A stretch of 55,048 nt of DNA from a virus: positions 1-55,048 of IMG/VR virus record IMGVR_UViG_3300022074_000050; one strand, written 5' to 3'. A program made the position numbers and the translations under genes. The notes beneath the pieces were generated by a model, which saw only the letters and a program-made list of their open reading frames with translations, was not told where the DNA came from and made no database searches. This document shows, one piece after another, positions 1-55,048 of this stretch (within the stretch, counting starts at the first letter, position 1; each line of letters begins with the position of its first letter).

Positions 1-30
1 AATCGGGGCGCGGGTAGCGCCGTTATTAAT

Positions 31-59
31 AACGTAGCGGCGACTACCCCGAAAGTAAA
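31..59 (-). promoter_or_regulatory. Early sigma70-like promoter, copy 1
   Basis: On the minus strand a TTTACT -35 box (59-54), a 17-bp spacer and a TACGTT -10 box (36-31) match the other early promoters. The conserved block TAGTGCTTTACTTTC begins with the TAG stop codon of the 230-aa gene. The palindrome GTTATTAATAAC (22-33) and a larger imperfect inverted repeat (about 13-49) overlap the -10 box. It points off the left edge of the window, so its target gene is not seen. Confidence 0.6.
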
Positions 60-62
60 GCA

Positions 63-755
63 CTAACCTGCGAAAGCTAGGACGCTTAACGATACCGCTA
101 CGAGTATAGCGATCCCTGCTATCGAAATCCCAATAACGGCTGGCCAAATCGGTACTTCTAACTTTGACGGGGTTACTGTAATCTCCGATGGTTTTTGCCG
201 GTCGATAATTTTGTCGATATTTTTCAACATCTCTTGTATATCGCTCGGCGGCTCTAGTTTCTCAGCAGCTTTCTCAGCGGCTTCTTTTACAGCCTCTTGC
301 GAATGCTCAGGCGTATCTCGTTTTATCGACCACTCTCGTGGTGGGGGAAGCTCTGAACTCGGATCTTCGAGGATACGCTCAAGTTTTTCGATACGTTTTT
401 TACTCGCGCCCTGTTCACCATTCTCTATCTTCGAAAGACTGTACATCGTTCTTGACAGTAGTGACGGTTCAGCTTTACTTCTAAAAACGTCATACGCTGC
501 AAAAGTATAAACAGGGTTCTTAGTTCCTCGACTGCTCTGTCGAACAAGGTATCCTTGGGATATCGCTGAACCTGTCAATATTCTTTGAAACTGATTTACC
601 GTTGACGGCGGCTTTTCTTGAGCTATCTCAGTCCAAATCCTCCGACATTCTTTGTACAACTCTAAGCGAGTCGCGGAACCGTTCAAGTTCTCCATCGCGG
701 TATATATTACCATGGAGCGGGAATGCAGCCTTCTTGGTATCGGTGCAATCTTCAT
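63..755 (-). CDS. Putative early membrane-anchored protein with N-terminal basic region
   Basis: This 230-residue protein is not a family I recognise. The N-terminal third (about residues 15-90) is basic and looks helical, compatible with a winged-helix fold, but no motif proves this. The middle is charged and probably coiled coil (about 115-185). The last 28 residues form one hydrophobic segment, consistent with a C-terminal tail anchor. The ATG at 755 follows a GGAG ribosome site about 10 bases upstream. It is the second gene of the operon that starts at the promoter near 1251-1279, after the H1-like gene. Role unknown; membrane placement is inferred from the hydrophobic tail. Confidence 0.7.
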   Translation of the reverse strand: MKIAPIPRRLHSRSMVIYTAMENLNGSATRLELYKECRRIWTEIAQEKPPSTVNQFQRILTGSAISQGYLVRQSSRGTKNPVYTFAAYDVFRSKAEPSLLSRTMYSLSKIENGEQGASKKRIEKLERILEDPSSELPPPREWSIKRDTPEHSQEAVKEAAEKAAEKLEPPSDIQEMLKNIDKIIDRQKPSEITVTPSKLEVPIWPAVIGISIAGIAILVAVSLSVLAFAG

Positions 756-779
756 TCTACTTTCTCCTATGTAGATATT

Positions 780-795
780 GGGGGCCGTAGCCCCC
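780..795 (-). other. GC-rich hairpin between early genes
   Basis: GGGGGC (780-785) pairs with GCCCCC (790-795) around a 4-base loop, 8 bases past the stop codon of the 128-aa gene. On the minus strand it is not followed by a run of T, so it is either a weak terminator or an mRNA-stabilising or attenuating hairpin before the next ribosome site. Confidence 0.5.
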
Positions 796-802
796 GATGA
801 AA

Positions 803-1189
803 TTAAAGCTGTACGATAAACCCTTCATCGATCAGGGCTTTTTTGTAGCAAGCGATAATTCGCTTTTTCTGCTTTTCTGGGTTTTTAGTATTCGGCATAC
901 TGATATGCCCTTCCTGAACTCCTAGATCAGCAACTTGCTGCATCGTAAAATCGTCACGATTAAACTCTGCAGATTCAATATCTTGCATTGAAATAATCAA
1001 GGCTTGGAACTGCGGGGTTTTGACAGTAGTCTCCCCGAGTTGCTTGCCGGTGTACTTAAAGTGCTGTGCAGCACGACCACGACTCGCGGCTGGTGCTTTC
1101 GTTACTTTAATCGCAGATACCTTGGCTACTTTCTTAGCGGCAGGTTTCTTTGGCGCAGCTGGGGCTGCTTCTTTTTTGGCTGTTGCCAT
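803..1189 (-). CDS. Histone H1-like Ala/Lys-rich early protein
   Basis: The 128-residue product has two parts. Residues 1-40 are almost only Ala, Lys, Pro and Val with repeated PAAKK-type motifs, resembling histone H1 tails and bacterial Hc1/HU extensions. Residues 41-128 form a more ordered, still basic part with no family I can name. The N-terminal composition suggests DNA or RNA binding; this is inference. It is the first gene after the promoter at 1251-1279, with a leader hairpin and an AGAAAGGAG site just before the ATG, so it is likely expressed early and strongly. Confidence 0.75.
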   Translation of the reverse strand: MATAKKEAAPAAPKKPAAKKVAKVSAIKVTKAPAASRGRAAQHFKYTGKQLGETTVKTPQFQALIISMQDIESAEFNRDDFTMQQVADLGVQEGHISMPNTKNPEKQKKRIIACYKKALIDEGFIVQL

Positions 1190-1226
1190 GTCATTCTCCT
1201 TTCTATGATGACGTTATACTTTCTAA

Positions 1227-1240
1227 CTGGTTTTTACCAG
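1227..1240 (-). other. Leader hairpin downstream of early promoter 2
   Basis: CTGGT (1227-1231) and ACCAG (1236-1240) form a 5-bp stem with a four-base loop. It lies between the -10 box and the ribosome site of the H1-like gene, so it would be in the 5' end of the transcript. Similar leader hairpins follow promoters 3 and 6. Confidence 0.5.
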
Positions 1241-1250
1241 CATGTTTACT

Positions 1251-1279
1251 ACTTTACTACCGACGCTACCGAAAGTAAA
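1251..1279 (-). promoter_or_regulatory. Early sigma70-like promoter, copy 2
   Basis: TTTACT (1279-1274), a 17-bp spacer and TAAAGT (1256-1251) on the minus strand, within the conserved CTTTACTTTC context shared with copies 1, 3 and 4. It serves the H1-like gene and the 230-aa gene after it. The stop codon of the 63-aa gene lies 14 bases upstream of the -35 box. Confidence 0.7.
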
Positions 1280-1292
1280 GCAGTATTTAGAT

Positions 1293-1484
1293 TTACCGAT
1301 CTTGGTTGACATACGCTGATGTCGGCTCACCTGTATCGAACATCTCAGGTTCTTCAACTGGTGAGTAGTATCTAATCAGCCTTTGGCAGCGATCTGCCAT
1401 ACGCAAGCATTCGCTGCGCATAATCGTTAATTCAGCTTGTAGCTGTATTAAATCTTCGGGCAAATTAAGATTCGGAACTTTCAT
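1293..1484 (-). CDS. Small hypothetical early protein (63 aa)
   Basis: A short helical protein starting MKVPNLNLPEDL, with one Cys in the middle (SECLRMADRC) and no recognised domain. The start at 1484 is chosen over a longer open frame because GGAGG stands six bases before this ATG, and the longer frame would reach further into the preceding gene. It overlaps the 3' end of the 108-aa gene and is last in the operon that begins at the promoter at 3140-3168. Confidence 0.6.
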   Translation of the reverse strand: MKVPNLNLPEDLIQLQAELTIMRSECLRMADRCQRLIRYYSPVEEPEMFDTGEPTSAYVNQDR

Positions 1485-1791
1485 TTTTATCCTCCATTCG
1501 CCATACTCGGACACCGCTAACTTCTTTGTTGCCAGATTTCTCTAGGCGTACTCGAGAGATAAACTGCCACTTCGGCTGCTTACCCGCGATAAAAGTTCTA
1601 AGTGATTGGTCGATACGATTCTTCAATCGTTTCGATGTGTCGATGCCATCGTCGTCAGGTAAAAACATCATCGATGCTTGTTTACCGTCTTTGGCTGGTG
1701 GAAATTTATCCCACGGATATTTCGTAGTGCTACGCAAATCCGTAGGTAGGGGTACGTCGACATCGAAGTCCCCCCACTGTGCATCAGACAT
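1465..1791 (-). CDS. Hypothetical early protein (108 aa)
   Basis: Starts MSDAQWGDFDVDVP. The ATG at 1791 has AAGGAGA at good spacing; the frame also opens one codon earlier at a TTG. A central stretch, KNRIDQSLRTFIAGKQPKWQ, and a basic beta-rich C-terminus (FISRVRLEKSGN, VRVWRM) suggest a small alpha/beta protein that may bind nucleic acid, but no family is recognised. It overlaps both neighbours, consistent with translational coupling within the operon headed by the DUF932 gene. Confidence 0.65.
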   Translation of the reverse strand: MSDAQWGDFDVDVPLPTDLRSTTKYPWDKFPPAKDGKQASMMFLPDDDGIDTSKRLKNRIDQSLRTFIAGKQPKWQFISRVRLEKSGNKEVSGVRVWRMEDKNESSES

Positions 1792-2056
1792 CAAAGTCTC
1801 CTTCTTCTACTAGGTTTTCCCAATCCGACTGGTAGCCGGAATTAGCTATTTCAGAAGAGAGGGCGCAGTCTTGCTGCACCATCTTCTGGGTAAGGCTCAA
1901 GCACACGAATCTCGCGTGCTCTTGCAACTCGTGGAACTCGCTAAGTGGGCGATCTAATACTTTACCGTCGGCGAGTGCGTATAAGGTATACCACAGCTCG
2001 CTAACGGTTTCCTGATCTACAATTACAGCGTTGTTCAACTTTACTACTTCGCCCAT
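1784..2056 (-). CDS. Hypothetical early protein (90 aa)
   Basis: An acidic, mainly helical 90-residue protein with no recognised domain. Its ATG directly abuts the TAA stop codon of the DUF932 gene, so translation is probably coupled. Its 3' end overlaps the start of the 108-aa gene by eight bases. It is the second gene of the operon from the promoter at 3140-3168. Small acidic early phage proteins are often host-takeover factors, but nothing here shows this directly. Confidence 0.65.
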   Translation of the reverse strand: MGEVVKLNNAVIVDQETVSELWYTLYALADGKVLDRPLSEFHELQEHARFVCLSLTQKMVQQDCALSSEIANSGYQSDWENLVEEGDFDV

Positions 2057-3073
2057 TTACGCCGCCTTCGCATATTCAAGTGCAAGATTAAACGCTTTGG
2101 TCTTAGCCGCTGACGCGTTACCGAACATCGCGTTGTATACACGGTTTTCGCCGGTACGCTGATGGTCTTCAACAAACGTCACAGCGTTTACCGCGCCCCA
2201 CCATGTACCCTTAGCTGATTTAGCGTCGGCTCCTGGAGAAGTGACTAACGCTTCAAACACCGTCTTAGCGGTATTGTTTAGCGCATCGCGTAACGGGCCG
2301 TCTTCGGGCTTGTGGTCTTCCAACAGCTTCGGTTGGTACAAGCTAGAGATAAACTCTAGAACCTGACCGTCTTTAGCTTTCGTCTTGGATAAGAACTCAG
2401 CCGCTTCCTTAAACTCTGCACGCCGCTCGTATACAGCGCCCATAGTTTTAAGAGCTTCCTCTTCTCGGATATCGTCAAACGCGGTACGGTGCGACATACG
2501 AAACTCAGCGGTTGCTGTTTGCTTTAACGCTAGTTGCAACGTATTGCTACATACGACTCGCACTTCGGTGTCGCGTATAGACATCGCATATCCTGGCTGG
2601 TGTGGCTGACGAAATAGTACGAAGCCGTTGATCTCGTCGCCTCCAGGAAGTTCGAAGCTATCGTTTAACTTAGCAAGTCCGAAGATATCCTTACCGCCTC
2701 GTAAGCTACCCGCCGTCTCCATAGAGATATGGGCGTGTTTAGCAAACTTCTGGAAGAAGTCGAAGATACGTTCGTTTTGGATAGGTTGGTAATCTTGTGA
2801 ACAAGTACCGAGGATCGTATTGTCGCTATCGCGCATAATACTAAAGCGGTCAGGGTGCTCCATAACCTCGTCAAGAATGATATTACCGTCAGCGTCTTTT
2901 TCGTATTCGCTAACGGGCCGCGCCAGCGTATATAAAGGACGCTTGTCTACCGACCAGTCTAGACCGGCGGCGACCATCATCTCATGTGGTGTTAACGTAC
3001 CGTCAACTTCCACGCCTTCGCCGTGCCAAGGCACTTGGCCTGTCCACGCCATACTTTCTACTGCTGCTACCAT
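2057..3073 (-). CDS. DUF932 family protein (phage/plasmid-like)
   Basis: A 338-residue protein that fits the DUF932 / phage-plasmid-like family. It starts with an N-terminal WHGEGVEV segment and continues through the family-typical core, including NGFVLFRQPHQPGY, RVVCSNTLQLAL and FRMSHR. The C-terminus has the NAVTFVEDHQR and NRVYNAMFG motifs. Members are common in phages and plasmids near replication genes, but their biochemical function is not settled. The ATG at 3073 follows AAAGGAGACTACCC. It is first in its operon, directly after promoter 3 and a leader hairpin. Confidence 0.8.
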   Translation of the reverse strand: MVAAVESMAWTGQVPWHGEGVEVDGTLTPHEMMVAAGLDWSVDKRPLYTLARPVSEYEKDADGNIILDEVMEHPDRFSIMRDSDNTILGTCSQDYQPIQNERIFDFFQKFAKHAHISMETAGSLRGGKDIFGLAKLNDSFELPGGDEINGFVLFRQPHQPGYAMSIRDTEVRVVCSNTLQLALKQTATAEFRMSHRTAFDDIREEEALKTMGAVYERRAEFKEAAEFLSKTKAKDGQVLEFISSLYQPKLLEDHKPEDGPLRDALNNTAKTVFEALVTSPGADAKSAKGTWWGAVNAVTFVEDHQRTGENRVYNAMFGNASAAKTKAFNLALEYAKAA

Positions 3074-3111
3074 GGGTAGTCTCCTTTGTAAGTTCTACTT
3101 TCTAAATGTTC

Positions 3112-3132
3112 GTAACGCTGTCACGGCGCTAC
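3112..3132 (-). other. Leader hairpin downstream of early promoter 3
   Basis: On the minus strand GTAGCG (3132-3127) can pair with CGTTAC (3117-3112), with one G-U pair in RNA, around a nine-base loop. It lies between the -10 box and the ribosome site of the DUF932 gene. Confidence 0.4.
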
Positions 3133-3139
3133 TTTTAAT

Positions 3140-3168
3140 ACTTTAGCCGCGAGGGTTACGAAAGTAAA
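3140..3168 (-). promoter_or_regulatory. Early sigma70-like promoter, copy 3
   Basis: TTTACT (3168-3163), a 17-bp spacer and TAAAGT (3145-3140) on the minus strand. The TAG stop codon of the VRR-NUC gene (3174-3172) is the first three bases of the conserved TAGTGCTTTACT block. It drives the operon DUF932 - 90 aa - 108 aa - 63 aa. Confidence 0.75.
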
Positions 3169-3171
3169 GCA

Positions 3172-3561
3172 CTAAGCCGACGCTTTAAAGATAAAAGTAA
3201 ACAGGGTTTTCCAATCGTACGGAGCCTCCAGAGTAACGGCAGACTCGCTTTTCCAACTAAGCTCTTGTATCTCTTTTAGCTCAGTCGGCTGGAATAATTT
3301 AATCTCTCTATTCTTTCTAATCAGTACGAAACAGTTGCCGCCTGCTTTAGATCGATTGTAAAGCCAAGCGATCTGGAAGGGACTCAACTCCGACTTATTG
3401 CCTTTGATCGATTTAAGCTCGATCCAGATCTCTTTGCCGTTTTGACAGTAGTTTACGTCCGGCACTCCCTTCCCTGTCCCTCCAGTCTCGATCCGCTGAA
3501 CGTGGGCTTCGTTAGGGATATGCGGTTTCATTAGAGACCAGAACTGTGATTCTTTAGCCAT
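3172..3561 (-). CDS. VRR-NUC-type PD-(D/E)XK nuclease
   Basis: A 129-residue protein with the nuclease signature: GVPDVNY (Asp35) followed by an IWIELK strand (Glu48, Lys50), which is the PD...ExK core of VRR-NUC and related small phage nucleases. The GTGKGVPD loop and the SPFQIAWLYNRSKAGG helix after the core fit this family. VRR-NUC proteins cut branched or flap DNA, and stand-alone phage versions are thought to act in replication or recombination. It lies downstream of the polymerase in the same operon. The exact substrate is unknown. Confidence 0.8.
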   Translation of the reverse strand: MAKESQFWSLMKPHIPNEAHVQRIETGGTGKGVPDVNYCQNGKEIWIELKSIKGNKSELSPFQIAWLYNRSKAGGNCFVLIRKNREIKLFQPTELKEIQELSWKSESAVTLEAPYDWKTLFTFIFKASA

Positions 3562-3664
3562 ACGTTACCAGCATCTGTAATACGAAACTAAGAATGTATA
3601 TCCCGATGATAATCGAGATACCTACGAGTATCCCCGTGATTACATCATCGCGTTCGGGCTTCAT
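3554..3664 (-). CDS. Single-pass membrane microprotein (36 aa)
   Basis: A short frame in the gap between two early genes encodes MKPERDDVITGI, followed by a hydrophobic stretch (about residues 9-34) long enough to span a membrane. Its ATG overlaps the stop codon of the upstream gene (TAATG), and its TAA overlaps the first codons of the nuclease gene. Tight coupling on both sides supports it being real. Charged N-terminus then one membrane segment; function unknown. Confidence 0.6.
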   Translation of the reverse strand: MKPERDDVITGILVGISIIIGIYILSFVLQMLVTYG

Positions 3665-3993
3665 TAATGCTTAATCATCCCTTCTTCAGAGATCTTTTCA
3701 AGAATACTCTCTCGATCCCCGAAGATTTCTAACAGCTCGAAAGCGTTAGCTCTAATTTCTTCCATCATCTCATCCGCTTCTTCGATCGTATAGTTTAAAA
3801 GATGGATCAAGTTTACCGATCCGACGAATACCATAGCTTTGTATACATCCATCATATCGACATTGCCGTCCCCACGCATCTCTTCTAACCATTCGTTAAT
3901 CGTGTCGAAAATGATCTTTACTTGTTCTTCATCGCATTGGATCTCAAACTCACCGCTCCCAAACATTTTAACTTCCTTTATTCCGGTGCTCAT
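3664..3993 (-). CDS. Acidic hypothetical early protein
   Basis: A strongly acidic, helical protein (109 residues from the ATG at 3993; an alternative ATG at 4008 adds five). The 3993 start is preferred because GGAGACTACTACC precedes it, nearly the same leader as the DUF932 gene. Motifs such as INEWLEEMRGDGNVDMMDVYKAMVF and EEADEMMEEIRANA suggest an all-helical fold. No family is recognised. Its start overlaps the HTH gene upstream, and its stop overlaps the start of the microprotein. Confidence 0.65.
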   Translation of the reverse strand: MSTGIKEVKMFGSGEFEIQCDEEQVKIIFDTINEWLEEMRGDGNVDMMDVYKAMVFVGSVNLIHLLNYTIEEADEMMEEIRANAFELLEIFGDRESILEKISEEGMIKH

Positions 3994-4180
3994 GGTAGTA
4001 GTCTCCATTGCCTTTTTGAACTTTCGTTACGATCTGCCAGATTCGCTGCTTACTTACGTTGTATATCTGTCCTATCTCTTTAAGAGTCATCGTACCGCTA
4101 TCATACAGTTGAAAAATCTGTTTATATGTTTCTTCGTTTTTCGCGATATCTTCTTGCGAAAGACTTTGTATTCGCATCAT
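3968..4180 (-). CDS. Small helix-turn-helix protein, sigma region 4-like
   Basis: A 70-residue protein whose centre (MTLKEIGQIYNVSKQRIWQI, about residues 30-50) has the shape of a helix-turn-helix as in sigma70 region 4: a TLxEIG helix, a turn, then VSKQRIWQI as recognition helix. The N-terminal ETYKQIFQLYDSG helix precedes it. It probably binds DNA and could steer the host RNA polymerase; this is inference. The ATG overlaps the polymerase stop codon (ATGA), so it is co-translated with the DNA polymerase. Confidence 0.7.
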   Translation of the reverse strand: MMRIQSLSQEDIAKNEETYKQIFQLYDSGTMTLKEIGQIYNVSKQRIWQIVTKVQKGNGDYYHEHRNKGS

Positions 4181-6039
4181 TTAGCTTCACCCCAATTTAT
4201 TCCGGTTTCGTAATCCACTACCAGTGGAACTTTTAAATCGACGCAGTTGACCATTCGATCGATCACCATGTCTGATTGTTCTTTATTAAAAATCGAATAG
4301 TCGAGTTCGTCATGTATACCGATATGTGGAACTAATCCTTCTTTCCACAAATCACGCATAGCGAGTTTCGTCATATCCGCAGCCGATCCTTGAATCAGCT
4401 TGTTTAGTGCCTTGTATGTAAACGACCGCTTGAGGTTACTGCCGTACTTATCTACCGCTTCTTCTCTTGGCAGTGGAGCATGTTTTTCACCGTGTAAGTA
4501 CCCTACCGGCTCCCATAGATCGAAATGGCATTTACGACCACCGAGCGTTGTTATATAGCCGCGCTGCTCTGCCATCCGAGTACACATGTTTTGTATGCCT
4601 CGAATAAAAGGAACACGACTATGGTACAGGTCGAGTAGTTTCCCAGCTTCGTCTGACTCTAGTCCTAGTTCTTTAATGAGCTTTTCGCGGCCCATCCCAT
4701 ACGTTAGACCAAGGTTGATATTCTTAGCTTGTTTGCGGGGGATACCGGCCATATCCGCTACGATCTGGTGAAAGTCAGCTCCTTCGTTAGAATATGCATT
4801 TACCGCGTCAGCGGCTCCCTCGAGTCCGAGTAGCGACGAATAATGTACGGTGATTCGAGGCTCTTGTTGAGAGTAATCGAATACTCCCCACGTTGCTCCT
4901 TCTTCGGGGATAAACAAAGACCGAATCAGCTTACCGATCTCTGGGTCTCTCGCGGGAACTTGCTGAAGGTTTGGGTTCGAGTAACTAAACCTTCCTGTTA
5001 CTGTACCGCCGCCGTCATTCTTTAGCGGGTGAGCTTCAGCGTGTATCCGACCGTGGTGCGAATATTCTAAGATCGCTCCTTCGATAAACGTAGTCCGAGC
5101 TTTATTAATACGTCGAGCTTCGACGATCATCTTCGGAAGGTCATGTTCGTGAGCTTCTAACCACGGGCCTTGGAAACTTGGCGCACCTTTCTCAGTGTGT
5201 GGATACCATAAGTCATTGGCGTCGAACGCTTTTTGTATTGACGCGCTCGCCCAAATATCTACGTTGATACCGAACCGTCTCTTAATCTCTACGAGTAGTT
5301 GCTGTTCTTTCTTAGACATTTGCTCCGAGGCTTGCTCTGCTCGGGCCGTGTCGATCCGAACGCCGCGCCATCGCATCTCGATCAGTAGCGGTATAAGGTC
5401 GCACTCTAGGTCGAATATCTTCTGCAGCCCCTCGGCCTCTATACGCTTCCCTAGCGTCTTCCACAGGCGTAGCGTTAGGACTGCGTCCTGTTCCGCATAC
5501 GGCCCCACATACTTCGCTGGGAGCGACCACATGCCGCTCTTTGCATTTACGCCCCACGCTTTCGCTGCCATCTCGAGTAGCGTTTCGTCTTTTTCCTCAG
5601 CTAGTAAATCCTTACCTAAGTTGTTTAGCGAGTATGACCGGCGGTTTTCATCTAACAGTGGCGCTGCAAACATCGTATCGCGTAGCCTGCAAGTTAGCTC
5701 CAGACCTTCACGTTTTAGCCAGCCCACATCATAAAGTGCATTATGGAAAACCATCGTACCTTTATGATTTTCAAAGGTTCTTTTGAGCCAGCGTAGGACA
5801 ACTTCTTCTTCTAAGTTGCCGCCGTTTTCGTGCCGTATCGGTAAATAGCCTGACCATGAATCTGATGCGATAGCGATCCCAACAACATAGCCGTCACCCG
5901 TTGCCCATCCTGGACCACGGTTTATCAAGTTGGGGTCGTAAGTTTCTAAATCGACCGCGAGCGTTTCGTGTGGGTCGAACTTAGGTAGAACTTGCGGAGC
6001 TATCCATTCGCTTTCAGGCTGGATCAGTGGTATCTGCAT
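4177..6039 (-). CDS. polA: Family A DNA polymerase (Pol I-like) with 3'-5' exonuclease
   Basis: A 620-residue replicative polymerase. The exonuclease domain (about 1-195) keeps DLE (Asp30, Glu32), FHNALYD (Asn100, Asp104) and YAEQD (Tyr181, Asp185), so proofreading should be active. There is no 5' nuclease domain. The palm has motif A DYSQQEPR (388-395), motif B RKQAKNINLGLTYG (435-448) and motif C HDE (576-578). The residue matching E. coli Phe762 is Leu443. Motif A carries Gln and Pro where most Pol I proteins have Ile and Leu. It lies between nucleotide genes and small regulators in the early operon that starts at 9896-9924. It should copy the phage genome. Confidence 0.97.
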   Translation of the reverse strand: MQIPLIQPESEWIAPQVLPKFDPHETLAVDLETYDPNLINRGPGWATGDGYVVGIAIASDSWSGYLPIRHENGGNLEEEVVLRWLKRTFENHKGTMVFHNALYDVGWLKREGLELTCRLRDTMFAAPLLDENRRSYSLNNLGKDLLAEEKDETLLEMAAKAWGVNAKSGMWSLPAKYVGPYAEQDAVLTLRLWKTLGKRIEAEGLQKIFDLECDLIPLLIEMRWRGVRIDTARAEQASEQMSKKEQQLLVEIKRRFGINVDIWASASIQKAFDANDLWYPHTEKGAPSFQGPWLEAHEHDLPKMIVEARRINKARTTFIEGAILEYSHHGRIHAEAHPLKNDGGGTVTGRFSYSNPNLQQVPARDPEIGKLIRSLFIPEEGATWGVFDYSQQEPRITVHYSSLLGLEGAADAVNAYSNEGADFHQIVADMAGIPRKQAKNINLGLTYGMGREKLIKELGLESDEAGKLLDLYHSRVPFIRGIQNMCTRMAEQRGYITTLGGRKCHFDLWEPVGYLHGEKHAPLPREEAVDKYGSNLKRSFTYKALNKLIQGSAADMTKLAMRDLWKEGLVPHIGIHDELDYSIFNKEQSDMVIDRMVNCVDLKVPLVVDYETGINWGEAK

Positions 6040-6346
6040 CTATGAGTCCTCCTGATTCTAGCGAACGAATATGTTGCTCAACTAAAAATAAATACCGTCT
6101 GAGGTCTCCGATATCGTCGAGTAGTCCATCCTCGCCGTCGAACTTTAGCCCTGCTTCGAACACATCGTAATTACAATGCTCGGCTTGCTGTTCGATCCTG
6201 TCGAACTTACGGGCCAACATCATAAACGCTCCCGTACCGCCCCGACGCTTCCACGAATCGCCGTAAGATTTTTCTGATTCGATCAGGCTAACAATGTCTT
6301 CCTGAGCGATATTCTTCATATCCGTCCACTTGCGATCAAGACCCAT
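6014..6346 (-). CDS. DUF1599 / nucleotide-modification-associated (Nmad1-like) protein
   Basis: A 110-residue protein. The ATG at 6346 is chosen because GGAG stands eight bases upstream; the open frame extends further but only inside the thymidylate-synthase gene. Its core has YGDSWKRRGGTGAFMMLARK (29-48), a KFDRIE segment and GEDGLLDDIGDLRRYLFLVE (71-90), which I recognise as the DUF1599 pattern. That family was named nucleotide-modification-associated domain 1 because it sits beside base-hypermodification genes. It overlaps both the ThyA-like gene and the polymerase gene. Biochemical role unknown; family call from memory. Confidence 0.65.
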   Translation of the reverse strand: MGLDRKWTDMKNIAQEDIVSLIESEKSYGDSWKRRGGTGAFMMLARKFDRIEQQAEHCNYDVFEAGLKFDGEDGLLDDIGDLRRYLFLVEQHIRSLESGGLIDADTTDPA

Positions 6347-7388
6347 CTTTATTTCTCCAATTTCTTTCTCGTCGTTTAATCCACTGGAAACAGGCTTGCT
6401 GCCAGTCCAACGCTTTAATTTCTCCGAGATATTTGTAGCAATCTTCATATCGCCGCTCCTTATGGCAGATGTAAGCGTGGATCATCGGGATCATTACTTC
6501 TGGGAAGAAAGTGTTTTTATATTTACTTGCTCCGAATATCGTCGGCCAGCTATCAACCAGCTCAGGGTTTCCTGACACTCGTCTCGGCGGGACACTGCTT
6601 AATAGTTCCTCACATTCTTCTAAGAACGTCTCGGGGTGAGAACAGAGCGGGTAATGTTTTTCTGGATATTCTTCGGATATTGGGAGAAAAGGTGTTACTC
6701 GAAGGTCTTTTACCTTATCCCACTCTTTGTTGAGGTAAACGTGAAAGCTGTCGCTGACTTGGTAGTACGGCCCCATATAGCAGCCCAATGCCGCAGCAAC
6801 ATATTCTTGTAACACCGACATATGAACTGCGTTAGCACCGTAAGCTCCCCAGATCATATCATTCGACCTATTACAGACCGTCATCTGTAATGCGCCATCT
6901 CTAACCTTAAAATAGATATTCGTGTTGCATGGGATATCTTTACTTGGACTATCGAGGTCGTGAACTGGATCCCACATCTGTAAAACTACTCGACGCGAGT
7001 CAGGATCTTTCGTTAGCATATCTATTACGTTTCCAAGCTGGTCGTAATCGAACTGCTGCCTCCACCGATAGCCATAAGAACCGTTTAAGGTTTCATTATC
7101 GTCTGAAAAATTAGCCATGCCTGCGTTAAAGTGAGTGAGCTTTTGTAGATCTCTAGAACCACCTAACATCCAGATCGCTTCATATAGATGAAAGAACGGA
7201 TTAGCGTCTCGTTCTTCACTAAACAGCACCCTCTGCCAAGGTTTGCTATAAACCGTAGTAACCGGAGTGTGGCACTCCATCGTATCTCCGTTACGGCTGG
7301 CCTGTGTTCGATAATTTACTGACGACTGGAATAAGTCAATGCCCCGTAGGAGGGCGTCGTTTACATTGACTGCGCTAATCACCTTCAT
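6336..7388 (-). CDS. Thymidylate synthase / dUMP hydroxymethylase family enzyme
   Basis: A 350-residue ThyA-superfamily protein. The active-site Cys is in DIPCN (Cys154), followed by the phosphate-binding NRS (173-175), SND and GAYGANAVH (181-189). Asn186 lines up with E. coli Asn177, the residue that selects uracil over cytosine, so the substrate is likely dUMP. Glu70 in EAIWMLGG is also conserved. It may make dTMP, or hydroxymethyl-dUMP for modified DNA as in SPO1; the sequence alone does not decide. The neighbours (DUF1599 and glycosylase-like genes) favour a base-modification role. The C-terminal extension beyond about 270 is longer than in E. coli ThyA. Confidence 0.85.
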   Translation of the reverse strand: MKVISAVNVNDALLRGIDLFQSSVNYRTQASRNGDTMECHTPVTTVYSKPWQRVLFSEERDANPFFHLYEAIWMLGGSRDLQKLTHFNAGMANFSDDNETLNGSYGYRWRQQFDYDQLGNVIDMLTKDPDSRRVVLQMWDPVHDLDSPSKDIPCNTNIYFKVRDGALQMTVCNRSNDMIWGAYGANAVHMSVLQEYVAAALGCYMGPYYQVSDSFHVYLNKEWDKVKDLRVTPFLPISEEYPEKHYPLCSHPETFLEECEELLSSVPPRRVSGNPELVDSWPTIFGASKYKNTFFPEVMIPMIHAYICHKERRYEDCYKYLGEIKALDWQQACFQWIKRRERNWRNKDGS

Positions 7389-7611
7389 AAAGACTCTCCG
7401 TCTGCTGATTAATAATGTATTCGATCTGAATACGGCCTAAATCGACTCCTGAAATATACGCTGCCCAATGAATTGCGTTGATAGCGTCTTCCCAAGTATT
7501 CGGCATCGTTTTATCTTGCATCGCTTTTTGTAGGAACAGTCCATAATGTTCCATAGCAAATTCAACCTGACCACTATCTAGGTCTACGACCAACTGTTTG
7601 AGTTTCCCCAT
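7375..7611 (-). CDS. Small hypothetical protein (78 aa) in nucleotide cluster
   Basis: A 78-residue acidic helical protein with an NTWEDAINAIHWAAYISGVD core. No family is recognised. It overlaps the gene before it by 28 bases and the ThyA-like gene after it by 14, so it is tightly coupled into the nucleotide/hypermodification cluster. A helper or regulatory role in that pathway is only a guess from position. Confidence 0.65.
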   Translation of the reverse strand: MGKLKQLVVDLDSGQVEFAMEHYGLFLQKAMQDKTMPNTWEDAINAIHWAAYISGVDLGRIQIEYIINQQTESLYEGD

Positions 7612-8510
7612 TTACTTTCTCCATTCTCTATATCCTCTATGAGAGGACGGTTTCTTTCTGAGTAGTTATAGACGCTTCGGGTGCGTCCTTGTCCGTGCAA
7701 TATGCGAGAGTATTTATCAAACTCACATAGTCCTCCTTCAATCTCCCGCATCTCGAAAGGTCTGTGGAATTTACTAAGGTCTAGCTGTTCTCTACACCAC
7801 TGGTACAGTGCCTGCATTTCGCCGTTCCAATCCCAGCTACGTTTACAAAACTCTAGTGGCCTGCCTGTCAGCCTGTTCAATCCTCTCATTGCTCCAGGCC
7901 CAGCATTCGCCCAAGAACAAATATCCTCAGCGTTTTCTAGTAGGTAGGTATGGCGTAAGTCAGAAACTAGTTCGTACGATACAAATGGGCCGATATACGG
8001 AAACCGCATCAGGTAGTACCACGCGTCACATAAAGACTTGAAGTGTTTGAAGTCTTTTAAGATGCGCTCCCGCTCTACCCATATGTGGCTAACGCATTCA
8101 GCTACGCCTGTTACCTTATCCATGCGATTAGGAGTTTTGACGATATATGCGCCAGTAATCCACTTCGGCTGTTTCCGCACTTCTTCGATCGCTTTCTCTC
8201 GATCCCACTCGGTTAGTAAGTTATGGTCGAGCAGCGTTCTGCCTGTTTCGATCAAGTTGAAGAATCTAAAAATTACCGTCGCCATTAGCACGTCAGGGTC
8301 GTTGCGTAGTGGCTCGCGAATATGCTCGCGAAACCACCGCGTAGTCCTATCGTCCTCGCGGAAGACTTGGCAAAACTTAAACTCTTGCAATATCGGGTCG
8401 AGAGTCCAAGGCGGCTCTAGTTTCTCTTCCTCTTTTACTCGACGTATCCGTTCACGTTCTTCGATCCAGTAAACGTACCGATCTACCTCTGCGGGTATAA
8501 AATTTGTCAT
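7584..8510 (-). CDS. Thymine-hypermodification glycosylase-like protein (aGPT-PPlase / 5hmdU-kinase helical domain family)
   Basis: A 308-residue helical protein. The ATG at 8510 makes an ATGA overlap with the methyltransferase stop codon; an upstream in-frame GTG lacks a ribosome site. Landmarks are FREDDRTTRW (50-59), FRFFNLIET (81-89), PYIGPFVSYELVSDLRHT (171-188, a helix-hairpin-helix-like segment) and ANAGPGAMRGLNRLTGR (201-217). This pattern fits the DNA-glycosylase-like alpha-glutamyl/putrescinyl-thymine pyrophosphorylase and 5-hmdU-kinase helical-domain clade known from phages with hypermodified thymines. No P-loop kinase domain is fused. It would act on hydroxymethyluracil in DNA. 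Family call from remembered motifs. Confidence 0.65.
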   Translation of the reverse strand: MTNFIPAEVDRYVYWIEERERIRRVKEEEKLEPPWTLDPILQEFKFCQVFREDDRTTRWFREHIREPLRNDPDVLMATVIFRFFNLIETGRTLLDHNLLTEWDREKAIEEVRKQPKWITGAYIVKTPNRMDKVTGVAECVSHIWVERERILKDFKHFKSLCDAWYYLMRFPYIGPFVSYELVSDLRHTYLLENAEDICSWANAGPGAMRGLNRLTGRPLEFCKRSWDWNGEMQALYQWCREQLDLSKFHRPFEMREIEGGLCEFDKYSRILHGQGRTRSVYNYSERNRPLIEDIENGESKWGNSNSWS

Positions 8511-9370
8511 GTAGGCTTTCTCAATATCCACGCGCAGTTGTTAGAAACTTCTGGGAAAAACGTCGCGGCAACTACTCGCAAGAACTGTTTACCGTAGCGT
8601 TCTTCGAGTAACTCGAACTGATCAGGTAGCCAACGCCACTCGCCGTCGTCGCCGTCTTTCTGCATAGCCTTCTTTAGTTTAGGCATTTGGCAAAACGTAC
8701 CGACAACCGACTGTAGTTCCCAGCCTCGTGATTCTTTCGTAAGCTCGTCTTTTAGTTCTTCGAAACCCCATTCGTAAACGTGGTCTTCGGGTAACTTGTC
8801 GTTAGAGCCGTCATGGTTAGGCGTTGAAACGTAAATCAATCCTCCTGGACGCAATACTCGGTTAGCGTCATCAAGCCATGGTGCAATAAACTCTCGGCCC
8901 ATATGTTCAATAACTTCGGTAGTCCAGAAAAAGTCTATTGATTCGTCGGGCAGGTCAAATACGGGGTTTACCGTAAGGTCTTGAATATCAATCTGTCCGT
9001 TGAAGTTAGCGAACCATGTTGAATCTTGAACGAATCCAGTAGGGCTGCTATAGCCAACCTTTTCGTTCAGGACAGCGGGGTCGATATCTACGCCGCGATA
9101 AGAGCGGATCACGTCCGACTTCTTTACGGTGTAGGCTTTATACAAATTACGCAGTACCCAAAGTTCTCCGCACCCTGCTTCGAGTACGTCGATAGGTCTG
9201 TCGCGATACTTCGCTTCTCCGATACATAGTGACGAACATTTATCGAAGCGCGTCATATGTGTAATTTCGTCAGGTCGCCAGTTGCCTAGCATATTACCGC
9301 TGGCAATATCCATGCGCGTATTTTTGCTGTCGTTAGCGTTTTCTTGAAGGGTCTTTCTAATAGAGGCCAT
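8507..9370 (-). CDS. Class I SAM-dependent methyltransferase
   Basis: A 287-residue protein with a Rossmann-type SAM site: DVLEAGCGEL (motif I, 61-70), YRGVDIDP (acidic strand 2 motif), FFWTTEVIEHM (post-motif) and RVLRPGGLIYVSTPN (motif with the usual L-x-PGG-hairpin). This is the Methyltransf_11/23-like architecture, usually acting on small molecules, lipids or proteins rather than typical DNA methylases. Its ATG overlaps the upstream stop codon (TAATG), and its TGA overlaps the glycosylase-like gene's ATG. Given these neighbours it could act on a base or base precursor; that is inference. Confidence 0.85.
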   Translation of the reverse strand: MASIRKTLQENANDSKNTRMDIASGNMLGNWRPDEITHMTRFDKCSSLCIGEAKYRDRPIDVLEAGCGELWVLRNLYKAYTVKKSDVIRSYRGVDIDPAVLNEKVGYSSPTGFVQDSTWFANFNGQIDIQDLTVNPVFDLPDESIDFFWTTEVIEHMGREFIAPWLDDANRVLRPGGLIYVSTPNHDGSNDKLPEDHVYEWGFEELKDELTKESRGWELQSVVGTFCQMPKLKKAMQKDGDDGEWRWLPDQFELLEERYGKQFLRVVAATFFPEVSNNCAWILRKPT

Positions 9371-9870
9371 TAACTAATCCACCATGTTGGTTTTCTTGAA
9401 GGGTCTTTTACCCATTTAGCGAAATAAGATTTCTCGCCTATGAGATAGTTGCGGTACGAAGCGTAAACATCTTCGCATTTATATTCATCAGGCATTGCTA
9501 ACGCAAAGCCCTCTGGATTTTTATTTGCTCGTTGTATTCGGTAGTCAGGGAAGGGTAGCCAGAACAGAGACCACAGAAGACTCGACGACTTATGTTCTTT
9601 ACCGTAGCGGTGCGTATACTCTTGACACAATTCTGAAAAGTGCCGGTATAGCCAGATATAGTTTTCTGGTGATTCACGAACCCAGATACTACACGGATGG
9701 TTTAGGTGAGCTTGTTTATACAAGTTCTCTTTTTCTGCACGTTCATTATCAAACACGCGCCACGCAGTAGATAACATCTGAGCAGATTCTAGAACCATCT
9801 TCACACAGTGTTTGTCACATTGTTCACGCGCACTTTGTACAGGACACGGGTCAGTTACAAAGATATTCAT
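9370..9870 (-). CDS. Conserved phage protein, possibly pyrimidine-dimer-glycosylase-like
   Basis: A 166-residue protein of a type widespread in phage genomes, recognisable by CDKHCVKMVLESAQMLSTAW (18-37), the HLNHPCSIWVRESPENY block, an EYTHRYGK segment and a C-terminal FAKWVKDPSRKPTWW. Its function is not established. It loosely resembles the pyrimidine dimer DNA glycosylase group, and I would not rely on that. It is the first gene of the operon from the promoter at 9896-9924 that runs through the hypermodification-like genes to the nuclease, with TTAGAAAGGAG before the ATG. Confidence 0.75.
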   Translation of the reverse strand: MNIFVTDPCPVQSAREQCDKHCVKMVLESAQMLSTAWRVFDNERAEKENLYKQAHLNHPCSIWVRESPENYIWLYRHFSELCQEYTHRYGKEHKSSSLLWSLFWLPFPDYRIQRANKNPEGFALAMPDEYKCEDVYASYRNYLIGEKSYFAKWVKDPSRKPTWWIS

Positions 9871-9895
9871 TTATTTCTCCTTTCTAAGTTTTACT

Positions 9896-9924
9896 ACTTT
9901 ACCTTAGATACCTCTGAAAGTAAA
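9896..9924 (-). promoter_or_regulatory. Early sigma70-like promoter, copy 4
   Basis: TTTACT (9924-9919), a 17-bp spacer and TAAAGT (9901-9896) on the minus strand. The TAG stop codon of the helicase gene (9930-9928) precedes the CTTTACTTTC block, as in copies 1, 3 and 6. It should drive the run of genes from 9870 down to the nuclease at 3172. Confidence 0.75.
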
Positions 9925-9927
9925 GGA

Positions 9928-11421
9928 CTAAAGCGGGAAGTATTTTTGAGTTTGTGGCTCAATTAAAAACAAGTTCTCCTTTGCTCGGGTTAGTCCAACA
10001 TAAAACACCCGCGACTCGTCGTCAGGGTTTGATTGGTACGATTTATAAATCCTGTTCGAGATGTCGGTTAGCAGGATTACGTTTTCAGCTTCGCCTCCTT
10101 TAGCTGCATGGATAGTCGATAGCTTGATCCGTGGTTCTTTAGTTATTTTTTCTCCTCGTCTAAGCATCGCACGAATGTAGCTGCGTTCCGAAACTGAGAT
10201 TCCGTCGAACAAGTCGTACCAATATTCTTTTTTGAGGTCAGGTACGAACTGCTGCGCCTGATCGAATGAGATATTAGTATCAAAGTCGTTTCTCTCTAGG
10301 GAGATAGGTACGCGGATCTTCATATAATTTAAGACTTTGGTAAGATCTACGATTGGTATTTCGCCGCCCTGCCGTAGAGTTTCCCAATCGCGCACCGCTT
10401 TGACCTTTTTCTCAGAAACTGAGTTGCGGTTTTTACTTTTATAGAACCAGCCTTCTGACCGGCAATGTTCTTCGATCCCGTTTAGTAAGTAGTTTGTCCT
10501 AGCAAGCACTAACCACTCACCACTTTCCATGTCGATCGTTTCGTAAGACGGTTCCCACGAAACGTGTCCAGCTTCTTTACGAGGGTTCCAGCTTTTCTGT
10601 ACCCGTGAGGCCACCTGCCCGATACAGTTTTGTGCAATCTTATGTATCGAAGATGGAACGCGATAAGACTGTTTTAAAATCATCGCGTCTTTTGAATTAC
10701 GGATTAGGTAATCAACGTCGGCACCCGCCCAACGATAGATCGCCTGATCGTCATCTCCTGCAATATAAATACGATCCGCTGATTCACATAACTTACGAAC
10801 TACCGCCCACTGTAATGGCGATAGGTCTTGAGCTTCGTCTACGAACATTACATCTAACTTCGGAGCGCGTCCTCGATCTAAAAACAACTGCAACATATCG
10901 GTATAGTCGATAAGTAATCTGTCGTCTTTAAACAGTCGCAAGCCGTTCGCAAACCGCTCTAATTCAAACCAGCCAACAACGTCATCAGAGTCGTGCCACT
11001 GGGTTTCTAAATTTACCTGTCTCATTCGAGCAAGGTTTTCTATAAACAATAATCTGTCATCTTTAGAGATGCTTGAGATATGTCCCTCTTCGGAACTAAC
11101 AGAGCCAGTTAGACGCAAGTTCAACTTCTGGTTTAAATCACCAATATCTCTCGAACTCATGACGCTATCTTTCGACAGCCCTAACTGGAAAAAGCAAAGA
11201 GAATGTAAGGTTCTAAAATACGGTAACTGTCCATTCGTTATCGCGAACCTCGACATCGCCCTAGTCTTGCCTTCCTGTACCGCTTGTTTGGTAAAGGTGA
11301 AGAACCCAATGTCTTCTGGGCAAGTCCCCCGATCTAATTCTTCTTCTAATAGCCCTAGTAGTGTGCTCGTCTTCCCTGTTCCTGGAGGCCCAAGGATTAT
11401 TTGTGCATCTGACTTTAACAC
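9928..11421 (-). CDS. UvrD/Rep-like superfamily 1A DNA helicase
   Basis: A 497-residue helicase with all SF1A motifs: I GPPGTGKTS (11-19), II MFVDEAQDLSPLQW, III IAGDDDQAIYRWAGAD, IV LKQSYRVP, V LSTIHAAKGGEAENVIL and VI RVFYVGLTRAKENLFL. It should unwind DNA 3' to 5' using ATP, probably at the phage replication fork since no DnaB-type helicase is present. It is shorter than E. coli UvrD (720), mainly in the inserted 1B/2B regions. The start is GTG at 11421, overlapping the primase TAG stop codon (TAGTG). Confidence 0.93.
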   Translation of the reverse strand: MLKSDAQIILGPPGTGKTSTLLGLLEEELDRGTCPEDIGFFTFTKQAVQEGKTRAMSRFAITNGQLPYFRTLHSLCFFQLGLSKDSVMSSRDIGDLNQKLNLRLTGSVSSEEGHISSISKDDRLLFIENLARMRQVNLETQWHDSDDVVGWFELERFANGLRLFKDDRLLIDYTDMLQLFLDRGRAPKLDVMFVDEAQDLSPLQWAVVRKLCESADRIYIAGDDDQAIYRWAGADVDYLIRNSKDAMILKQSYRVPSSIHKIAQNCIGQVASRVQKSWNPRKEAGHVSWEPSYETIDMESGEWLVLARTNYLLNGIEEHCRSEGWFYKSKNRNSVSEKKVKAVRDWETLRQGGEIPIVDLTKVLNYMKIRVPISLERNDFDTNISFDQAQQFVPDLKKEYWYDLFDGISVSERSYIRAMLRRGEKITKEPRIKLSTIHAAKGGEAENVILLTDISNRIYKSYQSNPDDESRVFYVGLTRAKENLFLIEPQTQKYFPL

Positions 11422-12944
11422 TATAACGGTGAGTCGTTAAACTCAGGCAGCGAATGTGATTCGCTTTGCGCTTGGAACTCTGGTATATGCCAGACGTTAG
11501 CGCCCTTGCCCTTGATGTTAAAGAAATGCGAATCACCGCCCATATTCTTGAGCTTGGCGGTTAGCTTATTACGAGGATAATCCCTGAAGTTCTTACGGTG
11601 TAAGAAATCCATCAGGTCAGCTAAACGGAAATACGTCCTGCTTTTATCTGTCCAAGGTTTACCAAGTAGTAGCTCGTCCCGTTCCCTAGCCGGTCTTTCG
11701 GTACAAAATGTTTCTAACAACTCGTTAAAATGACCTTCTGTCGAAGCATCTTTCGGTACTTCGATAATGGTCAGCGTATCGAGAAGCTGTTGGATAATAG
11801 TGCGCCATACGTTATCCCGTACTTTCGGCGGAATAATATTGAGGCTATCCATACACTTTCGTTGGAACCGAGTCTGGTTAAGTAGCTCCTCCGTCTCTAG
11901 CTCTAGCCTGCCGCCTTCGACATCTAAGAACCAGATTGGTGGATCACTATTCTGTTTAGTCAAGTTACTAAATAAAGGCGTACCTCCTGACGCACCGATA
12001 CCGAACTTGCGTGTACGGCACAGTGGGCTGTTGCAATGACCGGCTATTGGCTGGTCGTTACATTTATAGAAGTAATCCTTTTTCTGAACTTGCTTTGCTA
12101 CCGATAACACTTCTTGCGCACTCAGAGGTGGGCTAAAGTGTTTGTGGTTTATCTGCTCTAACCGACCTTCCCAATCGTCTGGAAACTTTTTACGCAGGAA
12201 TACACCTACGTTAAACAACCCAGAGTTACGCATACCTTTCGGGAATCCTTGAGCGATTAAATGTTCTAGGCACGGAGGAGAGTGGTCGAGCCATTCCATA
12301 TCTTCTAAGATAGGAGTGACTTCGAGCTTATCCAGTTCTTCTTCAGTAAGGACAATACTTTCACAGTAATCCAAAAACTCTGTTGGAGTAAGGACGTTGC
12401 CAGTGGCCCCGAACCCGTAGCTAGTAGAGTCTTCGCCGCCAAAATACGGCATCTGTAACGGACTTCCTCTATCCCCTCGTTCTAACAATAACTTAGTCTG
12501 TTTAGGAAAAACCTCAGACTGACCAAAACCTATTGCTGCAGATATCTGTCTCAGTTTACGTTGCATCGTAGAGCAAGGTACTGGGTCAAATACAAACATA
12601 AAGATATGTGCACCACCGCTTTTAGATCGCGTAACGACCATAGGCAGCTTGAACTTCTTAATCTTTTTAGCTAACGCTTTGAGATCTAGCGGGTAATCAT
12701 CTATGTCGATAGACCCCCAAGAACACATATTATTCTCATCAATCGGTACGATACCGAGGCTTCTTTCCCCTCTTATATGCTCTGCCCAGATAGCGAATAA
12801 CTCTTTCTGGTTGAGCGTTTGTGAAATCGTTACATATTTCCCTTTCGCTTTGCCATCTTCCCGCGTTTCTTTCGTCGGGGTAAAGACACTATAACCGTGT
12901 CTCAACCCCACGAAACGGGTGGCAAACTGCTCGTGTATTGACAT
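11421..12944 (-). CDS. AEP-like primase (archaeo-eukaryotic primase superfamily)
   Basis: A 507-residue protein. Residues 70-120 carry the metal motif SIDIDDY (Asp80, Asp82) and the SKSGGAHIFMF motif (His113), which are the DxD and sxH signatures of AEP primases. The EVFPKQT segment after them matches the third motif region. A later Cys/His stretch, YKCNDQPIAGHCNSPLCRTR, fits a zinc-binding PriCT-like part. No helicase motif is present, so it works with the separate UvrD-like helicase. It should synthesise primers for the polymerase. It is translationally coupled to the helicase downstream. Confidence 0.8.
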   Translation of the reverse strand: MSIHEQFATRFVGLRHGYSVFTPTKETREDGKAKGKYVTISQTLNQKELFAIWAEHIRGERSLGIVPIDENNMCSWGSIDIDDYPLDLKALAKKIKKFKLPMVVTRSKSGGAHIFMFVFDPVPCSTMQRKLRQISAAIGFGQSEVFPKQTKLLLERGDRGSPLQMPYFGGEDSTSYGFGATGNVLTPTEFLDYCESIVLTEEELDKLEVTPILEDMEWLDHSPPCLEHLIAQGFPKGMRNSGLFNVGVFLRKKFPDDWEGRLEQINHKHFSPPLSAQEVLSVAKQVQKKDYFYKCNDQPIAGHCNSPLCRTRKFGIGASGGTPLFSNLTKQNSDPPIWFLDVEGGRLELETEELLNQTRFQRKCMDSLNIIPPKVRDNVWRTIIQQLLDTLTIIEVPKDASTEGHFNELLETFCTERPARERDELLLGKPWTDKSRTYFRLADLMDFLHRKNFRDYPRNKLTAKLKNMGGDSHFFNIKGKGANVWHIPEFQAQSESHSLPEFNDSPL

Positions 12945-12961
12945 TGCTCACCCTTATAAAC

Positions 12962-13759
12962 CTAAAACGGGACATCGTCTCCGTCGACTACTTCTGCCTC
13001 AGCGGAAGCTGCTGCTCCTTCCTGCTCTTGCTTTACTTCTACCGCGCCAGAACGTGCGGCTTTCATAAACTCAAGTGCAGCCATCGCCAGCGGCATCGGG
13101 GTGGGCCTGCTCTTTTCAACAGATAGTCCCATCCAGCTGTACTGGTCGTTCGACTGAGCAATCGTAGTTAGGTTGTACATATAAGAGAACATTGGTGCGG
13201 CTACTGTTTCACCTTTCGCGTTATTAACACGTGCGTTGTTCAGCATCGTATTCCAACGTCGAGAGAAACCTAACTGCGAAGACGTAAGGCTTAACAAAAC
13301 CTGCTCTGGAGAGTTTTCGTCCTGCGCTAAAATACAATAATACTCAGCAGTTTCTGCGATCTGATTACCGTTTGTCCAGATAAACCGACCGTTATCGTCT
13401 TTCTTACACTCTTTGAGGATCGAAGCGGAATGCTCGTCTGATACGAACCCGCCGCCGTTTTCCCGTGTGACCCACTCGATATACTTTTTCTTGTATGCAC
13501 AGGGGATGATCATTACGCCTTCAGTGCCGTCGTATACCGATTCGGTAACGGTATTGAAAAAGTTTCCTTCCTCAGCACCTTGGATATACTTGCCGTCGCT
13601 CTTTTTAAGCTGTGGCGACATTGATTGTAGAATCCGCAAAAACGGAATCGCATAGTCATCTGCACTCGCTTCTTCGAGTCCAGTACCTGCCGATAACAGA
13701 TCGTCATCGAAAGGAATTAAATCTGAGGACGAAACCTCAGCTACTTTCTTATCAGCCAT
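12962..13759 (-). CDS. Putative single-stranded DNA-binding protein with SSB-like tip
   Basis: A 265-residue protein with an acidic N-terminus (to about 35), a mixed central domain (about 40-210, including FFNTVTESVYDGTEGVMIIP and LLSLTSSQLGFSRRWNT) and a disordered Glu/Ala-rich C-terminus. It ends in DGDDVPF, which closely resembles the DDDIPF tip by which bacterial SSB recruits partner proteins. No OB-fold motif is certain. The position beside primase and helicase, and the tip, support an SSB or recombination-mediator role by inference. Confidence 0.6.
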   Translation of the reverse strand: MADKKVAEVSSSDLIPFDDDLLSAGTGLEEASADDYAIPFLRILQSMSPQLKKSDGKYIQGAEEGNFFNTVTESVYDGTEGVMIIPCAYKKKYIEWVTRENGGGFVSDEHSASILKECKKDDNGRFIWTNGNQIAETAEYYCILAQDENSPEQVLLSLTSSQLGFSRRWNTMLNNARVNNAKGETVAAPMFSYMYNLTTIAQSNDQYSWMGLSVEKSRPTPMPLAMAALEFMKAARSGAVEVKQEQEGAAASAEAEVVDGDDVPF

Positions 13760-13770
13760 TTGAGTTACCT

Positions 13771-14352
13771 CTATTTTAGTTTGGCGCGGGATCCGACGAA
13801 TATCCCGAATAGGTCTGCAGGAAGGTCTTTCCCACTCGTCATTTGTTCTTTCACAAATGCATTAAGCGTTTGCGGATGAACACTCTCTTTAACAGCAGGG
13901 TCTAACCCTTTCTGTTTGAGACTTTGCACAGCGTCTGCAGCTTTATCCCCTTCGTCCTTACCGAACTTCAGGTTAACTTCGTGCTTAATTATGCCGCCGT
14001 GGTTATTTTGTAGGAGCCAAGCGTGCGCTTTTTCGCGGTTCTTTTCGGAGATATACCCTTTATAGAACTCGTTAATCGTTACTTTGGCACCGTTGAGTAG
14101 TTTGATCTCTTTAAGATTCGCCGCTTGCATCGCCTCGGGTAACTCCTGTTCTTCTACAACACGGAGAACTTCTTTGGCTTGCTTTAGGTCATCTTCTAAA
14201 GACGCTATCGTTTTTTGCAGTTCCTGCATTTTTGTTGCAGTAGCACTGATCTTTGCGAACTCGTTATCGAGTGTCGTTTCGTTCCATTCTTCTTGCGAAG
14301 AAGCACCTGTTAACTCCTCGAAGGATAACGGTGTATCTTTTTCATCAGACAT
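13771..14352 (-). CDS. Conserved phage replication-module protein with N-terminal coiled coil
   Basis: A 193-residue protein. Residues 30-75 form a clear coiled coil (KISATATKMQELQKTIASLE...). After it come a KLLNGAKVTINEFYKGYIS strand region and a C-terminal GIIKHEVNLKFGKDEGDKA...SVHPQTLNAFVKEQMTSGKDLP block. I have seen this last block in proteins next to SSB-like genes in many phages, but no function is established. It overlaps the upstream 111-aa gene by eight bases. Confidence 0.7.
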   Translation of the reverse strand: MSDEKDTPLSFEELTGASSQEEWNETTLDNEFAKISATATKMQELQKTIASLEDDLKQAKEVLRVVEEQELPEAMQAANLKEIKLLNGAKVTINEFYKGYISEKNREKAHAWLLQNNHGGIIKHEVNLKFGKDEGDKAADAVQSLKQKGLDPAVKESVHPQTLNAFVKEQMTSGKDLPADLFGIFVGSRAKLK

Positions 14353-14680
14353 GTAATTCTCCTAATTCTTGTGACCCGCCCCTAATATCGAACGATACGG
14401 GGTAGTAAGTCATTTCTTGGCGATCCCATTTCAATACCGTAAACCGGCCATTTATTGCCGCAGCTACTGCGCAACATAGACCGATAGCGGCAGGGTCGCC
14501 AACTAGAAGTAGGTAATCGTCGTCATTGAAATCAATTAACTTGCGTTTGAGGCGTGCTACCTCTGGCCCTGTCGTAAGCATCAGGTTCGTTTTCGCTGGG
14601 AGTAGCGAAACGAGTTCCCCGTACTTAGCTGCAGGAACGAAGTTCCTTCCAGGAACATCTTGGACAATATAAACTGTCAT
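14345..14680 (-). CDS. Conserved hypothetical early protein (111 aa)
   Basis: First gene of the early replication operon, with AAAGGAG nine bases before the ATG. The 111-residue product has the pattern VPGRNFVPAAKYGEL, LMLTTGPEVARLKRKL, DDYLLLVGDPAAIGLCCAVAA and VLKWDRQEMTYYPVSFD. This is a conserved small phage protein found near replication genes; its function is unknown. The GDPAAIG loop and hydrophobic strands suggest an alpha/beta fold. It is the gene closest to the divergent control region. Confidence 0.7.
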   Translation of the reverse strand: MTVYIVQDVPGRNFVPAAKYGELVSLLPAKTNLMLTTGPEVARLKRKLIDFNDDDYLLLVGDPAAIGLCCAVAAAINGRFTVLKWDRQEMTYYPVSFDIRGGSQELGELHV

Positions 14681-14706
14681 TTCTAATTTCTCCTTTATAG
14701 GGCTAT

Positions 14707-14736
14707 ACCTTACCTTAGCGGCTTTTCGTAAGTAAA
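14707..14736 (-). promoter_or_regulatory. Early sigma70-like promoter, copy 5
   Basis: TTTACT (14736-14731), an 18-bp spacer and TAAGGT (14712-14707) on the minus strand. It lacks the TAGTGC lead-in of the other copies because no gene ends upstream. It drives the operon 111 aa - 193 aa - SSB-like - primase - helicase. Confidence 0.6.
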
Positions 14737-14772
14737 CCCCTATTTCCTGTATTCCCCGTATTACCTATATCT

Positions 14773-14794
14773 AAAATAAAATTTTTTATAAAAA
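14773..14794 (+). repeat. 22-bp direct repeat, copy A
   Basis: AAAATAAAAT, two variable bases, then TTTATAAAAA. It matches 54240-54261 in 20 of 22 positions and in the same orientation. Being AT-only, some similarity could be chance, but the second shared element nearby makes that less likely. Confidence 0.5.
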
Positions 14795-14807
14795 AATTAA
14801 CAGAAAC

Positions 14808-14836
14808 GTCTAATAGAGTAATAGAAGTAATAGATA
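14808..14836 (-). repeat. 29-bp inverted repeat element, copy A (tandem CTATTACTT units)
   Basis: On the minus strand it contains CTATTACTTCTATTACT followed by a TATTAG end. It matches 54391-54419 (plus strand) in 26 of 29 positions, so the two copies are inverted relative to each other. Within the element a roughly 9-bp unit is repeated three times. A further related unit lies at 14880-14890. Iteron-like; no known binder. Confidence 0.65.
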
Positions 14837-14847
14837 AGAGTCTAAAC

Positions 14848-14879
14848 TACTGTTTTACATAAGAAACTGAGAAACAGTA
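14848..14879. promoter_or_regulatory. 8-bp inverted repeat, operator-like
   Basis: TACTGTTT (14848-14855) and AAACAGTA (14872-14879) are perfect inverted copies 16 bases apart, upstream of the SNF2 gene. The half-site spacing suits binding of a dimeric regulator. The binder is unknown. Confidence 0.4.
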
Positions 14880-14990
14880 AAAGTAATAGAATATATTATA
14901 TCTATTACAGGCTTCCTACGAATTCAGAAATTCATTTCTTTATTATTCTATTTCTATATACTTACTTATAGAACTTAGAAAGGAACAGCT

Positions 14991-16436
14991 TTGAAGTACG
15001 AATTCAAAACGCAACCGTTTGCGCATCAAAAGACGGCGTTAACCCGTTCATGGAACAAGCCAGAATACGGCTTCTTTATGGAAATGGGAACAGGTAAATC
15101 GAAAGTCCTTATAGATACGATCGGTATTTTATACGGGAAAGGCGCGATCAACGCCGCCGTTATCATTGCGCCAAAAGGCGTATATAAGAATTGGTCGACA
15201 AAAGAGATACCTGACCATATGCCAGACTATATCGACCGGCATGTCGCAGTATGGTCGCCTGCGCCTCGTAAACAGGAAAAGGCAGATCTAATAAAACTAT
15301 TCGATGTAGGCGAAGATAAACTCAAAATCTTCGTTATCAACGTCGAAGCGTTTAGTACAGCTAAGGGTGTCAAGTTTACTGAGAACTTTATCCTCGGTCA
15401 TCAAGTGCTATTCGCGGTTGACGAATCTACGACGATTAAAAACCCGAAAGCCTCACGAACCAAGGCTATTACGAAACTAGCAAAGAATACTAAGTTCCGT
15501 AGGATCCTAACCGGCTCACCAATAACCCAATCGCCGCTAGACTTGTATAGTCAAACTGAGGTACTCGGAACAAGCCTACTTGGGTACAGCTCGTTCTACT
15601 CTTTCCAAAACCACTTCGGAGAGGTCGTAAATCGCTATTTCGGGGGCCGTACCGTTAAACAGGTAGTAGGGTATAGGAACCTAGACGAACTAACGTCTAA
15701 GCTAGATACGTTCTCTTATAGGGTACTTAAAAACGACTGCCTCGACCTACCGGAAAAGTTGTATATCCGTAGAGAAGTAACCCTGACCGCGCAACAAAAG
15801 AAACTGTACACTGAACTAAAAGAACTAGCGATAACAGAACTTGAAAACCAAGAGATGGTAAGTGTTACGAATGTACTCACTCAGCTGCTCAGGTTACACC
15901 AGATTATATGCGGTCATGTAAAAAGCGATGACGGCGTAGAAACACCTATAGATAGCAACCGTATCGACGAACTTATTGAAGTTATCGGGGAGATGCAAGG
16001 TAAGGTGATTATCTGGGCAAACTACCGCCAAAATATCTTAGAGATCGTTGAAACACTACAAGGTCTATTCGGATCGGATTCGGTAGCTGCCTATTTCGGA
16101 GATACAAGTACCGATGAACGTGAACGGGTTATTAAAGATTTCCAGAACCCCGATTCACCGCTCAGGTTTTTCGTAGGTAATACGCAAACAGGTGGGTATG
16201 GTATCACTCTTACCGAAGCACAAAACGTCATCTATTACTCGAATAATTTCGACTTAGAAAAACGATTGCAATCAGAAGATAGAGCACACCGTATTGGCCA
16301 AAAGAACAACGTAACTTACGTTGACCTTGTAGCCAAAGATACGGTAGACGAAAAGATTGTAACAGCGTTGCGTAACAAACTTGACCTCGCCCAAGAAGTC
16401 TTAGGCGACGAAAAGTGGGAAAACTGGTTAAGCTAA
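14991..16436 (+). CDS. SNF2-family superfamily 2 DNA helicase/translocase
   Basis: The only plus-strand gene. The 481-residue product has the SF2 SNF2 motifs: Ia-preceding FAHQ (Q-motif region), MGTGKSK (32-38), VDESTTIKN (DEST in place of the usual DEAH), LTGSPI and the C-terminal QSEDRAHRIGQ. These proteins translocate on double-stranded DNA with ATP. In phages they are usually placed with replication or recombination genes. The start is TTG at 14991 with AGAAAGGA before it. Its last nine bases overlap the 3' end of the convergent late operon. Confidence 0.92.
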   Translation: MKYEFKTQPFAHQKTALTRSWNKPEYGFFMEMGTGKSKVLIDTIGILYGKGAINAAVIIAPKGVYKNWSTKEIPDHMPDYIDRHVAVWSPAPRKQEKADLIKLFDVGEDKLKIFVINVEAFSTAKGVKFTENFILGHQVLFAVDESTTIKNPKASRTKAITKLAKNTKFRRILTGSPITQSPLDLYSQTEVLGTSLLGYSSFYSFQNHFGEVVNRYFGGRTVKQVVGYRNLDELTSKLDTFSYRVLKNDCLDLPEKLYIRREVTLTAQQKKLYTELKELAITELENQEMVSVTNVLTQLLRLHQIICGHVKSDDGVETPIDSNRIDELIEVIGEMQGKVIIWANYRQNILEIVETLQGLFGSDSVAAYFGDTSTDERERVIKDFQNPDSPLRFFVGNTQTGGYGITLTEAQNVIYYSNNFDLEKRLQSEDRAHRIGQKNNVTYVDLVAKDTVDEKIVTALRNKLDLAQEVLGDEKWENWLS

Positions 16437-16829
16437 TAAAGCTCGCAGTTCTGCAGCAGCCGCTTCTACAGCCGCTAACGCTTCCTCAGGTGACGCAGAA
16501 ATATCTAACGCAGATTGCGCGATACCTACTGCAAGATCTTGAGGTTGAACATCTGCCATCGGGTCTTCTTCGGGCATCATCGGTTCGTCGCCCATACCAC
16601 CCATTAGTTCAGCTAGGCGATCTTCTTCTGGAGCAGGAGCGTCAGCCATAGGAGGTGGAGGCATAGGCGCACCACCACCAGCGGGAGGCATCGGCGGCAT
16701 AGGTGCTCCCCTACCGGCGGGAGGTGGAGTTGGGGCACCACCGGCAGGGGGCAAGGGCGCAGCTGACATTTCAGCATCAGCTCTCATTTGATCTAAGCGA
16801 TTCGGCATTTCATTCATAGGGATAGCCAT
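16428..16829 (-). CDS. Pro/Met/Ala-rich late protein
   Basis: Last gene of the late operon, 133 residues. Residues 20-70 are low complexity with PPAGG(A/G)APMPP repeats, then an acidic Met-rich part and an Ala-rich helix (SALDISASPEEALAAVEAAAAELRALL). No domain is recognised; disorder is likely. It follows the group of large ejection-type proteins with three bases between genes. Its stop codon lies inside the 3' end of the SNF2 gene on the other strand. Confidence 0.7.
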   Translation of the reverse strand: MAIPMNEMPNRLDQMRADAEMSAAPLPPAGGAPTPPPAGRGAPMPPMPPAGGGAPMPPPPMADAPAPEEDRLAELMGGMGDEPMMPEEDPMADVQPQDLAVGIAQSALDISASPEEALAAVEAAAAELRALLA

Positions 16830-16831
16830 TA

Positions 16832-18370
16832 TTAGTTCCTTGGTACGTTAGGCCGAAAGGCGTTTTGAAACGGTTGTACGTTCGTATCGAAATTAGTGAG
16901 ATCCATTATACCGTTAGATACTTGACCGCCCATGTTCTTTTTATCAGGGTTGTACGACATCCCGCCAGTAAACGGATTGCTATACATACCGCCAGTAAAC
17001 GGTTGATTTCGTTCGTTATATTCTTCAGGAGTAAACGGTTCGTCGTATGCACTGTAGCTAGGAGTAAATGTTTTTAAATATGATGTAAACGGATCTTGAC
17101 CTTGTCCTTCACGCTGCCCTTCAATAAGGCTCGCCATCGGGCTACCTCCTGGAAGGAACGAAGTACCAGAACTAAACTGAGACGTAGACCCTGTTCGTGG
17201 GCCGCTAGGCGCAGATGCTGCAAAATAGTTATTCAGCTCGTCTTTTGTATCAGAGATTTGTTGATTAACTGCGTCAGCTTCGTACTGAGAAGTAACGTCT
17301 TGGTATTTTGTTTCAAGCGCACCTAGTTGATCTGTTAAACCTTGAATAACAGAATCATAATCATTAGTCGTCGCTTCTGCTAATTGTTCAGGAGTAACGT
17401 ACTGACCTTCTTGTGGGAGATATGATTGTAATTGTTCAGGAGTAAGGTAGTTTTGGAACAAACTTTCTAAACCTTGCACCTGTTCTTGTGTTGCATATCC
17501 TGATAAATCGTCAGAAGTAAGATAACCAGACAAATCTATGTTCGGGTCATATTCCCCTAGCTGATTAGAAATTAAATCAGAAACCTGATCTTCGGTAAGT
17601 CTGCCTTCGTTAATTAAGTCTTGAACTTGTTCTTGTGTTAAACCTGCGGCGGCAGCGGTTTCTTGGGCGCTAGGCTCTTCCTCGGACTGGGCAGCAACTT
17701 CGCCTTCGACTAGTGCTAAAATCTGTTCTTCAGTAAGCAACCCTTGAGTATATAACTGAGCTAACTGATCTTCGCTAAGTTGATAGTTTTGAATAATTGC
17801 AAGAACTTGATCTTCGGTAAGCACCCCACCTGTAATAAGATCTTGAATTTCTTCAGCACTTAGTTCGGCGTTAGCTAATCGTCTAGCAAATTCTTCTTCT
17901 GCTGCAGCAACTCTAGCCGCCGCAGCTTCTGCTTCAGCAGCTCTAGCAGCTTCTGCTTCCGCAGCTCGCTCTTCCGCAGCCCTTCTAGCTGCGATTGCAC
18001 GGGCAATATCAGCTTCGTTATAGGTCGGCCCCATACCCTCAGACTGATCGTATCGAGCATAATCGTTACCGTATGCACCCTGCTCAACATTAAAGCCCAT
18101 CGCCTCAGAAGCTGAAGGGCCGTACAGATAATTAAACGCATCTACTTCTTCTGTAGTAGGAGAAGCAGTGTTAGTTACACGTTGCGGAGGGGCTTGACTA
18201 ACTGTATCGGCAACTACTGGGTTGTTTGCCATATATGCGGCAATACGTTCAGGGTCGATATTAATACTAAAATTACCAATATTGCCGCCACCGAACATTT
18301 TAGGAGGTTCGACTTCTTCAGTCGTTGGAAGTTGTGAGAGTGTTTTTGATTTATAAAAAACCGACATCAA
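16832..18370 (-). CDS. Late virion-associated protein with coiled coil and 17-18-residue repeats
   Basis: A 512-residue protein. After an N-terminal MFGGGNIG stretch, residues 120-175 form an Ala/Glu/Arg coiled coil. Then come about six copies of a short helical unit of the form L(S/T)E(D/E)Q(V/I)xxLIxxG, for example VLTEDQVLAIIQN and LLTEEQILALVEG. The C-terminus is Pro/Gly/Ser-rich with a NPDKKNMGGQVSNG motif, close to KKNMGG in the 629-aa protein. Probably an ejected or internal virion protein by position; no homologous family is recognised. Confidence 0.7.
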   Translation of the reverse strand: MMSVFYKSKTLSQLPTTEEVEPPKMFGGGNIGNFSINIDPERIAAYMANNPVVADTVSQAPPQRVTNTASPTTEEVDAFNYLYGPSASEAMGFNVEQGAYGNDYARYDQSEGMGPTYNEADIARAIAARRAAEERAAEAEAARAAEAEAAAARVAAAEEEFARRLANAELSAEEIQDLITGGVLTEDQVLAIIQNYQLSEDQLAQLYTQGLLTEEQILALVEGEVAAQSEEEPSAQETAAAAGLTQEQVQDLINEGRLTEDQVSDLISNQLGEYDPNIDLSGYLTSDDLSGYATQEQVQGLESLFQNYLTPEQLQSYLPQEGQYVTPEQLAEATTNDYDSVIQGLTDQLGALETKYQDVTSQYEADAVNQQISDTKDELNNYFAASAPSGPRTGSTSQFSSGTSFLPGGSPMASLIEGQREGQGQDPFTSYLKTFTPSYSAYDEPFTPEEYNERNQPFTGGMYSNPFTGGMSYNPDKKNMGGQVSNGIMDLTNFDTNVQPFQNAFRPNVPRN

Positions 18371-21300
18371 AATATCTCCTCAAGCAAACGGTATATTCGT
18401 TCAGGCATTTCTCTTTGCTCTTCTGTTAAACTAGACAGCTCATCTCTAATTCGCTCACGAGCAGTTTGGTCTTCTTCGCTACCTACGTTTGCTGATCGGC
18501 CTTGAGCAATAGCCGCAGTAACCTGATACATCGTAAGGGCTGGTAATTTTAACTGTTCTGCTCTTAAATATGCTTTTAGTTTTTTAGGATCGGAAACAAT
18601 CTGTCCTAAATAGCGTGCTTTAGCTTCGTCTAATTCTTCAGAAAACACGTCTCTAGCTATACCGATACGAGTGGCAGTTAAGTCTAAGGGGCCGAAGATC
18701 GCTCTACGCAATCTATCTATAGTCCCTCGTCCTGCAGGGGTACGACTTCTTATGTCTTCGACATTTTTTGTCGCCTGTTTGCCGGCATACGTTTCTAAAG
18801 GGTTTCCAGCAAACCCTCTCTGTTTATCCACCATTCTAGCTAAGATTCTAAGATCTTTCGCATATCTAAATGCTTCATCAGCCCCGACTATCGGCTCTAA
18901 AAACCTAGCAGCTTCAGCGTCAGTGTTGAACGGGGTGAGGATTAACTCTTCTAATCTCTTAATATCAAAAGAAGATTCAGGCCCAGCTGCGTCTAACATC
19001 CGTGTCCCGCGAGTCGTTCCTCTAAATTTAGTTCCTCGCAACCCTAACACGACATTTTCAGCAAAATACTCTTGTAACGCAGTTCTTAATTCTGGGTAAT
19101 CCTCTGCCATTTTGCCGAGGTTATTTACGAATCGACCCAGTTGAGTTTCTCGGATATTTTTTGCGCCCTGAGAGGACAGTGTAAAATACTGGTCTAACGC
19201 TTGCGTTAACGTGGGAAACCTACCTGTATCGTCAGCTAGTTTTTCAAGCTCTTTATTGATAGCGCGAACATTAGCTTGAGATTTAGTGATAGACTCTCTA
19301 GCGTTAGTTAAAAAGTCCCGATAGTTTTCAAATTTTACAAAATCTTCTGGGAATAATGCACGAAGCTGTTCTTCGTTTTTAGACATGATTGAGTTAAAGC
19401 GGTTACGGGCTGTGCCAACATCGACATTATCTACGTCAATCTCTCGTTGAACAGACTCTAAAACAGTTGATTTAATCGACTGTAATTTTTCTAACCCACC
19501 TTCTTGTCTACTAATAAATTCAACTAATGCTCTAACTTGTCCAGGGTTGGTAGTTCTAATAAATAAACCTATTTCAGATTCGTCTTTTTTAGCGATGTCT
19601 ACTAAAAACCGAGCAGATAGATCTCTTTGTTGGTCGGCAAGTTTCGTAGCAAGAATTTGATATTCACGACCAACTTCGTCGTAAACTCTTTCCATATTCT
19701 CTGGGGCTTTTTTGCCGGTCTGTACCTTATACATTTGACGAAAGTTATCGTCGATTGCATTATCAATGCTATCAATAAGTGCTTGGCCTTTTTCACGAAT
19801 AACTTTATTAGGGTGTCCAGATATCGCTGCGGATAAGTTTTCCCTAGTTAAAATTAGCTCTCGTTGAGTAAAGTCTCGTTGAGGTAAAAACTGTCCCCCC
19901 TCTCGACCCTGCCCTAATAGCATTTGGATACTTATTCCTTCAGTTTCTCGATTCGGCAAAATAGCTCTAATAAACTCTGCCGCTTCAGCTGCGTCTTCAG
20001 AGCCGAATACAATACCTTCTTGTTTATTAGCGTTTAAAAAATCTTCAAGAGCACCTTTTATATATTTAGGAAGTTTGACAGTCGCTTGGCTATCGTTATA
20101 TTGCTCTCTAGATAATATACCGTCTATTTGAGAACGGGTGCCGTCTAGTTCTTCACTGCGCTGAACAATAAGCCTTGATTTTCGATCAGGGAATGCTTGA
20201 CTTTGTGCTGTACTAACTTGTTCTTGAATGTTTTCTGCAGCTTGTTGTCTTCCAGCTCGAGAAGTATCTAACGCAAATGCTTGCCCTAATTGCTGATTAG
20301 CCATATTTTCGGCTAATGCTCGTTCTTCTTCTGAAAGCTCGCTAACTAATTTCTGACTACGAATACCAGTAAAAACATCGTTTAATGTTTCTTTAGTAAT
20401 TCCTAAATCTTCAGCCTCTCTAGGATTGAGACCCGATTTTCTTAAAATATCAGTATAAAACTGTTCTAACAACGAAGAGTTTGACCTATGGAAATCTTCT
20501 AATTTTCCAGCTATGGGCATTTCTAAAGCAATTTCCGACATCAATTCTTCAAACGCTATGATTTGTTCGTTATCAGACATTTGTCCAAGAGTTTGAGCTT
20601 GCTGCCTAATTCTCCTTGCTGCTTCTGTAGAACCTTCTTGGGTAATTCTTATAATTTCTGCAGGAGTTAGTTCGTCAAATTGTTCAGCGAAACCAGTTTC
20701 TTCTTGAACAACTTCAGTAATTCTTCGACGCATTTCGGGAGTCGTTTCCTCAGGAAGCGCGTCTGCATCACCGTTATTAACTCGACGAATTTTATCGCCT
20801 AATACTCTTGCTTCGACCATCATTGTATCAATTATTTCACTAGATACTGGTCGACCAGTCAATTTAGACCACATAGCCCCAAGGCTTCTAAGGAATGCGT
20901 CTCCTCCTGCACCATACATAAGTGCCGCTTTGAATACGGCCCCCGAATCTTCTGCTGCTCTTTCAAAAGTTAGGTCAGGCTGTACGTTGCCGCCTGCTTC
21001 GGTTGCACCTAAAGCAAGTTGTCCAAATCGTATAAGAGTTTCAGTGCCAGCTACTCCGAGTGCTGTAGCTCCAACTTCAACCACTGCCTTACCGAACCTA
21101 GATTCAGGTAATCTGTAAAGAGCTTCGCCTTCATCTATATCGGTAGCTTTTCTTTGCAGTCTTTGCTGGATTCTGTTTTTAGCTACTTTACCAGCTACGT
21201 TTGTAAGAAAACCACCAGCCGCGATTCCCGCGCCTTCTTGCGCTCCAAATTTAGCAAGTTCCCGTAACGCAGGAGAGATGTCGCCTTCTAATGCTTCTTC

Positions 21301-22164
21301 AACAGGCTGTACATTAGCTACAGGGAGCCATGCGTAATCCCCACGCTCTTCGTCAAAAGGATTAAATTTACTTTTAACGATTAACCCGTCTTGAGGATTA
21401 CGAGGGTTAATTAATTCAACTTCGGCTTCGGGGTCAAATTTCCGAATAATGTTTTTATATTCTGTCGGAGTCGGAAAAACAGGGGAAACGCCCGAACGAT
21501 AAAAATAATCAGAATCAATAGGGGCGAACTCTTCATAAGAGTTTTCAACGTAGCGGGGGTTTACTCCTCGTAAAACTGACGCTTCTCGTTGAGCCTCATT
21601 AGTTTCAAACGATAGCCCTCGAATAGCTTCGGCCCCCCGAATAAGGCCGTAACCAAGAAGGCCGCTGCTAACTTGCATAGCTGGAGGAACTAGCGGCTCC
21701 TCATCTTGTTCTCGTTTTTCATAGTCAGTAGAGACTAGGGCTTGATCTCTGTTCCTACCAATACGCGCATGCATTTCGCTGTAGATAGGCTCGACTGCTT
21801 CAAAGTCAGAGCGCAGCTTATCAACGTTCACGCCTAGTTCGTCTTGAACTTGTTGTAATCTCTCAGGGTCGTTTAAAACTTGTTCTAATGTCGCTGCGAA
21901 ACGGAAAAAGTCGGGATTAGATAACGCGACCTTTTGTTTTCCCTGCCCTGTTTGAACTTCTTGAACTACATTTGCCCTTGGGCCACCTGAATCTAATATC
22001 TGTTTAGGAGTATAAGCTCGGATATTACCTTCACTATCGCGATAACGTGAATTTATTTCGCCTTCCGAATCTAAATACGCATCTATGCCTGCTTCAGTAG
22101 CGATCGTTCCAAAAACGTCGGACTCATAAAACGGGTCTTTTGTAAGTAAGAATTCACTAGACAT
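18367..22164 (-). CDS. Very large putative internal virion/ejection protein (1265 aa)
   Basis: The largest product of the window, mostly helical with long charged segments. Two Gly/Ala-rich hydrophobic helices near residues 315-330 and 360-390 (EGAGIAAGGFLTNVAG, GATALGVAGTETLIRFG) could insert in membranes. No enzyme motif is visible. In podoviruses, proteins of this size next to the tail hub and other ejection genes are usually carried inside the capsid and released into the cell envelope with the DNA. That role is inferred from size, order and composition. The ATG overlaps the 512-aa gene region by four bases. Confidence 0.7.
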   Translation of the reverse strand: MSSEFLLTKDPFYESDVFGTIATEAGIDAYLDSEGEINSRYRDSEGNIRAYTPKQILDSGGPRANVVQEVQTGQGKQKVALSNPDFFRFAATLEQVLNDPERLQQVQDELGVNVDKLRSDFEAVEPIYSEMHARIGRNRDQALVSTDYEKREQDEEPLVPPAMQVSSGLLGYGLIRGAEAIRGLSFETNEAQREASVLRGVNPRYVENSYEEFAPIDSDYFYRSGVSPVFPTPTEYKNIIRKFDPEAEVELINPRNPQDGLIVKSKFNPFDEERGDYAWLPVANVQPVEEALEGDISPALRELAKFGAQEGAGIAAGGFLTNVAGKVAKNRIQQRLQRKATDIDEGEALYRLPESRFGKAVVEVGATALGVAGTETLIRFGQLALGATEAGGNVQPDLTFERAAEDSGAVFKAALMYGAGGDAFLRSLGAMWSKLTGRPVSSEIIDTMMVEARVLGDKIRRVNNGDADALPEETTPEMRRRITEVVQEETGFAEQFDELTPAEIIRITQEGSTEAARRIRQQAQTLGQMSDNEQIIAFEELMSEIALEMPIAGKLEDFHRSNSSLLEQFYTDILRKSGLNPREAEDLGITKETLNDVFTGIRSQKLVSELSEEERALAENMANQQLGQAFALDTSRAGRQQAAENIQEQVSTAQSQAFPDRKSRLIVQRSEELDGTRSQIDGILSREQYNDSQATVKLPKYIKGALEDFLNANKQEGIVFGSEDAAEAAEFIRAILPNRETEGISIQMLLGQGREGGQFLPQRDFTQRELILTRENLSAAISGHPNKVIREKGQALIDSIDNAIDDNFRQMYKVQTGKKAPENMERVYDEVGREYQILATKLADQQRDLSARFLVDIAKKDESEIGLFIRTTNPGQVRALVEFISRQEGGLEKLQSIKSTVLESVQREIDVDNVDVGTARNRFNSIMSKNEEQLRALFPEDFVKFENYRDFLTNARESITKSQANVRAINKELEKLADDTGRFPTLTQALDQYFTLSSQGAKNIRETQLGRFVNNLGKMAEDYPELRTALQEYFAENVVLGLRGTKFRGTTRGTRMLDAAGPESSFDIKRLEELILTPFNTDAEAARFLEPIVGADEAFRYAKDLRILARMVDKQRGFAGNPLETYAGKQATKNVEDIRSRTPAGRGTIDRLRRAIFGPLDLTATRIGIARDVFSEELDEAKARYLGQIVSDPKKLKAYLRAEQLKLPALTMYQVTAAIAQGRSANVGSEEDQTARERIRDELSSLTEEQREMPERIYRLLEEIF

Positions 22165-22166
22165 AG

Positions 22167-24467
22167 TTATTTGCTCTGGCTCTGTACCCGTTCACTAAAC
22201 GTGCCTGTAGTATTAACTCCTCCTGGAGTTTTTACTGCAGCGCGATTACGAGCGCGAGATGGAGCGGTGCTTCGTTTTCCAGGAGTTTGGCCAGTTCGTA
22301 AATTATATTTTAACATACCTAAATATCGACCGAACTTACCGAACTCTGGGTCTTCGCCTCTGAGTATTTCTCTGGCAACTGTTGCAGGTAAAAACATTTG
22401 GAGTTTTGGATCGTAAATAAAAGTATTCGTTCCAGCGCCACCTACATTTCTTTGCGCATCTCCTCTTATTTTCCTGCGTAATCTAGCTATTTCTGTAGGA
22501 TCTTCAGAATTATAAAGTCTGTCAAGATCTGAATCTGGGCCAGTATCTAAATTATATCTAGCTGCAAAATCATCTCGAATATTTTCTAAAGTACTAGTTT
22601 GTTCTGCAGGAGACATCTTTTCTAGCAGCTCTACTTTTCGCAGCGTAGAAGAACCCGCAAATTCTCTATCAACATTTCTAATCGCGTCGAAAATAGCACC
22701 ACCTAATTTATCTACAACTACAGAAGGGGCACCGTCTTCAAAACCCATTGTTTGTAGGTTTAAAGCTACGTCTCTATCAGAAATCCTCGATAGCGACTCA
22801 CCTCTAGCAGTAGCCATTAAAAACGCTAAACGGATTTGTGCAGCACCGTAAAATCCAGTGTCTTGAAGATATTCATCTAATGCTTTTCTATCTAAATTAA
22901 GCCAACTTGTCTTGCTATCCGCATCTTTTGAAGTAGTGCTGTTTCTAATGGTCAGTAGGTCATCTACTAACATTGATCGTGTATTTCTTATATCCGTAGG
23001 ATCGGTGCTTTCTAAAGCGGCCTGATACGCACCTAAAGTACCAGAAAGTTGTACAGCTCCTGCACCAGCATCTGGGTCTACATTTCTATTTATAAATTCA
23101 TCAAAAACAGACGTTTGGTCAGCTCCTTCCATACCGTATATCTGGGCCATTTTTGAACCGAACATTCTGATATTTCTATCAAAAACATCAGTTAAGTTTG
23201 CAGCATACTCAGTAGAACCTGTCGTAATACTTTCGTCTAAACCTACGATGTTTCCGTTTTCGTCTCTTACTAAATCACCATTTTCGTCTACAGACGCACC
23301 TGCCATACCTAAACGGTCAAAAATCTGAGTAGCTAAAGCAACGAGATTACGAGTGCCGTTTCTGCGTAACACATAATTATCTAATTTATTCTGCTGATTC
23401 GTTTTTAATCTTCCAGGAACGGCTCGTTCGGTTGTTAAATCAACGCTTGAAACTAAGTTATATCCTTCTTGTTTCATTTGGGCGACAGTTTTATATGTTC
23501 CGTCGTCTTGCAATACTCGTCTTTCTATTATCCTTTGTCCAGTTTTAGGATCCATAGCGTTAACTAAACTTACTTCGTAAAGTTGTCCGTCAGTTTTCCC
23601 GCCTGAATCTTGGAAAGTTTCGGTTTTAACTTCTGCTATTTCTCCGTCTAGCAAAGTTAGGTCAGTGTTGCGGTAATACTGACCTTTAGGAACAACTTCG
23701 TTAGTACCTTGTTGTTTATCAAATCGAGTATCTCCACGACTTTCAACCCAAGTCACCCCGTTTTCATCACGAAGTGCTCTAGTTTGATATCCTTCGAGCT
23801 TGCCGTCTACATCTTTCCAACCATTAACCGTAACTGAGGTAAGTTTGGGGTCTACTTTGGCAAATTCAGAAGCCCGACTTTGGCTTCTTCGTATAGCTGC
23901 ATCTATTTCTGACCGTTCTGTAGCTGCATCTAATTTTCTAGCTGCGTTTGCTGCGCTAATAAACGCGCCTGCAGAACCGTCGTCTTCGTCTCCTGCTAGT
24001 GCCAGAGCAGGAGCGAACTGTAGTAATGAGCTGGCTAAATTCCCCAACCCTGTTTTCCTTTCTGTGCCGATTTGCGGGAGAGAATTAGAAATTTCCGCTA
24101 ATCGTTGGTTTCTTATTCTTTGCCTAAGTTCTTCTGGGCTAAGTCCTTCGCCAGCAGCTATATCTTCAGGCACGCCCATGTCAGGAACTTGCGCTGAAAC
24201 TGCCGTGGGATCTGGTTTAAAAAACTTATCCTCTAAGCCCGTTATTGAACCTAAACCTTTTAATGCAGCGTCTGCTGCAAACGGCGCAGCTGTACCTAAC
24301 AGCGCACCAAGGATCTGTTTTTTAGGATCTTTTTCGTCGCGCTGCGTTTGTCGTCGAGGCGTAGGCGCAAACTGCACTGAGCGAACAGGCGTAACTTTAG
24401 GGGCTTGGACTAAATTAGCAATACCGCCACCACCACCGCCGATATTAAAACCGAAATTATTCGCCAC
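22167..24467 (-). CDS. Large putative virion/ejection protein (766 aa)
   Basis: It begins with a FGFNIGGGGGGIANL segment, then a basic Pro-rich part and a hydrophobic Ala/Gly helix (KQILGALLGTAAPFAADAAL, about 50-69). The rest is mixed, with a beta-rich part near 200-330 and helical parts after. No recognised domain. Gene order (1265 - 766 - 629 - 316 aa, all within a few bases) suggests one ejection or internal virion module. Role inferred from context. Confidence 0.7.
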   Translation of the reverse strand: MANNFGFNIGGGGGGIANLVQAPKVTPVRSVQFAPTPRRQTQRDEKDPKKQILGALLGTAAPFAADAALKGLGSITGLEDKFFKPDPTAVSAQVPDMGVPEDIAAGEGLSPEELRQRIRNQRLAEISNSLPQIGTERKTGLGNLASSLLQFAPALALAGDEDDGSAGAFISAANAARKLDAATERSEIDAAIRRSQSRASEFAKVDPKLTSVTVNGWKDVDGKLEGYQTRALRDENGVTWVESRGDTRFDKQQGTNEVVPKGQYYRNTDLTLLDGEIAEVKTETFQDSGGKTDGQLYEVSLVNAMDPKTGQRIIERRVLQDDGTYKTVAQMKQEGYNLVSSVDLTTERAVPGRLKTNQQNKLDNYVLRRNGTRNLVALATQIFDRLGMAGASVDENGDLVRDENGNIVGLDESITTGSTEYAANLTDVFDRNIRMFGSKMAQIYGMEGADQTSVFDEFINRNVDPDAGAGAVQLSGTLGAYQAALESTDPTDIRNTRSMLVDDLLTIRNSTTSKDADSKTSWLNLDRKALDEYLQDTGFYGAAQIRLAFLMATARGESLSRISDRDVALNLQTMGFEDGAPSVVVDKLGGAIFDAIRNVDREFAGSSTLRKVELLEKMSPAEQTSTLENIRDDFAARYNLDTGPDSDLDRLYNSEDPTEIARLRRKIRGDAQRNVGGAGTNTFIYDPKLQMFLPATVAREILRGEDPEFGKFGRYLGMLKYNLRTGQTPGKRSTAPSRARNRAAVKTPGGVNTTGTFSERVQSQSK

Positions 24468-24468
24468 G

Positions 24469-26358
24469 TTATGCCCCTAATTTACGGGATGCCATCGGGA
24501 ATCGAGGATTAATAGCCCCGCCCATATTTTTCTTAGCTGGAGTAAACCCCATCTTGCGTACTACTTCAGGTGCTTTTCGCGATAATGCCGCTAATCCTTT
24601 GTTACCTTGAGGTATAACGCGACCGCCGTCCTCCATTCCATAAGCAGGATAAGAATAATTACTTCCTGTAAAAGTACCTGCTGTTCCATATCCGCTAAAC
24701 GGTGTTGCTTGGCTAGTTCCAGAATATCCCGTACCCCCAGCTAACGGGCCAGCACCAGTTAAGAAGTTTGCGTAACCCGACATTAACTGTTGCGGCATAT
24801 TATATTGACCAACAAAGTTTTGATAATTTAAATCTAAACCAGCTTGATTTCTAGCGCGGTTCATCGCACCGATATTCATCATCGAACCAACATCGCCTTG
24901 ACGGAAGCCTTGTTCAGCACCAGCTAATCCTTGATAAGCGCCAGCAGCTCCTGTTTGCGCTCCAGATAATTGTCCAGCTAAACCAGATAATCCCGACGAA
25001 GCTCCTGCTCCCATATCGTAAAACTGTCGGCCTGCACCTGTACCCATACCGTACAGTTCTGAGCCAGCTCCCGACAATGCGCCTGCTGTGCCCATTTTAG
25101 CACCGTAACCAGTTTGACCGATATTACTCAGGTTAGTACCTAGCCCCGAGCGATAACCAGACCGTTGAGAACCTAAAGCACCGACAGTACCTGCGAGACG
25201 CTCTCGGCTTCCGCCCATTGCACCACCTAATCCAGCAATCTCGGCTCCCGAACCACGGTAAGATGAACCTCGTTGACCAGCGGTTCCCGCTAGTAGCTGG
25301 GCTAATCCTGACTCCGCGCCTCCTGCCTGCGCACCTAAGCCAGCTGTCATGCCTGCCGCACCTGCTTCAGCGGCTCTAGCCCTACCAAACTCTCCCATCG
25401 CAGCGTCACGAGAACTCTGATAGCCTTGGCTACGCAATGCGCCAACAGCTTCCATCATTCCACGGTTCGCGGCTATATCTGATTCTTCTTGTCCTAATCG
25501 ACTGCGAGAACCACCAAACGCTCCTGAACCAATTTCACTAGCCCGCCTACCGATATCGCTTTGAGCTTGTCCCTTTTGAATATCTTTAATAGTCTGTTGT
25601 ACAACTGCATCTTCATATGGATTCATATACGAAGAAACAGAAGACGGATCAAATCCTGCAGTGCTTGCGCGAGTTTGTTGCAGAGCTTCTTCTAAATACG
25701 GACTCTGGGCAGATACTCCTCGACGGGCAGCTTGGTCAGCGGCACTTAAACCACTTATTTCTGCTTCGCGACCTTGTCGTACTCCTGCAATACCTTCTTT
25801 ATAAAAAGGATCGGTTATTGCTTGACCTTCGCGAGCAATACGCTCTGCTTCAGAAGCGTAATCTAACCCTTCTCGTTCTGCTCCACGAAAAGAACCTTCT
25901 GCTTGGCGAAGACGACCCATAAGCCCTTGTTCTGCTTCAGAAGTTTTATCTATACTTCGACCTAGGAAATCAGTTCCTTGTTGTAGCCCTGTACGGGTAT
26001 AGTCTTCGCCTTGTTGTTGTGCTCGAAGTAGTGCGGCTTTAGCTTCTGCGCTGCCGCCTGCGATCGTAGCTAATGCTTCTTCGGTTAATCCTTTAGCGCG
26101 AGAAAGATACGGAGCGTATGCGCCAATACCTTGATCAGCAAGTTGCATTGCGTATTCTTCTCTAGGAGAAAATTCTGCAATACGATCCCCTGTATAAGTA
26201 AACGGATTAGTATCCGCTCCACCTAAATTTTCAAATTGGCTACGGTAGTACGCCTCAACTTGAGGCATAAGACCAAAACGATTCCCTGACCCCATAAGGA
26301 GGTTATAGATATTTTGATCGGGAGCCTGATAACTATATGCAGTATCGTTTTCAGCCAT
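24469..26358 (-). CDS. Large Gly/Ala-rich putative virion protein (629 aa)
   Basis: Residues 70-320 are helical, with FDPSSVSSYMNPYEDAVVQQ and SEIGSGAFGGSRSRLGQEES blocks that I associate with a large-virion-protein family in marine podoviruses. Residues 320-500 are a long Gly/Ala repeat region with roughly 7-11-residue periodicity and no charged core. The C-terminus contains YGMEDGGRVIP and KKNMGGAINPRF, short GG motifs also present in neighbouring proteins. Likely an ejection or internal protein; no enzyme signature seen. Confidence 0.7.
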   Translation of the reverse strand: MAENDTAYSYQAPDQNIYNLLMGSGNRFGLMPQVEAYYRSQFENLGGADTNPFTYTGDRIAEFSPREEYAMQLADQGIGAYAPYLSRAKGLTEEALATIAGGSAEAKAALLRAQQQGEDYTRTGLQQGTDFLGRSIDKTSEAEQGLMGRLRQAEGSFRGAEREGLDYASEAERIAREGQAITDPFYKEGIAGVRQGREAEISGLSAADQAARRGVSAQSPYLEEALQQTRASTAGFDPSSVSSYMNPYEDAVVQQTIKDIQKGQAQSDIGRRASEIGSGAFGGSRSRLGQEESDIAANRGMMEAVGALRSQGYQSSRDAAMGEFGRARAAEAGAAGMTAGLGAQAGGAESGLAQLLAGTAGQRGSSYRGSGAEIAGLGGAMGGSRERLAGTVGALGSQRSGYRSGLGTNLSNIGQTGYGAKMGTAGALSGAGSELYGMGTGAGRQFYDMGAGASSGLSGLAGQLSGAQTGAAGAYQGLAGAEQGFRQGDVGSMMNIGAMNRARNQAGLDLNYQNFVGQYNMPQQLMSGYANFLTGAGPLAGGTGYSGTSQATPFSGYGTAGTFTGSNYSYPAYGMEDGGRVIPQGNKGLAALSRKAPEVVRKMGFTPAKKNMGGAINPRFPMASRKLGA

Positions 26359-26360
26359 GA

Positions 26361-27311
26361 TTATTTACCAAAGTTAACTTTATCAAGAGCCGCGATTCCT
26401 TTATCGAAATCACCGCCACCTATATTTTTTACGCCTTGATGTGAAACAACGTATTCTTTATCGCTCGCCCATATCGGTACTAAGTCTTCTTTTGGGCCTC
26501 CAGGCCCATCAACTTCGCCGCCATCTAAAAACAATTTACGGCCTAAAACGCTACCACCATCTTCCATACCAATACGTTGACTACGGACAGTTCCTGGCTG
26601 AAACCTTGGGCGCGGAGCACGAACAGGGACACTCCTTTTACGATCACTACCCCCACCAAGAGCTTGCCCAAGAATTTTACCAATATCTTGACCTGAAGAC
26701 ATAAGCTGTTTAGCAACTAAAGGGTTTTCATCTAAATACTTTTGAAACTTTTCTAAGCGAGTAGGATCAGGACTTGGGTCAACGCTCGCTAAATCTGGAG
26801 AAGCAACGTCTAAAGTAACCTCCCCTAAACCCTCTCCAGCTGTTCGTACTCCTTCAGAGCTTATTGTTACAGGAGAGTTTACTGCTTCGACTGCAGCGGC
26901 AGAACTATCTGCTGCCCCACTAGCTGCTTCCGCCCCACCACTAGTAAAAACATCCGCGATACTACTACCGACATTACCGATTCCTTCTATAGCAGAAGAA
27001 CCAAGGTTCTGTAGAATCTCTGCTATAGCTGTAAGACCTCCAGTAAACATCTCTGGAGGATTACTTTGTAATGGCTCATCAACACGTTTACGGTATTCGT
27101 CATTAAGAGCGTTAACTAATCGTTCACCACCAAGATTCCCGATTCCCGTATTCGCACCGTAAGTTGCGTAACGGTTGAGAATGTCCATCGTAACGTCGCG
27201 GGGTAGCCCAATATCTTCGCCTTGCTCCATAAATTTAGTAGCGTTAGATTCAGAATTCATCATAGAGCTAACTAGTGAACTCGTTTGATCTTCGTCGAAT
27301 ATCCTACTCAT
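26361..27311 (-). CDS. Putative virion protein with C-terminal GPGG...EYVV motif
   Basis: A 316-residue protein. A helical N-terminus is followed by an Ser/Ala-rich middle and a C-terminal segment containing GMEDGGSVLGRK, FLDGGEVDGPGGPKEDLVPI and SDKEYVVSHQGVKNIGGG. The last pattern (PGGxxDxVPxxxSxxEYVxxxxxV) is common at the C-terminus of phage virion proteins of unknown function. It belongs to the same operon run as the ejection-type proteins. Its start overlaps the gene upstream by four bases. Confidence 0.7.
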   Translation of the reverse strand: MSRIFDEDQTSSLVSSMMNSESNATKFMEQGEDIGLPRDVTMDILNRYATYGANTGIGNLGGERLVNALNDEYRKRVDEPLQSNPPEMFTGGLTAIAEILQNLGSSAIEGIGNVGSSIADVFTSGGAEAASGAADSSAAAVEAVNSPVTISSEGVRTAGEGLGEVTLDVASPDLASVDPSPDPTRLEKFQKYLDENPLVAKQLMSSGQDIGKILGQALGGGSDRKRSVPVRAPRPRFQPGTVRSQRIGMEDGGSVLGRKLFLDGGEVDGPGGPKEDLVPIWASDKEYVVSHQGVKNIGGGDFDKGIAALDKVNFGK

Positions 27312-27583
27312 GAAGTTTTCTTCTTAGCTGGTTTCTTTTTAGCTTTAGAGCCTTTCATAATATCTTTGTCAACTGTAGCCGCTTTACCGCCTGTAAGCAC
27401 AGAATTCACACGGGCCATCGCCCACTGATGCTGCGATGTTCCAGGACGGTGGCCTGTCTTATACGCAGCTAATCCACGTTTATAGACGCGAGAGAGTTGA
27501 CCAGCGGTTACTTTTTTGCCTTTTTTACGAGCAGCTTCCGCTTTATTAGACAGTGCCTTTTTCGTTTTATCGGAAAGACTCAT
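27308..27583 (-). CDS. Small Lys-rich protein with conserved phage core
   Basis: A 91-residue, very basic protein. The core VTAGQLSRVYKRGLAAYKTG followed by HRPGTSQHQWAMARVNSVL is a pattern I have seen in small proteins of phages and giant viruses (DUF5824/5872-like, from memory). The C-terminus is a Lys/Ala tail. The charge suggests DNA binding or packing inside the virion. It overlaps the genes on each side by four bases. Confidence 0.65.
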   Translation of the reverse strand: MSLSDKTKKALSNKAEAARKKGKKVTAGQLSRVYKRGLAAYKTGHRPGTSQHQWAMARVNSVLTGGKAATVDKDIMKGSKAKKKPAKKKTS

Positions 27584-27807
27584 GACTTTGTACCAAACCT
27601 CTCTTTAAACCTGCGAGTATATTTAGACTCTATCGTTTTCCTACGCTTACCTTTTTTCTTATCAGTCGAAAACTTGTAAGCAGAAGGATCGCTCATAGCC
27701 TTCTTTTTATTCCTAGCTATCTCTTTCTTACGCTTCTTCTTTTCTTCAGCAGTAAGACCGGCTAGGTACTTCGCAGGGACTTTAGGTTTTTTCTTCGGCT
27801 TTGCCAT
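27580..27807 (-). CDS. Small Lys/Arg-rich protein (75 aa)
   Basis: More than one third of the residues are Lys or Arg (KPKKKPKVPAKYLAGL, then EEKKKRKKEIARNKKKA). It is likely disordered and nucleic-acid binding; it could neutralise DNA in the virion or be an adaptor peptide. No family is recognised. It is in an overlapping pair with the 91-aa basic gene. Confidence 0.6.
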   Translation of the reverse strand: MAKPKKKPKVPAKYLAGLTAEEKKKRKKEIARNKKKAMSDPSAYKFSTDKKKGKRRKTIESKYTRRFKERFGTKS

Positions 27808-27809
27808 AG

Positions 27810-28136
27810 CTATAGTGCTACCACGATATTACCGTTCGTAACGACCTGAACTGTACCAACACTCCCTGTTGCGTTCAGTCCAGAGGTACTTGGCGTTGAA
27901 ATGTTCTGCCAAGAATTGCCCAAATATACTTGAAGAACCTCTTCTGTAGTATTCCAAATAATATCGCCTACCGCAAAACTTAGCTCGTCCCTGTTAGAAC
28001 TGGCGTACTGAGGAGTTGCTGTAGGATCGAACGACCCTAAACCAAGTTCCAACACCCTCATAGCTCTATTAAACGATCCGCTATCCACCGGATCTTGATT
28101 AACAACAGGTAATCTTCCGTTAAGGATTCTAGCCAT
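27810..28136 (-). CDS. Small virion-type protein with TGSVG module (108 aa)
   Basis: A 108-residue protein. The N-terminal part (FNRAMRVLELGLGSFDP) is helical and the middle is beta-rich (FAVGDIIWNTTEEVLQVYLG). The C-terminus GLNATGSVGTVQVVTNGN matches the repeat unit of the 254-aa protein at 36792. It directly follows the tail stabilisation gene. Probably a tail or fibre accessory protein; function unknown. Confidence 0.65.
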   Translation of the reverse strand: MARILNGRLPVVNQDPVDSGSFNRAMRVLELGLGSFDPTATPQYASSNRDELSFAVGDIIWNTTEEVLQVYLGNSWQNISTPSTSGLNATGSVGTVQVVTNGNIVVAL

Positions 28137-30016
28137 TACCGCCTACCGTTAGGCTGTATTTCTAAACGAGTAGCTCCAATAACAAACCCAACCCCTAATC
28201 TTGTACCTTCGTCCCCGTCATCGTCAGATTCGAAGCGTACTGCCGCCTGTCGGCCCCTAGCGCGGGTATCTATTTTAGTCGTAGTTCCGGTAAAGGAGGA
28301 CGTTATATCCGTCGTAAGGGACTCTCCAGGATAATTACGGGCCTTCAACACGAAGTTAATCGCCTGCGTACTACCGGAGTCACCTGTAAATTTAACATCA
28401 GGAATACATCTACGAATAAATTGGAACTGGTCTCCTTCTCCAATATCGAAATCAGCGCTTTCAATAAAGACGTTATCCATAGGAACACCGTCATCATCGT
28501 TTCCTGATTCATGGGAATATACATAAGAAGTAGAACTATATTTGCCCGTAGCGCGAGGAAACGACTCAATACCTTCATCTAGCCATGCGGTACGTGAAAG
28601 CTGACCAATAGCCCACGATTGTTCGACATAGTTATAAGTAACATAACTATCCGGCTCGGTGCTGGTTCCAGTGCAATAAAACCAACCAATTTCATCAAAT
28701 TGTTTATTTACAAATCCAAACACTTGAAACGCTTGGCTTACGTTTATATTGTCGAATACATGAGAATGCACGCTACACGGTAACGGCTGTACCGCACCGT
28801 TATACGCATAAAAACCTTTTTTATCCATCCAAAAAACGCCACTAGGACTATTTATTGCAGCGTTCGGAGAGATCAAGCTCACTCCTTCGTTAATAAGGGT
28901 AAGGCCAAACGTGTTCGGAGGCCCAATAAACTGCAAGCTGTATAACGCAGCATCTGTCCAAATAAGTGTTTCTTGTCTAGCTCTTAACCCACCAATAATT
29001 TCTGAACCTGCTGAACACCGTAATGACCCTGCAGTATTTGTAGCACGTGGCTCCCAATCTAATGGATTTTCTTGGTCTGAAAATGCAACGAGTAGAGGAT
29101 CTATTTCTTCAGACCGGCTACCGCCTTCTATTGGATCTGCTCCTAAAACGATAACGTGCCTATCAATATCAGAAACTAAAATTTGTAACCCGACAGTAGG
29201 AGCGAAATTTGCTCCTTGTATATCTTTAAGAGCTTTAGCTCTTTGACTAGCAGTAGAAAAATCCCAATAGTAAACGCCGCCTGCTCGTACATTAGCAACT
29301 AAATCCTCGCCAAAATTATCTAGTGACCATAGACGTAACTGGTTATTAGCGGCTAACGAGCTGGTTGAACCCCAAGTACCATCACCCCATGCGCCTACAC
29401 CATAACCAGAACCGGATACGAAAACGTCTAGACCGACGTTAATTTGATATGCTCCTACTGTAGAAGACCCACCGTTACCAGTATCTGAAGCATTCGCTGT
29501 TACTGTGGCTCCGGAAGTATCTTTAGCTTCTATCGTGTATGAATTAGTGTTTACTACCGAAGCAACTTGGTATTCTTGGTTTAGAACAGCTGCTATGATG
29601 TTGCCACCTAACGAAGCTGCTCCGGAAAACGTAACAAAATCGTTTAGATTAACCCCGTTACTTGTATCACTAACCGTGATCGTAGAGGAACCATTAGAAG
29701 CGGAAAACGTGACATCTCCTGCAGCGGTAGTTTCTCGAAGAGGGGTAATATCGTTGTACCCAGCACCCTCCTGCCAATACAACTTAGACGTTGTACCTAT
29801 TGCTAGAATCTTAGTTCCATTTAAAGCTACCCAGCCGTGTAGCTTCCTCCCTGTTCCCGTAAAAGAAGATGCAAGATATTTTACCCAGCCTCCAATCTTT
29901 TCTGGAAGCCCTTGACGAAACCGAACTAAGTTAGCGTCGAACCAGCCACCTTCAGCACTATAGTCGGTGCCTTCTTTGTTGATTCCAGGATTAAAGATAA
30001 ATTTCTGCAAAGGCAT
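28136..30016 (-). CDS. Tail stabilisation / hub protein, P22 gp10-like
   Basis: A 626-residue beta-rich protein starting FIFNPGINKEGTDYSAEGGW and WFDANLVRFRQGLPEKIGGW. This opening is typical of phage stabilisation proteins related to P22 gp10, which plug the portal channel and form the tail hub. Later segments such as HGWVALNGTKILAIGTTSKLY, FSDQENPLDWEP and GVFWMDKKGFYAYNG are typical of the same beta-propeller-like proteins. It lies just after the endolysin gene and before the ejection module, as expected in podoviruses. Confidence 0.8.
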   Translation of the reverse strand: MPLQKFIFNPGINKEGTDYSAEGGWFDANLVRFRQGLPEKIGGWVKYLASSFTGTGRKLHGWVALNGTKILAIGTTSKLYWQEGAGYNDITPLRETTAAGDVTFSASNGSSTITVSDTSNGVNLNDFVTFSGAASLGGNIIAAVLNQEYQVASVVNTNSYTIEAKDTSGATVTANASDTGNGGSSTVGAYQINVGLDVFVSGSGYGVGAWGDGTWGSTSSLAANNQLRLWSLDNFGEDLVANVRAGGVYYWDFSTASQRAKALKDIQGANFAPTVGLQILVSDIDRHVIVLGADPIEGGSRSEEIDPLLVAFSDQENPLDWEPRATNTAGSLRCSAGSEIIGGLRARQETLIWTDAALYSLQFIGPPNTFGLTLINEGVSLISPNAAINSPSGVFWMDKKGFYAYNGAVQPLPCSVHSHVFDNINVSQAFQVFGFVNKQFDEIGWFYCTGTSTEPDSYVTYNYVEQSWAIGQLSRTAWLDEGIESFPRATGKYSSTSYVYSHESGNDDDGVPMDNVFIESADFDIGEGDQFQFIRRCIPDVKFTGDSGSTQAINFVLKARNYPGESLTTDITSSFTGTTTKIDTRARGRQAAVRFESDDDGDEGTRLGVGFVIGATRLEIQPNGRR

Positions 30017-30435
30017 TATTGATATTCCCCAGATCGAATCATTTCAGTCACTCTAACAGCCCTCATGCCAACTTGCTGCGCCCACTTGCTATCTAAGAAC
30101 TCATCAGCAGCCACATCAAACTGTTCGCGTGACATAGCCTCAAGGGCTTTTACAAATCCCCGCAATCTGGTTAGACCAAGGTTGAAGCACATGTCGATCA
30201 TTGCATCTTGCCGCGCTTCGTTGATGCCGTTGAACCAAAAGTATGTATCTGCAAGCTCGCTTTTTACTCGCGCTATATCATTCGACAACAAGTATTCAAT
30301 CTCATCGTCAGATAGCCCAAGGCCCGACTCTGAGATATTTCTGCCAACGCCTATGGTTTCATAGCCAGCGGAGCACAAATAAACTTTGGATTTGACGCCT
30401 TCATGGCGTTTGATCATTTCAACTAGCTTACTCAT
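30016..30435 (-). CDS. Endolysin, GH24 lysozyme (E-C-T catalytic type)
   Basis: A 139-residue T4-lysozyme-like muramidase. Glu12 in RHEG, Cys21 and Thr27 in the CSAGYETIGVG stretch match the Glu11-Asp20-Thr26 triad of T4 lysozyme with Cys in place of Asp. This E-8-C-5-T form occurs in natural phage lysozymes. FNLGLTRLRGF and the C-terminal RAVRVTEMI fit the second lobe. It should cut peptidoglycan between MurNAc and GlcNAc at lysis. No signal peptide is seen, so it needs the holin next to it. The ATG overlaps the holin stop codon. Confidence 0.92.
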   Translation of the reverse strand: MSKLVEMIKRHEGVKSKVYLCSAGYETIGVGRNISESGLGLSDDEIEYLLSNDIARVKSELADTYFWFNGINEARQDAMIDMCFNLGLTRLRGFVKALEAMSREQFDVAADEFLDSKWAQQVGMRAVRVTEMIRSGEYQ

Positions 30436-30818
30436 TACTTCTCCCGTGCTACGGAGTTAACCTTCTCGTATGAACGCATAGCGCCCAACCCGAGCATGCC
30501 CATCATAACGGGGACAAGAAGTGTTGTATCTACTTCTGGTACAGCTACCCAGATACTGATTATGTTAGCGATAATCGTATTATAAAGCAGCCCTAGCGCA
30601 CAGATCCAACCGATAGCAGGTCGCCATCCAGCGACAAATAAGGACTTATGGGCCGCTTCCATCTTGTTGATTTCAAGCTGGCCCTTGAGCGCCTCATGCG
30701 AGTGTTTTTCGCTCATGGTCGCTATCTCATGGGCTAAAGCGTTCTTCTGATCTTTGTCTTCTATGAACTTGTCTAGCAGTCCAGTGACAGGCCCAACTAG
30801 CGATGCAACAATACTCAT
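30435..30818 (-). CDS. Holin, 3TM gene-transfer-release type
   Basis: A 127-residue protein matching the 3TM holin family: an amphipathic N-terminus, a charged helix KHSHEALKGQLEINKMEAAHKS, the signature SLFVAGWRPAIGWICALGLLY, then two more hydrophobic segments (about 78-95 and 98-117) and a basic tail. Proteins of this family release lysozyme or gene-transfer particles by opening the inner membrane. It sits directly before the endolysin gene, sharing a TAATG junction, the usual lysis pair. Confidence 0.85.
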   Translation of the reverse strand: MSIVASLVGPVTGLLDKFIEDKDQKNALAHEIATMSEKHSHEALKGQLEINKMEAAHKSLFVAGWRPAIGWICALGLLYNTIIANIISIWVAVPEVDTTLLVPVMMGMLGLGAMRSYEKVNSVAREK

Positions 30819-30821
30819 AAT

Positions 30822-31148
30822 CTATTTCCTATTTGACCATGCCTGTGCGCCAAAAAACGCAGCTAGTATACCTGCAACGGAGACAAAGTAGACTGCTGCC
30901 ATATCGCCCAAGATAGATGCTGCTTGATTCATTCCAAAAAACTCACTAACAACGACAAGTGATGGATAGAGCAGCATCCCCCAGAGGGCAAACCATGACA
31001 TGGCACGTTGAGCATCTGCTCGTTCATGTCGTAAGCGCAGCTCCTGCAACTCTTTACTTGTCTGTAGTTCTTCATCGGTAACGATGCCATCGCCGTCCGC
31101 ATCGTATTCGGCGTATTCACTACCGTCTTCTAATCTTTTTGCTGCCAT
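30822..31148 (-). CDS. Two-pass membrane protein with EF-hand loop
   Basis: A 108-residue protein. Residues 16-27 (DADGDGIVTDEE) match the canonical calcium-binding EF-hand loop at positions 1, 3, 5 and 12. A charged helix follows, then two hydrophobic segments (about 50-68 and 82-102), so it should sit in the inner membrane with a calcium-binding N-terminus. It lies in the lysis cassette and may be a second holin or a regulator of lysis timing; that is inference. Single EF-hand loops also occur in other phage holin-like proteins. Confidence 0.75.
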   Translation of the reverse strand: MAAKRLEDGSEYAEYDADGDGIVTDEELQTSKELQELRLRHERADAQRAMSWFALWGMLLYPSLVVVSEFFGMNQAASILGDMAAVYFVSVAGILAAFFGAQAWSNRK

Positions 31149-31149
31149 A

Positions 31150-31365
31150 TCAGTCGTAGAATTGTATGTTTGGTCTAACTTTAACAGGAATACAGTACGC
31201 TGTAATGTTTTGCTGGTTGTTTAACCGCCTGCGCTCTACAGGCTTGACAGTTCCTTGTTCTAGCCAGTATGCAAACTGATTGCACCTATGAATGTTGCGA
31301 AAGTGAAACTGGCCTGCCACTTGCTCGCCCTCTACCAACATGACTAGCAAGAACGCCATTATCAT
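31150..31365 (-). CDS. Small lysis-cassette protein with N-terminal hydrophobic segment
   Basis: A 71-residue protein starting MIMAFLLVMLVEGEQVAG, short for a membrane span and perhaps a signal sequence. Two cysteines (NIHRCNQFAYW, ITAYCIPVK) could form a disulphide in the periplasm. The rest is polar and basic. No family is recognised. The ATG overlaps the upstream stop codon (ATGA). It may be a spanin-like or small lysis factor; no lipobox is seen. Confidence 0.55.
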   Translation of the reverse strand: MIMAFLLVMLVEGEQVAGQFHFRNIHRCNQFAYWLEQGTVKPVERRRLNNQQNITAYCIPVKVRPNIQFYD

Positions 31366-31826
31366 CCGTACACCCTCAACATAATCACAAAACCCATTGC
31401 GATAATGGCACCACCAATTATCAGCGTTGTGCCCCCCACTAGTATCTGGTTCGTAAGGTGTCGTCGGGCTTTGGCCTTTTGAGCAATCATCTTTAAGTGC
31501 GATTGCCTGTCAAGCTCTTGCTGCTTTTTGGCGGCCTTGAAATCATCGAGGAGCTTCGGGTCGCTGACAAGGAGCAAATCGTGGACGCTCTGCCAATGCC
31601 GGTCATATTGCCTCTTTAGCATCTGGAGCTTCAAGATTTCGTTCTGGGTTAAAGGCTTGAATGTGCTTTGACGCCGCCTAGCCTCAAACTCAGTGATGCC
31701 CTCACCAAAATCCGAGATCATGCCCATAACTTGGTGGACACCCTGACCTGTCTCGTTGACCTGAGAGATCAGGCCGTTTATAGCCGACAGGGTTGCGGAG
31801 GCCGCTGCGATTGATTCAATCACCAT
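31362..31826 (-). CDS. Coiled-coil protein with C-terminal membrane anchor
   Basis: A 154-residue protein. Residues 1-35 are a helical hydrophobic/amphipathic start (AAASATLSAINGLISQV), then come polar coiled-coil helices, and residues 128-150 (LVGGTTLIIGGAIIAMGFVI) form a clear membrane segment close to the C-terminus. Size and layout resemble phage membrane-linked lysis or tail-chaperone proteins, but no family is recognised. It sits between the EF-hand protein and the 62-aa anchor protein. Confidence 0.6.
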   Translation of the reverse strand: MVIESIAAASATLSAINGLISQVNETGQGVHQVMGMISDFGEGITEFEARRRQSTFKPLTQNEILKLQMLKRQYDRHWQSVHDLLLVSDPKLLDDFKAAKKQQELDRQSHLKMIAQKAKARRHLTNQILVGGTTLIIGGAIIAMGFVIMLRVYG

Positions 31827-31832
31827 AGGGGG

Positions 31833-32021
31833 TCACCCCATGAAAAACTGCGGCAATGCTGCCGCTGCAATCAATGCGTACAGTCCGTAAATAAGATGTT
31901 CTAGGTGCTTAAACTTAGCAGAGCCTTCTGCAAGGCGCTCTTCGATACGCTGGTAGCGCAAGGCACACTCTCGCTCATGGGCGTTAACTTCGTTCAATGC
32001 TTGTTCGCCTTTGTCGCTCAT
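31833..32021 (-). CDS. XhlA-like small membrane-associated protein
   Basis: A 62-residue protein with a charged amphipathic helix (RYQRIEERLAEGSAKFKHLEHL, about 23-44) and one hydrophobic segment (YGLYALIAAAALPQFFM) at the C-terminus. This layout resembles XhlA/haemolysin-type proteins that act with holins and endolysins. Sequence similarity cannot be proved by eye. The ATG overlaps the upstream stop codon (ATGA). Confidence 0.55.
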   Translation of the reverse strand: MSDKGEQALNEVNAHERECALRYQRIEERLAEGSAKFKHLEHLIYGLYALIAAAALPQFFMG

Positions 32022-32230
32022 ACCGATATATTCACTCGTTGGGTAGGCGCTAATGGTTGCGCTTCTACCTTGTTACCTTCTTTGGTGTACATAGTCGGTA
32101 TGATCGTCTCCACCGCCTCTCGCACAGTCTCGCCTTCAGCGCCTGTCCTTAACCGCTCTTGTTTTTGTACCGCTACCTGCTTCCAACTAACTTGAGCAGT
32201 ATCACTAATGCTTATGTCCATCTTGCTCAC
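32018..32230 (-). CDS. Small hypothetical late protein (70 aa)
   Basis: A polar 70-residue protein with no hydrophobic span and no recognised domain (IPTMYTKEGNKVEAQP in the middle). It overlaps the oxygenase gene upstream by 26 bases and the 62-aa gene downstream by four. The position suggests it is part of the tail/lysis operon; function unknown. Confidence 0.5.
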   Translation of the reverse strand: MSKMDISISDTAQVSWKQVAVQKQERLRTGAEGETVREAVETIIPTMYTKEGNKVEAQPLAPTQRVNISV

Positions 32231-32915
32231 CCTCGACAGGAAAACAATTTATATTGGCGGCTACTGTTCTTCGCTCGCCTTCCCCCTGAAAAGGGTAAAC
32301 CATATGCTGCATCCAACTCGGAAACATATATAGCCTACCTACCTGCGGCCTAACTACGACATTCTGTGTAGGTTTGAGCCGCTCTCTATCCCATGTGCTC
32401 GATTGTCCATAGTTGAAACACAAACAGCCATCGCTTTCGCCAGAGGCGTTATACAGCCCGTACTCTTGCGACCCCGGTCTTGGCCCTTGCACTATCTGGG
32501 GCGGCACCTTCGTCCATGTCGTACAGCTAATACCCATCACCGTCTTAGTGCCGTGGTCATGGATCGGGTTGTAATCACCCTCGTAGCTATGAACCGACCA
32601 TAGCTCATCCATCTCGACGTTTCTGTTACCGTCCAGCGACTGACCAGATTGGGCCATAAACTGGTTGATATACGTCACGCCCATCTCGCACAAGAACCTA
32701 GAAAACGGTGCCAGCCTTGGATCTTCGTGATCCATTACTAACTGCTCACCCGTCTTGATCTGGCCTACGAGCGTGTGCGCTGCGCTGACCTTATCGTCTT
32801 GTGTAACTAACTCATCGAGGTAGTCGTTACAAGACTCAACAAACTCTGTCGGGATGTCCAACTCCATCAGGAATACTGACGGCAGCGGGTGCATCTGAAA
32901 CTGTATTTCAGCCAT
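32205..32915 (-). CDS. 2-oxoglutarate/Fe(II)-dependent oxygenase (2OG-FeII_Oxy_5-like)
   Basis: A 236-residue protein of the 2OG-Fe(II) family seen in marine phages. The first half has DELWSVHSYEGDYNPIHDHG (His119 and His121 as candidate iron ligands), and the C-terminal half has GRLYMFPSWMQHMVYPF and ERRTVAANINCF, where the His and Arg fit the second iron ligand and 2-oxoglutarate binding. The substrate is unknown; in phages such enzymes may hydroxylate proteins or modify virion or lipid components. It lies between the fibre genes and the lysis cassette. Confidence 0.85.
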   Translation of the reverse strand: MAEIQFQMHPLPSVFLMELDIPTEFVESCNDYLDELVTQDDKVSAAHTLVGQIKTGEQLVMDHEDPRLAPFSRFLCEMGVTYINQFMAQSGQSLDGNRNVEMDELWSVHSYEGDYNPIHDHGTKTVMGISCTTWTKVPPQIVQGPRPGSQEYGLYNASGESDGCLCFNYGQSSTWDRERLKPTQNVVVRPQVGRLYMFPSWMQHMVYPFQGEGERRTVAANINCFPVEGEQDGHKH

Positions 32916-33090
32916 TTACGACTTCTTCAGTCTCTTCCTCGCCTTCTTCGTCTTCTTCTGGCTCAACGAGTTGCGCGTCAGCTTGTACCTTAATCTTCAT
33001 CATCAAAGGCCACGTCCCAGTTTTGCTTGGCATATCGCCCAATATCGCTAGGATCACGTTAATGTCGTTTTCACTCAGTTCAATTTGCAC
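32908..33090 (-). CDS. Small acidic protein (60 aa)
   Basis: Starts with GTG at 33090, with AAGGA about ten bases upstream. The N-terminal part (MQIELSENDINVILAILGDM) is helical. The last 18 residues are nearly all Glu/Asp (EPEEDEEGEEETEEV). No family is recognised. It overlaps the oxygenase gene by eight bases. Confidence 0.55.
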   Translation of the reverse strand: MQIELSENDINVILAILGDMPSKTGTWPLMMKIKVQADAQLVEPEEDEEGEEETEEVVNG

Positions 33091-33103
33091 GGTCTATTTT
33101 TCC

Positions 33104-33364
33104 TTATGGTGTATAGGCTTTGGCTGCGGTTACAGCACTGTCGATAGCGGTAAAGTCTTCTGACCCCCAATCGCCTAGTGCTTTGCCGTATTCAAGGTAT
33201 CCAGAGCTACGCAGTACACGCTCCTGCTTTTCAGCATTTGTCATGTCGTTGTAAAACTCGTTGTTTGCATCCAGCACACTAGTGATGACGTTAGCGCCAT
33301 CCAGCATGGCTTGATACATTTGTGCTTTTTCTTCTGCTGTTCGTACTACTGTTTCTTCGCTCAT
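33104..33364 (-). CDS. Small fibre-cluster protein, paralogue B
   Basis: An 86-residue, helical, acidic protein. Its end, GDWGSEDFTAIDSAVTAAKAY, nearly repeats the end of the gene just upstream (DWGSESFTATDSAISAGKGY), so the two are a tandem duplication that has diverged in the N-terminal part. ATGA overlap with the paralogue. They lie directly after the fibre gene and may be fibre chaperones or caps; this is inference. Confidence 0.6.
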   Translation of the reverse strand: MSEETVVRTAEEKAQMYQAMLDGANVITSVLDANNEFYNDMTNAEKQERVLRSSGYLEYGKALGDWGSEDFTAIDSAVTAAKAYTP

Positions 33365-33609
33365 GATGCTGTGTATCCTTTTCCGGCGCTAATAGCTGAG
33401 TCAGTAGCTGTAAAACTTTCGCTACCCCAATCTTCTTTAGCTTTCATAATTTCAAGGTGCGCTACATTTCTGTCAACACAATCCTGCCTGTCTGCGGCTT
33501 CTTCATCTGCCATAGCGTCACCCGCGATTACGTCTGTAATTAGACTAATGCTGTGACCCATTGCGGTGAAGTCTGCTGCACATTCTTCTGCTGTTCTATC
33601 TTCGCTCAT
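33361..33609 (-). CDS. Small fibre-cluster protein, paralogue A
   Basis: An 82-residue acidic helical protein (TAEECAADFTAMGHSISLIT, with three Cys or Met-rich turns). The C-terminal third is homologous to the next gene, see paralogue B. It starts seven bases after the fibre stop codon. A tail-fibre chaperone or receptor-binding accessory is possible; no known family recognised. Confidence 0.6.
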   Translation of the reverse strand: MSEDRTAEECAADFTAMGHSISLITDVIAGDAMADEEAADRQDCVDRNVAHLEIMKAKEDWGSESFTATDSAISAGKGYTAS

Positions 33610-33615
33610 AGTTAT

Positions 33616-36600
33616 TTATCCTTCTAAGGTTTCAATTCTTGCGGTTAATGATTCAATCAAGGCTTGCTGCTCTTGGATTGCTTTGGTTAAAATCGGTATA
33701 AGCGCAGACGGTGCTACACGTTGCTGACCATCGCTGTCTTTTTCCATCCACATATCAAAGCCATCTTTAATTTCTGGATGAGCGTCAATTGTAGATTTAA
33801 CTTCTTGAGCTATAAAGCCGTGGTTGGTTGTATCGTTTATGACACGTTTTTCAGAGCCTTCAACGTAAGCATCCATTGAAGTTGGAAGGTCTTTTTCCTT
33901 TTTCCACTTATAAGTTACAGGACGTAAATCATTAACAAAGGATAGACCTGCTGTTGATGTAGCAACGTCTTCTTTCATGCGAGAGTCAGATGGAGCAGTC
34001 CAAGTAGTTGCGCCTAAAACAAGATTGCTATCAACTGAACCGTTACCAACAGTAAAGTTTCCATTACCTACGCCTGTAGCACTAGCACCCATTACAATTT
34101 GAATATCTGCGCCAACACCAGAAGGCTCACAACCATGACCAATAATTACGCAATCCGTCGCTGTTGTTAGCGTTTCTCCTGCTTCAAATCCAATTATTGT
34201 ATTTCTTGAACCTGTATTAATTGAATCTCCTGCTAAACCGCCAATCAGTGTATTCTCTACGCCTGTGGTGACTGACTTACCTGCCTCATAGCCAACTGCA
34301 ATATTGTAATTAGTTGTTGCAGTTGTAAAATTTTGAGTAGCTAAAGCTTCTTTACCAATAGCAACGGCATTGCTTCCAAGAGTGTCAGCAGTAAGAGCGC
34401 CTTTGCCAATCGCTATATTTGAATTACCTTCCGTAAGGTGATCGCCCGCAAGAGCGCCGATAAGAACATGCTGAACTCCCGTGGTGATTGCCGCACCTGC
34501 TACATAGCCTACTGCTGTGTTAAAAGAATCTGTAGCAGTAGTAAAGTTTTGAACATTTAACGCACCGTGACCTATAGCTGTTGCTTTACTACCTAAAGTA
34601 TCTGCACTTAAAGCTGCGTAACCCATCGCCACGTTGAAGTCGGCGTCAGTCAAAGCGTCACCTACTAGACCACCTATGAGGACGTTCTGAATTCCCGTGG
34701 TGACTGACGCTCCTGCTTGCATACCAACGGCTACATTGTAAGAAGTAGTCGCAGTTGTGAAGTTTTGATTTTGTAACGCGCTTTTGCCGATAGCGACATT
34801 TTGAGCGCCTTGAGTATCTGTCGTTAATGCCTCAACGCCAATTGCCACGTTATTATAGCCGGTAGTTAGAGCGTCACCAGCAAGTCCCCCGATGAGGGTG
34901 TTCTGGATTCCCGTGGTGACTGCGTTACCTGCGTAGTAACCAACTGCCACATTGTGAGTTTGTGTAGCCGTAGTGAAGTTTTGGGCTGCTAAAGCGGCTC
35001 GACCAACGGCAACAGATCGACTGCCAAGAACGTCTGAGCCTAATGCACTCACACCGACAGCTACATTATCATCAGCTTCAGTGCTTGCATCTAAAGCAAC
35101 CTCGCCGATGGCTACATTATTTGACCCGGTGGTAAGTGCTCCCAAAGAATTTGTACCAACGCCTGTATTAAAAGCGCCTGTCGTAATTGCATCACCTGAA
35201 AGCCCACCGATTAGAGTGTTTGCAGTTCCCGTAGTGACGTTGCCCCCCGCACTATGACCAACAGCAGTATTGTAGACATCAGTAGCTGTGGTGAAGTTTT
35301 GTTGACTAAGCGCAAAACTACCTAACGCAACACTTCTAGTTCCTAAAGTATCGGAGGTTAATGCCGCGTATCCTAAAGCTACACTATAGTCTGAGTCTGT
35401 TAGAGCATCCCCAGCTAGACCCCCAATTAACGTATTTTGGGTTCCCGTGGTGACTGAGCCTCCCGCAAACATTCCAACAGCGGTGTTATAAACCTCAGTG
35501 GCGGTGGTAAAGTTTTGTGCGCTAAGTGCTAGGTAGCCTACAGCCGTACTTCTGCTTCCTAGCGTATCTGAACTTAAAGACCCGTAACCAATAGATGTAT
35601 TAAAATCAGCATCAGTCAAAGCATCACCAGCAAGACCACCGATGAGAGTGTTCTGTGTTCCCGTGGTGATTGCGGTTCCTGCACTTGCGCCTACAGCCAC
35701 GTTGTAAGCATTTGCTCCTGCGTTCAAATTTAATAAGGCGGCATTACCAATAGCAACATTAAGTCCATGTGCGTCTTCTGTCTGTAAAGCCGCATAACCA
35801 ATGGCAACATTACCGTCACCCGTAGTTAAAGCCGTACCCGCTTCATCGCCCACAACCACATTATAGTTGCCGCCAGAGGTAATGCTGTCGCCAGCGTTAA
35901 CTCCTAATCTTACGTTGGATGTCCCTGCTGTCGGAGTGGATGGAGCGCCATCTGCCGCTAATTCAAAAACGACTGTATCGCTCGTTGCAAACTTCATAGG
36001 GATGGCGTCTTGTGTCGCTAAAAAAGCGGCGGCAGTAGTCAAGCCCATTTCAAAGGTATTGTTGCTAGTCGTTTCTTTTATAAGAACTATTGGGTGCGTA
36101 GCATCAAAAACATTTATACCGTTCGCATCTCCAGAAAAGTTACCGTTGTCAAACGTAGAACCGCCAAACATGACATTTCCAGTGCTCCCTTCTAAGAAAA
36201 AAGCGTGAGTGTTTGCGTTTGACTCAATGCGAAAATCAACATCTGCACTTGCTTCGTTAAATACAGCGCCACCGTCTTGAGTCAAAGCACCATCAATGTC
36301 CACGACATCAAGATTAGTGGTGCCATCTACATCCAAGTCGCCTGATACAAAGAACGACGGGACAGATAGATCGGTAAACGCATCAACCATCGCAGCGCCT
36401 GATCCAGCACCGTCGCTATAGATAGCTTTGGTCTGACCGTTGGCGATGGTGACCGTAGCACCACTGCCTTGCTTGATGATGATGCTCTGCGATCCGCTCG
36501 TTGCGTTCTCAATGAACCAGAGCTTGCTGACCGTGTTTGGCCCTATAGTGATGGTGCAAGTGCTATCAAGAGTGCCAGTATATTTGAGGAAGAGACTGCG

Positions 36601-36789
36601 GCCCGGATCAGTAGACCCGTCAGCAATAGTAGTAGTATGAGTATCAGCATTAGTCGTAATAGCTTCCGTCCCAAAGGAAAAAGCCTCCGCAATCAACTCA
36701 AGGTTCGTGTTCGTACTAGTTCCCCAAGTACCTGATTCATCGCCGGTAGATATCTCTTTTAGGCGTAGATCGTTAACGTAAGTTGCCAT
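33616..36789 (-). CDS. Tail fibre/spike with seven internal repeats and C-terminal S74 intramolecular chaperone
   Basis: A 1057-residue fibre. The N-terminal part has a head domain for virion attachment (TYVNDLRLKEISTGDESGTW). The middle (about 300-900) is built from seven repeats with the motif TLIGGLAGDALT plus variants and AxGxxAL strands, resembling the left-handed coils of YadA-like trimeric adhesins. The last 124 residues start SDSRMK (Ser934 and Lys939 as the catalytic pair), typical of the peptidase S74 / intramolecular chaperone, which cleaves itself off after the trimer folds. It ends with a coiled coil (QEQQALIESLTARIETL). It should bind the host surface. Confidence 0.9.
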   Translation of the reverse strand: MATYVNDLRLKEISTGDESGTWGTSTNTNLELIAEAFSFGTEAITTNADTHTTTIADGSTDPGRSLFLKYTGTLDSTCTITIGPNTVSKLWFIENATSGSQSIIIKQGSGATVTIANGQTKAIYSDGAGSGAAMVDAFTDLSVPSFFVSGDLDVDGTTNLDVVDIDGALTQDGGAVFNEASADVDFRIESNANTHAFFLEGSTGNVMFGGSTFDNGNFSGDANGINVFDATHPIVLIKETTSNNTFEMGLTTAAAFLATQDAIPMKFATSDTVVFELAADGAPSTPTAGTSNVRLGVNAGDSITSGGNYNVVVGDEAGTALTTGDGNVAIGYAALQTEDAHGLNVAIGNAALLNLNAGANAYNVAVGASAGTAITTGTQNTLIGGLAGDALTDADFNTSIGYGSLSSDTLGSRSTAVGYLALSAQNFTTATEVYNTAVGMFAGGSVTTGTQNTLIGGLAGDALTDSDYSVALGYAALTSDTLGTRSVALGSFALSQQNFTTATDVYNTAVGHSAGGNVTTGTANTLIGGLSGDAITTGAFNTGVGTNSLGALTTGSNNVAIGEVALDASTEADDNVAVGVSALGSDVLGSRSVAVGRAALAAQNFTTATQTHNVAVGYYAGNAVTTGIQNTLIGGLAGDALTTGYNNVAIGVEALTTDTQGAQNVAIGKSALQNQNFTTATTSYNVAVGMQAGASVTTGIQNVLIGGLVGDALTDADFNVAMGYAALSADTLGSKATAIGHGALNVQNFTTATDSFNTAVGYVAGAAITTGVQHVLIGALAGDHLTEGNSNIAIGKGALTADTLGSNAVAIGKEALATQNFTTATTNYNIAVGYEAGKSVTTGVENTLIGGLAGDSINTGSRNTIIGFEAGETLTTATDCVIIGHGCEPSGVGADIQIVMGASATGVGNGNFTVGNGSVDSNLVLGATTWTAPSDSRMKEDVATSTAGLSFVNDLRPVTYKWKKEKDLPTSMDAYVEGSEKRVINDTTNHGFIAQEVKSTIDAHPEIKDGFDMWMEKDSDGQQRVAPSALIPILTKAIQEQQALIESLTARIETLEG

Positions 36790-36791
36790 TT

Positions 36792-37556
36792 TTAAGCTAC
36801 CTCATCCCAATTAGGGGTTTGACTGTCTGAAACATCAGCCCACCCAGGAGTCTGACTGTCCGTTATATTATTCCAATTTGGAGTTTGAGCCTCATTTACT
36901 AGACCCCAAACATTAAAATACCCTATCTCCGCTGTTCCAGATACTCCAGTTACCCCAATAACTGCATCCGCAACAACTACATTACCAACCGCTCCAGTTG
37001 CTGCAACACCTGTTGGAACGATCGTTTGGCCCAGACCAACAGTGACTGTGCCAACCGCTGAAGTACCTGCCACACCTGTAACAGAAAATACTGCATCTCC
37101 TGTTGCAGTGACTGTGCCAACCGCTGAAGTACCTGCCACACCTGTAACAGCAACATTCGCATCTGAGCTAATTGTGGTTGTTCCGACAGCCGAAGTACCC
37201 GCGACTCCAGTGACTGAAGCATTCGCATCTGCGCTGACCGTAACTGAGCCAACCGCTCCAGTACCAGTAATGCCAGTAACACTAACATTCGCATCTGACG
37301 ATACAGTAAGCGTTCCGATAGCTCCCGTTCCTGCCACTCCCGTAACAGAAACGGTAATGCCCGTTCCTTCAACAATCGTAACGGAGCCAATCGACCCCGT
37401 TCCTGCCACACCTGTGACAGCAGCATTCGCATCCGCAGAAACTGTGACGGAACCGACCGCTCCAGTTGCTGCAACACCTGTAACCTCAACAGGGTCTGCT
37501 TGACCCCATGGGCCTTCGCCCCAAGTGCCTCTGCCCCATCCATTAAGGTCTGCCAC
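36792..37556 (-). CDS. Repeat-rich tail/adhesin-like protein (nine 22-residue repeats)
   Basis: A 254-residue protein with a short N-terminal WGRGTWGEGPWG part, nine copies of a unit close to VTGVAGTGAVGSVTVSADA with about 22-residue spacing, and a C-terminus with three SQTPxW motifs (DSQTPGWADVSDSQTPNW). The repeats predict beta strands of a fibre or decoration. The same unit appears once in the 122-aa and 108-aa proteins. It lies directly upstream of the main fibre and probably belongs to the tail. Confidence 0.7.
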   Translation of the reverse strand: MADLNGWGRGTWGEGPWGQADPVEVTGVAATGAVGSVTVSADANAAVTGVAGTGSIGSVTIVEGTGITVSVTGVAGTGAIGTLTVSSDANVSVTGITGTGAVGSVTVSADANASVTGVAGTSAVGTTTISSDANVAVTGVAGTSAVGTVTATGDAVFSVTGVAGTSAVGTVTVGLGQTIVPTGVAATGAVGNVVVADAVIGVTGVSGTAEIGYFNVWGLVNEAQTPNWNNITDSQTPGWADVSDSQTPNWDEVA

Positions 37557-37566
37557 ATATTACTCG

Positions 37567-37998
37567 CTATGCGATACGAATAATGGCGTTAGACGCATCC
37601 GCTGTAGGGAATTGAATAGTAAAATCCCCTGAACTAGATGTTTTATCTCCGCCAAAATCTAAAGCACAAACAGACGGATCACCTGACGCGCTATCGTTAA
37701 AAATCAATGCGCCACGTGCAGTAATACTGCTAGAGCTAAAGGTCAAATTTGCAAAATCTGTCAATGCCGTAGTTCCAGAGGTGCTCGGATCTACACGAGT
37801 GAGTGCAGCACCTTTAGCCGTATAGCCTGTACCAGAAACTTCATTAGACGTAGTATAGGCTGTAGTGCCTGCGCCCAAAGAAGCGGAACTTGTGTACAGC
37901 GCCAAGTTAAAGGTACTGCCGCCTGAATTTTTAAAATTGTGCACTGCTTCCATAAGTTCTTTCTTAAAAGAAGTACACATTGCGGTCGTAATAGCCAT
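37567..37998 (-). CDS. Putative virion structural protein (143 aa)
   Basis: A Ser/Thr/Ala-rich, beta-type protein (FNLALYTSSASLGAGTTAYTT, SSITARGALIFNDSASGDPS, GDFTIQFPTADASNAIIRI). The pattern is typical of a small tail or head decoration protein found with fibre genes in marine podoviruses. No named family is certain. It overlaps the upstream 96-aa stop codon (TAATG). Confidence 0.65.
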   Translation of the reverse strand: MAITTAMCTSFKKELMEAVHNFKNSGGSTFNLALYTSSASLGAGTTAYTTSNEVSGTGYTAKGAALTRVDPSTSGTTALTDFANLTFSSSSITARGALIFNDSASGDPSVCALDFGGDKTSSSGDFTIQFPTADASNAIIRIA

Positions 37999-38288
37999 TA
38001 TAGACTCCTAATTATGTCTGCCATGTCTTTATGGCCTTGACGTTCTAATTCAGCAATTAAGGTTGTTCTATCACTTTTAATTGCTTCTTTTATATAAAAA
38101 CTTACCGTTGTTTGTACAGATTGCTTGAACGCTTCGGCCTGTTGTGCAATTACGGGGTGGCATTCCCCCCCAACACTAATAATTCTATCAGAAGCAACTT
38201 TTGCCCAAAACTCAGGATCATGTCCTTTATCTGTAGTCGTTGTTACAAATACTTCGCCTATCTCCATCTGCGGAGCTTGAATCAACAT
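37998..38288 (-). CDS. Conserved hypothetical phage protein (96 aa)
   Basis: Recognisable as a small protein common in marine phages: a GHDPEFWAKVASDRIISV segment, HPVIAQQAEAFKQSVQ, then FYIKEAIKSDRTTLIAELERQGHKDMADIIRSL. Function unknown. Most members lie between head-tail connector and tail-fibre genes, as here. Predicted helical except for the first 20 residues. Confidence 0.7.
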   Translation of the reverse strand: MLIQAPQMEIGEVFVTTTTDKGHDPEFWAKVASDRIISVGGECHPVIAQQAEAFKQSVQTTVSFYIKEAIKSDRTTLIAELERQGHKDMADIIRSL

Positions 38289-38293
38289 TTCAT

Positions 38294-38929
38294 TTATCCT
38301 TTAGAAATATCGTACCGATATTCGTCTCTTGAACCATAGCCTTGACCTAAGTTTTTAAGACCGTTTACTGCTTGAACAAAGCGTTGCTCATATTGAGCTA
38401 CTTCTTCTGGAACTTTAAGAAAAGTCGCAGCCTCCACTAAAGTGCCATATAACATCGCGTCGGGAGCATTATCAGAAAGCCATGTCGTTTCTGAACCTGA
38501 AGTCGTAGTTAACGATGCAGGCCGGTATTTATAGTGTAGTTCAAACGAATAACCTTGATCTGGAGTAGGTGCTAACATAAAAGTATTATCATCAAATAAT
38601 GCATAATACTTTGGAATGCCTGTCGTTGCAGAATTAGGCGTAAAGTCTCTAATAAAAGAAACGTGTTTATACAACAAGTAGCTATACACGCTGCTAGAGA
38701 TTACAGCCAAACTGTAAGGTGCTAAAAAGTCAGTTGGCGTACTTAAATAGGTGTTACTCGCAGAAGCAGAACCTGTTACGTTTTTTCTAAAAACCGGCAG
38801 CTCTACTGCTTTTAAAATCCGTTCTTCAGCTTCTTTAATAAACGTATCTAAATCAGAAACGAAAGTTGTTTCTGCTGTTTCGCAATAATCTTGAACCGTA
38901 GACTTCAATGTAGCTAATGTAAAACTCAT
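38294..38929 (-). CDS. Head-tail adaptor, SU10-type
   Basis: A 211-residue protein starting TLATLKSTVQDYCETAETTF with FIKEAEERILKAVELPVFRK, and having LSTPTDFLAPYSLAV, YYALFDDNTFMLAPTPD and SFELHYKYRPASL. This pattern fits the adaptor proteins (SU10 adaptor-like) that form a ring below the portal in podoviruses and head-tail joining proteins of other phages. It should bridge portal and tail. Its 5' end overlaps the zinc protein by four bases. Confidence 0.75.
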   Translation of the reverse strand: MSFTLATLKSTVQDYCETAETTFVSDLDTFIKEAEERILKAVELPVFRKNVTGSASASNTYLSTPTDFLAPYSLAVISSSVYSYLLYKHVSFIRDFTPNSATTGIPKYYALFDDNTFMLAPTPDQGYSFELHYKYRPASLTTTSGSETTWLSDNAPDAMLYGTLVEAATFLKVPEEVAQYEQRFVQAVNGLKNLGQGYGSRDEYRYDISKG

Positions 38930-39294
38930 GTCGTTGTCACCGTAATAGTTCCGACACTACCTGTAGCTAAGACACCTACAAAATCAGTACCAATAGGGTC
39001 TACAACACTTAACGGTTGGCCACCTACATTAACGCCTGAATCAGTTGTATTACTCGGCCCTGTCGTTCTTACCAGTCCTAACTGCGCTTGTGGTAAAGGG
39101 GTTTCAGGTCTAGCTTGTCTTAGCCCCTCTGGATCAGAAACATGGTGCGGAGGATCTAGTTGTGGATGTTTAGGTTCGAAACATTCTGAACAAACTTTAA
39201 AGCCTGTCCATTCCATTTTCATCTGTAGATATTTGACACGAAACCCACAACGGTCACAGACGCCGTATGCGTATTTACCTACCGCAAAAGCCAT
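38926..39294 (-). CDS. Zinc-ribbon-type virion accessory protein with TGSVG module
   Basis: A 122-residue protein. Residues 13-38 hold a four-Cys zinc site (CDRC...CSEC) with the surrounding pattern CGFRVKYLQMKMEWTGFKVC and EPKHPQ, found in small proteins between head-tail genes of many podoviruses. The C-terminus (VLATGSVGTITVTTT) matches the repeat unit of the 254-aa tail protein. Role unknown, perhaps connector assembly. Confidence 0.7.
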   Translation of the reverse strand: MAFAVGKYAYGVCDRCGFRVKYLQMKMEWTGFKVCSECFEPKHPQLDPPHHVSDPEGLRQARPETPLPQAQLGLVRTTGPSNTTDSGVNVGGQPLSVVDPIGTDFVGVLATGSVGTITVTTT

Positions 39295-39962
39295 TACAAA
39301 TAAGTCCGTTTAGGTACTAATCTTAATGAGCCGTCGTCATCGTAACGTATTGCGTTTATTAAGTTCTGTTCGTACAAAGGTTGTAATAACCCTGCTTTTT
39401 CTGGATTCTTTTTTATAGCTAAATAAAAAGCTAATCCAGAGGTAAGACAAGGAAGAAATCTACTAGGTAAATCTACATCGTTTACAGACTCTGTAATATC
39501 TTGGATGCGTTTCCAACGGTACGATACAAATTTATCTGTAGAGTTTTCAGGCGCAGGCCAGACATAGAGCTTCGGTGTAATCGTGCGCTCAAGATAATAT
39601 TGAGTGACTCGCGCTTTCGTTAACTTATTAGGTATATCTAAATATTCCCCACGATCTATACGATCTAGTTGGAAATCTGTTTGTATTCCGTTAGTTGTTC
39701 GACGTATAACAGCGTCTAAAATATCTATATCAAACTGATTCAAATCGTAAGTCGTTTGACCTTCAACTAAATCTAAAGATACTTGTTCTACTTCCCATAT
39801 TTGTATGCCCCTGTTTGACCAGTCAGCAAACATAATATTCATAGAACGGCGTGCGGTTACACCGTCGTAACCAGTACGATATTCTAGACCTGCTAGTTCA
39901 TACGCCTCTTCTATCGCATCAGCAGCATTTAGACTAAAAGTGCGTGTGCCGGATGTAGCCAT
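39294..39962 (-). CDS. Tail accessory factor / head completion protein, P22 gp4-like
   Basis: A 222-residue protein with the N-terminal pattern ADAIEEAYELAGLEYRTGYD and RRSMNIMFADWSNRGIQIWE, then LSLDLVEGQTTYDL-like strands, PKLYVWPAPENSTDKFVSY and a C-terminal LYEQNLINAIRYDDDGS. This fits P22 gp4-type tail accessory factors, which bind below the portal and start tail assembly. It sits between the capsid group and the SU10-type adaptor. Tight overlap on both sides (TAATG on the 5' side). Confidence 0.75.
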   Translation of the reverse strand: MATSGTRTFSLNAADAIEEAYELAGLEYRTGYDGVTARRSMNIMFADWSNRGIQIWEVEQVSLDLVEGQTTYDLNQFDIDILDAVIRRTTNGIQTDFQLDRIDRGEYLDIPNKLTKARVTQYYLERTITPKLYVWPAPENSTDKFVSYRWKRIQDITESVNDVDLPSRFLPCLTSGLAFYLAIKKNPEKAGLLQPLYEQNLINAIRYDDDGSLRLVPKRTYL

Positions 39963-40369
39963 TACCCATAGTTCTTCAAAAGTTCTAAGACAATAACATA
40001 ACTATCATTGGATGACGCGCCGATAGTCGTCAGGTTGAGATCTCCAGTTTTACCACTACCCGCAGTATTTTTTAAACCGCCGAACTCACTGAAGTCCATG
40101 TGACCATTACTATCCTGAGCTAATCCTAGGGCTATCGTATCAGTAGTCGCATCAAACAAAAGCTGTACTTGTGTAAAGCCGATAATTGAATGACTTACTT
40201 TTTCTATAAGCACACTACTACACGCAGTTCCATCTTCTCTCGCTGCCAAACCACTAACGTCAATCTTAGTTACGGCATCTTCGCCAGTACCGTCACTAAG
40301 ATTAGTTAGTTGTATGACAGCTTTATGCGTACCATCAGAGATAGTTGTTGAAGTTACTGCATCTGCCAT
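39962..40369 (-). CDS. Putative virion structural protein (135 aa)
   Basis: A beta-rich 135-residue protein with a Thr/Ser-rich start (AVTSTTISDGTHKAVIQLTN) and a repeated DGTGEDAVTKIDVSGLA. The C-terminus YVIVLELLKNYG is helical or strand. It has the look of a small head decoration or head-tail joining protein. No family recognised. Confidence 0.6.
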   Translation of the reverse strand: MADAVTSTTISDGTHKAVIQLTNLSDGTGEDAVTKIDVSGLAAREDGTACSSVLIEKVSHSIIGFTQVQLLFDATTDTIALGLAQDSNGHMDFSEFGGLKNTAGSGKTGDLNLTTIGASSNDSYVIVLELLKNYG

Positions 40370-40386
40370 ATCAATTTACTCCCGTA

Positions 40387-40893
40387 TTAAGCGTCTGCAA
40401 ACGGAGTGACGATAGTGCCTGATCCAAGGGTCAGCCCTTCTATTGCATACTTCGCACTAGCGATAGCTGTAACTCGGATAATACTTCCTGCAAGACCGCC
40501 TTTAGTGCTGCCGTTTAACGTAATTACGTCGTTAGAAGCCCCAGAAATAAAGGTTTTACCAGTTGCGTCATCTACGCCTGTGTAAACCCCTCCAACAAAC
40601 TTATCGGTGCCGTCTGTCAAAATATCCATATCAGTAGCAGCTGTTACAACTACGAATGTAAATTGAGCACCTAAATTATTTGTTTGATCTGGGGAAGTTG
40701 GGTCGGTAGGACTAGTTGTAACGATTGAGGGCAAAGTAAACTTACCGTCTGCATCATTACAAAGAAGAATCTTACCCGCGTGAGATGCAACAGTTATTGT
40801 TGTGTCTGCGGTTAGGCTAACTGTAGCGTTAGTCCCTGCGTTTATAAAACCCGCCAAAGATCTGACTGGGCCAGCAAAAGTAGTCTGTGCCAT
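40387..40893 (-). CDS. Putative virion/decoration protein (168 aa)
   Basis: A beta-rich 168-residue protein (TTFAGPVRSLAGFINAGTNATVS, TITVASHAGKILLCNDADGKF, GAQFTFVVVTAATDMDIL). Its start, with SLAGFINAG, resembles phage decoration proteins adjacent to the major capsid gene. It is the first gene after the capsid terminator, with a leader that holds an inverted repeat. A head decoration role is inferred from composition and position. Confidence 0.6.
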   Translation of the reverse strand: MAQTTFAGPVRSLAGFINAGTNATVSLTADTTITVASHAGKILLCNDADGKFTLPSIVTTSPTDPTSPDQTNNLGAQFTFVVVTAATDMDILTDGTDKFVGGVYTGVDDATGKTFISGASNDVITLNGSTKGGLAGSIIRVTAIASAKYAIEGLTLGSGTIVTPFADA

Positions 40894-40920
40894 TATAAAT
40901 ACCTCTTTACGAAAGGATTC

Positions 40921-40964
40921 GCCCTAGAGTCTTCGTAACGTCCGTCTGAGTCGGTCGCTAGGGC
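40921..40964. other. Inverted repeat between capsid terminator and 168-aa gene
   Basis: GCCCTAG (40921-40927) and CTAGGGC (40958-40964) form a 7-bp stem with a 30-base loop. In the minus transcript it sits in the leader of the 168-aa gene. The plus strand has a T run after it, so it could also stop antisense transcripts. Weak by itself. Confidence 0.35.
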
Positions 40965-40995
40965 TGTTTTTCTCAGATAATGCGTTTATACAGGA

Positions 40996-41027
40996 GAAAA
41001 AGAAAAGGGGCAACTAGTGCCCCTTTC
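40996..41027 (-). terminator. Intrinsic terminator after major capsid gene
   Basis: On the minus strand AAAGGGGCA and TGCCCCTTT (41026-41018 and 41012-41004) form a 9-bp stem with a five-base loop, followed by TTTTCTTTTT. It lies right after the capsid stop codon (41040-41038) and may reduce read-through so that capsid is made in excess of the tail genes. Confidence 0.85.
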
Positions 41028-41037
41028 TTTCGCGATA

Positions 41038-41949
41038 TTACGCAGCTCCAGGAGAGCCGAAAATACCACGCCAGTCGGAGAAGCCAAAGCTGTATCGCTC
41101 TCTGGCCTTGTACCGAACATTACCAGTTTCGAAGTCACCTTCCATACTGGTCGATACAGGAGAACGCACAAAGTGCTTCAGACCGTTAGGTACGTCAGTC
41201 GTCAGGAAGAACGCATCAGTATCTGTTAGATAATGATTGACGGTGTATCCCTCAGGAACCATACCCATGTTGCGTAGTGCGTTGATATCGTTATCAGCCG
41301 TACCGACTCGTCCAGGAGTTTCCAGTAGACGATCTGCAACGAATTGCAGTGCGGTTGGGATAATCAGCTTACGGGCTTGTGCGTTGATCTTTAGACCCCG
41401 CTCATCTTCGAAAGCTGCGATATCGATCAGCGACTGCTCTAGTGAGGTTTCATTAAGATCCGACGCAGTCGATAGCTCGTTGCGTTGGGTCTCATTACCT
41501 ACAGTCGGGTGATCAGTTGCACACAGTTCTTTGCCATCACCACCAACAAAAGAAGAACTAAACGCATTGTTCAATACGTTCGCGCCCTTAATGTTTTTAG
41601 TGGTCATCATAGAACGAGCAAGTGCTCGCGTATAACGTGAGGACAAGGTGTCGTACAAATTATCTTCAATAGCTTCTTCAGTCAATGAAAAAGCCAAAGC
41701 GATAGTTTCATGCGAGTACCGTGCAGTAAAAGATTCTTGTGCGGTGTCATAAGTAACACCAGAACCTTCAAACTTTACAGGAGCTTCGCCGAAGCCAGTC
41801 AACATTACCTCTTCTTCAAAAGCTCGTTCTGAAGTTTCGGTTTCGAAGATTTCTTCGTACTCAGCGTCGTAGCGATCATACTCTAGTCCGAAAAGAGCAT
41901 GAAGGCCAGGAACAAGCTCTTTTACGAGTTGCGCTCTATTAATAGCCAT
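41038..41949 (-). CDS. Major capsid protein, HK97 fold
   Basis: A 303-residue protein. The N-terminal arm (AINRAQLVKELVPGLHALFGLEY) is followed by EEEVMLTGFGEAPVKFEGSGVTYD, SFTARYSHETIALAFSLTEEAIED, a SSFVGGDGKELCATDHPT loop, then ARKLIIPTALQFVADRLLETPG and VRYKARERYSFGFSDWRGIFG. This matches major capsid proteins of marine podoviruses with the HK97 fold. It lies directly after scaffold and decoration genes and is followed by a strong terminator. Shells of the procapsid are built from it. Confidence 0.9.
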   Translation of the reverse strand: MAINRAQLVKELVPGLHALFGLEYDRYDAEYEEIFETETSERAFEEEVMLTGFGEAPVKFEGSGVTYDTAQESFTARYSHETIALAFSLTEEAIEDNLYDTLSSRYTRALARSMMTTKNIKGANVLNNAFSSSFVGGDGKELCATDHPTVGNETQRNELSTASDLNETSLEQSLIDIAAFEDERGLKINAQARKLIIPTALQFVADRLLETPGRVGTADNDINALRNMGMVPEGYTVNHYLTDTDAFFLTTDVPNGLKHFVRSPVSTSMEGDFETGNVRYKARERYSFGFSDWRGIFGSPGAA

Positions 41950-41966
41950 TAGTTACTCTCCTTCGA

Positions 41967-42506
41967 CTATACAGCGAATACGTTAGTTGGGAACGAAAAA
42001 TACCCACGAGCATTAGCACCGATGCTATTGCTTGGGGAATCTACGAACCTATTCAACAACGCTATTCCGCTACTTGTTGTCGCTGTTACACCTTCTTTGG
42101 ATCGACCATTGTTAGTGCTACCAGCGGTAGTAGTGATAGTATATTTACTACCAATGAAACTTACGGCAGGAGTACCTGCTGTAAATTGTGCTTCATACAC
42201 GATTGCAGGATCGGTATACACATACGCTTCTGCGTCAGCACCGCCTAGCGTAGCTAGGTCTGCTGTCCACATATTAGAGTATGTAGGTGTACCGTCTGTT
42301 GCGGTGTAGAAAACGCCAGCAAAAACTCCAGCAGGAGTTCCTGTAGCAGTGCCTTGGATAACGTACCCAGAAGAAAGATTGACTACATCTCCAGTAAAAA
42401 TGGAGGCGTTGGTCGCGCTTGCAATACGCAATTTCTGGGGACGGATCGTTCCACCATAAAGGTGGTAGGCTGGGGTGAACCCGTTAGGGGCGTCAGTATT
42501 AGCCAT
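41967..42506 (-). CDS. Putative capsid decoration protein (179 aa)
   Basis: A beta-rich, Thr/Ser/Ala-rich protein with an N-terminal DAPNGFTPAYHLYGGTIRPQ segment. The pattern PNGFxPxxxxxGG is typical of a small capsid-decoration or head-stabilising protein just before the capsid gene in marine phages. The C-terminus NARGYFSFPTNVFAV fits a short binding tail. Location between the 157-aa gene and the major capsid gene supports this role, which is inferred. Confidence 0.7.
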   Translation of the reverse strand: MANTDAPNGFTPAYHLYGGTIRPQKLRIASATNASIFTGDVVNLSSGYVIQGTATGTPAGVFAGVFYTATDGTPTYSNMWTADLATLGGADAEAYVYTDPAIVYEAQFTAGTPAVSFIGSKYTITTTAGSTNNGRSKEGVTATTSSGIALLNRFVDSPSNSIGANARGYFSFPTNVFAV

Positions 42507-42533
42507 GATTTAGTCCTCTAAGGAAATAATGAA

Positions 42534-43007
42534 TTAATCCGTAGCCTTTGTGGGGCTTCCGAATTCCACTTTAGTGCTTCTCCGCATGTCGCTTTGTCTC
42601 AGCGGCATTCTTGGATCGGCCTCTCGCATCAAATCATTATCAACACCTTGAAGTTGTTCCGCAGTCTTACTGTTATAGTAATAATTACGTTCTTCAACGG
42701 TCTCTTCAGGAATTTTAGCGAGAATAAGACCACCAACACCTATCACACCGGCGTGTTTACCGTCCTCAATCGTAGGGGCATCGAAATCTGGATGATCTTC
42801 TGCTCTTACAGGCTCGAATCCTTCACGAATACGTTTAGACATATTCGCTCGGTCATCATGCCCACGGACTTCTGCACGAACCCACCTGTGTTTATATCCA
42901 GGAGGGGCGGTAGGGGCGTCTAACATAGATGGCGGTTGCCAAGGTTTACGGCGAGTTTTCTTTTCTCGTGTTTCAGCAGACCTGGAGGTACGATCTGTCA
43001 TTTTCAT
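42534..43007 (-). CDS. Conserved head-module protein (157 aa)
   Basis: A basic, polar protein with SRSAETREKKTRRKPWQPPS at the N-terminus and APPGYKHRWVRAEVRGHDDRAN, then KHAGVIGVGGLILAKIPEETVEERNYYY. I have seen this pattern in head modules of marine podoviruses between scaffold and capsid genes, but no function is known. It may take part in capsid assembly as a scaffold-linked factor. Confidence 0.65.
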   Translation of the reverse strand: MKMTDRTSRSAETREKKTRRKPWQPPSMLDAPTAPPGYKHRWVRAEVRGHDDRANMSKRIREGFEPVRAEDHPDFDAPTIEDGKHAGVIGVGGLILAKIPEETVEERNYYYNSKTAEQLQGVDNDLMREADPRMPLRQSDMRRSTKVEFGSPTKATD

Positions 43008-43010
43008 CTC

Positions 43011-43874
43011 CTATACAAACTTTGCGTACTCTTCTAGAGGCACACCTATTCTTTTAGCAATTGCTATTTGTGAAGGTGTGAGTTTTACACTGCGTGCGCC
43101 TTTCTTTACAGAACCAACACCACGGCTGGCACCTGCTACAGAAGATTGCACGTTTTTCGTCTCATCGGCGAACTTTTGTGGAAAGAGGTCTCTCATCTCC
43201 GCATCTACCCTCTGGTAATAATGTTTAGAGCTGGGAGGCACACCTTCCTTAACTAACTTTTGATGAATCCCCATGGCAGCATACGTCATGCCTTCGTCTT
43301 CACCAAACCAACCATTCTTTTCAGCCCATGCTTCCGCACTAGCGTCTGGAGCAGCTGGTTGTATATTCCGTTGCGGCATTTCAGGAACTTGCACTTGTTG
43401 AGGTGCGTTTTTCTGTCGTGCTACTAATCTTTGGGCATTTTGCGCTTCGTAAGAAGTTTTAGCAACCGCTTCTGTAGCTAGAGCAATAGCTTCAGCATCA
43501 CCAAGTTCTTGAGCTTCTTTGAGTGCCCTACGCGCTCGCTCCTTATCTAGCTCAATACGCTGAGTATACTCATTGACTAGAGTTGAATCGGAGGAATGTA
43601 ACTTAGTTTGAAGTTGGTTATTTTGCTCAGAGATTTTCTTAGCAAACTCAATCGCTTCTTCTCTCTGGCGTTCAGCTTCACGCATACGATAAGTTAGCTT
43701 ATCAATGCGTTTTTTAACACCGTCGCTGTATTCTTCTAATTCATCAGAGTTAGAAGCAGTTTCTTCTCGAGCAGACATATCAAAGTCTTGCGCAGGTTCC
43801 TGTAGAACATCCGCTTCTCTAGAATCGACTTCCTCATCAGGAAGTATCAGTTCAATATCTTGGGATTCAGCCAT
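43011..43874 (-). CDS. Capsid scaffolding protein
   Basis: A 287-residue protein with an acidic N-terminus (IELILPDEEVDSREADVL), a long coiled-coil middle (about 55-155: RIDKLTYRMREAERQREEAI and ELGDAEAIALATEAVAK), and a basic C-terminal helix-turn-helix-like end (VKLTPSQIAIAKRIGVPLEEYAKF). This matches scaffolding proteins of podoviruses placed upstream of the major capsid gene. It should guide capsid shape and then leave. Confidence 0.8.
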   Translation of the reverse strand: MAESQDIELILPDEEVDSREADVLQEPAQDFDMSAREETASNSDELEEYSDGVKKRIDKLTYRMREAERQREEAIEFAKKISEQNNQLQTKLHSSDSTLVNEYTQRIELDKERARRALKEAQELGDAEAIALATEAVAKTSYEAQNAQRLVARQKNAPQQVQVPEMPQRNIQPAAPDASAEAWAEKNGWFGEDEGMTYAAMGIHQKLVKEGVPPSSKHYYQRVDAEMRDLFPQKFADETKNVQSSVAGASRGVGSVKKGARSVKLTPSQIAIAKRIGVPLEEYAKFV

Positions 43875-43885
43875 TACATATCACC

Positions 43886-44347
43886 TTATTGCAGAATATC
43901 TTCTGGATTATTTACAGTAGCTAAAATTTCGTCATCGTTTAAAAGACGCATATCGCCTCCGTCGATGTTAAACCTAGCTCCCGCGTAGCGACCAAAAATT
44001 ACCCAATCACCCTCTTCACACCAAGAGCCATCAGGAAATTTATCTGGATCGGAATAAGCATCTGGGCCTTTTCTTACGACAAGCCCTACTACGGTAGCTA
44101 TCCGCTCTTTATCAAGAGTTTGTTTAGCTAACATAATGCCGCCTTTTGTTTTCTCTGGAGGAGTAAACGGCAGAATTAACAAACGATACCCAGTAGGGTT
44201 CGGCAGTTTATCTGCATGAGCTTCATAATTTTCAGAGGTTATACTTTCTTTAGTAGGTTCCAATGGCGTATCAGAACCAAAATTAAGAACTCGTTCTGGG
44301 GTAGCTCCTATGCTACTTAAATCAACGTCTTCAGTCGTCTTCGACAT
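43886..44347 (-). CDS. GroES (Cpn10)-like co-chaperonin
   Basis: A 153-residue protein. The ATG at 44347 (MSKTTED) is preferred, with GGAAGGATGGAAG before it; an upstream ATG adds five residues. After a 47-residue N-terminal extension comes the Cpn10 core: PTGYRLLILPF (51-61), EKTKGGIMLA (65-74, the position of the mobile loop), then IATVVGLVVRKGPDAYSD, WCEEGDWVIFGRYAGARF (109-126), and a C-terminal LLNDDEILATVN. It should cap GroEL and help fold the capsid protein, as gp31 does in T4. It lies between portal and scaffold genes. Confidence 0.9.
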   Translation of the reverse strand: MSKTTEDVDLSSIGATPERVLNFGSDTPLEPTKESITSENYEAHADKLPNPTGYRLLILPFTPPEKTKGGIMLAKQTLDKERIATVVGLVVRKGPDAYSDPDKFPDGSWCEEGDWVIFGRYAGARFNIDGGDMRLLNDDEILATVNNPEDILQ

Positions 44348-44531
44348 CTTCCATCCTTCCATGCAGGGTAGTTATTTCTTGTTCAGCGAAATTAAGCCCT
44401 GAGATTTCACCAACGACACGTTGGTACTGAACAAAGTCTTGTGCGCCACCTGTGGCGAGAGTCTGCGCGAGATCTTCTTGTCTCTCGCGCAGCTTGCGGA
44501 GTAAATACTCCGAATATTTTATAAAGTCCAT
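44331..44531 (-). CDS. Small coiled-coil protein (66 aa)
   Basis: A 66-residue, helical, charged protein (YLLRKLRERQEDLAQTLATG, QYQRVVGEISGLNFAEQEIT) likely to form a coiled coil. Its start overlaps the upstream stop codon (TAATG), and its end overlaps the GroES-like gene. No family is recognised. It may be a small assembly factor in the head module. Confidence 0.6.
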   Translation of the reverse strand: MDFIKYSEYLLRKLRERQEDLAQTLATGGAQDFVQYQRVVGEISGLNFAEQEITTLHGRMEDVEDD

Positions 44532-44743
44532 TAGTTAACGTAGCTTGTAAAATCTAATCCTTTAGTAGCTGCGCCAGTTCCTTTTGTCTTTACTTTTTTG
44601 CCAGGAATGCTGATAGTTTTTTCTGCCAGCATCGTAGCTTTTGCAAAACCTTCGTTAGAAGGTTCTGGGATTGACGGTTGAACTCCTGCCTTTTGAGTTT
44701 TAGGGGACGGATAAGGCATTTCCGTGTTTCTAAGGTTTCTCAT
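44531..44743 (-). CDS. Small hypothetical protein (70 aa)
   Basis: A polar, basic 70-residue protein with Pro-rich N-terminus (MPYPSPKTQKAGVQPSIPEP) and a Gly/Thr end (KTKGTGAATKGLDFTSYV). Probably disordered. No family recognised. It overlaps the basic 44-aa gene by four bases. Confidence 0.55.
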   Translation of the reverse strand: MRNLRNTEMPYPSPKTQKAGVQPSIPEPSNEGFAKATMLAEKTISIPGKKVKTKGTGAATKGLDFTSYVN

Positions 44744-44874
44744 TTCTTACTCTTACTACGAGACTTAGAACCTGTTTTACCACCGCGCTTCATTTTCATC
44801 GGCATTTTTTTAGCGGTCTTACCGCCCATACCCATCTTCTTAGGCATCTTTTTATTCGTTTTGTGTCCTGGCAT
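44740..44874 (-). CDS. Very basic Met/Lys-rich microprotein (44 aa)
   Basis: The ATG at 44874 is preferred because GAAGGAG lies seven bases upstream; the frame opens further inside the previous gene. The product is nearly half Lys or Arg, with MGMGGKTAKKMPMKMKRGGK motifs. It is probably a DNA-binding or disordered virion peptide. The GG motifs recall those of larger virion proteins. Confidence 0.6.
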   Translation of the reverse strand: MPGHKTNKKMPKKMGMGGKTAKKMPMKMKRGGKTGSKSRSKSKK

Positions 44875-44875
44875 T

Positions 44876-45553
44876 CTAATCTCCTTCGGCGTACAAGTTA
44901 TTAAACGTAATGTTCGGATCCATGTAGCTATCGTCAATTTCCGCGCTATGCACGTGTTGACTAGGATAAAAGTCCGGCGCTCCTGAACCTGTCTCCCATA
45001 GCGCAGGATTGGTCGCTCTTACACGATTGTTAGGCAGTGCTACAATATTGCCTGTCCATTTTCCTGCATCAGTCAGCTGAATAACATGACTCTGCTTATG
45101 CTGCGCAGGATCATCAGCTATATCATTTCCTGTATAATCTACAGTAAACAAATACTTCCCTGTATGGAACTCGCTATCTATCTTACATAGCCAAGGGCTA
45201 GAAGATACACGATCCATAACAATAACCTCATGGTCTCGGGAACTACAGTCCCAAGGCTGCGCTAAATGAGTTGCCATTGATTCAGGCATTTCATCAATCA
45301 TCGCGTCAGCAACTAAAGCAGTAATAGGCATCCTAGCCCACATTGCTCCCCCATGAAGATTTTCAGAATCTTCATCTTCATTCAATTCGTATCCTGTAAA
45401 TACGACTTGAAAGGATAAACATCTATCTGGGATAGTGTTTACCGCAATAGCTATTGCATGTAAATACTCTCCGTGATACTGTAGATGATTATGTGTGTAT
45501 TCTTTTCTAACCCAACAATTGAAATGTGGAATATTACTTATTAAGTGTGACAC
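44876..45553 (-). CDS. Conserved hypothetical protein next to portal (225 aa)
   Basis: A 225-residue protein starting with GTG directly after the portal stop codon. Distinct blocks are CWVRKEYTHNHLQYHGEYLHA, AVNTIPDRCLSFQVVFTGYE, HGGAMWARMPITALVADAM and AQPWDCSSRDHEVIVMDR. No domain is recognised. It looks like a compact alpha/beta protein. Similar proteins occur beside the portal in marine podoviruses; the function is unknown. Confidence 0.65.
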   Translation of the reverse strand: MSHLISNIPHFNCWVRKEYTHNHLQYHGEYLHAIAIAVNTIPDRCLSFQVVFTGYELNEDEDSENLHGGAMWARMPITALVADAMIDEMPESMATHLAQPWDCSSRDHEVIVMDRVSSSPWLCKIDSEFHTGKYLFTVDYTGNDIADDPAQHKQSHVIQLTDAGKWTGNIVALPNNRVRATNPALWETGSGAPDFYPSQHVHSAEIDDSYMDPNITFNNLYAEGD

Positions 45554-47926
45554 TTAGTCCCTTTCCTGTGACTCCCGAACAATCTTTGCAATCTCAGTTA
45601 AATTCGAATCTACTTCTCTATCGTCGCGCATCTCTGCTTGCTGTAGATCAGAAGCTATACGGATATCCGTTTGTTGTTCTTGAGATTCAATACGCTCTCT
45701 TTCCAACTGCGTTTTACGCTCGGATTCTTTATCACGCTGTTTGAGTTTTTCGAATTCTAATTCCATCTGTTCTTCGAACATCTGGCGCTGAGGATCTTGC
45801 TGCTGTGCGGCCATCGCTTGAGCAAGAGCTTGTTCTTGACCAGTAATCTGCTGAGTCGCCTGAGCAGCTGCCATAGCAATTTGGCTTTCGGCTTCTGGAG
45901 GTAACTGCGGCATCTGACCATCTGGCCCTGGCTGTGGTAGCTGGATACCTTGTTGAGTCAACATTTCTTCCACTTGAATACGATACTTCAGAGCTTGGTG
46001 CTGTTGAATATGCGCTTGGAGTGCGCCCATCGCTTGTGGGTTCTGCTGTGTTTGAGGATTTTGCATAAACGCCATATGTGCTTGAACGTGGGCGTCATGG
46101 TTTTGTTGAATGAACGCTTGTAAAGGAGCACTCATCAATGCGTCCATATTTTCTTGGACGGGGTCTTTAGGCGCAGGGGCCATATCTGGCATTAAGATAT
46201 CGTCGATATCTTTAATGTTCAGCGCGATATACATCTTGCGGAACGCTTCTTTCAGATTATGGATCTGAGGTGCACTCTGAGCCATCTGAAGTTGAGTCTG
46301 CGCTAAAATAATTCGCTGTGTCGTACTAAAGATATTAGGGTCGCAAACAGGAATAACATCTACGCTGTTGTTAAAGTCCTCAGCGAAAACAGTTTGTTGT
46401 GCGCCCTGCACTTGGTACGGATATTCAGGAGGTAGATACTCGCCGAATAGTCGCTTTAGTATTTTGAATTCGTTACGCTGCGCGTAATGCAACCGCTTAT
46501 GGATTGCAGAAATAACTTTCTGACCTTTTTCTAACAACGCAACGGTAGTACCTACTGGGGCGTTAGAGTTAGCGTCGCCAGTTTGATTGTCCATTACAGA
46601 CGCAAACCGCTGTCCAGACTCTACGAGTAGTCCTAATAACTGCGCTAAAGTTGCGCTAGGTTCTTTATACGGAAGCGGCATAAAGGAATCGCGGATAGTT
46701 CCTCCAGGAGTGTCTACATCCCGCCACTCTCCAGGCTGTACTGGATCATCAGAACGCTGGATATTTAATCCACGCGCTTTAAATCCAGCGGGTAAGTTTG
46801 CTAACGTACCCGCGTCAATAAGTTGTCGGAGGATTGCGGTCGCTGATTTCGTAACGCCACCAATCATATGGATTAGACCGAAACCGTAAAACCCTAATCC
46901 TGGAAGGAATTTATAATGCGTAAAGTATTCAATTTTTTTACGCATAGGATCAGTTTCTTCGTAGTTCCTACGAACTGATAAAACACTATTGTTATCTTTA
47001 CAAATCGTTACGATATACGGAATAGCTAACCCAGTAGGCTCTCCGTCTTTATCTGTATGCTCAAAACCTTCGATATCTAATTCGACGTGAAACTCAAGCA
47101 GCGTATAGTCGTGCTGGTTCCCTGTACGAGTAACGCCGTCTAGCTGATCAATTTTTTGCTGTACCGAATCGCTATCGTCAGAATAAGACGGAGGATTCAT
47201 CTCCTCGTCTATATAAAAACCACTGAGTTGTAGTTTACGAAGATCATTTTCCGTCATCGTTAAACGATGCGTAATACGAGGTGATGTATGTAAATCTGTC
47301 GCGCTATACGGGACAACTAAATCTTCAGCTTTAATAAACCTAGAAACAACACGACCCATCGTAGGATCGTAATAACATTTCTTAAACGCAGAACCTGCCA
47401 ACGGCAAAAAGAACAACATCTGATCCATTTCAGGATCGTACTCGTCCATTTTATACATCAGCTGGTAGTTCATGAAATCCTTAACGCGATTAGCTTGCAT
47501 CGCTTTAGGATCGTTAGAAGCGCCCATAATTTTCGTATCTACAGGGCCGTTAGCTGGTAACAGTTCTTTATATGCTTGCGCTTGAAAATGCGTAGCCGCT
47601 TCAGCTAATACGGGATGGTATACGCCGCTCGCGCCTTCAAACGGTTCACTACGAGGATCGTTTTCAATACCTAGTAGCTCTAAACCGTCTTTAAATGTTT
47701 CGTACCAATTTTGACGAGAGTCAACATCGGTTTCATACGAACTAAGTAGCTCGCTAGAAATTTCAGATAGGGTAGCTGGGTCTAAATACTCGGCAAGGTT
47801 TTCTTCAAACGGAATATCTACTTCCATTTCTAACATCGAAGGGTCAACGAGGTTATCTTCCTCGTCAAAAAGAATTTCTACCGCTTCTTCGCCTTCTAAC
47901 TCTTCTGGGAATTGCACTTCAGCCAT
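45554..47926 (-). CDS. Portal protein
   Basis: A 790-residue portal protein. Typical segments are GIENDPRSEPFEGASGVYHP, FQAQAYKELLPANGPVDTKI, QMLFFLPLAGSAFKKCYYDP, KAEDLVVPYSATDLHTSPRI, THYKFLPGLGFYGFGLIHMI and the portal stem region. The last 150 residues are Gln/Ala/Met-rich (QQNHDAHVQAHMAFMQNPQT) and coiled coil, probably the barrel or an internal extension. It forms the vertex channel for DNA packaging and is placed directly after the large terminase gene. Confidence 0.92.
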   Translation of the reverse strand: MAEVQFPEELEGEEAVEILFDEEDNLVDPSMLEMEVDIPFEENLAEYLDPATLSEISSELLSSYETDVDSRQNWYETFKDGLELLGIENDPRSEPFEGASGVYHPVLAEAATHFQAQAYKELLPANGPVDTKIMGASNDPKAMQANRVKDFMNYQLMYKMDEYDPEMDQMLFFLPLAGSAFKKCYYDPTMGRVVSRFIKAEDLVVPYSATDLHTSPRITHRLTMTENDLRKLQLSGFYIDEEMNPPSYSDDSDSVQQKIDQLDGVTRTGNQHDYTLLEFHVELDIEGFEHTDKDGEPTGLAIPYIVTICKDNNSVLSVRRNYEETDPMRKKIEYFTHYKFLPGLGFYGFGLIHMIGGVTKSATAILRQLIDAGTLANLPAGFKARGLNIQRSDDPVQPGEWRDVDTPGGTIRDSFMPLPYKEPSATLAQLLGLLVESGQRFASVMDNQTGDANSNAPVGTTVALLEKGQKVISAIHKRLHYAQRNEFKILKRLFGEYLPPEYPYQVQGAQQTVFAEDFNNSVDVIPVCDPNIFSTTQRIILAQTQLQMAQSAPQIHNLKEAFRKMYIALNIKDIDDILMPDMAPAPKDPVQENMDALMSAPLQAFIQQNHDAHVQAHMAFMQNPQTQQNPQAMGALQAHIQQHQALKYRIQVEEMLTQQGIQLPQPGPDGQMPQLPPEAESQIAMAAAQATQQITGQEQALAQAMAAQQQDPQRQMFEEQMELEFEKLKQRDKESERKTQLERERIESQEQQTDIRIASDLQQAEMRDDREVDSNLTEIAKIVRESQERD

Positions 47927-47963
47927 GGAACGCTACCCTACTCTAGTTTTTTACAACGGTAAA

Positions 47964-49481
47964 TTAGTAATATGCCCGTATTTTCGGATAATACTCGTCT
48001 TCGTCGTTATAATCGCCGTCTAATCGCAAAAATCCGCCCTGTCTAAAACGACTTAGGGCTAAAGTAGTTGCATCTACGCAATCATCGTTATCCCCGTTCG
48101 GAAAATCAGCAACTTCGTCTACTAATTCTTGCGCCCAGTTCGTATCAGGCACCCAAACACGGCCTTCTTGGAAAATTCCACTCACCGCATTTAATCTAGC
48201 GATCTTATCCTGACCTTTACTCGGTGAAAAGGTATTTATTGGGATACCCTGTCGCCGTAATTCCTGCGTTAACGGGATACCAGAGGCTTTCGTTTCGATA
48301 ATTACCGAATCAGGCTCCCAATGTTCGTATAAACGCATCGCTTCGCGCTTGAGTTCAGGGAAATCTAACCGCTCTTTTACGCAATCTAACAAAATTATAT
48401 GCGCATCCTGCCCACTATAGTGTTCATCGCCGATTTTACCCTCGGGATAGAACACTCCCCACGTGGTTATCGCTGTATAGTCGGATCTTTCGGATTTTAA
48501 AAACGCCGTATCGTAACTTTGGATCAAATAATCGCAAGATGGAGGGTTATCTCTAGGCCATTCCATTATCCATTCTTTAGGAATAATCGAAATACCCTCG
48601 CCCGTAGGCCGCTGCATATACTGCGCTGCCCATTTAGACGGAGGTATCGACGCTTTAGTCGCTTCTAATTCGTCTAATGACCAAAATTCAGGCCATAGAG
48701 GTTTACCTGATGGTAATATCGCGGGAAATTCAATAACCTCCCATTCGTCGCCACCCTTTTCTTGCGTCATCCGCTTGATTAATTTACCCGTTACGTCCTT
48801 TTTAGACCAACGAGTCATTACAATAACGATCGCACCTCCTGGCTGAAGGCGCTGACGGGGGCCAGTTTGATACCAGTCATACGCTTCTTCTAACGCTTTA
48901 TCCGAAAAAGCGTCTTGTTCAGAATGAGGATCGTCAATAATAAACAAATCAGCACCACGACCCGCGAGTGCACCACCAATACCCGCCGCATAATACTGAC
49001 CGCCCTGCGATGTATTCCATTTACCCGCGCTTCGCGAGTCAGCCTTTAGTTCGGTAGCCGGAAATATCTCCGCATACTCTTCACTTTCAATTAAGTCACG
49101 AACTCTACGACCAAAGTTGATCGCAAGGTCAGCTGTGTGCGTGGCTTCAATGATCTTTAATTTAGGACGCTTACCTAATAAGTAAGCTGGGAACAAATAC
49201 GAAGCAAATTCAGACTTCGTATGTCGCGGAGGCATGTTGATTATGAGGCGCTTTGATTCTCCGCTGGCGATTTTATCGAATGCTTCGGCCATCTTTTTGT
49301 GGTGCGCACCCGCAATAAACTCTGGCCAAATCGTTTTAACAAAATCGTAAAACGACGCCATAGAACTTTCACGCTTTTCACGCTTTTCTAATTCCTCTAG
49401 GAGAAGGGTAAACTCTTTCGCTTCATCTTTCGACAGATGGGAAAGGTCTACTTCCTTTAGCTGTTCAAGTGGAGTGGTCAA
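47964..49481 (-). CDS. Terminase large subunit
   Basis: A 505-residue packaging ATPase-nuclease. Residues 84-90 (PPRHTKS) are the Walker A, and LFIIDDPHSEQD (about 180) is the Walker B with the catalytic acidic pair. The nuclease domain has a YDTAFLKSERSDYTA strand (first Asp), SVIIETKASG (second acidic position) and a C-terminal NGDNDDCVDATTLALSRF. All are typical of terminase large subunits of podoviruses. It cuts and pumps DNA into the prohead through the portal. The gene overlaps the next upstream gene by four bases. Confidence 0.95.
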   Translation of the reverse strand: MTTPLEQLKEVDLSHLSKDEAKEFTLLLEELEKREKRESSMASFYDFVKTIWPEFIAGAHHKKMAEAFDKIASGESKRLIINMPPRHTKSEFASYLFPAYLLGKRPKLKIIEATHTADLAINFGRRVRDLIESEEYAEIFPATELKADSRSAGKWNTSQGGQYYAAGIGGALAGRGADLFIIDDPHSEQDAFSDKALEEAYDWYQTGPRQRLQPGGAIVIVMTRWSKKDVTGKLIKRMTQEKGGDEWEVIEFPAILPSGKPLWPEFWSLDELEATKASIPPSKWAAQYMQRPTGEGISIIPKEWIMEWPRDNPPSCDYLIQSYDTAFLKSERSDYTAITTWGVFYPEGKIGDEHYSGQDAHIILLDCVKERLDFPELKREAMRLYEHWEPDSVIIETKASGIPLTQELRRQGIPINTFSPSKGQDKIARLNAVSGIFQEGRVWVPDTNWAQELVDEVADFPNGDNDDCVDATTLALSRFRQGGFLRLDGDYNDEDEYYPKIRAYY

Positions 49482-50419
49482 CTGCGTCTAAGCTGGTTTA
49501 GCCGTTCCTCAGTTATCGGGCCACCTTCAGCAAATCGTTTTTGGAAATCTAATCTTACTTGCGGATCACCACGGTTCGTCGAAGCACCTAACCGTAATGA
49601 GGAATCTTCGTCTCCGAATATCTTAGACATCGAATACTCGTCGCCTTCTTTTTGAATATCTACAGGCAAATCTAAACGATCCATTAATTCACTAAACAGA
49701 ACGTCTTCTCTACTCCTTTCTCCAAAATCTTCAGGCAACCCAAGACTTGATAACAAATCTCTTTTTGTGGATCCCCTTAATCTTTCAAGTTCTTGTAGAG
49801 GATCTAACCCAGCTCTCCTTTGTAGCTCATCGTCAGTGATCCCTCCGTTAGAAAACTTTTTTGCGGTAACAGCGCCCCCGTTAGCCATCGTTTGTATTTG
49901 TTGTTGCGTAGCTGGCACCATTCCTGCGTCGGGCATCGTTTCCATTTGATCCGCAAGCTGCATACCAACCTGCTGGATCTGTGGATCGGGGTCTTGCATC
50001 ATCCCCATAATTTGCGGAACACCAAAATAATATACATCTCCAGGTGTCCCTACCGGCCCCCCGTCGGCCATACCTTGCGGCAACAAACCTTCTAACCCGC
50101 CCTGCTGCTCTAACATCATCATCAGTTCTTCTTCAGAAACATCAGCTGGTAACGCACCTTGTTCTGGTACTCCAGGAATCGGGGGCTGACCGCCTTCGTA
50201 ATCCATCGCTTTTAACGCGTCTTCTAATCCAGAAACATCGCTACCCTGTATTTCTTCAGGGACAATTTCTTTAACCATCGCGATATTCGGGGCAGACCCT
50301 TCAATTAACGCACGAGTTTGAGCGTTTTCTTCAGCACGTTTTTGGGCTTTGCGTGATTGGCTTGCGCCGTATGCGGCTGTGCCCGTTGCGATAACTACTG
50401 AGGTGACTACAAATGCCAT
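49478..50419 (-). CDS. Putative virion protein with N-terminal hydrophobic segment and GG motifs
   Basis: A 313-residue protein. Residues 2-20 (AFVVTSVVIATGTAAYGAS) are hydrophobic and could be a membrane segment or signal. The middle has GMADGGPVGTPG and DPDPQIQQVGMQLADQM, and the C-terminus has the ANGGAVTAKKFSNGGITDDEL and AEGGPITEERLNQLRRS motifs. It resembles GG-motif virion proteins of the late region. No domain is recognised. Confidence 0.65.
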   Translation of the reverse strand: MAFVVTSVVIATGTAAYGASQSRKAQKRAEENAQTRALIEGSAPNIAMVKEIVPEEIQGSDVSGLEDALKAMDYEGGQPPIPGVPEQGALPADVSEEELMMMLEQQGGLEGLLPQGMADGGPVGTPGDVYYFGVPQIMGMMQDPDPQIQQVGMQLADQMETMPDAGMVPATQQQIQTMANGGAVTAKKFSNGGITDDELQRRAGLDPLQELERLRGSTKRDLLSSLGLPEDFGERSREDVLFSELMDRLDLPVDIQKEGDEYSMSKIFGDEDSSLRLGASTNRGDPQVRLDFQKRFAEGGPITEERLNQLRRS

Positions 50420-50850
50420 TATTCAATATCCTTGAAATTATCTACAACAAACATCCGCTCTAATTCTGGTATATCTCGGATATCGTCAGGATTAGGATGG
50501 ACAGTAATAATCGTAGTATCTTCTAAAAAGTATAAAGCCCGTTTCGTATGCGCAGGCGTATTCATAATCGCGAAATCTTTATAAACGTCTATCCGTTCTT
50601 CGTCTTGCATCGTAGAAATAACGCGACAATGACCCGCTGCTAATATCGTCATATGCTCGTGTAAATGAACTTGGCTTACGACTACCGAACCTTTGACCCC
50701 GTAATACGCTCGCATATAGATTCCAGGAGCAAAGTGATGCGTATTAATATACGGCGACGGCGCGTTGGGACGGGTTCTTGAAATGGCAGAAACAACGTCT
50801 TGTATCCCTGCAAGTTTAGATTTTTGAATATCTAATATCGCCGTACTCAT
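50419..50850 (-). CDS. Cupin-like small protein (143 aa)
   Basis: A 143-residue beta-rich protein with the HLHEHMTILAAGHCRV segment (three His in the first half) and TPAHTKRALYFLEDTTIITV in the second. Spacing and the beta strands suggest a cupin or double-stranded beta helix with a metal site (two or three His). Function unknown. It lies between the 273-aa and the 313-aa genes; an ATGA overlap joins it to the former. Confidence 0.6.
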   Translation of the reverse strand: MSTAILDIQKSKLAGIQDVVSAISRTRPNAPSPYINTHHFAPGIYMRAYYGVKGSVVVSQVHLHEHMTILAAGHCRVISTMQDEERIDVYKDFAIMNTPAHTKRALYFLEDTTIITVHPNPDDIRDIPELERMFVVDNFKDIE

Positions 50851-51668
50851 TTATACGATTTACCGTAATAACCCTTCGCGTAACTTAAACCACCGCCGTT
50901 AGCTTTCTTAGCAGTAGTCGCGGCCTGTCGGAAATTTTCTTTCGTCGGCGCACCCTTAGATCCCGCCTTACGCATCGTTTCGCCAGAACCCGCAGCTATC
51001 CGCTTACGCTTCGCGGCGATATTTGCATACAACCCTGGACGCCCACCACCTGCCATCTGGTCAGGGTCGCTAAAAATATCTTTCCGTAACTTCTGGATTC
51101 CAGATTCACCTTGGCGGTTCATAAAATCTTGGTATTCGCGTAATGCCGTTTCGTATTCTTCCGACATTTCGCCTTCTTCTAAACGACGATTAAATTCACC
51201 ACGTGGGCCAACTTTCGGATCTTCATCCATCATACGTTGGGTCATACGGCGGTCAACTTTCATCGCTTTTTCGCCTGCTGGCCCTTCGAAAAAACGTGTG
51301 GCTTTTTCGTCCATTAATTCGTCGCGCATTTTTAAAAACCTTTCTAAACCGTCTTTCGCCATCCCTACTTTTTTTCCAGGGCCAGCCATTCCCATCGCCA
51401 TCGCTAATTCATCACCTAATAACGATTCTAATCCTGGAGTATTACTTAACGTAACCGCAAGTTCGTTCGGCTCACCTATTTCCTCGGTTTGCCGCATCGT
51501 CAACGTATCTTTGTTGGTGTTTTGTAACATCGCCATAATTTCGGGGAGGTTATCCATAATATCCTCGCCGACTAAAAAATCACCGGCTCCTCGTAATAAC
51601 GACATTAAACCTCCACGACCGCGACCTAATTCTTCATCGTAAACCGCTTGCATATCGTCCATTACCAT
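50847..51668 (-). CDS. Hypothetical late protein with GG motifs (273 aa)
   Basis: A helical, Met/Glu/Arg-rich protein of 273 residues (LGRGRGGLMSLLRGAGDFL, MAMGMAGPGKKVGMAKDGLE). The C-terminus has PDQMAGGGRPGLYANIAAKRKR and KANGGGLSYAKGYYGKSYK, similar to the GG motifs seen in other late proteins. No domain is recognised. It sits in the packaging/head operon, between the small basic 105-aa gene and the cupin-like gene. Confidence 0.6.
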   Translation of the reverse strand: MVMDDMQAVYDEELGRGRGGLMSLLRGAGDFLVGEDIMDNLPEIMAMLQNTNKDTLTMRQTEEIGEPNELAVTLSNTPGLESLLGDELAMAMGMAGPGKKVGMAKDGLERFLKMRDELMDEKATRFFEGPAGEKAMKVDRRMTQRMMDEDPKVGPRGEFNRRLEEGEMSEEYETALREYQDFMNRQGESGIQKLRKDIFSDPDQMAGGGRPGLYANIAAKRKRIAAGSGETMRKAGSKGAPTKENFRQAATTAKKANGGGLSYAKGYYGKSYK

Positions 51669-51979
51669 TTCACCTTATCGGCCCAATAAGCTGCGCTCAT
51701 CTTGCCCTTTTTGATATTCTTTCCGTGACGTGCCTTAAAACTCTTACGCCGCGCCTTTTGCTTCGCCGACTCACCCGCTTTAGGCTTACCCGCAGTTTTT
51801 ACACCCTGCTGCCCAAATCGAATCGTCTTAATTTTATCGCCTTCCTTAGCAACTACAACATGCGATTTTTTAGGATGGGACGGGGTACGCTTCGGCTTGT
51901 TATAACCGCTAACGCCTGCGCGTTCTAATCGCGAATCTTTTTTCTTTTTCTCAGGCACCGAATGGGTTCCCCTGCGCAA
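51662..51979 (-). CDS. Very basic late protein (105 aa)
   Basis: A Lys/Arg-rich 105-residue protein (VPEKKKKDSRLERAGVSGYN, HPKKSHVVVAKEGDKIKTIRF, QKARRKSFKARHGKNIKKGK) that ends in KMSAAYWADKVKW. The KxRRKSFKARHxKNIxKGKMSAAYWADKxKW pattern is one I know from marine podoviruses. It is probably DNA-binding; a role in packaging or virion DNA condensation is possible but not shown. Confidence 0.65.
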   Translation of the reverse strand: MRRGTHSVPEKKKKDSRLERAGVSGYNKPKRTPSHPKKSHVVVAKEGDKIKTIRFGQQGVKTAGKPKAGESAKQKARRKSFKARHGKNIKKGKMSAAYWADKVKW

Positions 51980-52463
51980 CAGGAAATGCTTGTAGCCTCA
52001 TAGAATCTGGCCCTTGGGTTCTTAATCTAGATATCGCAGGCTGAGGACGTAACTGCTGAAATAACCCGCCTAAACCACTTTGAGCTTGTAACTGGTTTAA
52101 CATACCAGAACCAGCACCTAAATGTTCAGATAACCGCTGCTGCTGTTGCTGCATCTGCTGGATATTACCCTGTAATTGCTCAAGCGTTTGTTCCGTTGTC
52201 TGCTCTTGCGGCATTGGCATCTGATTACCTAATGCCGCTAGTCTTTCTGACGATCTTCTGTCTATAGGTTCCGCAGAACCTAACGCCGGTAACGGCATCT
52301 GCATATCTACAACACGATCTTCTGTCGCTTGTTGTGGCATCTCACTAGGCTGCGGAGCGTATTGCGCCCTCATCTGATCACGCATTCGTAACATCATCAT
52401 CATCTGAGGATCCATAAACATCCCGCGACCCATCGTCGAACCATATGGAGACTGACCGTACAT
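51951..52463 (-). CDS. Gln/Met-rich late protein (170 aa)
   Basis: A low-complexity protein with Met-rich (DPQMMMMLRMRDQMRAQ) and Gln-rich (GNIQQMQQQQQRLSEHLG) parts and a C-terminal PQPAISRLRTQGPDSMRLQ. No domain is recognised; likely disordered with a coiled coil in the centre. It is the first gene of the packaging/head operon after the non-coding region at 52464-52789. Confidence 0.6.
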   Translation of the reverse strand: MYGQSPYGSTMGRGMFMDPQMMMMLRMRDQMRAQYAPQPSEMPQQATEDRVVDMQMPLPALGSAEPIDRRSSERLAALGNQMPMPQEQTTEQTLEQLQGNIQQMQQQQQRLSEHLGAGSGMLNQLQAQSGLGGLFQQLRPQPAISRLRTQGPDSMRLQAFPVAQGNPFGA

Positions 52464-52789
52464 AAAACAACCTCATCAAAGATAGCCGAATCGTAACCCC
52501 CTAATCACTACTCTCGCTACCCCTAAAAAATTTTCGCGAAAAATTTTGACCCATCGAAAAATATAAATGTGCGAAATTTTTGAATAGGGAACCTAAAGCA
52601 AAAGTATCTCGGAAAAAGAGGCGGGAACTAGGTAGTGGTGGGTGGGCGGGTGCCTTGCGGCAATTTTGGGGGTATACCCCCTTAGCCTAACCGTTAGCAT
52701 ATGCGGTAGGCCGCGCCCCTTAGCAAAACTGTTAGCTAACAGGCAAAAAAAGGGGCGCACACGGCACCCCTTAGTAAGTCGGTTAGTGG
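52464..52789. other. Non-coding region with palindromes and G-rich copy
   Basis: About 325 bases without a gene. Contents: an AAAATTTTCGCGAAAAATTTT near-palindrome near 52527-52547, a GGGGGTATACCCCC palindrome (52668-52681), a CTGTTAGCTAACAG palindrome (52729-52742), a G-rich GGTGGGTGGGCGGG (about 52637-52650) and the terminator at 52745-52772. Promoters for the late genes may lie here, but none is convincing. Origin or packaging use is possible. Confidence 0.4.
52745..52772 (-). terminator. Intrinsic terminator after 161-aa gene
   Basis: On the minus strand AAGGGGTGC and GCGCCCCTT form a 9-bp stem (one G-U pair) with a five-base loop, followed by a TTTTTT tract. It lies about 17 bases after the stop codon of the 161-aa gene. 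Confidence 0.85.
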
Positions 52790-53275
52790 TTAGCTAATAC
52801 GCTTGAACATCGCAAAGCTAAACTCAACACCTTCTTTAACCACATCGCGCATCTTTTGATTGCCGCGAGCCTTGGCCCACTTAGCACCTAACAGCATAGG
52901 TAAGTAGGTTTCTATCACCATGTTATTTTCTGACTTATGAACTAACGACTTAGCTATGATAGCAGCCTCTTTATCATCAATAACAATTTGGTTGTCATTG
53001 TCTAAGCGTAGCAACATTTCCCTAGCCAGTTTGCCACATTGCCTAGTAAGTACGTCAAACAACCTAGACCATCGGGGGTCATCGGCGTTAACTACTTCGT
53101 AGGTGCCTACTAGGTTAGAAGCGCCACCATTAACGTATACCTTGCCAGCAGCTTGTTGCTTGAGCTTTTCCAAAGCCGTAGGCTTAGGTGCTAGGGTTGA
53201 CCCGTTAGCGTCAAGGTTAGCGATAGCTTCGCGGGCGGTCTGTTCGGGGGCTGATTTTGTGTTTGATTTGGTCAT
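52790..53275 (-). CDS. Hypothetical protein between terminase subunit genes (161 aa)
   Basis: A 161-residue protein: polar N-terminus (APEQTAREAIANLDANGSTL), then LKQQAAGKVYVNGGASNLVG and a helical C-terminal half (CGKLAREMLLRLDNDNQIVI, IIAKSLVHKSENNMVIETYL). No family recognised. It has its own promoter and terminator, unlike most late genes, so it may be expressed independently of the terminase genes. Packaging, lysis control or host-related roles are all open. Confidence 0.65.
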   Translation of the reverse strand: MTKSNTKSAPEQTAREAIANLDANGSTLAPKPTALEKLKQQAAGKVYVNGGASNLVGTYEVVNADDPRWSRLFDVLTRQCGKLAREMLLRLDNDNQIVIDDKEAAIIAKSLVHKSENNMVIETYLPMLLGAKWAKARGNQKMRDVVKEGVEFSFAMFKRIS

Positions 53276-53321
53276 AATGTTTACCTTTTAAGTTAAGTTA
53301 ATGTCATCAAGTGACAGGCAT

Positions 53322-53350
53322 ATAATCAGGCATCTTGTGTATATAGTCAA
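53322..53350 (-). promoter_or_regulatory. Sigma70-like promoter for the 161-aa gene, copy 7
   Basis: TTGACT (53350-53345), a 17-bp spacer and GATTAT (53327-53322) on the minus strand. It is preceded by TAGTGC as in the early cassette, although no gene ends here, so the TAGTGC block appears to be part of the promoter itself. Confidence 0.5.
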
Positions 53351-53535
53351 GCACTAATAATCAGTCGGTCACCTAATCAATTACCTAATCAATTACCTAA
53401 CCGTCGCGGCTTAACAAAATGGTTGGAACTTAAAATAACGGTTTGACTATGGGGCGCGCCTAATCCTAACCGTCGGGATCTGTCGCGCCGTCCCTCGGCC
53501 TCCGTCGGTCGCTCCCTCGCTCGCCGTCAATGAAT

Positions 53536-53553
53536 CGTGGTGGGTGGGTGGGT
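53536..53553 (+). repeat. G-rich direct repeat, copy 1
   Basis: CGTGGTGGGTGGGTGGGT, identical to 53607-53624. The plus strand could form a G-quadruplex of two tetrads, with three GGG runs and one GG run. Confidence 0.6.
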
Positions 53554-53583
53554 GCGCTCGCGCTCCGTCAATCTTTTATAGTC

Positions 53584-53603
53584 GATCGATCGATCGATCG
53601 ATC
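53584..53603. repeat. Five tandem GATC units
   Basis: Five perfect GATC copies in a row, at the 3' end of the small terminase gene, with several more GATC sites inside that gene. They could be Dam-methylated or be protein-binding sites of the packaging enzyme. Confidence 0.7.
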
Positions 53604-53606
53604 AAA

Positions 53607-53624
53607 CGTGGTGGGTGGGTGGGT
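53607..53624 (+). repeat. G-rich direct repeat, copy 2
   Basis: Identical to 53536-53553 and 53 bases from it; it runs into the small terminase stop codon (53626-53624). Confidence 0.6.
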
Positions 53625-54196
53625 CAATCGCTCTCTCGCTCAATTAATACAGTCGATCCGTCTGTCGATCCGATCCGATTCGTAATCTGTCCCTCGATCG
53701 TTTGCGGTACGCGCTTCGTGATAAGCTGTCCAAGTCGATCGATCAGCTGATCCTTCGAGAGCATGTCGATCTTCGCGGTCAATACCTCGCGTCGATCGAT
53801 GTAAAGCCCCCCGACCTTCCCTCGGTGTATCTCTGCCGTGATCGCTGCGTTAATCTGCCCCGACTCCCGTGCCTCCTCACGCAAGTCATGGAGCGCGGAG
53901 AGGTGGCCCTCCATGGAAACTCTATCCCTCTCTGCCTCCTTGATTTCCTGGTCTATAAGGTAATTTCGCAAAAGTGGGTTGTGGTTGAGTAAGACGCTGC
54001 CTTGTCGTTTGGCTGCGGCTCGATTCTTCGTATAGCCTGCTTTTACCGCTGCTTCGGTAGCGTTTTGGCCTTTCAAATACTCTCGAGCGAACTTCTTTTG
54101 TTTCGGATTTAGCGGTTGCCATCTCTTACCATCGGCGTCGATGTAGCCCATTCCGTCATCAGCAGGTGTCAGGGGAGTGTACTGTAGTTCTTTCAT
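53624..54196 (-). CDS. Terminase small subunit
   Basis: A 190-residue protein with a typical helix-turn-helix region (LNPKQKKFAREYLKGQNATE and AAVKAGYTKNRAAAKRQGSV, about 28-68), then a charged coiled-coil part (EIKEAERDRVSMEGHLSALH), a LYIDRREVLTAKIDML segment and a C-terminal tail. This matches the terminase_2-like small subunits that bind the packaging site. It heads the late operon. A GATC-rich 3' end and G-rich repeats just after it are candidate recognition sites. Confidence 0.9.
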   Translation of the reverse strand: MKELQYTPLTPADDGMGYIDADGKRWQPLNPKQKKFAREYLKGQNATEAAVKAGYTKNRAAAKRQGSVLLNHNPLLRNYLIDQEIKEAERDRVSMEGHLSALHDLREEARESGQINAAITAEIHRGKVGGLYIDRREVLTAKIDMLSKDQLIDRLGQLITKRVPQTIEGQITNRIGSTDGSTVLIERESD

Positions 54197-54239
54197 GCAG
54201 TGTTTCCGAGGATCGTAAGCGTGTAGAACTATATCTTAG

Positions 54240-54261
54240 AAAATAAAATAATTTATAAAAA
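54240..54261 (+). repeat. 22-bp direct repeat, copy B
   Basis: Matches 14773-14794 in 20 of 22 positions, same orientation (AAAATAAAAT, two variable bases, TTTATAAAAA). Confidence 0.5.
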
Positions 54262-54390
54262 GTAAAAGTTTTCCTCATGGCCTCTCACCACTATTCACTG
54301 TTCTCGTTTCAATAACCTATACGATTTCTATTACTTTCTCGTCACACTCATCACGGCCCCCAGCTCTCGTATCCATTGGCTTCTTTCACT

Positions 54391-54419
54391 TTTCTATTAC
54401 TTCTATTACTTTATTAGTC
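54391..54419 (+). repeat. 29-bp inverted repeat element, copy B
   Basis: Contains two tandem CTATTACTT units then TATTAG. It matches the minus strand at 14808-14836 in 26 of 29 positions. The two copies lie at the two early/late boundaries of the genome. Confidence 0.65.
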
Positions 54420-54499
54420 GTTTTAGTTGAAAAAAATAAAAAAAGTTTTTTTTCTAAATAGACAATATACGCAATATCGCGGGTCGTTCTAATAGGCAC

Positions 54500-54523
54500 A
54501 AAAAAGCCCGCTCGAGGCGGGCT
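54500..54523 (-). terminator. Intrinsic terminator after the 115-aa early gene
   Basis: On the minus strand AGCCCGC and GCGGGCT form a 7-bp stem with a TCGAG-type loop, followed by TTTTTT. It lies 20 bases after the stop codon at 54543 and separates the early operon from the late region. Confidence 0.9.
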
Positions 54524-54542
54524 AATCACGATCCGTGGTAAC

Positions 54543-54890
54543 TTAGTAGTGGTCTAAGTCTGTTTCGCGGATTATCCAATCTTCTTTAGTTATGTGACTA
54601 AACGGGTTTTCCCAATCGTCTCGATCCGTATCTCCGTTTTCGTCATTCCTTAGTAACCAAAACCAGTAGCAGTATCCGTCCTTATCGGCCCACTTGCTGT
54701 CTTCTTTCGGATAAATCGGGCCAGTCCGTATAAGCACCGCTGGTTCGAAGTATTCGATTTTGACGTGGTTTTGTAGCCACTGCGGAAATGTCTCGAGCTT
54801 ATCGACTCGGTGTTCATAAAAGCTACCTTCTAGTTCTCGGTATAACTTTCCCCAATCGACGTTTTGTATTGTTTCTGTGAGTGTTTCCAC
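54543..54890 (-). CDS. Hypothetical early protein (115 aa)
   Basis: The start is a GTG at 54890, because AGAAAGGAGAAAGGT precedes it and the promoter and leader hairpin lie just upstream; a longer open frame would run through the promoter. The product is acidic with many aromatic residues (VDWGKLYRELEGSFYEHRVD, DGYCYWFWLLRNDENGDTDR, FSHITKEDWIIRETDLDHY). No family is recognised. It has its own promoter and terminator, so it is a single-gene early unit, typical of host-takeover or anti-defence genes; inference. Confidence 0.65.
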   Translation of the reverse strand: METLTETIQNVDWGKLYRELEGSFYEHRVDKLETFPQWLQNHVKIEYFEPAVLIRTGPIYPKEDSKWADKDGYCYWFWLLRNDENGDTDRDDWENPFSHITKEDWIIRETDLDHY

Positions 54891-54920
54891 ACCTTTCTCC
54901 TTTCTATCGTTTAGTAATCC

Positions 54921-54940
54921 CGCGCGGCGTATACCGCGCG
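54921..54940 (-). other. Leader hairpin downstream of early promoter 6
   Basis: CGCGCGG (54921-54927) and CCGCGCG (54934-54940) form a perfect 7-bp stem with a six-base loop. It lies between the -10 box and the ribosome site of the 115-aa gene and should fold in the mRNA leader. Confidence 0.6.
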
Positions 54941-54947
54941 TATATAT

Positions 54948-54976
54948 AAGGTACTTACGAGTACCCCGATAGTAAA
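54948..54976 (-). promoter_or_regulatory. Early sigma70-like promoter, copy 6
   Basis: TTTACT (54976-54971), a 17-bp spacer and TACCTT (54953-54948) on the minus strand. The TAG stop codon of the partial gene at 54980-54982 is the first three bases of its conserved TAGTGCTTTACT block. It drives the 115-aa gene. Confidence 0.6.
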
Positions 54977-54979
54977 GCA

Positions 54980-55048
54980 CTAAACGACTAAGGCTTCAAT
55001 CGTACCGTCGCTATCGTGGTGGTAGCGGTCAACGAGTCGGGCGTATTC
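54980..55048 (-). CDS. Partial CDS cut by the right edge (C-terminal 22 residues)
   Basis: An open minus-strand frame enters from the right edge and ends at a TAG (54982-54980), giving EYARLVDRYHHDSDG then TIEALVV. Its stop codon is used by the promoter cassette in the same way as other early genes, which supports it being a real gene end. If the two window ends were joined, the frame stays open into the first 30 bases but meets no start codon with a ribosome site. Confidence 0.5.
   Translation of the reverse strand, partial: EYARLVDRYHHDSDGTIEALVV

Follow-up and report, generated by a model that had tools for sequence, protein, structure and literature searches.

What function could be served by two AT-rich, gene-free regions that lie far apart in one viral genome and nevertheless share sequence? 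The window, i.e., the whole stretch of DNA analysed, is the 55,048-base virus record IMGVR_UViG_3300022074_000050. Its circularly permuted genome is estimated from relatives at ~60 kb, with the window falling short of it by roughly 2-5 kb; a clade contig, IMGVR_UViG_3300037962_000140, exceeds this estimate with 81,920 bases, either because its genome is larger or because its assembly repeats some sequence. The main genes of the window are all transcribed leftward, with a helicase gene as the one exception. Locus 1 lies between the start (14680) of the leftward early replication operon, whose genes it adjoins, and the rightward gene for this SNF2-type superfamily II helicase, while locus 2 lies between the early-operon terminator and terS, the gene for the terminase small subunit, with which the late operon opens. 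From the layout of circularly permuted relatives, the early operon probably extends to that terminator. The first-pass annotation had described both loci as non-coding, AT-rich and placed at the early/late boundaries, and it was right in all three respects. On this predicted layout the loci are both ends of the late arc and each points inward, locus 2 to a 38-kb late operon that begins with terS and locus 1 to the lone helicase gene. Over the early arc they are separated by ~15 kb in the window and by 17-21 kb in relatives.

The 29-bp element that had been reported to match in inverted orientation between 14808-14836 and 54391-54419 is indeed found there, with 26 of 29 positions identical. The inversion is explained by the strands, as the helicase gene is on the plus and terS on the minus strand, and the orientation relative to the downstream gene is equal. 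A direct 22-bp match (14773-14794 with 54240-54261, 20 of 22) also exists, but it probably does not join homologous parts: 54240-54261 is the T-rich stretch immediately upstream of the -10-like hexamer of terS, whereas the positional counterpart of 14773-14800 is the tract at 54420-54460, which adjoins the boxes described below and has equal orientation relative to them. With up to 3 mismatches allowed, the window contains no other copy of either element, and neither occurred in shuffles of the whole window. The best 29-mer match between the intergenic regions had 27 identical positions versus 22 in 300 dinucleotide shuffles, and the best 22-mer match had 20 (direct) and 21 (inverted) versus 19 in 300 dinucleotide shuffles of both regions. 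Instead of the two shared elements of the first-pass annotation, the unit common to the loci is a module of ~230 bp, which is present at the same two places in relatives.

This composite module comprises an A/T tract, three 9-bp-spaced STAATAGA boxes, a spacer of 44-57 bp, another cluster of boxes, and a T-rich stretch that contains a -10-like TATAMT hexamer without a -35 (Table 1). Read toward the gene, its order is a GTATTAGTCTATTTAGA-type flank, the A/T tract (~25-40 bp), TTAACARAA, and the three (C/G)TAATAGA boxes with starts 8-9 bp apart, followed by a spacer of changing sequence, AAAGTAATAGAA, inverted boxes, GAGGCCRCGAGAAAACTTTTA and the T-rich stretch, the last two being clearest in diverged lineages. 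The four 60-bp stretches of lowest duplex stability in the window fall at the two loci, one on each A/T tract and one on each promoter stretch; the same four also rank first for low stability in the relative G005. In the alignment of relatives, the base content of the A/T tract is more conserved than its sequence.

Table 1. Coordinates in the window of the module parts, neighbouring signals and genes discussed in the text
Feature	Position	Strand	Basis
Gene for 128-aa protein with basic, probably disordered N-terminus; second candidate binder	803..1189	-	clade distribution
Gene for 70-aa stand-alone sigma-70 region-4-like HTH protein, early operon; leading candidate binder	3968..4180	-	PF04545
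Early-type promoter candidate of leftward replication operon, TTTACT, 18 bp, TAAGGT	14707..14736	-	motif in relatives
Locus 1 flank left of A/T tract, GTATTACCTATATCTA, degenerate inverted box-like	14758..14773	+	TATTAG/CTATT-type flank common to both loci across relatives
Locus 1 A/T tract (contains the 22-bp element), one of the window's least stable duplex stretches	14773..14800	+	alignment, duplex stability
Locus 1 boxes CTAATAGA, GTAATAGA, (A)GTAATAGA, 8- and 9-bp starts; core of the 29-mer	14810..14834	+	
Locus 1 spacer, variable sequence, nearly constant length	14835..14879	+	triplet-cluster 62-65 bp in 41/41 sequences
Locus 1 downstream cluster AAAGTAATAGAATATATTATATCTATTAC, a direct box followed by inverted ones	14880..14908	+	
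Locus 1 promoter-proximal T-rich stretch, very low duplex stability, contains -10-like hexamer	14921..14980	+	
Locus 1 TATACT -10-like hexamer, 34 bp ahead of the helicase start, lacking a -35 consensus	14957..14962	+	
SNF2-type superfamily II helicase gene, downstream of locus 1	14991..16436	+	PF00176, PF00271, phrog_62
terS, terminase small subunit gene, downstream of locus 2	53624..54196	-	PF03592
Locus 2 TATAGT -10-like hexamer, 37 bp ahead of the terS start, lacking a -35 consensus	54228..54233	-	
Locus 2 GAGGCC element and T-rich UP-like tract ahead of -10, includes 54240-54261	54234..54286	-	
Locus 2 downstream cluster AAAGTAATAGAAATCGTATAGGTTATTG	54308..54337	-	136-138 bp from terS start in 36/36 sequences
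Locus 2 boxes CTAATAAA, GTAATAGA, (A)GTAATAGA; core of the second 29-mer	54393..54417	-	
Locus 2 A/T tract, positional counterpart of 14773-14800	54420..54460	-	
Locus 2 flank GTCTATTTAG, left of A/T tract	54454..54463	-	
Intrinsic terminator, early-operon end, just upstream of locus 2	54505..54523	-	similar stem in most relatives

Relatives of the helicase and of terS were taken from IMG/VR and their upstream regions aligned, which gave a comparison set of ~50 related contigs. The boxes, their spacing and their orientation are retained in 41 helicase-side and 36 terS-side sequences and in further IMG/VR stretches, and the larger clade contigs have strong array matches at the helicase and terS places. 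Absence from the homologous intergenic regions of relatives had been named beforehand as evidence against a shared function, and the elements are retained there. The composite pattern was found in 67 stretches in IMG/VR, and within that database only in this clade; the stretches examined adjoin helicase, terS or gp32 homologs, or carry the module at a contig end. The bare 18-mer also occurs in IMG/VR outside the clade, with no terS or helicase homologs nearby and, as read by eye, apparently mostly in coding sequence. That the similarity arose by chance or by a recent duplication of functionless AT-rich DNA could be argued from the composition of the two non-coding regions, and we give it next to no credence: the geometry is fixed in the relatives, the copies are not homogenised, and a search of 257 billion bases from cellular genomes with the relaxed composite pattern gave a single stretch, which lies on the chromosome of an endosymbiont and is taken as a chance match. 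Conservation across diverged relatives, as read from the alignments, already refutes this explanation.

Module identity is 0.74 for the locus pair of the same genome, 0.75 for loci of different genomes and 0.83 within a locus. As two copies from the same genome do not resemble each other more than copies from different genomes do, each copy is kept by selection and not by gene conversion. Recombination sites, one of the functions proposed in the first-pass annotation, were rejected on the same lack of homogenisation, and no integrase was recognised among the proteins scanned. Of the other functions it offered, control regions are best supported, with paired origins as a serious rival.

The module was not seen upstream of the helicase in the more distant phages DSL-LC04, psg01, HTVC027P and HTVC023P. 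The region upstream of terS in HTVC023P (L231:10660-11870) contains several copies of a different repeat family, CTAGGAAA, which is perhaps the functional counterpart of the module in that lineage. The late intergenic region of DSL-LC04 contains a 36-nt inverted repeat (L233:20562-20597 and 20729-20764) whose arms are 83% complementary and 131 bp apart. A GroES-like co-chaperonin (Cpn10) is encoded among the head genes in the window (43886-44362, minus strand) and likewise in DSL-LC04 and HTVC023P.

The distances within the module and from it to the gene are constrained. The box triplet and the cluster are separated by 62-65 bp in helicase-side sequences and by 63 or 74-75 bp in terS-side ones, and these values are suggestive of two classes one helical turn apart, as seen in few independent indels among related sequences. 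The cluster stays 136-138 bp from the terS start despite divergence of the leader and a terS identity of only 79%. Nearly all terS sequences have TATAGT or TATACT at -36/-37, i.e., 100-101 bp from the cluster, and one lineage has TAGAAT at 96 bp. Most helicase sequences have TATACT or TATAAT at -34 to -37, with mostly 72-76 bp to the cluster and 84-87 bp in more diverged lineages; the hexamers are weaker or otherwise positioned in three helicase-side groups (L016, L037, L039). In a diverged lineage in which gp32 is ~600 bp off, the module is still ~192 bp from the helicase gene, and at locus 2 the module is tied to terS because no gene there is transcribed away on the other side.

A late promoter is expected at locus 2, between the terminator and terS. 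What was found at both loci in most lineages is a -10-like hexamer at a fixed position without a -35 consensus, together with a candidate activator-site geometry that is constant relative to it; a promoter scan did not find a two-hexamer promoter at the -10 positions of the modules. Counting against a promoter, TATAMT matches are readily found in AT-rich DNA. Unlike these hexamers, the early-type promoter candidate beside locus 1 has a -35, and the motif TTTACT-N17/18-[GT]TAA[AG]G occurs on the gp32 side of the module in 16 of the 23 loci examined. An RNA element was rejected, with no match in Rfam and with the boxes lying upstream of the inferred transcription start.

The place directly upstream of terS, the phased repeats and the A-tracts would also suit a pac or cos packaging site recognised by TerS at locus 2, with locus 1 as a related or decoy copy, and TerS of phage SPP1 binds a pac site in its own genome (PMC6316719). 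We consider this very improbable, since the copy at the other end of the late arc is conserved to the same degree, and the ends of helicase-bearing contigs are not clustered at either module but are spread, many of them near the tail-spike region.

On these grounds we hypothesize that the two loci are control modules for -35-less late promoters that are bound by a phage protein, a reading to which we give about an even chance. We infer binding, activation and their timing as follows. An early phage protein would bind the STAATAGA boxes cooperatively, at the triplet and at the phased second cluster, and form one nucleoprotein complex at the module. This complex would recruit or activate the host RNA polymerase at the TATAMT hexamer, which is preceded by a T-rich UP-like tract, and could thereby turn on late transcription, of the 38-kb operon from terS and of the helicase gene at locus 1. 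The complex at locus 1 would form just upstream of the leftward early promoter and could damp that promoter too. An early-to-late switch is thus the most economical account of the module anatomy, and several features speak against it. The A/T tract is ~200 bp upstream of the inferred start and has no obvious role in transcription except bending; the boxes are at least 60 bp upstream of that start, too far for a simple replacement of sigma region 4; and the cluster is ~74 bp from the -10 at one locus and ~101 bp at the other, which are not whole helical turns apart.

The same anatomy would fit boxes that act as operators for a repressor or silencer holding both late promoters off early in infection, with activation by loss of the repressor or by another factor, and multiple phased sites with an AT-rich tract would also suit a repressor that loops DNA. 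We regard such an arrangement as quite improbable, because the promoters, lacking a -35, would be weak unaided and because the candidate protein is encoded in the early operon, which is better suited to an activator.

The most serious competitor of the control modules is that the loci are two replication origins comparable to SPP1 oriL/oriR, at which a phage initiator would bind the iteron-like boxes and melt the A/T tract, with forks that fire or stall at two sites. In the circular SPP1 genome, ~13 kb separates two origins that contain direct repeats and AT-rich unwinding elements (PMC6316719). Here, too, direct repeats lie beside an easily melted AT-rich tract in two copies per genome on the short arc, one of them next to replication genes, the lowest duplex stability falls within the modules both in the window and in G005, and the A/T tract is conserved in base content more than in sequence. 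We see this as possible but doubtful. The orientation of the modules and their distances are tied to the downstream genes and to the -10-like hexamer, which an origin does not need. Among the proteins scanned, Pfam, PHROGs and NCBIfam gave no recognisable initiator, helicase loader or DnaB-type helicase, several early proteins being unassigned, and inspection of the modules by eye showed no canonical DnaA box. The GC-skew analysis advised in the first-pass annotation proved uninformative, as the shift at four-fold sites in the window was not consistently reproduced in G005, G010 and DSL-LC04. A DnaA-trio oriC, with [TA]A[GA] triplets in register by DnaA boxes, was rejected; the register is broken in relatives by linkers such as ATC, CTC and TTC while the boxes are kept.

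It is also conceivable, albeit unlikely, that one module does both jobs, with a sigma-region-4-like protein that melts the A/T tract for replication and switches on the late promoter. If true, such a dual-role module would couple late transcription and replication at both ends of the late arc.

A phage-encoded binder of the proposed control modules would be required in every box-bearing genome, and candidates were therefore judged by their co-occurrence with the boxes, which carries little weight, as further early genes are likewise clade-specific. The best candidate, as we infer from domain profile and distribution, is the 70-aa region-4-like protein. It scores 31.9 bits with PF04545, above the curated cut-off of 24.1, the profile also matches sigma factors in the PDB, and there is a weak match to Mor. 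It occurs in all 15 clade records and in none of the 4 outgroups. Its recognition helix TKQRVWQI is well conserved, the remainder drifts to 28-40% identity, and in some lineages (L276, L278) the protein is extended by ~50-80 residues. The 128-aa protein was found in 14 of 15 clade records, the remaining contig ending before the gene, and in 0 of 4 outgroups; its AlphaFold model has a three-helix core with short strands (pLDDT ~80) and found no fold match in the PDB. The 230-aa HTH protein that the first-pass annotation had put forward as a binder is an unlikely one, as it was detected in only 5 of the 15 clade records that carry the boxes. A host protein is a possible binder as well.

Several elements of the proposed switch have parallels in known systems. 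The phi29 late promoter A3 has a poor -35 and requires p4 (PMC3100819), and in the A2c-A2b-A3 region (p4, p6) several A-tract binding sites surround early promoters and this late promoter, which an early protein activates via a multimeric DNA complex (PMC3100819), akin to what we propose. The phi29 system differs in that it consists of one region with inverted CTTTTT-N15-AAAATG sites, whereas the phages studied here have two regions, one at either end of the late arc, the boxes are STAATAGA and the candidate protein is unrelated. At the Mu promoter Pm, Mor replaces the normal -35 contact and a partial UP element is present (PMC4390567, PMC4461284). The Mu middle and late promoters need a small phage activator, Mor or C, as would the promoters proposed here, and the weak Mor match of the candidate protein is a further likeness; Mor, however, occupies one 16-bp dyad centred at -43.5, while the boxes here form two phased groups at 60-200 bp upstream. 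The SPP1 late promoter PL1, which precedes gene 1 (terS), has a canonical -10 and an atypical -35, and late transcription needs an unidentified early phage factor (PMC6316719). It resembles locus 2 in its place just upstream of terS and in a -10 without the usual -35, but no second PL1-related promoter was found in SPP1, whereas a second copy of the module lies here upstream of another gene. SPP1 oriL/oriR, where gp38 acts on direct repeats and an AT-rich unwinding element, is likewise similar in that the circular genome has two copies, of which one is close to replication genes and the other lies in the late region, and in the repeats beside an AT-rich stretch (PMC6316719); it differs from the modules in their fixed distance to the gene and the -10-like hexamer and in their second phased cluster, and no gp38-type initiator was recognised here. 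None of the phi29, Mu and SPP1 systems as described in the cited papers has the box, the two-copy arrangement at the late arc or a stand-alone region-4-like presumed binder.

The group is one of uncultivated aquatic phages, distant relatives of HTVC023P-type and DSL-LC04 phages, for which we found no description of a promoter or origin; the literature searched on the clade and on YuA-type promoters held nothing directly relevant. The module offers a concrete, testable switch for these phages, and the box, the spacing rule and the candidate protein could be tested in a laboratory host without the phage. If true, a two-copy module that brackets the late arc and has a stand-alone sigma-region-4-like protein as its candidate binder would be a compact definition of the late genes, with one regulator and two sites. 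A protein with a 5-hmdU DNA kinase domain (PF18723) and a thymidylate synthase-family protein are encoded in the window at 7584-8531 and 6336-7388 (minus strand), respectively. The phage could possibly make hypermodified thymidine, so that late in infection the DNA carrying the boxes and promoters may be modified when it is read.
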